A stretch of DNA of 11,045 bases from Lachnospiraceae bacterium. Lineage in GTDB: Bacteria > Bacillota > Clostridia > Lachnospirales > Lachnospiraceae. Under the pieces are notes generated by a model. It was not told the DNA's origin. It saw only the letters and a program-made list of their open reading frames with translations, and searched no databases. Location: the NCBI GenBank assembly GCA_017477005.1, contig JAFUXY010000159.1:1-11045 (forward strand), given 5' to 3'. The position numbers were made by a program, and so were the translations under genes. Below, piece after piece: positions 1 to 11,045 of this stretch (positions are counted from its first letter, which is position 1; each line of letters begins with the position of its first letter).

Positions 1-433
1 GGACATTGCCGTCCACCGCCGGGACTGGAAGGTCGAAGGCGAAGGAAGCAATGGCGCCCGCCGTGTAGGGGCCGATTCCCGGCAGAGCGAGAATTTCCTT
101 GTAGTGGCGAGGCATAGCGCCGCCGTGGTTTTCGGTCATGGCGATTGCCGCCTTTTTCAAATTCCTGGCGCGACTATAATACCCCAGTCCTTCCCAGAGC
201 TTCATCAAGCGGTCGTCCTCGCAGGCGGCCAGAGAGGGGATGTCGGGCAGCTCTGATAGAAATCGATGGTAATACGGGATGACCGCTTCGATCCGCGTCT
301 GCTGCAGCATGACCTCTGAGATCCAGATGCGGTAGGGGTCTTTGGTGTCCCGCCACGGCAGCGGCCGGTGGTTTTCATCATACCAATCCTTCAGAGGGGA
401 GATCAGGCGGGAAATTGGAATTTCATTTAGCAT
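1..433 (-). CDS. mutY: A/G-specific adenine DNA glycosylase, N-terminal part (cut by window edge)
   Basis: MutY removes adenine mispaired with 8-oxoguanine in base excision repair. The 144 codons present carry the family hallmarks. HRPLPWRDT is at residues 22-30. SEVMLQQTR, at about 39-47, contains the glutamate (E40) matching the catalytic Glu of E. coli MutY. The helix-hairpin-helix LPGIGPYTAGAI is at 117-128. VDGNV, at the cut end, has the catalytic Asp D141. The C-terminal iron-sulfur cluster and 8-oxoG recognition domain lie outside the window. The start ATG (431-433) has a GAGG ribosome binding site about 7 nt upstream. The reading frame is open to the edge. It is transcribed in the same direction as the crotonase gene but 152 bp apart, with a possible terminator between. 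Identity is seen from motifs; the intactness of the rest is unknown. Confidence 0.95.
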   Translation of the reverse strand, partial: MLNEIPISRLISPLKDWYDENHRPLPWRDTKDPYRIWISEVMLQQTRIEAVIPYYHRFLSELPDIPSLAACEDDRLMKLWEGLGYYSRARNLKKAAIAMTENHGGAMPRHYKEILALPGIGPYTAGAIASFAFDLPVPAVDGNV

Positions 434-499
434 AAGCAATCCTCATGGAAGCAGGGGTGTTGGCGGTGAAGCGGGAGGCATCGGACATTTGCGGCATAG

Positions 500-523
500 A
501 AAATCCGGGGAACCCGGCATTTT
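500..523 (-). terminator. Possible intrinsic terminator downstream of the crotonase gene
   Basis: A CCGGG-GAA-CCCGG hairpin is flanked by AAAAT and ATTTT arms that pair around one bulged base. Read on the minus strand, the stem ends in ATTTT about 60 nt after the crotonase stop codon and about 65 nt before the mutY start. The T-tract is short, so termination may be weak. The rest of the 434-585 gap shows only the mutY ribosome binding site. Confidence 0.4.
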
Positions 524-585
524 GGAACTACACAAAATGTATCGGATTGCCCCGGATCGAAGTTTCTGAATCATCCGAAGATGGA

Positions 586-1389
586 TCAGAAGTCTGTCAA
601 CTCGCCTTTTCTCTTCTCAAGGAAGGCGCCCATTCCCTCCTTTTTGTCATGGGTGTCGTTGACAACGCCGAACAGGTTCGCTTCCATCTCGACAGCATTG
701 TGGATGTCCATATCGTAGCCGTTGTTGATCGCAGCCTTTGCTACTGCGTTCGCATAGCTGCCCTTTGAAGCGATCTTTGAAGCCATCTTCTTGGCGGTCG
801 GGATCAATTCTTCGGTAGGTACAACCTTGTTCACGAGGCCGATGCGATAAGCCTCATTTGCGTCGATATTGTCGCAGGTGAAGATCATTTCCTTGGCGCG
901 ACCCATACCAACCAGTCTGGCCAGTCTCTGCGTACCGCCGAATCCCGGAATGATGCCCAACCCTGTCTCCGGCTGTCCGAAGATAGCATTCTCGGAAGCG
1001 ATGCGGATATCGCAGGCCATAGCGATCTCGCAGCCACCGCCCAAGGCAAAGCCATTGACTGCGGCAATCGTGATCTGGCGCATTTCCATCAGCTTGAAGA
1101 ACGGCTTGGAAGCGCGAATGCCGAAGGCTCTTGCTTCGGGAGCAGAGAAATTGACCATTTCGGAAATATCTGCGCCTGCCACAAAGGACTTGAACGCATT
1201 GCCCTTCTTGTCCGGGCCACCCGTCAAGATCACAACCTTGATGCCGTCATTTGCTTCGATCTCTGTCAGACAGGCACCGAGCTCATCCAAGGTCTCGCTG
1301 TTCAACGCGTTCAGAGCGCCGGGTCTCGAAATCGCAAGTACCGCCACCTCGTCTTCTACTTCGAGTGTCAGATTTTTGTAGTCCGCCAT
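586..1389 (-). CDS. Enoyl-CoA hydratase / crotonase family protein (3-hydroxybutyryl-CoA dehydratase-like)
   Basis: This 267-residue protein has the usual length and pattern of short-chain enoyl-CoA hydratases, which reversibly hydrate 2-enoyl-CoA to 3-hydroxyacyl-CoA. The oxyanion-hole segment is at SFVAGADI (68-75) and the second one at ALGGGCEIAMACD (115-127). The two glutamates matching the catalytic pair of rat enoyl-CoA hydratase are E121 in GGGCE and E141 in GQPETGLGIIPGFGGTQRL. Both are present, so hydratase chemistry is likely, and the pattern resembles clostridial Crt of butyrate-type metabolism. The ATG at 1387-1389 follows a strong GGAGGAGG site (about 1401-1408 on the minus strand) at good spacing. 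It appears to be a single-gene unit with its own promoter at 1481-1509. No other butyryl-CoA pathway gene is in the window, so the physiological substrate is not fixed by context. Confidence 0.92.
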   Translation of the reverse strand: MADYKNLTLEVEDEVAVLAISRPGALNALNSETLDELGACLTEIEANDGIKVVILTGGPDKKGNAFKSFVAGADISEMVNFSAPEARAFGIRASKPFFKLMEMRQITIAAVNGFALGGGCEIAMACDIRIASENAIFGQPETGLGIIPGFGGTQRLARLVGMGRAKEMIFTCDNIDANEAYRIGLVNKVVPTEELIPTAKKMASKIASKGSYANAVAKAAINNGYDMDIHNAVEMEANLFGVVNDTHDKKEGMGAFLEKRKGELTDF

Positions 1390-1480
1390 AATAAAAATAC
1401 CTCCTCCTCTGTTTCAAATTGTCGGATGCCAGCGCCCAATGATCCCATTCAACGGTGACATCGTTCTAAATACTGATTCC

Positions 1481-1509
1481 ACTATATACGATTGTGGCTT
1501 TTTTTTCAA
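1481..1509 (-). promoter_or_regulatory. Sigma-A-like promoter of the crotonase gene
   Basis: On the minus strand TTGAAA (1504-1509) is separated by exactly 17 bp from TATAGT (1481-1486), a good vegetative promoter about 90 bp before the crotonase start. It lies back to back with the putative glnN promoter, so the two divergent promoters share about 40 bp. Confidence 0.6.
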
Positions 1510-1521
1510 GAGGGTATAGGG

Positions 1522-1527
1522 TATAAT
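1522..1527 (+). promoter_or_regulatory. Perfect -10 box of the presumed glnN promoter
   Basis: TATAAT lies about 78 bp before the chosen glnN start. No good -35 box is visible at 16-18 bp: the sequence there is a T-tract, while TTGTGG at 1493-1498 is too far away. An activator or the T-tract may compensate. The leader that follows contains a possible hairpin (CGAGGTT at 1537-1543 with AAC/CTCG at 1548-1556). Confidence 0.45.
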
Positions 1528-1604
1528 CAAGGAAATCGAGGTTTAGTAACCACTCGTTGTTCCTTTGAGTGAACAGACGCAATTCTTTTGAAAGGATGAG
1601 AGAG

Positions 1605-3719
1605 ATGAACGAATATTTCAACGTAGCGGATATTTTTGGCGACAATGTCTTCAACGACCAGATGATGCAGGAGCGACTGCCGAAGAAGATCTACAGGAAG
1701 CTGAAGGAGACGATCCGGGAGGGGCGGGATCTTGATCCGGACACGGCGGATGTGGTGGAGCATGAAATGAAGGATTGGGCGATTGAAAAGGGCGCGACCC
1801 ATTTCACGCACTGGTTTCAACCTCTGACGGGAGTGACGGCGGAAAAGCATGATTCGTTCATCTCGGCGCCGATGGAGAATGGCAAAGTGCTGATGACCTT
1901 TTCGGGAAAGGAGCTGATCAAGGGGGAGCCGGATGCTTCTTCATTTCCATCGGGCGGGCTGCGGGCGACCTTTGAGGCGAGGGGATATACGGCCTGGGAT
2001 CCGACGTCTCCGGCCTTTGTCCGACAGGACGCTGCGGGCGCGACCCTCTGTATTCCAACGGCGTTCTGCTCGTTCACCGGCGAGGCCTTGGATCAAAAAA
2101 CGCCGCTTCTGCGGTCGATGGAGGCCTTGAGCAAGCAGACGATTCGGCTTCTGCGGCTGCTCGGCAACACGACCTCGAAAAAAGCCGTGCCCTGCGTCGG
2201 GATTGAGCAGGAGTATTTTTTGATCGATCGAAACGATTTTCTGGTCCGGAAGGATCTCGTGTACACCGGGCGGACGCTGGTGGGTGCGATGCCGCCTAAA
2301 GGCCAGGAGATGGACGATCATTATTTCGGAGCGATCCGGGAGCGGATCGGAGCGTTTATGCGGGATGTCAATACGGAGCTTTGGAAGCTCGGCGTCGCCG
2401 CGAAAACGCAGCACAACGAGGCGGCGCCGGGCCAGCACGAACTGGCACCGATCTATACCCAGGTGAATGTAGCGGTGGATCACAATCAGATGATCATGGA
2501 GACGCTTAAAAAAGTCGCCTATCGGCACAATCTGCAATGCCTGCTGCACGAGAAGCCGTTTGCCGGAGTCAATGGTTCGGGCAAGCATGACAACTGGTCG
2601 TTGGTCACAGACGATGGGATCAATCTGCTCGATCCTGGCAAGACACCGCATGAAAACGTACAGTTTTTGCTGGTGCTCTGCTGCATCCTGAAGGCAGTGG
2701 ACGTGCATGCAGATCTGCTGCGTGAGTCGGCGGCGGATGTGGGCAACGACCATCGGCTGGGAGCGGACGAGGCGCCTCCGGCGATTATCTCTGTCTATCT
2801 CGGGGAGCAGCTTCAGGACGTGCTTTCGCAGTTGATCTCCACTGGATTTGCGACGCACAGCATTGGAGAAAAGAAGCTCGAAACAGGGGTCAAGACGCTG
2901 CCGGAGTTTTTGAAGGATGCGGCCGACCGCAACCGCACCTCCCCGTTTGCATTCACCGGCAACAAATTTGAATTTCGTATGGTGGGTTCCGAGGACTCAG
3001 CGGGGGAGCCAAATACAGTGATCAACACCATTGTGGCAGAGGCCTTTTCGGATGCCGCGGAGGAGCTGGAAAAAGCGGAGAACGTGGATCTGGCAGTCCA
3101 TGATCTGATCAAGCGTTATGCAGCCGAGCACCAGAGAATCGTGTTCAATGGCAATGGATATTCCCAGGAATGGGTGGAGGAGGCCGAGCGGCGGGGACTG
3201 CCCCATATCAAAAACATGGTGGACGCAATTCCGGCGCTGACCCATGAAAAGACGATTCGTCTGTTTGAGAGGTTCGGGGTGCTCACCCGCGCGGAGCTGG
3301 TGTCCCGGGCCGAGATCGAATACGAGATCTACGCGAAGAAGTTGAATATCGAAGCGAAAACCTTGATCGATATTACCAAAAAGCAGATCATCCCATCGGT
3401 GATCCGGTACACGACGGTGCTGGCGGAGTCCATCAATCAGGTGCGCGCAGCCTGCGAGGCGGATGTTTCCACGCAGTCACAGATGTTGCTCGAGGTCTCC
3501 GATCTTTTGGCGAAGACAAGGCTGGGCCTATCGAAGCTCGAGCAGGCTCAGGGCGAAGGGGTGAAAATGCAGGGCGGCCGGGAGCGCGCCGTGTATTACC
3601 GCGACAACGTGCGTGAAGTAATGGGAGAGCTGCGGATCTCTGTGGACAAGCTCGAGATGCTGCTAGACAAGGAAATGTGGCCGATGCCTTCCTATGGAGA
3701 TATGCTGTTTGAGGTATGA
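1605..3719 (+). CDS. glnN: Glutamine synthetase type III
   Basis: This enzyme condenses glutamate and ammonia to glutamine with ATP. The 704-residue length is typical of the large type III family and far above the roughly 450 residues of type I. Metal- and substrate-site motifs are present: [10 protein letters not shown] (199-208), [10 protein letters not shown] (270-279), [12 protein letters not shown] (321-332), [12 protein letters not shown] (381-392), and NRTSPF with NKFEFR (443-458). The N-terminal GSIII domain and a helical C-terminal extension ending in PSYGDMLF are also seen. The frame opens earlier at GTG 1569 and ATG 1596. ATG 1605 is preferred because AAAGG (1591-1595) lies 9 nt before it, whereas 1596 abuts that site. 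The gene stands alone between a divergent crotonase gene and the ligase-ior operon, which has its own promoter. No GlnR/TnrA-like box is obvious. Confidence 0.95.
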
Positions 3720-3745
3720 GGCGTTTGTTTCTGATCTTGTTAGTG

Positions 3746-3774
3746 GTGACTTTCCATTGAAAAAATGGTAGAAT
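3746..3774 (+). promoter_or_regulatory. Promoter of the ligase-iorA-iorB operon
   Basis: GTGACT (3746-3751) is followed after 17 bp by an extended -10, TGG-TAGAAT (3766-3774). Transcription would start near 3781, giving a leader of about 28 nt before the ATG at 3809. There is no room for an attenuator, in contrast to the downstream ligase gene. Confidence 0.55.
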
Positions 3775-3808
3775 GGCATGCATTGACATAATAGGAAGGA
3801 GAGAATCA

Positions 3809-5443
3809 ATGGCTATTGTGGATTTATTGGAACGCAACAGCAAGCTCTACGGCAATGAGGTAGCGCTTGTGGAGATCAATCCCGAAGTGCATGAAGATCG
3901 CCCGGTTTTTTGGAAGGAATACGAGTTGATCCAGCCTACGTCCAAGACGTTTTATCGCAGGGAGATTACCTGGTCGGTCTTCGATGAGAAGGCCAACCGT
4001 GTGGCCAACCTTCTGATTTCGCACGGTATAAAACGAGGACAGAAATGCGCCATTCTGCTGATGAACTGTCTGGAATGGCTGCCCATCTATTTTGGAATTT
4101 TGAAATCCGGTGCGATTGCCGTCCCCTTGAATTTCCGTTATACATCGGAAGAAATTGATTACTGTCTGCAATTGGCGGACGTGGATGTCTTGTTCTACGG
4201 GCCGGAGTTCATCGGACGAGTGGAAAATATTGCCTACAAGCTCAGGGACAAGATGCTGTTTTATTTTGTGGGAGATTCCTGCCCGGATTATGCGGAGGAC
4301 TATTTTCGGCATGCGGGTAATGCGTCTAGCTCTGCGCCGAAGGTTTTGATCGAGGGCACCGATCTTGCCGCGATCTATTTTTCTTCCGGTACGACGGGCT
4401 TTCCGAAGGCCATCCTGCACAGGCATTCCGCCCTTATGCAAAGCGCGCGTATGGAAGCACGGCATCATGAGACCACGCACGAGGACGTTTTTTTGTGCAT
4501 CCCTCCGCTTTATCATACCGGAGCCAAAATGCACTGGTTTGGCTCTCTGTACAGTGGAAGCCGGGCGGTTCTTCTGAAAGGAAACACGCCGGAGTCTATC
4601 TTGAAGGTGGTTTCGACGGAAGGGTGTACCATCGTCTGGCTGTTGGTGCCGTGGGCACAGGACATCCTGTTTGCCCTGGACCGGAAGGAGCTTTCACTTT
4701 CGGATTTCCAGACCTCCCAGTGGCGGCTGATGCATATCGGTGCGCAGCCGGTGCCGCCCAGTCTGATCAAGCGGTGGCAGGGCTACTTCCCGAATCAGAA
4801 ATACGATACCAACTACGGGTTGTCCGAGTCCACCGGCCCTGGCTGTGTCCATCTCGGGATGGAGAACATACACAAGGTAGGCGCCATCGGTGTTCCTGGC
4901 TATGGCTGGGAGACAAAAATCATTGGTGAAGACGGACAGGAGGTGGCGCAGGGCGAAGTCGGAGAGCTTTGCGTGAAGGGGCTGGGCGTCATGGTGGAAT
5001 ATTACCATGACCCGGAAGCCACGGCAGAGGTCATGGACGGCGAATGGCTGAAGACCGGGGATATGGTGCAGCAGGACGCGGACGGCTTTATCTACTTGGT
5101 AGACCGGAAAAAGGATGTGATTATTTCCGGCGGAGAAAACCTGTATCCGGTGCAGATCGAGAGCTTTCTTTCGGCTATGCCAAAGGTGCATGACGTGGCG
5201 GTGATCGGATTGCCCGATCCCCGGCTCGGAGAAATTGCGGCCGCTATTATCCAAGTCAAAGAGGGGATGGAGTGTACAGAAAACGAAATCAATCATTTCT
5301 GTCTGGACCTGCCCCGCTACAAGAGACCGCGCAAGATTATTTTTGCCGATGTTCCCAGAAACGCAACGGGAAAGATTGAAAAACCGAAGCTCCGCGAGAT
5401 TTACCATGCGACGCGTTTGGTGGATGAGCAGAGCAAGCAGTAG
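3809..5443 (+). CDS. AMP-forming acyl/aryl-CoA ligase (ANL superfamily)
   Basis: This 544-residue adenylate-forming enzyme would activate a carboxylic acid to an acyl-AMP and then to the CoA thioester. The phosphate-binding loop is SSGTTGFPK (192-200). The adenine-binding motif is YGLSEST (336-342). The ribose-binding TGD has D418, followed by the hinge VDRKKD (431-436) and GGENLYPVQIE. The catalytic C-terminal lysine is K522 in NATGKIEK. All are intact. ATG 3809 is preferred over the in-frame ATG at 3773. It has an AGGAAGGAG site 5 nt upstream, and the earlier ATG would overlap the -10 box. The stop codon TAG merges into the ribosome binding site of iorA, 14 nt before its ATG, so the genes form an operon. 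Linkage to IorAB suggests an aryl acid such as phenylacetate or indoleacetate as substrate, but the family also includes fatty-acid ligases. Substrate is inference. Confidence 0.88.
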   Translation: MAIVDLLERNSKLYGNEVALVEINPEVHEDRPVFWKEYELIQPTSKTFYRREITWSVFDEKANRVANLLISHGIKRGQKCAILLMNCLEWLPIYFGILKSGAIAVPLNFRYTSEEIDYCLQLADVDVLFYGPEFIGRVENIAYKLRDKMLFYFVGDSCPDYAEDYFRHAGNASSSAPKVLIEGTDLAAIYFSSGTTGFPKAILHRHSALMQSARMEARHHETTHEDVFLCIPPLYHTGAKMHWFGSLYSGSRAVLLKGNTPESILKVVSTEGCTIVWLLVPWAQDILFALDRKELSLSDFQTSQWRLMHIGAQPVPPSLIKRWQGYFPNQKYDTNYGLSESTGPGCVHLGMENIHKVGAIGVPGYGWETKIIGEDGQEVAQGEVGELCVKGLGVMVEYYHDPEATAEVMDGEWLKTGDMVQQDADGFIYLVDRKKDVIISGGENLYPVQIESFLSAMPKVHDVAVIGLPDPRLGEIAAAIIQVKEGMECTENEINHFCLDLPRYKRPRKIIFADVPRNATGKIEKPKLREIYHATRLVDEQSKQ

Positions 5444-5457
5444 GAGGAAATGCGATT

Positions 5458-7212
5458 ATGAAAGAACTCATGTTGGGCAACAAGGCGGTTGCCCGTGGTC
5501 TCTATGAGGCCGGTTGTGAATTTATTTCCAGCTATCCCGGCACGCCCAGCACGGAGATTACGGAAGAGGCTGCCAAATACGATGAGATTTATTGCGAATG
5601 GGCGCCAAACGAAAAAGTGGCGATGGAGGCGGCCTTCGGCGCGGCTTTGGCTGGCCGTCGTTCCTTTACGGGGATGAAGCATGTGGGCTTGAACGTGGCG
5701 GCGGATCCGCTATACACCATGTCCTATACCGGAATCAACGCCGGTTTGGTCGTGGGCGTGGCGGACGATGCGGGCATGCATTCCTCTCAAAATGAGCAGG
5801 ACAGCCGCCACCATGCTATCGCGGCGAAGCTGCCCCTGCTCGAGCCGTCGGATTCCGCCGAGGCCAGAGAGTTCGCGATGGCGGCCTACGAGCTTTCTGA
5901 GCGTTTTGACACGCCAGTGCTGCTGAAGATGTGTACCCGCGTGGCGCATTCCCAGTCGGTGGTGGAGCCGAAGGAGCGGACGCTGCATCGAAAGGATTAT
6001 GAGAAGGATATCGCGAAATACGTGATGATGCCGGGGAACGCCATACGGCGCCATCCTATTGTGGAGGAACGCACGGCGCGTCTTGCGGAATTTGCGGAAG
6101 ACTGCCCGTTCAACAGGGTGGAGATGGGCGGTACCGAAAAGGGGATCATTACCGATTCCACTTCTTATCAATATGTGAAGGAAGTATTTGGAGACAGCGT
6201 GTCTGTCTTGAAGCTGGGGCTTGTCAATCCGCTGCCCAAGAAGCTGATCAAAGACTTTGCGGCAAAGGTGGATACGCTCTACGTCGTAGAAGAACTGGAT
6301 CCCATCATCGAAAACCATGTCCGCTCTTTGGGGCTTGAAACCCATGGAAAAGACCTCTTGCCTATCTGCGGGGAGTTCTCGCAGAATTTGGTGGCCAAGG
6401 CTTTGGGGGGCGAGGTGCATGAAGGCGAGGCGTTGGACGACCCCATCCCGCCGCGTCCTCCTGTGATGTGCGCTGGTTGTCCCCACCGCGGTCTGTTTTA
6501 TACGTTGAAAAAGCTGGGCTGCACGGTCTTGGGAGATATTGGATGCTACACGTTGGGTGCCGTGGCTCCGCTTGGCGCGATGGAGATGACGCTTTGCATG
6601 GGAGCCTCTGTTTCCGCCATCCATGGCTTCAACAAGGCGCTGGGGGCGGAGAGCGAAAACCGTACCGTGGCGGTGATCGGGGATTCCACCTTTATGCATT
6701 CGGGCATGACCGGGCTGGCGGACGTGGCCTACAATCAGTCCAATTCCACGATTATTATTTTGGATAATTCGATTACGGGAATGACCGGGCATCAGCAGAA
6801 TCCCACCACGGGGCTCAACCTTCGTGGAGACCCTGCCGGAAAAATTGATTTGGAAGCGCTGTGTCGGGCTTTTGGATTCGAAAATGTCAGCGTGGTGGAT
6901 CCGTATGATCTGGAGGAATGCGAGACAGTTATTTCAAGAGAACTCGCGAAAAACGAGCCATCCATGATTATCTCCCGTCGTCCCTGCGCGCTGTTGAAAT
7001 ATGTGAAGCACAAACCGCCTGTGTCGGTTGATCCGGAAAAATGCCGTTCGTGTAAAAGCTGCATGAAAATCGGGTGTCCGGCTATCTCGATGAAGTCTGT
7101 CGAGGGAGAAGAGAAGAAAAAAGCCACAATCGATGCCACGCTCTGCGTCGGCTGTGGAGTCTGCGAACAGTTGTGTCCGTTTGACGCGTTTGTGGAAGGA
7201 GGCGAAGAATAA
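5458..7212 (+). CDS. iorA: Indolepyruvate:ferredoxin oxidoreductase, alpha subunit
   Basis: IorA is the thiamine-pyrophosphate and iron-sulfur subunit of the enzyme interconverting arylpyruvate plus CoA and aryl-acetyl-CoA plus CO2 with ferredoxin. The 584-residue protein begins with the family signature LGNKAVARGLYEAG...SSYPGTPSTE. MCAGCPHRG is at 337-344. The thiamine-pyrophosphate segment is GDSTFMHSGMTGLADVAYNQS (from 408) with LDNSITGMTGHQ. Near the C-terminus there are two [4Fe-4S] clusters. One is CxxCxxCx4CP at C529, C532, C535 and C540; the other is CxxCxxCxxxCP at C563, C566, C569 and C573. It has a GGAGG site. Its TAA overlaps the iorB ATG by one base (TAATG), implying translational coupling. 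The enzyme is oxygen-sensitive, fitting an anaerobe. The reaction direction depends on context: degradative in amino-acid fermenters, or reductive carboxylation in aryl-acid salvage. Confidence 0.96.
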   Translation: MKELMLGNKAVARGLYEAGCEFISSYPGTPSTEITEEAAKYDEIYCEWAPNEKVAMEAAFGAALAGRRSFTGMKHVGLNVAADPLYTMSYTGINAGLVVGVADDAGMHSSQNEQDSRHHAIAAKLPLLEPSDSAEAREFAMAAYELSERFDTPVLLKMCTRVAHSQSVVEPKERTLHRKDYEKDIAKYVMMPGNAIRRHPIVEERTARLAEFAEDCPFNRVEMGGTEKGIITDSTSYQYVKEVFGDSVSVLKLGLVNPLPKKLIKDFAAKVDTLYVVEELDPIIENHVRSLGLETHGKDLLPICGEFSQNLVAKALGGEVHEGEALDDPIPPRPPVMCAGCPHRGLFYTLKKLGCTVLGDIGCYTLGAVAPLGAMEMTLCMGASVSAIHGFNKALGAESENRTVAVIGDSTFMHSGMTGLADVAYNQSNSTIIILDNSITGMTGHQQNPTTGLNLRGDPAGKIDLEALCRAFGFENVSVVDPYDLEECETVISRELAKNEPSMIISRRPCALLKYVKHKPPVSVDPEKCRSCKSCMKIGCPAISMKSVEGEEKKKATIDATLCVGCGVCEQLCPFDAFVEGGEE

Positions 7213-7784
7213 TGTCGGTAAAAAATGTCATGATCGTCGGCGTGGGAGGACAGGGAAGCCTGCTGGCCAGCAAGCTTTTGGGACATCTTCTTTTGGCGAG
7301 CGGCTACGATGTCAAGGTGTCTGAGGTACATGGGATGTCGCAGAGAGGCGGCAGCGTCGTGACCTATGTGCGTTATGGCGAGAAGGTCTATTCGCCTGTG
7401 ATCGATGAGGGCGAGGCGGATTGCATCGTTTCGTTTGAGCTTTTGGAAGCGGCGCGTTGGATGCGTTTTTTGAAAAAGGATGGAGTGATCATTACAAATA
7501 CACAGACCATCGACCCGATGCCGGTGATCACTGGCACGGCGGAATATCCCGAGAATCTGGAAGAAAAGATGAGGGCAAAAGGGATAAACGTGGATGCCAT
7601 GGACGCCCTGTCTCTCGCCCAGGAAGCGGGTTCGGCCAAGGCGGTCAATCTGGTGCTCTTGGGAAGGCTCTCCAAATATTTTGAGGAGATTCCGGCCGAG
7701 AGGTGGCAGGAAGCTATCGAGGCCTGCGTACCCGCCCGGTTTTTGGAACTGAATAAAAAGGCTTTCGCGCTGGGGAATGGGTGA
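7212..7784 (+). CDS. iorB: Indolepyruvate:ferredoxin oxidoreductase, beta subunit
   Basis: This 190-residue protein is the gamma-domain-type partner of IorA, of typical length for the family. It starts with the glycine-rich GVGGQGS (10-16) and carries the conserved EVHGMSQRGGSVVTYVRYG segment (from residue 38). Both match the pyruvate/ketoisovalerate oxidoreductase catalytic domain (POR family). The ATG overlaps the iorA stop codon by one base, and GGAGG lies just upstream inside iorA. No convincing terminator follows: GAGA (7783-7786) and TCTC (7799-7802) before TGTTTTT give only a 4-bp stem. Some transcripts may therefore run on into the attenuator leader. Confidence 0.95.
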   Translation: MSVKNVMIVGVGGQGSLLASKLLGHLLLASGYDVKVSEVHGMSQRGGSVVTYVRYGEKVYSPVIDEGEADCIVSFELLEAARWMRFLKKDGVIITNTQTIDPMPVITGTAEYPENLEEKMRAKGINVDAMDALSLAQEAGSAKAVNLVLLGRLSKYFEEIPAERWQEAIEACVPARFLELNKKAFALGNG

Positions 7785-7812
7785 GAAATATTTCAAAATC
7801 TCTGTTTTTGAG

Positions 7813-7841
7813 TTGACAAGAAGAAATAGTTGTGGTAATGT
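7813..7841 (+). promoter_or_regulatory. Promoter of the attenuator leader and the paaK-type ligase / ACT genes
   Basis: A consensus -35 TTGACA (7813-7818) is followed after 17 bp by TAATGT (7836-7841), preceded by an extended TGG element. GGTAAT (7834-7839, spacing 15) is an alternative -10. Transcription would start near 7848, giving a leader of about 220 nt to the terminator. The -10 is imperfect, so confidence rests on the perfect -35 and the placement. Confidence 0.55.
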
Positions 7842-7911
7842 TTCGGACATGCTGCAGCTTTAGTCACAAATTATTCACAGATTGTTCACTTGATGTAAGG
7901 ATTATTATATT

Positions 7912-8001
7912 ATGAACCGTATCCAACATTTCGCTTTCAACTTTAGCTTTTACTTTTTTAGCTTTACTGACGCAGACAGTAGGGTTGATTTGTTATGCTA
8001 A
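7912..8001 (+). CDS. Phe-rich attenuator leader peptide (29 aa)
   Basis: The ORF encodes 29 residues from ATG 7912 to TAA 7999-8001, with AAGGA (7897-7901) 10 nt upstream. Residues 7-18 read FAFNFSFYFFSF: seven Phe (two TTC, five TTT) and one Tyr codon in twelve. The rest is of ordinary composition (begins MNRIQH, ends DLLC). Such a run is characteristic of leader peptides whose translation senses charged tRNA-Phe, as in the E. coli pheA and pheST leaders. It is likely translated only for its regulatory effect. The Phe codons coincide with the 5' arms of hairpins P1 and P2, and the stop codon falls at the 3' end of the antiterminator 5' strand, as expected for ribosome-mediated attenuation. 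It is too short for standard gene calling. Confidence 0.85.
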   Translation: MNRIQHFAFNFSFYFFSFTDADSRVDLLC

Positions 8002-8033
8002 AGTTTGAGAGTACGAAAGGGTATTCCTAAATG

Positions 8034-8067
8034 GGCGTGGCACTTCAACCGGTGCCGCGCCTTTTTT
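8034..8067 (+). terminator. Intrinsic terminator of the Phe attenuator
   Basis: GGCGTGGCAC (8034-8043) pairs with GTGCCGCGCC (8052-8061) over 10 bp with one G-U, closing an 8-nt loop, and is followed at once by six T (8062-8067). It lies 33 bp after the leader-peptide stop and about 145 bp before the downstream ligase gene. It would also stop read-through from iorB. Confidence 0.9.
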
Positions 8068-8108
8068 GTAGGGAAGAAATTTGAAAATTGCCTAATAAAC
8101 CATGCACA

Positions 8109-8154
8109 CGAATTCGAAAGGTTGATAAATCGGCATTTGCCAATTTCGAATTCG
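8109..8154. repeat. 11-bp perfect inverted repeat in the leader of the paaK-type gene
   Basis: CGAATTCGAAA (8109-8119) and TTTCGAATTCG (8144-8154) are perfect reverse complements around a 24-nt spacer that itself contains GGC-ATTT-GCC. In read-through RNA it forms a stable stem-loop; as DNA it could be an operator. No T-tract follows, so it is not a terminator. Confidence 0.7.
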
Positions 8155-8161
8155 GCGCAAA

Positions 8162-8185
8162 AGGAAACGAATTAATTCGTTTCCT
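8162..8185. repeat. 24-bp perfect palindrome upstream of the paaK-type gene
   Basis: AGGAAACGAATT (8162-8173) is followed directly by its reverse complement (8174-8185), giving a gapless 24-bp palindrome that ends 15 bp before the AAGGAGG ribosome binding site. It shares ACGAATT with the inverted repeat just upstream. It may be an operator for a dimeric repressor, or an RNA hairpin affecting stability or translation. No good promoter is visible between the attenuator terminator and the gene, so it probably acts within the read-through transcript. Confidence 0.7.
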
Positions 8186-8210
8186 ATACATATGATGAAA
8201 GGAGGAACAG

Positions 8211-9515
8211 ATGGCAGAGCATTATTATCAACCGGAGATCGAGACGATGCCCCGGGAGCAGATGAAGGAACTGCAGGACGAGAAACTTCGGGTGCAGGTG
8301 CAGCACGTATGGGACAACGTGCCGTATTACCGAAAGAAAATGGAGGAAAAGGGCGTTTCCCCGGAGGACATTCATGGACAGGAGGATTTGAAAAAACTGC
8401 CGTTTTTATCCAAAGCAGATCTGCGAGAGGCCTATCCCTATGGCTTGATGGGAAAGCCCTTGAAGGACTGCGTGCGTATTCAATCTACTTCCGGGACCAC
8501 GGGAAAACGAGTGGTGGCGTTTTATACACAGCACGATCTCGATCTGTGGGAGGATTGCTGTGCGAGAGCCATTTGCGCGGCTGGCGGAACCGATGAGGAT
8601 GTTTGCCAGGTTTCGTATGGTTATGGGCTGTTTACGGGAGGACCGGGATTGAATGGCGGCAGCCACAAGGTAGGCAGCTTGACGATTCCGACAAGCTCCG
8701 GCAATACCGAGCGCCAGATTATGTTCATCCAGGATTTGTCGGCGACCATTCTTTGCTGTACGCCCAGCTATGCCGCCTACCTTGGCGAGACCATGGCGGA
8801 AATGGGGTTGAAGCCCGAGGATATTCCGCTCAAAGCAGGCATATTCGGCGCTGAAGCATGGAGCGAGGAAATGCGTCGGGATATCGAGAATACCTTAGGG
8901 ATAAAGGCCTATGATATTTATGGTCTGACAGAGTTGTCCGGGCCGGGCGTGGCTTTTGAGTGCTCCGAACAGAACGGCATGCACATCAATGAGGATCATT
9001 TCATTGCAGAGATCATCGATCCGGAAACGGAGGAAGTTCTGCCGGAGGGCAGCGAGGGAGAGCTTGTCTTTACTGCTATTGATAAGGAAGCCTTCCCGAT
9101 GATGCGTTATCGTACGAGGGACATCTGTTCCCTTTCACGCAAGCCCTGCTCATGCGGCCGCACCCATGTGCGTATGGCCAAGCCGAAGGGACGTTCGGAC
9201 GACATGCTGATCATCCGTGGCGTCAACGTCTTCCCGTCGCAGATCGAGACCGTTCTTTTGAACAATGGTTATCCTGCCAATTACCAGATCATTGTGGATC
9301 GTGTCAGAAATACGGATACACTGGACGTGCAGGTGGAGATGACTCCGGAGATGTTCACGGACAATATCGGAGAAATTGAAGAGAGGCAGAAAACTCTCGT
9401 AGAGGGCTTGAAATCTATGCTGGGTCTGAAGGCGAAGGTATCTTTGGTGGCGCCGAAGACCATCGCTCGCAGCGAAGGAAAAGCTGTCCGCGTGATAGAT
9501 AAGCGAAAGATATGA
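8211..9515 (+). CDS. Phenylacetate-CoA ligase family protein (PaaK-type)
   Basis: The 434-residue length and motifs match PaaK-type AMP-forming aryl-CoA ligases, which turn phenylacetate, ATP and CoA into phenylacetyl-CoA. The phosphate-binding loop is STSGTTGKR (92-100). YGLTELSGPGVAFEC (237-251) is the PaaK form of the adenine motif. RTRD (301-304) gives the ribose-binding Asp D304. The hinge and C-terminal domain begin at GRSDDMLIIRGVNVFPSQIE (from 327), and the C-terminal catalytic lysine is likely K424 in SEGKAVRV. CSCGR (313-317) is also usual in the family. ATG 8211 has AAGGAGG 6 nt upstream. The gene lies beyond a Phe-responsive attenuator and 48 bp before the ACT gene, so the pair is probably cotranscribed. 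Phenylacetate or a related aryl acid is the likely substrate, by family and by the attenuator. Indoleacetate or hydroxyphenylacetate remain possible. Confidence 0.92.
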   Translation: MAEHYYQPEIETMPREQMKELQDEKLRVQVQHVWDNVPYYRKKMEEKGVSPEDIHGQEDLKKLPFLSKADLREAYPYGLMGKPLKDCVRIQSTSGTTGKRVVAFYTQHDLDLWEDCCARAICAAGGTDEDVCQVSYGYGLFTGGPGLNGGSHKVGSLTIPTSSGNTERQIMFIQDLSATILCCTPSYAAYLGETMAEMGLKPEDIPLKAGIFGAEAWSEEMRRDIENTLGIKAYDIYGLTELSGPGVAFECSEQNGMHINEDHFIAEIIDPETEEVLPEGSEGELVFTAIDKEAFPMMRYRTRDICSLSRKPCSCGRTHVRMAKPKGRSDDMLIIRGVNVFPSQIETVLLNNGYPANYQIIVDRVRNTDTLDVQVEMTPEMFTDNIGEIEERQKTLVEGLKSMLGLKAKVSLVAPKTIARSEGKAVRVIDKRKI

Positions 9516-9563
9516 GGTAGTGTAAATCGGCATTACTGTTTAATATGAAAGGAGGCTACTTTA

Positions 9564-9998
9564 ATGAGCGTCAAACAGATTTCTGTTTTTTTGGAAAATC
9601 GGCCTGGAACATTGTACAACCTGACAAAAACATTGGCGGACGGGGGCATAGACCTCCGCGCCATGAGCGTGGCGGAAACGAAGGATTTCGGCATTGCCCG
9701 GATGATCGTAGATGATTTGGACAAGGCGGCCACCGTGCTGAAGGAAGCCGAATTCGTGAACTCCCTGATGCCTGTAATCGCTGTGGCGGTGGACGATGTC
9801 AAGGGGGGGCTGGCGCGCGTGCTGGATGAATTTGCCAAAGCCGATGTGAATGTGGAATATATGTATTCCGCTTTGGCATCCAAGGCCACCGGCCAGGCGT
9901 ATATGATCATGCGGGTAACGGACACGGAGGCGGCTGAAAAAACGCTCTCCGATATGAACGTGAGGCTGGTTCGTCAGGAAGAATTGGCGGAAATGTGA
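9564..9998 (+). CDS. Tandem ACT-domain protein (amino-acid sensing partner of PaaK-type ligase)
   Basis: The 144 residues form two ACT domains, small ligand-binding modules that commonly bind amino acids. The first (about 1-70) has ENRPGTLYNLTKTLADGGI, with the canonical turn PG at 14-15. The second (about 71-140) has DDVKGGLARVLDEFAKADVNVEY, where GG replaces PG. No catalytic domain is attached. Such stand-alone ACT proteins are often encoded next to PaaK-type ligases and IorAB in anaerobic bacteria and archaea. A role as a Phe or aryl-acid sensor or regulatory subunit is inferred, not shown. The start has AAAGGAGG (9547-9554) 9 nt upstream. It follows the ligase gene by 48 bp with no promoter or terminator seen between. 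Confidence 0.88.
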   Translation: MSVKQISVFLENRPGTLYNLTKTLADGGIDLRAMSVAETKDFGIARMIVDDLDKAATVLKEAEFVNSLMPVIAVAVDDVKGGLARVLDEFAKADVNVEYMYSALASKATGQAYMIMRVTDTEAAEKTLSDMNVRLVRQEELAEM

Positions 9999-10009
9999 CT
10001 TTCAGACTG

Positions 10010-10022
10010 ACTGAATAGTTAC
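10010..10022. repeat. Second copy of the ACTGAATAGTTAC element
   Basis: ACTGAATAGTTAC occurs here, between the convergent ACT and amidohydrolase genes, and again at 11019-11031 inside the palindromic operator. Here the left palindrome arm is degenerate (CTGACT instead of GTAACT). It may be a decayed operator. A single 13-mer match in 11 kb can arise by chance. Confidence 0.4.
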
Positions 10023-10025
10023 CTT

Positions 10026-10883
10026 TCAGGAGAGGCCCAAAAGCCTCTCCGCATTTCTACCCAAAATTGCGTTTCTATCTTCTTCCGGGATGGGAAGGCT
10101 TCGGATAAAGGCAAGCTCTGTCTGCGGATCGGCCCAAGGGCTGTCCGTGCCAAAAAGGATGCGTTTTGCGCCGAAGGCTTTGTATAGCTTCATAAAGCCT
10201 TCCGTATCCAGCATCTCTTCCGGAAACTGAAGATTTTTCCCATCCGCATCCTGCCGGGGGTACAATTTTCCGCAGGAAAAGGCGGTATCCAAAAAGCAAG
10301 AGGTGTCGGCCAGATATTCCGGCACCTCTTCCCATTGCATCCATCCTCCCATATGCGCAAGAATGAACGGGAAGTCGCCAATGGTGTCAATGACTTGGCG
10401 GACCATTTGGGGCGTACAAAGAGGAAGTGCGGGATAGCCGACATCGAAGCCGGTGTGCGTAATGACGACAAGTCCCCGCTGCGCTGCTTCATCTATGATC
10501 CTCATATACCGGATATCGGAAAGCGCTACTCCCTGATAGACGGGATGCAGCTTCACACCGGAAAGCCCCAGCGCTGAAAAACGAGATAACTCGCTCTTGT
10601 AGTCTTCAAAATCTGGATGGATGCATCCAAAGGAGAAAAGACCCTGTCCATCAAATTCCTGATTCAGCTTGGACGAGGCGTCGTTGACCTTTGGCACCTG
10701 TTCCGGGGATGTCGCAACCGGAAGCACTACCGAAAGGTCGATGCATGCCGTATGCATATTCGAAAGCAGGCCCTCGGTCGTGCCATCCGAAAATGGCCTG
10801 GTATGGGATTTGTGGCTTAAGCTATCGATGGTACGATCGGCGATCTTCGCAGGAAACGTGTGCGTGTGAATATCAATAATCAT
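10026..10883 (-). CDS. Metal-dependent amidohydrolase (amidohydrolase_2 / TIM-barrel family)
   Basis: The 285-residue protein begins with the metal-binding HxH of the amidohydrolase superfamily (IDIHTHTF; H6, H8). Further candidate metal ligands follow in order: K111 in GVKLHP, H143 in VITHTGF, H177 in LAHMGG and D247 in FGTDSPW. This order is typical of the superfamily branch that includes ACMSD-like decarboxylases and TatD-like hydrolases. The substrate cannot be assigned. ATG 10881-10883 has AAAGGAGA about 11 nt upstream and its own promoter. It is convergent with the ACT gene, with only 27 bp between the stop codons, and divergent from a gene beyond the window. Whether it belongs with the aryl-acid genes is unknown. 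Confidence 0.85.
   Translation of the reverse strand: MIIDIHTHTFPAKIADRTIDSLSHKSHTRPFSDGTTEGLLSNMHTACIDLSVVLPVATSPEQVPKVNDASSKLNQEFDGQGLFSFGCIHPDFEDYKSELSRFSALGLSGVKLHPVYQGVALSDIRYMRIIDEAAQRGLVVITHTGFDVGYPALPLCTPQMVRQVIDTIGDFPFILAHMGGWMQWEEVPEYLADTSCFLDTAFSCGKLYPRQDADGKNLQFPEEMLDTEGFMKLYKAFGAKRILFGTDSPWADPQTELAFIRSLPIPEEDRNAILGRNAERLLGLS
10029..10050. terminator. Hairpin between the convergent ACT and amidohydrolase genes (weak terminator candidate)
   Basis: GGAGAGGC (10029-10036) pairs with GCCTCTCC (10043-10050) around a CCAAAA loop, 30 bp after the ACT stop. It encodes the last codons of the amidohydrolase on the other strand. No T-tract follows on either strand, so it may pause or protect 3' ends rather than terminate efficiently. 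Confidence 0.3.
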
Positions 10884-10915
10884 CGTCTTGGGTTCTCCTT
10901 TCTGCTCCCTATCTT

Positions 10916-10944
10916 ATTTTATTTCTCAGAAGAATGCAATACAA
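10916..10944 (-). promoter_or_regulatory. Probable promoter of the amidohydrolase gene
   Basis: On the minus strand TTGTAT (10939-10944) precedes TAAAAT (10916-10921) by 17 bp, about 33 bp before the start codon. The -10 matches well and the -35 poorly. Confidence 0.45.
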
Positions 10945-10975
10945 AACACGGCCTTTTTTGCGTACCTTCCTTTTG

Positions 10976-11002
10976 TTGACTTTTGCGGTGGGGGAGTATA
11001 AT
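10976..11002 (+). promoter_or_regulatory. Promoter of a gene beyond the right edge
   Basis: TTGACT (10976-10981) precedes a perfect TATAAT (10997-11002) with a short 15-bp spacer. The predicted start, near 11009, lies just before the palindrome at 11015-11032. No start codon is seen before the window ends. Confidence 0.6.
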
Positions 11003-11014
11003 ATTATATCCAAC

Positions 11015-11032
11015 TGTAACTGAATAGTTACA
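11015..11032. promoter_or_regulatory. Palindromic operator downstream of the rightmost promoter
   Basis: TGTAACT-GAAT-AGTTACA is a perfect 7-bp inverted repeat with a 4-bp centre, placed about 13 bp after the -10 box. That is where a dimeric repressor (TetR- or MarR-like) would block transcription. The regulator itself is not in the window. Confidence 0.55.
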
Positions 11033-11045
11033 TCTTAGGCTTGAC

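Follow-up and report, generated by a model that had tools for sequence, protein, structure and literature searches.

A leader with clustered phenylalanine codons and the layout of a ribosome-mediated attenuator precedes paaK in a Lachnospiraceae bacterium and has relatives before pheA, aroF and a trpB-like gene

The leaders of pheA, pheST and trp in Escherichia coli are ribosome-mediated attenuators of proteobacteria. The locus described here shares with them clustered sensor codons, three mutually exclusive pairings and an intrinsic terminator before the first gene, but it comes from a different bacterial group, its target paaK lies outside the shikimate pathway, and the sequence reaches the cut-off of no leader family in Rfam. 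It can also be compared with Phe T-box leaders, in that the charging of tRNA-Phe would be sensed and three T-boxes precede paaK itself; T-boxes, however, bind the tRNA directly and without a leader peptide. In Firmicutes, leader-peptide attenuators of histidine genes have been discussed in relation to T-boxes that control these genes elsewhere; judged by the accessible parts of these papers, they share Gram-positive leader-peptide attenuation with our locus and differ in their leaders and in their targets, which are histidine genes (PMC9413887, PMC2965389). The uORFC-13-1 motif of Acholeplasma is similar in that an upstream ORF whose U run codes for Phe precedes aroF and a terminator, and attenuation was hypothesised for it; it differs, in the part of the source at hand, in being reported from Acholeplasma and environmental sequences only and before aroF only, a distinction drawn from the description (PMC8632094). 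In the genome paper of Geobacter metallireducens, iorAB-paaK is treated as a biosynthetic operon, as in our interpretation, and its conserved 5' sequence is described only as a possible promoter or riboswitch; the operon is listed there under tryptophan, not Phe, and a leader peptide is mentioned nowhere in the accessible text; the two are set apart here by description (PMC2700814).

The window, that is, the whole stretch of DNA analysed here, is a contig of 11,045 nt from a Lachnospiraceae bacterium, and the genome that it belongs to is 76% complete. All features given below lie on its forward strand. The regulated gene, paaK (8211..9515), encodes a phenylacetate-CoA ligase-like protein that scores 508.7 bits with TIGR02155, below the equivalog cut-off of 646.3, and is followed by a gene for an ACT-domain pair protein (9564..9998; PF19571, ACT_8), presumably the second gene of the unit. 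Upstream are the genes of the presumed pathway partners, iorA (5458..7212; TIGR03336 over cut-off) and iorB (7212..7784; NF005325 over cut-off), for the alpha and beta subunits of an indolepyruvate:ferredoxin oxidoreductase. An AMP-binding acyl-CoA ligase gene (3773-5443) adjoins iorAB immediately on its 5' side, so that iorAB is flanked by two different acyl-CoA ligase genes.

The leader peptide ORF MNRIQHFAFNFSFYFFSFTDADSRVDLLC occupies 7912..8001 and comprises 29 codons plus TAA. Seven Phe codons (starting at 7930, 7936, 7942, 7948, 7954, 7957 and 7963) and one Tyr codon (7951) fall within twelve consecutive codons (7930..7965), exactly as the preliminary description had claimed. The ribosome binding site attributed to the ORF there can be recognised as well: the candidate, AAGGA (7897..7901), read from the sequence, lies 10 nt 5' of the ATG and is modest. 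The ORF had further been placed between a promoter and a strong terminator, and this arrangement also held. On its 5' side is a promoter-like TTGACA-17-TAATGT (7813..7841), with 9 of 12 consensus matches as a raw match count, and on its 3' side an intrinsic terminator (stem-loop 8033-8062). Both boxes recur with identical sequence and spacing ahead of the paaK leader of the related genome G172. A separate promoter scan did not list the site at 7813 and gave as its sole forward-strand site 7885-7913, overlapping the ribosome binding site; at the locus L116 the promoter script returned no site, and TTGACA-17-TATTAT is visible by eye farther upstream.

A chance origin of the Phe cluster is unlikely. 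When the intergenic region was dinucleotide-shuffled and both strands were searched, a short ORF with at least seven Phe codons in twelve arose in 5 of 5000 shuffles, and one with at least five in 356 of 5000. A survey of short ORFs of 15-50 amino acids on both strands of 107 paaK-type loci (the window and L002-L107; 1,262,238 nt) yielded 6948 such ORFs, only two of which had seven Phe in twelve, namely the leader of the window and the paaK leader of G053; six others had six.

RNA 7958-8067 can form three mutually exclusive pairings. Hairpin 1:2 (7958..7988), the anti-antiterminator, has a 5' arm at 7958-7969, which overlaps the last of the leader's Phe codons, and a 3' arm at 7977-7988. The 5' strand of the antiterminator, region 2 (7983..7999; GGUUGA followed by UGUUAUGCU), ends at the stop codon of the leader (7999-8001); its 3' strand (8034..8050) consists of the 5' arm plus the loop of the terminator, and a spacer hairpin (8003..8032, ends approximate) is enclosed between the two strands. 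The intrinsic terminator, a stem-loop at 8033-8062 followed by a T run, covers 8033..8067 and stands ahead of the first structural gene; terminators are present in the other loci, too. An antiterminator exclusive with both the terminator and the hairpin overlapping the sensor codons was found in the window and in nine relatives.

As long as the RNA stops short of the 3' arm of the terminator, the antiterminator was the minimum-energy fold in all six loci tried, and the minimum-energy folds at full length contain the terminator and not the antiterminator. When the 5' part of the full-length RNA was masked, the antiterminator was the best fold at three of nine start points for the window and at one of nine for G172, and at no start point tried for G053, G159, G382 and G233. 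Since the full-length folds favour the terminator, read-through would depend on co-transcriptional order.

This layout is that of a ribosome-mediated attenuator, and from it we infer how stalling, masking and read-through may proceed. With Phe-tRNA plentiful, the translating ribosome would reach the stop codon at 7999 and cover region 2 (7983-7999), the terminator (8033-8067) would form and paaK would be off. With Phe-tRNA short, the ribosome would stall in the Phe run (7930-7965) and mask the 5' arm of hairpin 1:2 (7958-7969), leaving region 2 to pair with 8034-8050, including the terminator loop, so that paaK and the ACT gene would be transcribed. A shortage of Phe would in this way switch on the assimilation of phenylacetate: PaaK would activate phenylacetate, IorAB would carboxylate phenylacetyl-CoA to phenylpyruvate, and a transamination would yield Phe. 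We regard it as highly probable that the element is a transcription attenuator of paaK-ACT following the trp/pheA logic, which senses charged tRNA-Phe and presumably serves phenylacetate assimilation.

In total, 15 loci in one bacterial family were assembled: four before paaK, four before pheA, six before aroF and one before a trpB-like gene. When 397 genomes of the family were searched at the DNA level, three convincing matches emerged besides the window, in G053 and G172 before paaK and in G159 before the trpB-like gene. The leader regions of the window and G053 are 77% identical over 141 columns, and the paaK genes downstream of them are different. A search of 397 genomes with an exact terminator pattern recovered G053 and G159 only and was too strict. 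The covariance model R1, built from the window, G053, G172 and G159, matched ten genomes, namely the four training genomes, two new real ones (G382 and G233, both aroF) and four chance ones. With R2, the four genomes of the genus of G172 added G696 (paaK; MKQYTANSFWFFFSFSFTGEDGKVSLLC) and G698 (aroF); the corresponding search in the genus of G053 covered G053 alone. The model R3, made from eight sequences and run on 388 family genomes at E <= 0.01, matched 20 genomes, of which six were training genomes, seven held new loci and seven were chance. The new loci lie before pheA (G085, G139, G355, G197) and aroF (G122, G223, G245), and all seven have an aromatic leader; the other seven matches outside the training set have neither a leader nor an aromatic gene. 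As the RNA models begin at window position 7957, thus without the start codon and the first five of the seven Phe codons, the presence of aromatic leaders at 7/7 pheA and aroF matches supports the attenuator. Clustered codons for the end product occur in a short ORF at all 15 loci, where the aromatic leader ORF also served to separate real matches from chance ones. Among the target genes, paaK was identified by similarity and pheA, aroF and trpB-like by family models, with the dehydratase at L179 slightly below its NCBIfam cut-off.

Several candidates were set aside. L146-L149, L184-L189 and L191 are chance matches, either terminators or, for L148, coding sequence. In the window's own genome, L138 (E 0.006) is a hairpin that resembles a terminator and lacks a leader, and two more matches in that genome had E values of 4-5. 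Searching 334 genomes of the order with R2 gave matches in 16 genomes besides the window's, none with an aromatic leader before an aromatic gene. L153 (G598), from another family of the order, was left out of the locus count because its duplex failed the shuffle test (matched by 257 of 1000 shuffles). It is a candidate branched-chain leader, rich in Ile, Leu and Val, with the start MLNFNFAIVIISIINLIIID and a strong terminator before an acetolactate synthase-like gene, and is not of the same RNA class as the window. Two genomes of another family share an identical stretch of about 60 nt, ACTAAAGTATTTTATTTACCCCTAGTAGAACTAGGGGTTTTGTTAAGCTAAAGCATCC, near contig starts (L150, G619:C53:81-181; L161, G609:C12:97-186), perhaps a repeat or mobile element.

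The codons of the leaders track the gene that follows: mainly Phe before paaK and pheA, Tyr plus Phe before aroF and a Trp triplet before the trpB-like gene, a match that for paaK assumes a role of PaaK in Phe synthesis. The four paaK and four pheA leaders hold five to seven Phe codons each. Tyr codons number 4, 2, 4, 4, 5 and 2 in the aroF leaders and 1, 0, 0, 1, 1, 1, 0 and 0 in the paaK and pheA leaders, an excess in aroF with an exact one-sided p of 0.0003, uncorrected for kinship. Three Trp codons stand side by side in the G159 leader, MKNIRIANLFWWWRFTEKQ, against none or one in every other leader; this locus (L118) combines a Trp-codon leader and the same RNA scaffold with a TIGR01415-type TrpB-like gene. 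By these Tyr, Phe and Trp counts the paaK leaders group with the pheA leaders.

The antiterminator, which the preliminary description had not included, was found here, and its pairs covary. The duplex of the window has -20.3 kcal/mol, equalled by one of 1000 shuffles. With regions 2 and 3 mostly picked by hand, ten of the 15 loci (window, G053, G172, G159, G382, G233, G223, G085, G355 and G197) have a duplex that no more than 10 of 1000 shuffles reached. It is weak or unsupported in the other five relatives, with 18-21 shuffles per 1000 for G139, 33 for G245, 49-51 for G698, 56 for G696 and, according to the region setting, 53 or 414 for G122. Automatic anchoring of the regions agreed with the hand-picked loci (L153 being outside the set) and misplaced L178, L180 and L182 (117, 260 and 202 per 1000).

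For the covariation table, loci and register were chosen by hand and G698, G122, G245 and G139 were left out; the table omits a bulged base in G233 and, in G159, the sixth pair, two pairs of rows are identical, and for G172 the string search landed on a different copy at distance 946, the true pair being the one in the duplex test. In this table the helix that joins region 2 to the loop side of the terminator is paired in 47 of 47 cells across eight paaK, trpB and aroF loci, with double-sided changes at five of six positions, and in 18 of 18 cells across three pheA loci, with double-sided changes at two of six. The tabulated partner bases are unpaired in the terminator at 6/6 bases in the window, 6/6 in G053 and 5/5 in G159, and at three or four bases in five other loci; in the three pheA loci no such base is unpaired. 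Since the partner bases of those eight loci lie wholly or partly in the terminator loop, the terminator stem does not explain their pairing; in pheA they lie within the stem, and part of the covariation there could be due to the terminator alone.

The claim that a Phe attenuator stands before paaK-ACT has thus gained three more paaK leaders and eleven leaders of pheA, aroF and trpB-like genes, with the ORF, the exclusive pairings, the compensatory changes and the matching of codons to genes computed across loci. Its distribution over paaK genes is uneven. The check proposed in the preliminary description, whether orthologous upstream regions carry a Phe-rich short ORF, gave a mixed outcome: one is present at G053, G172 and G696, but of the named paaK loci (the best 80 of 591 confirmed) 77 could be inspected upstream, and none of these had one with at least five Phe in twelve codons within 900 nt 5' of paaK, L047 offering only 448 nt. 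Nor did R3 match before paaK in any of these 77, its only three matches in named loci (E 0.44-0.98) lying elsewhere. In a sample of 60 genomes of the family, PaaK of at least 69% identity occurs in twelve and the leader in two of these, the window's genome and G053. The gap between iorB and paaK, 426 nt in the window, is at most 154 nt in 41 of the 51 named loci in which it could be measured.

In three of the 80 named loci, all from other Clostridia, an Rfam T-box lies directly upstream of paaK (L023:2672-2935, L027:2681-2943, L030:2676-2938) and ends about 60 nt before it. The alignment places GAAG-UUC-A at the specifier position in all three, and by alignment and T-box anatomy we take UUC to be a Phe codon. 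The three belong to one PaaK clade (support 0.851). Because these 3/80 loci carry an apparently Phe-specific T-box, the absence of the leader elsewhere looks like a regulatory difference. Two different RNA sensors thus link paaK to Phe-tRNA, which argues that IorAB-PaaK assimilates phenylacetate into Phe.

A midpoint-rooted FastTree phylogeny of 109 PaaK sequences grouped the proteins of G053, G172 and G696 with L087 (support 0.999) and that of the window with L008, L054, L068 and L079 (support 0.775). Judged from these sequences, the leader may have become attached to more than one paaK gene, or paaK may have been replaced behind the leader; either would fit, and an assembly error in the fragmented genome is a possible source of the mismatch between leader and paaK.

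Other explanations of the element have to be weighed against the attenuator. The Phe-rich ORF could be no more than a run of T-rich codons, as seven Phe in twelve do turn up in 5 of 5000 shuffles, but the conservation in front of a different paaK in G053 (77% over 141 columns) and the recurrence of the same RNA class with other aromatic codons before other aromatic genes refute this comparatively, and its probability is negligible. A functional small peptide as the product of the ORF, with a terminator that serves only to end iorAB transcription, is very improbable. A C-terminal tail common to the four paaK leader peptides, T-x-x-D-x-[RK]-V-x-L-x-C, would suit such a peptide, yet the tail overlies RNA stems and is missing in the aroF, trpB-like and pheA leaders, in which aromatic codons and pairing persist; a promoter-like site between iorB and the leader, and the opposite strand of the upstream gene in G172, speak against a mere iorAB terminator. 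We give even less credit to a leader that binds a protein or ligand (riboswitch, T-box or RNA-binding protein) and contains the Phe-rich ORF incidentally. Elsewhere in the Clostridia paaK does have T-boxes upstream, but no Rfam family reached its cut-off in the window or its 14 relatives, the T-box model RF00230 gave no match in the window, the two sub-threshold matches there (ncr1241 and sbrA, both E 0.8) fall far short of their cut-offs, and the codons track the target gene.

The remaining alternative accepts the Phe attenuator but lets PaaK and IorAB degrade Phe to phenylacetate. IOR enzymes act in arylpyruvate oxidation, and a Bacteroides IOR was reported, in the accessible part of the study, to turn Phe into phenylacetate (PMC13285125). 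Expression at a shortage of Phe-tRNA, as attenuation would give it, however, has the wrong sign for degradation and fits synthesis; the same RNA class stands before pheA, aroF and a trpB-like gene; and the T-boxes before paaK elsewhere are read as Phe-specific. AMP-forming ligases, as far as the same source was available, favour acyl-CoA synthesis (PMC13285125). We therefore consider degradation unlikely and retain the attenuator of a synthetic route.

Precedents for the synthetic direction can be cited from parts of several papers. For Bacteroides, IOR together with an AMP-forming arylacetate-CoA ligase was proposed in 2026 to be possibly biosynthetic, and whether this pair makes or breaks aromatic amino acids in gut anaerobes was described as an open question (PMC13285125). 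A review reports that in a methanogen indolepyruvate oxidoreductase serves to make aromatic amino acids out of aryl acids (PMC3462420), and in the rumen Phe can come from phenylacetate (PMC7356843). As a warning case, codon mutations in the ilvB leader of Streptomyces were, in the portion consulted, without effect (PMC1262725). Prephenate dehydratase (PDT) was also considered: G053 and G060 gave no PDT match, and in the window's genome, 76% complete, the only one falls within a protein resembling a lipoprotein. In G172, however, a prephenate dehydratase gene coexists with the leader-paaK arrangement, so that the idea of a route replacing pheA holds in part only. PF00800 prephenate dehydratase domains with a lipoprotein-like N-terminus, an unusual place for this domain, were seen in L174 (G000:C144:318-857) and L175 (G061:C14:1152-1691).

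The placement had been thought possibly new, and this impression stands, since none of the papers among the matches listed deals with an attenuator or a T-box of paaK, in a search with subscription journals mostly outside it. A wider reading, to which we give a little better than an even chance, is that the loci form a new RNA class, in which one scaffold with Phe, Tyr plus Phe or Trp codons places pheA, aroF, a trpB-like gene and paaK under the control of the cognate aminoacyl-tRNA, that IorAB-PaaK is a starvation-induced route to Phe, and that the leader sits on paaK genes of different descent. With such a class, the leader-peptide attenuators of Firmicutes, of which we found few in print, would come to include those of pheA, aroF, a trpB-like gene and paaK, with sensor codons that change on a common RNA scaffold. 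Phenylacetate is a metabolite of gut and rumen, and a switch that turns on paaK upon Phe starvation, together with the apparently Phe-specific T-boxes before paaK in other Clostridia, would be regulatory evidence for the synthetic direction of the IOR and ligase pair.
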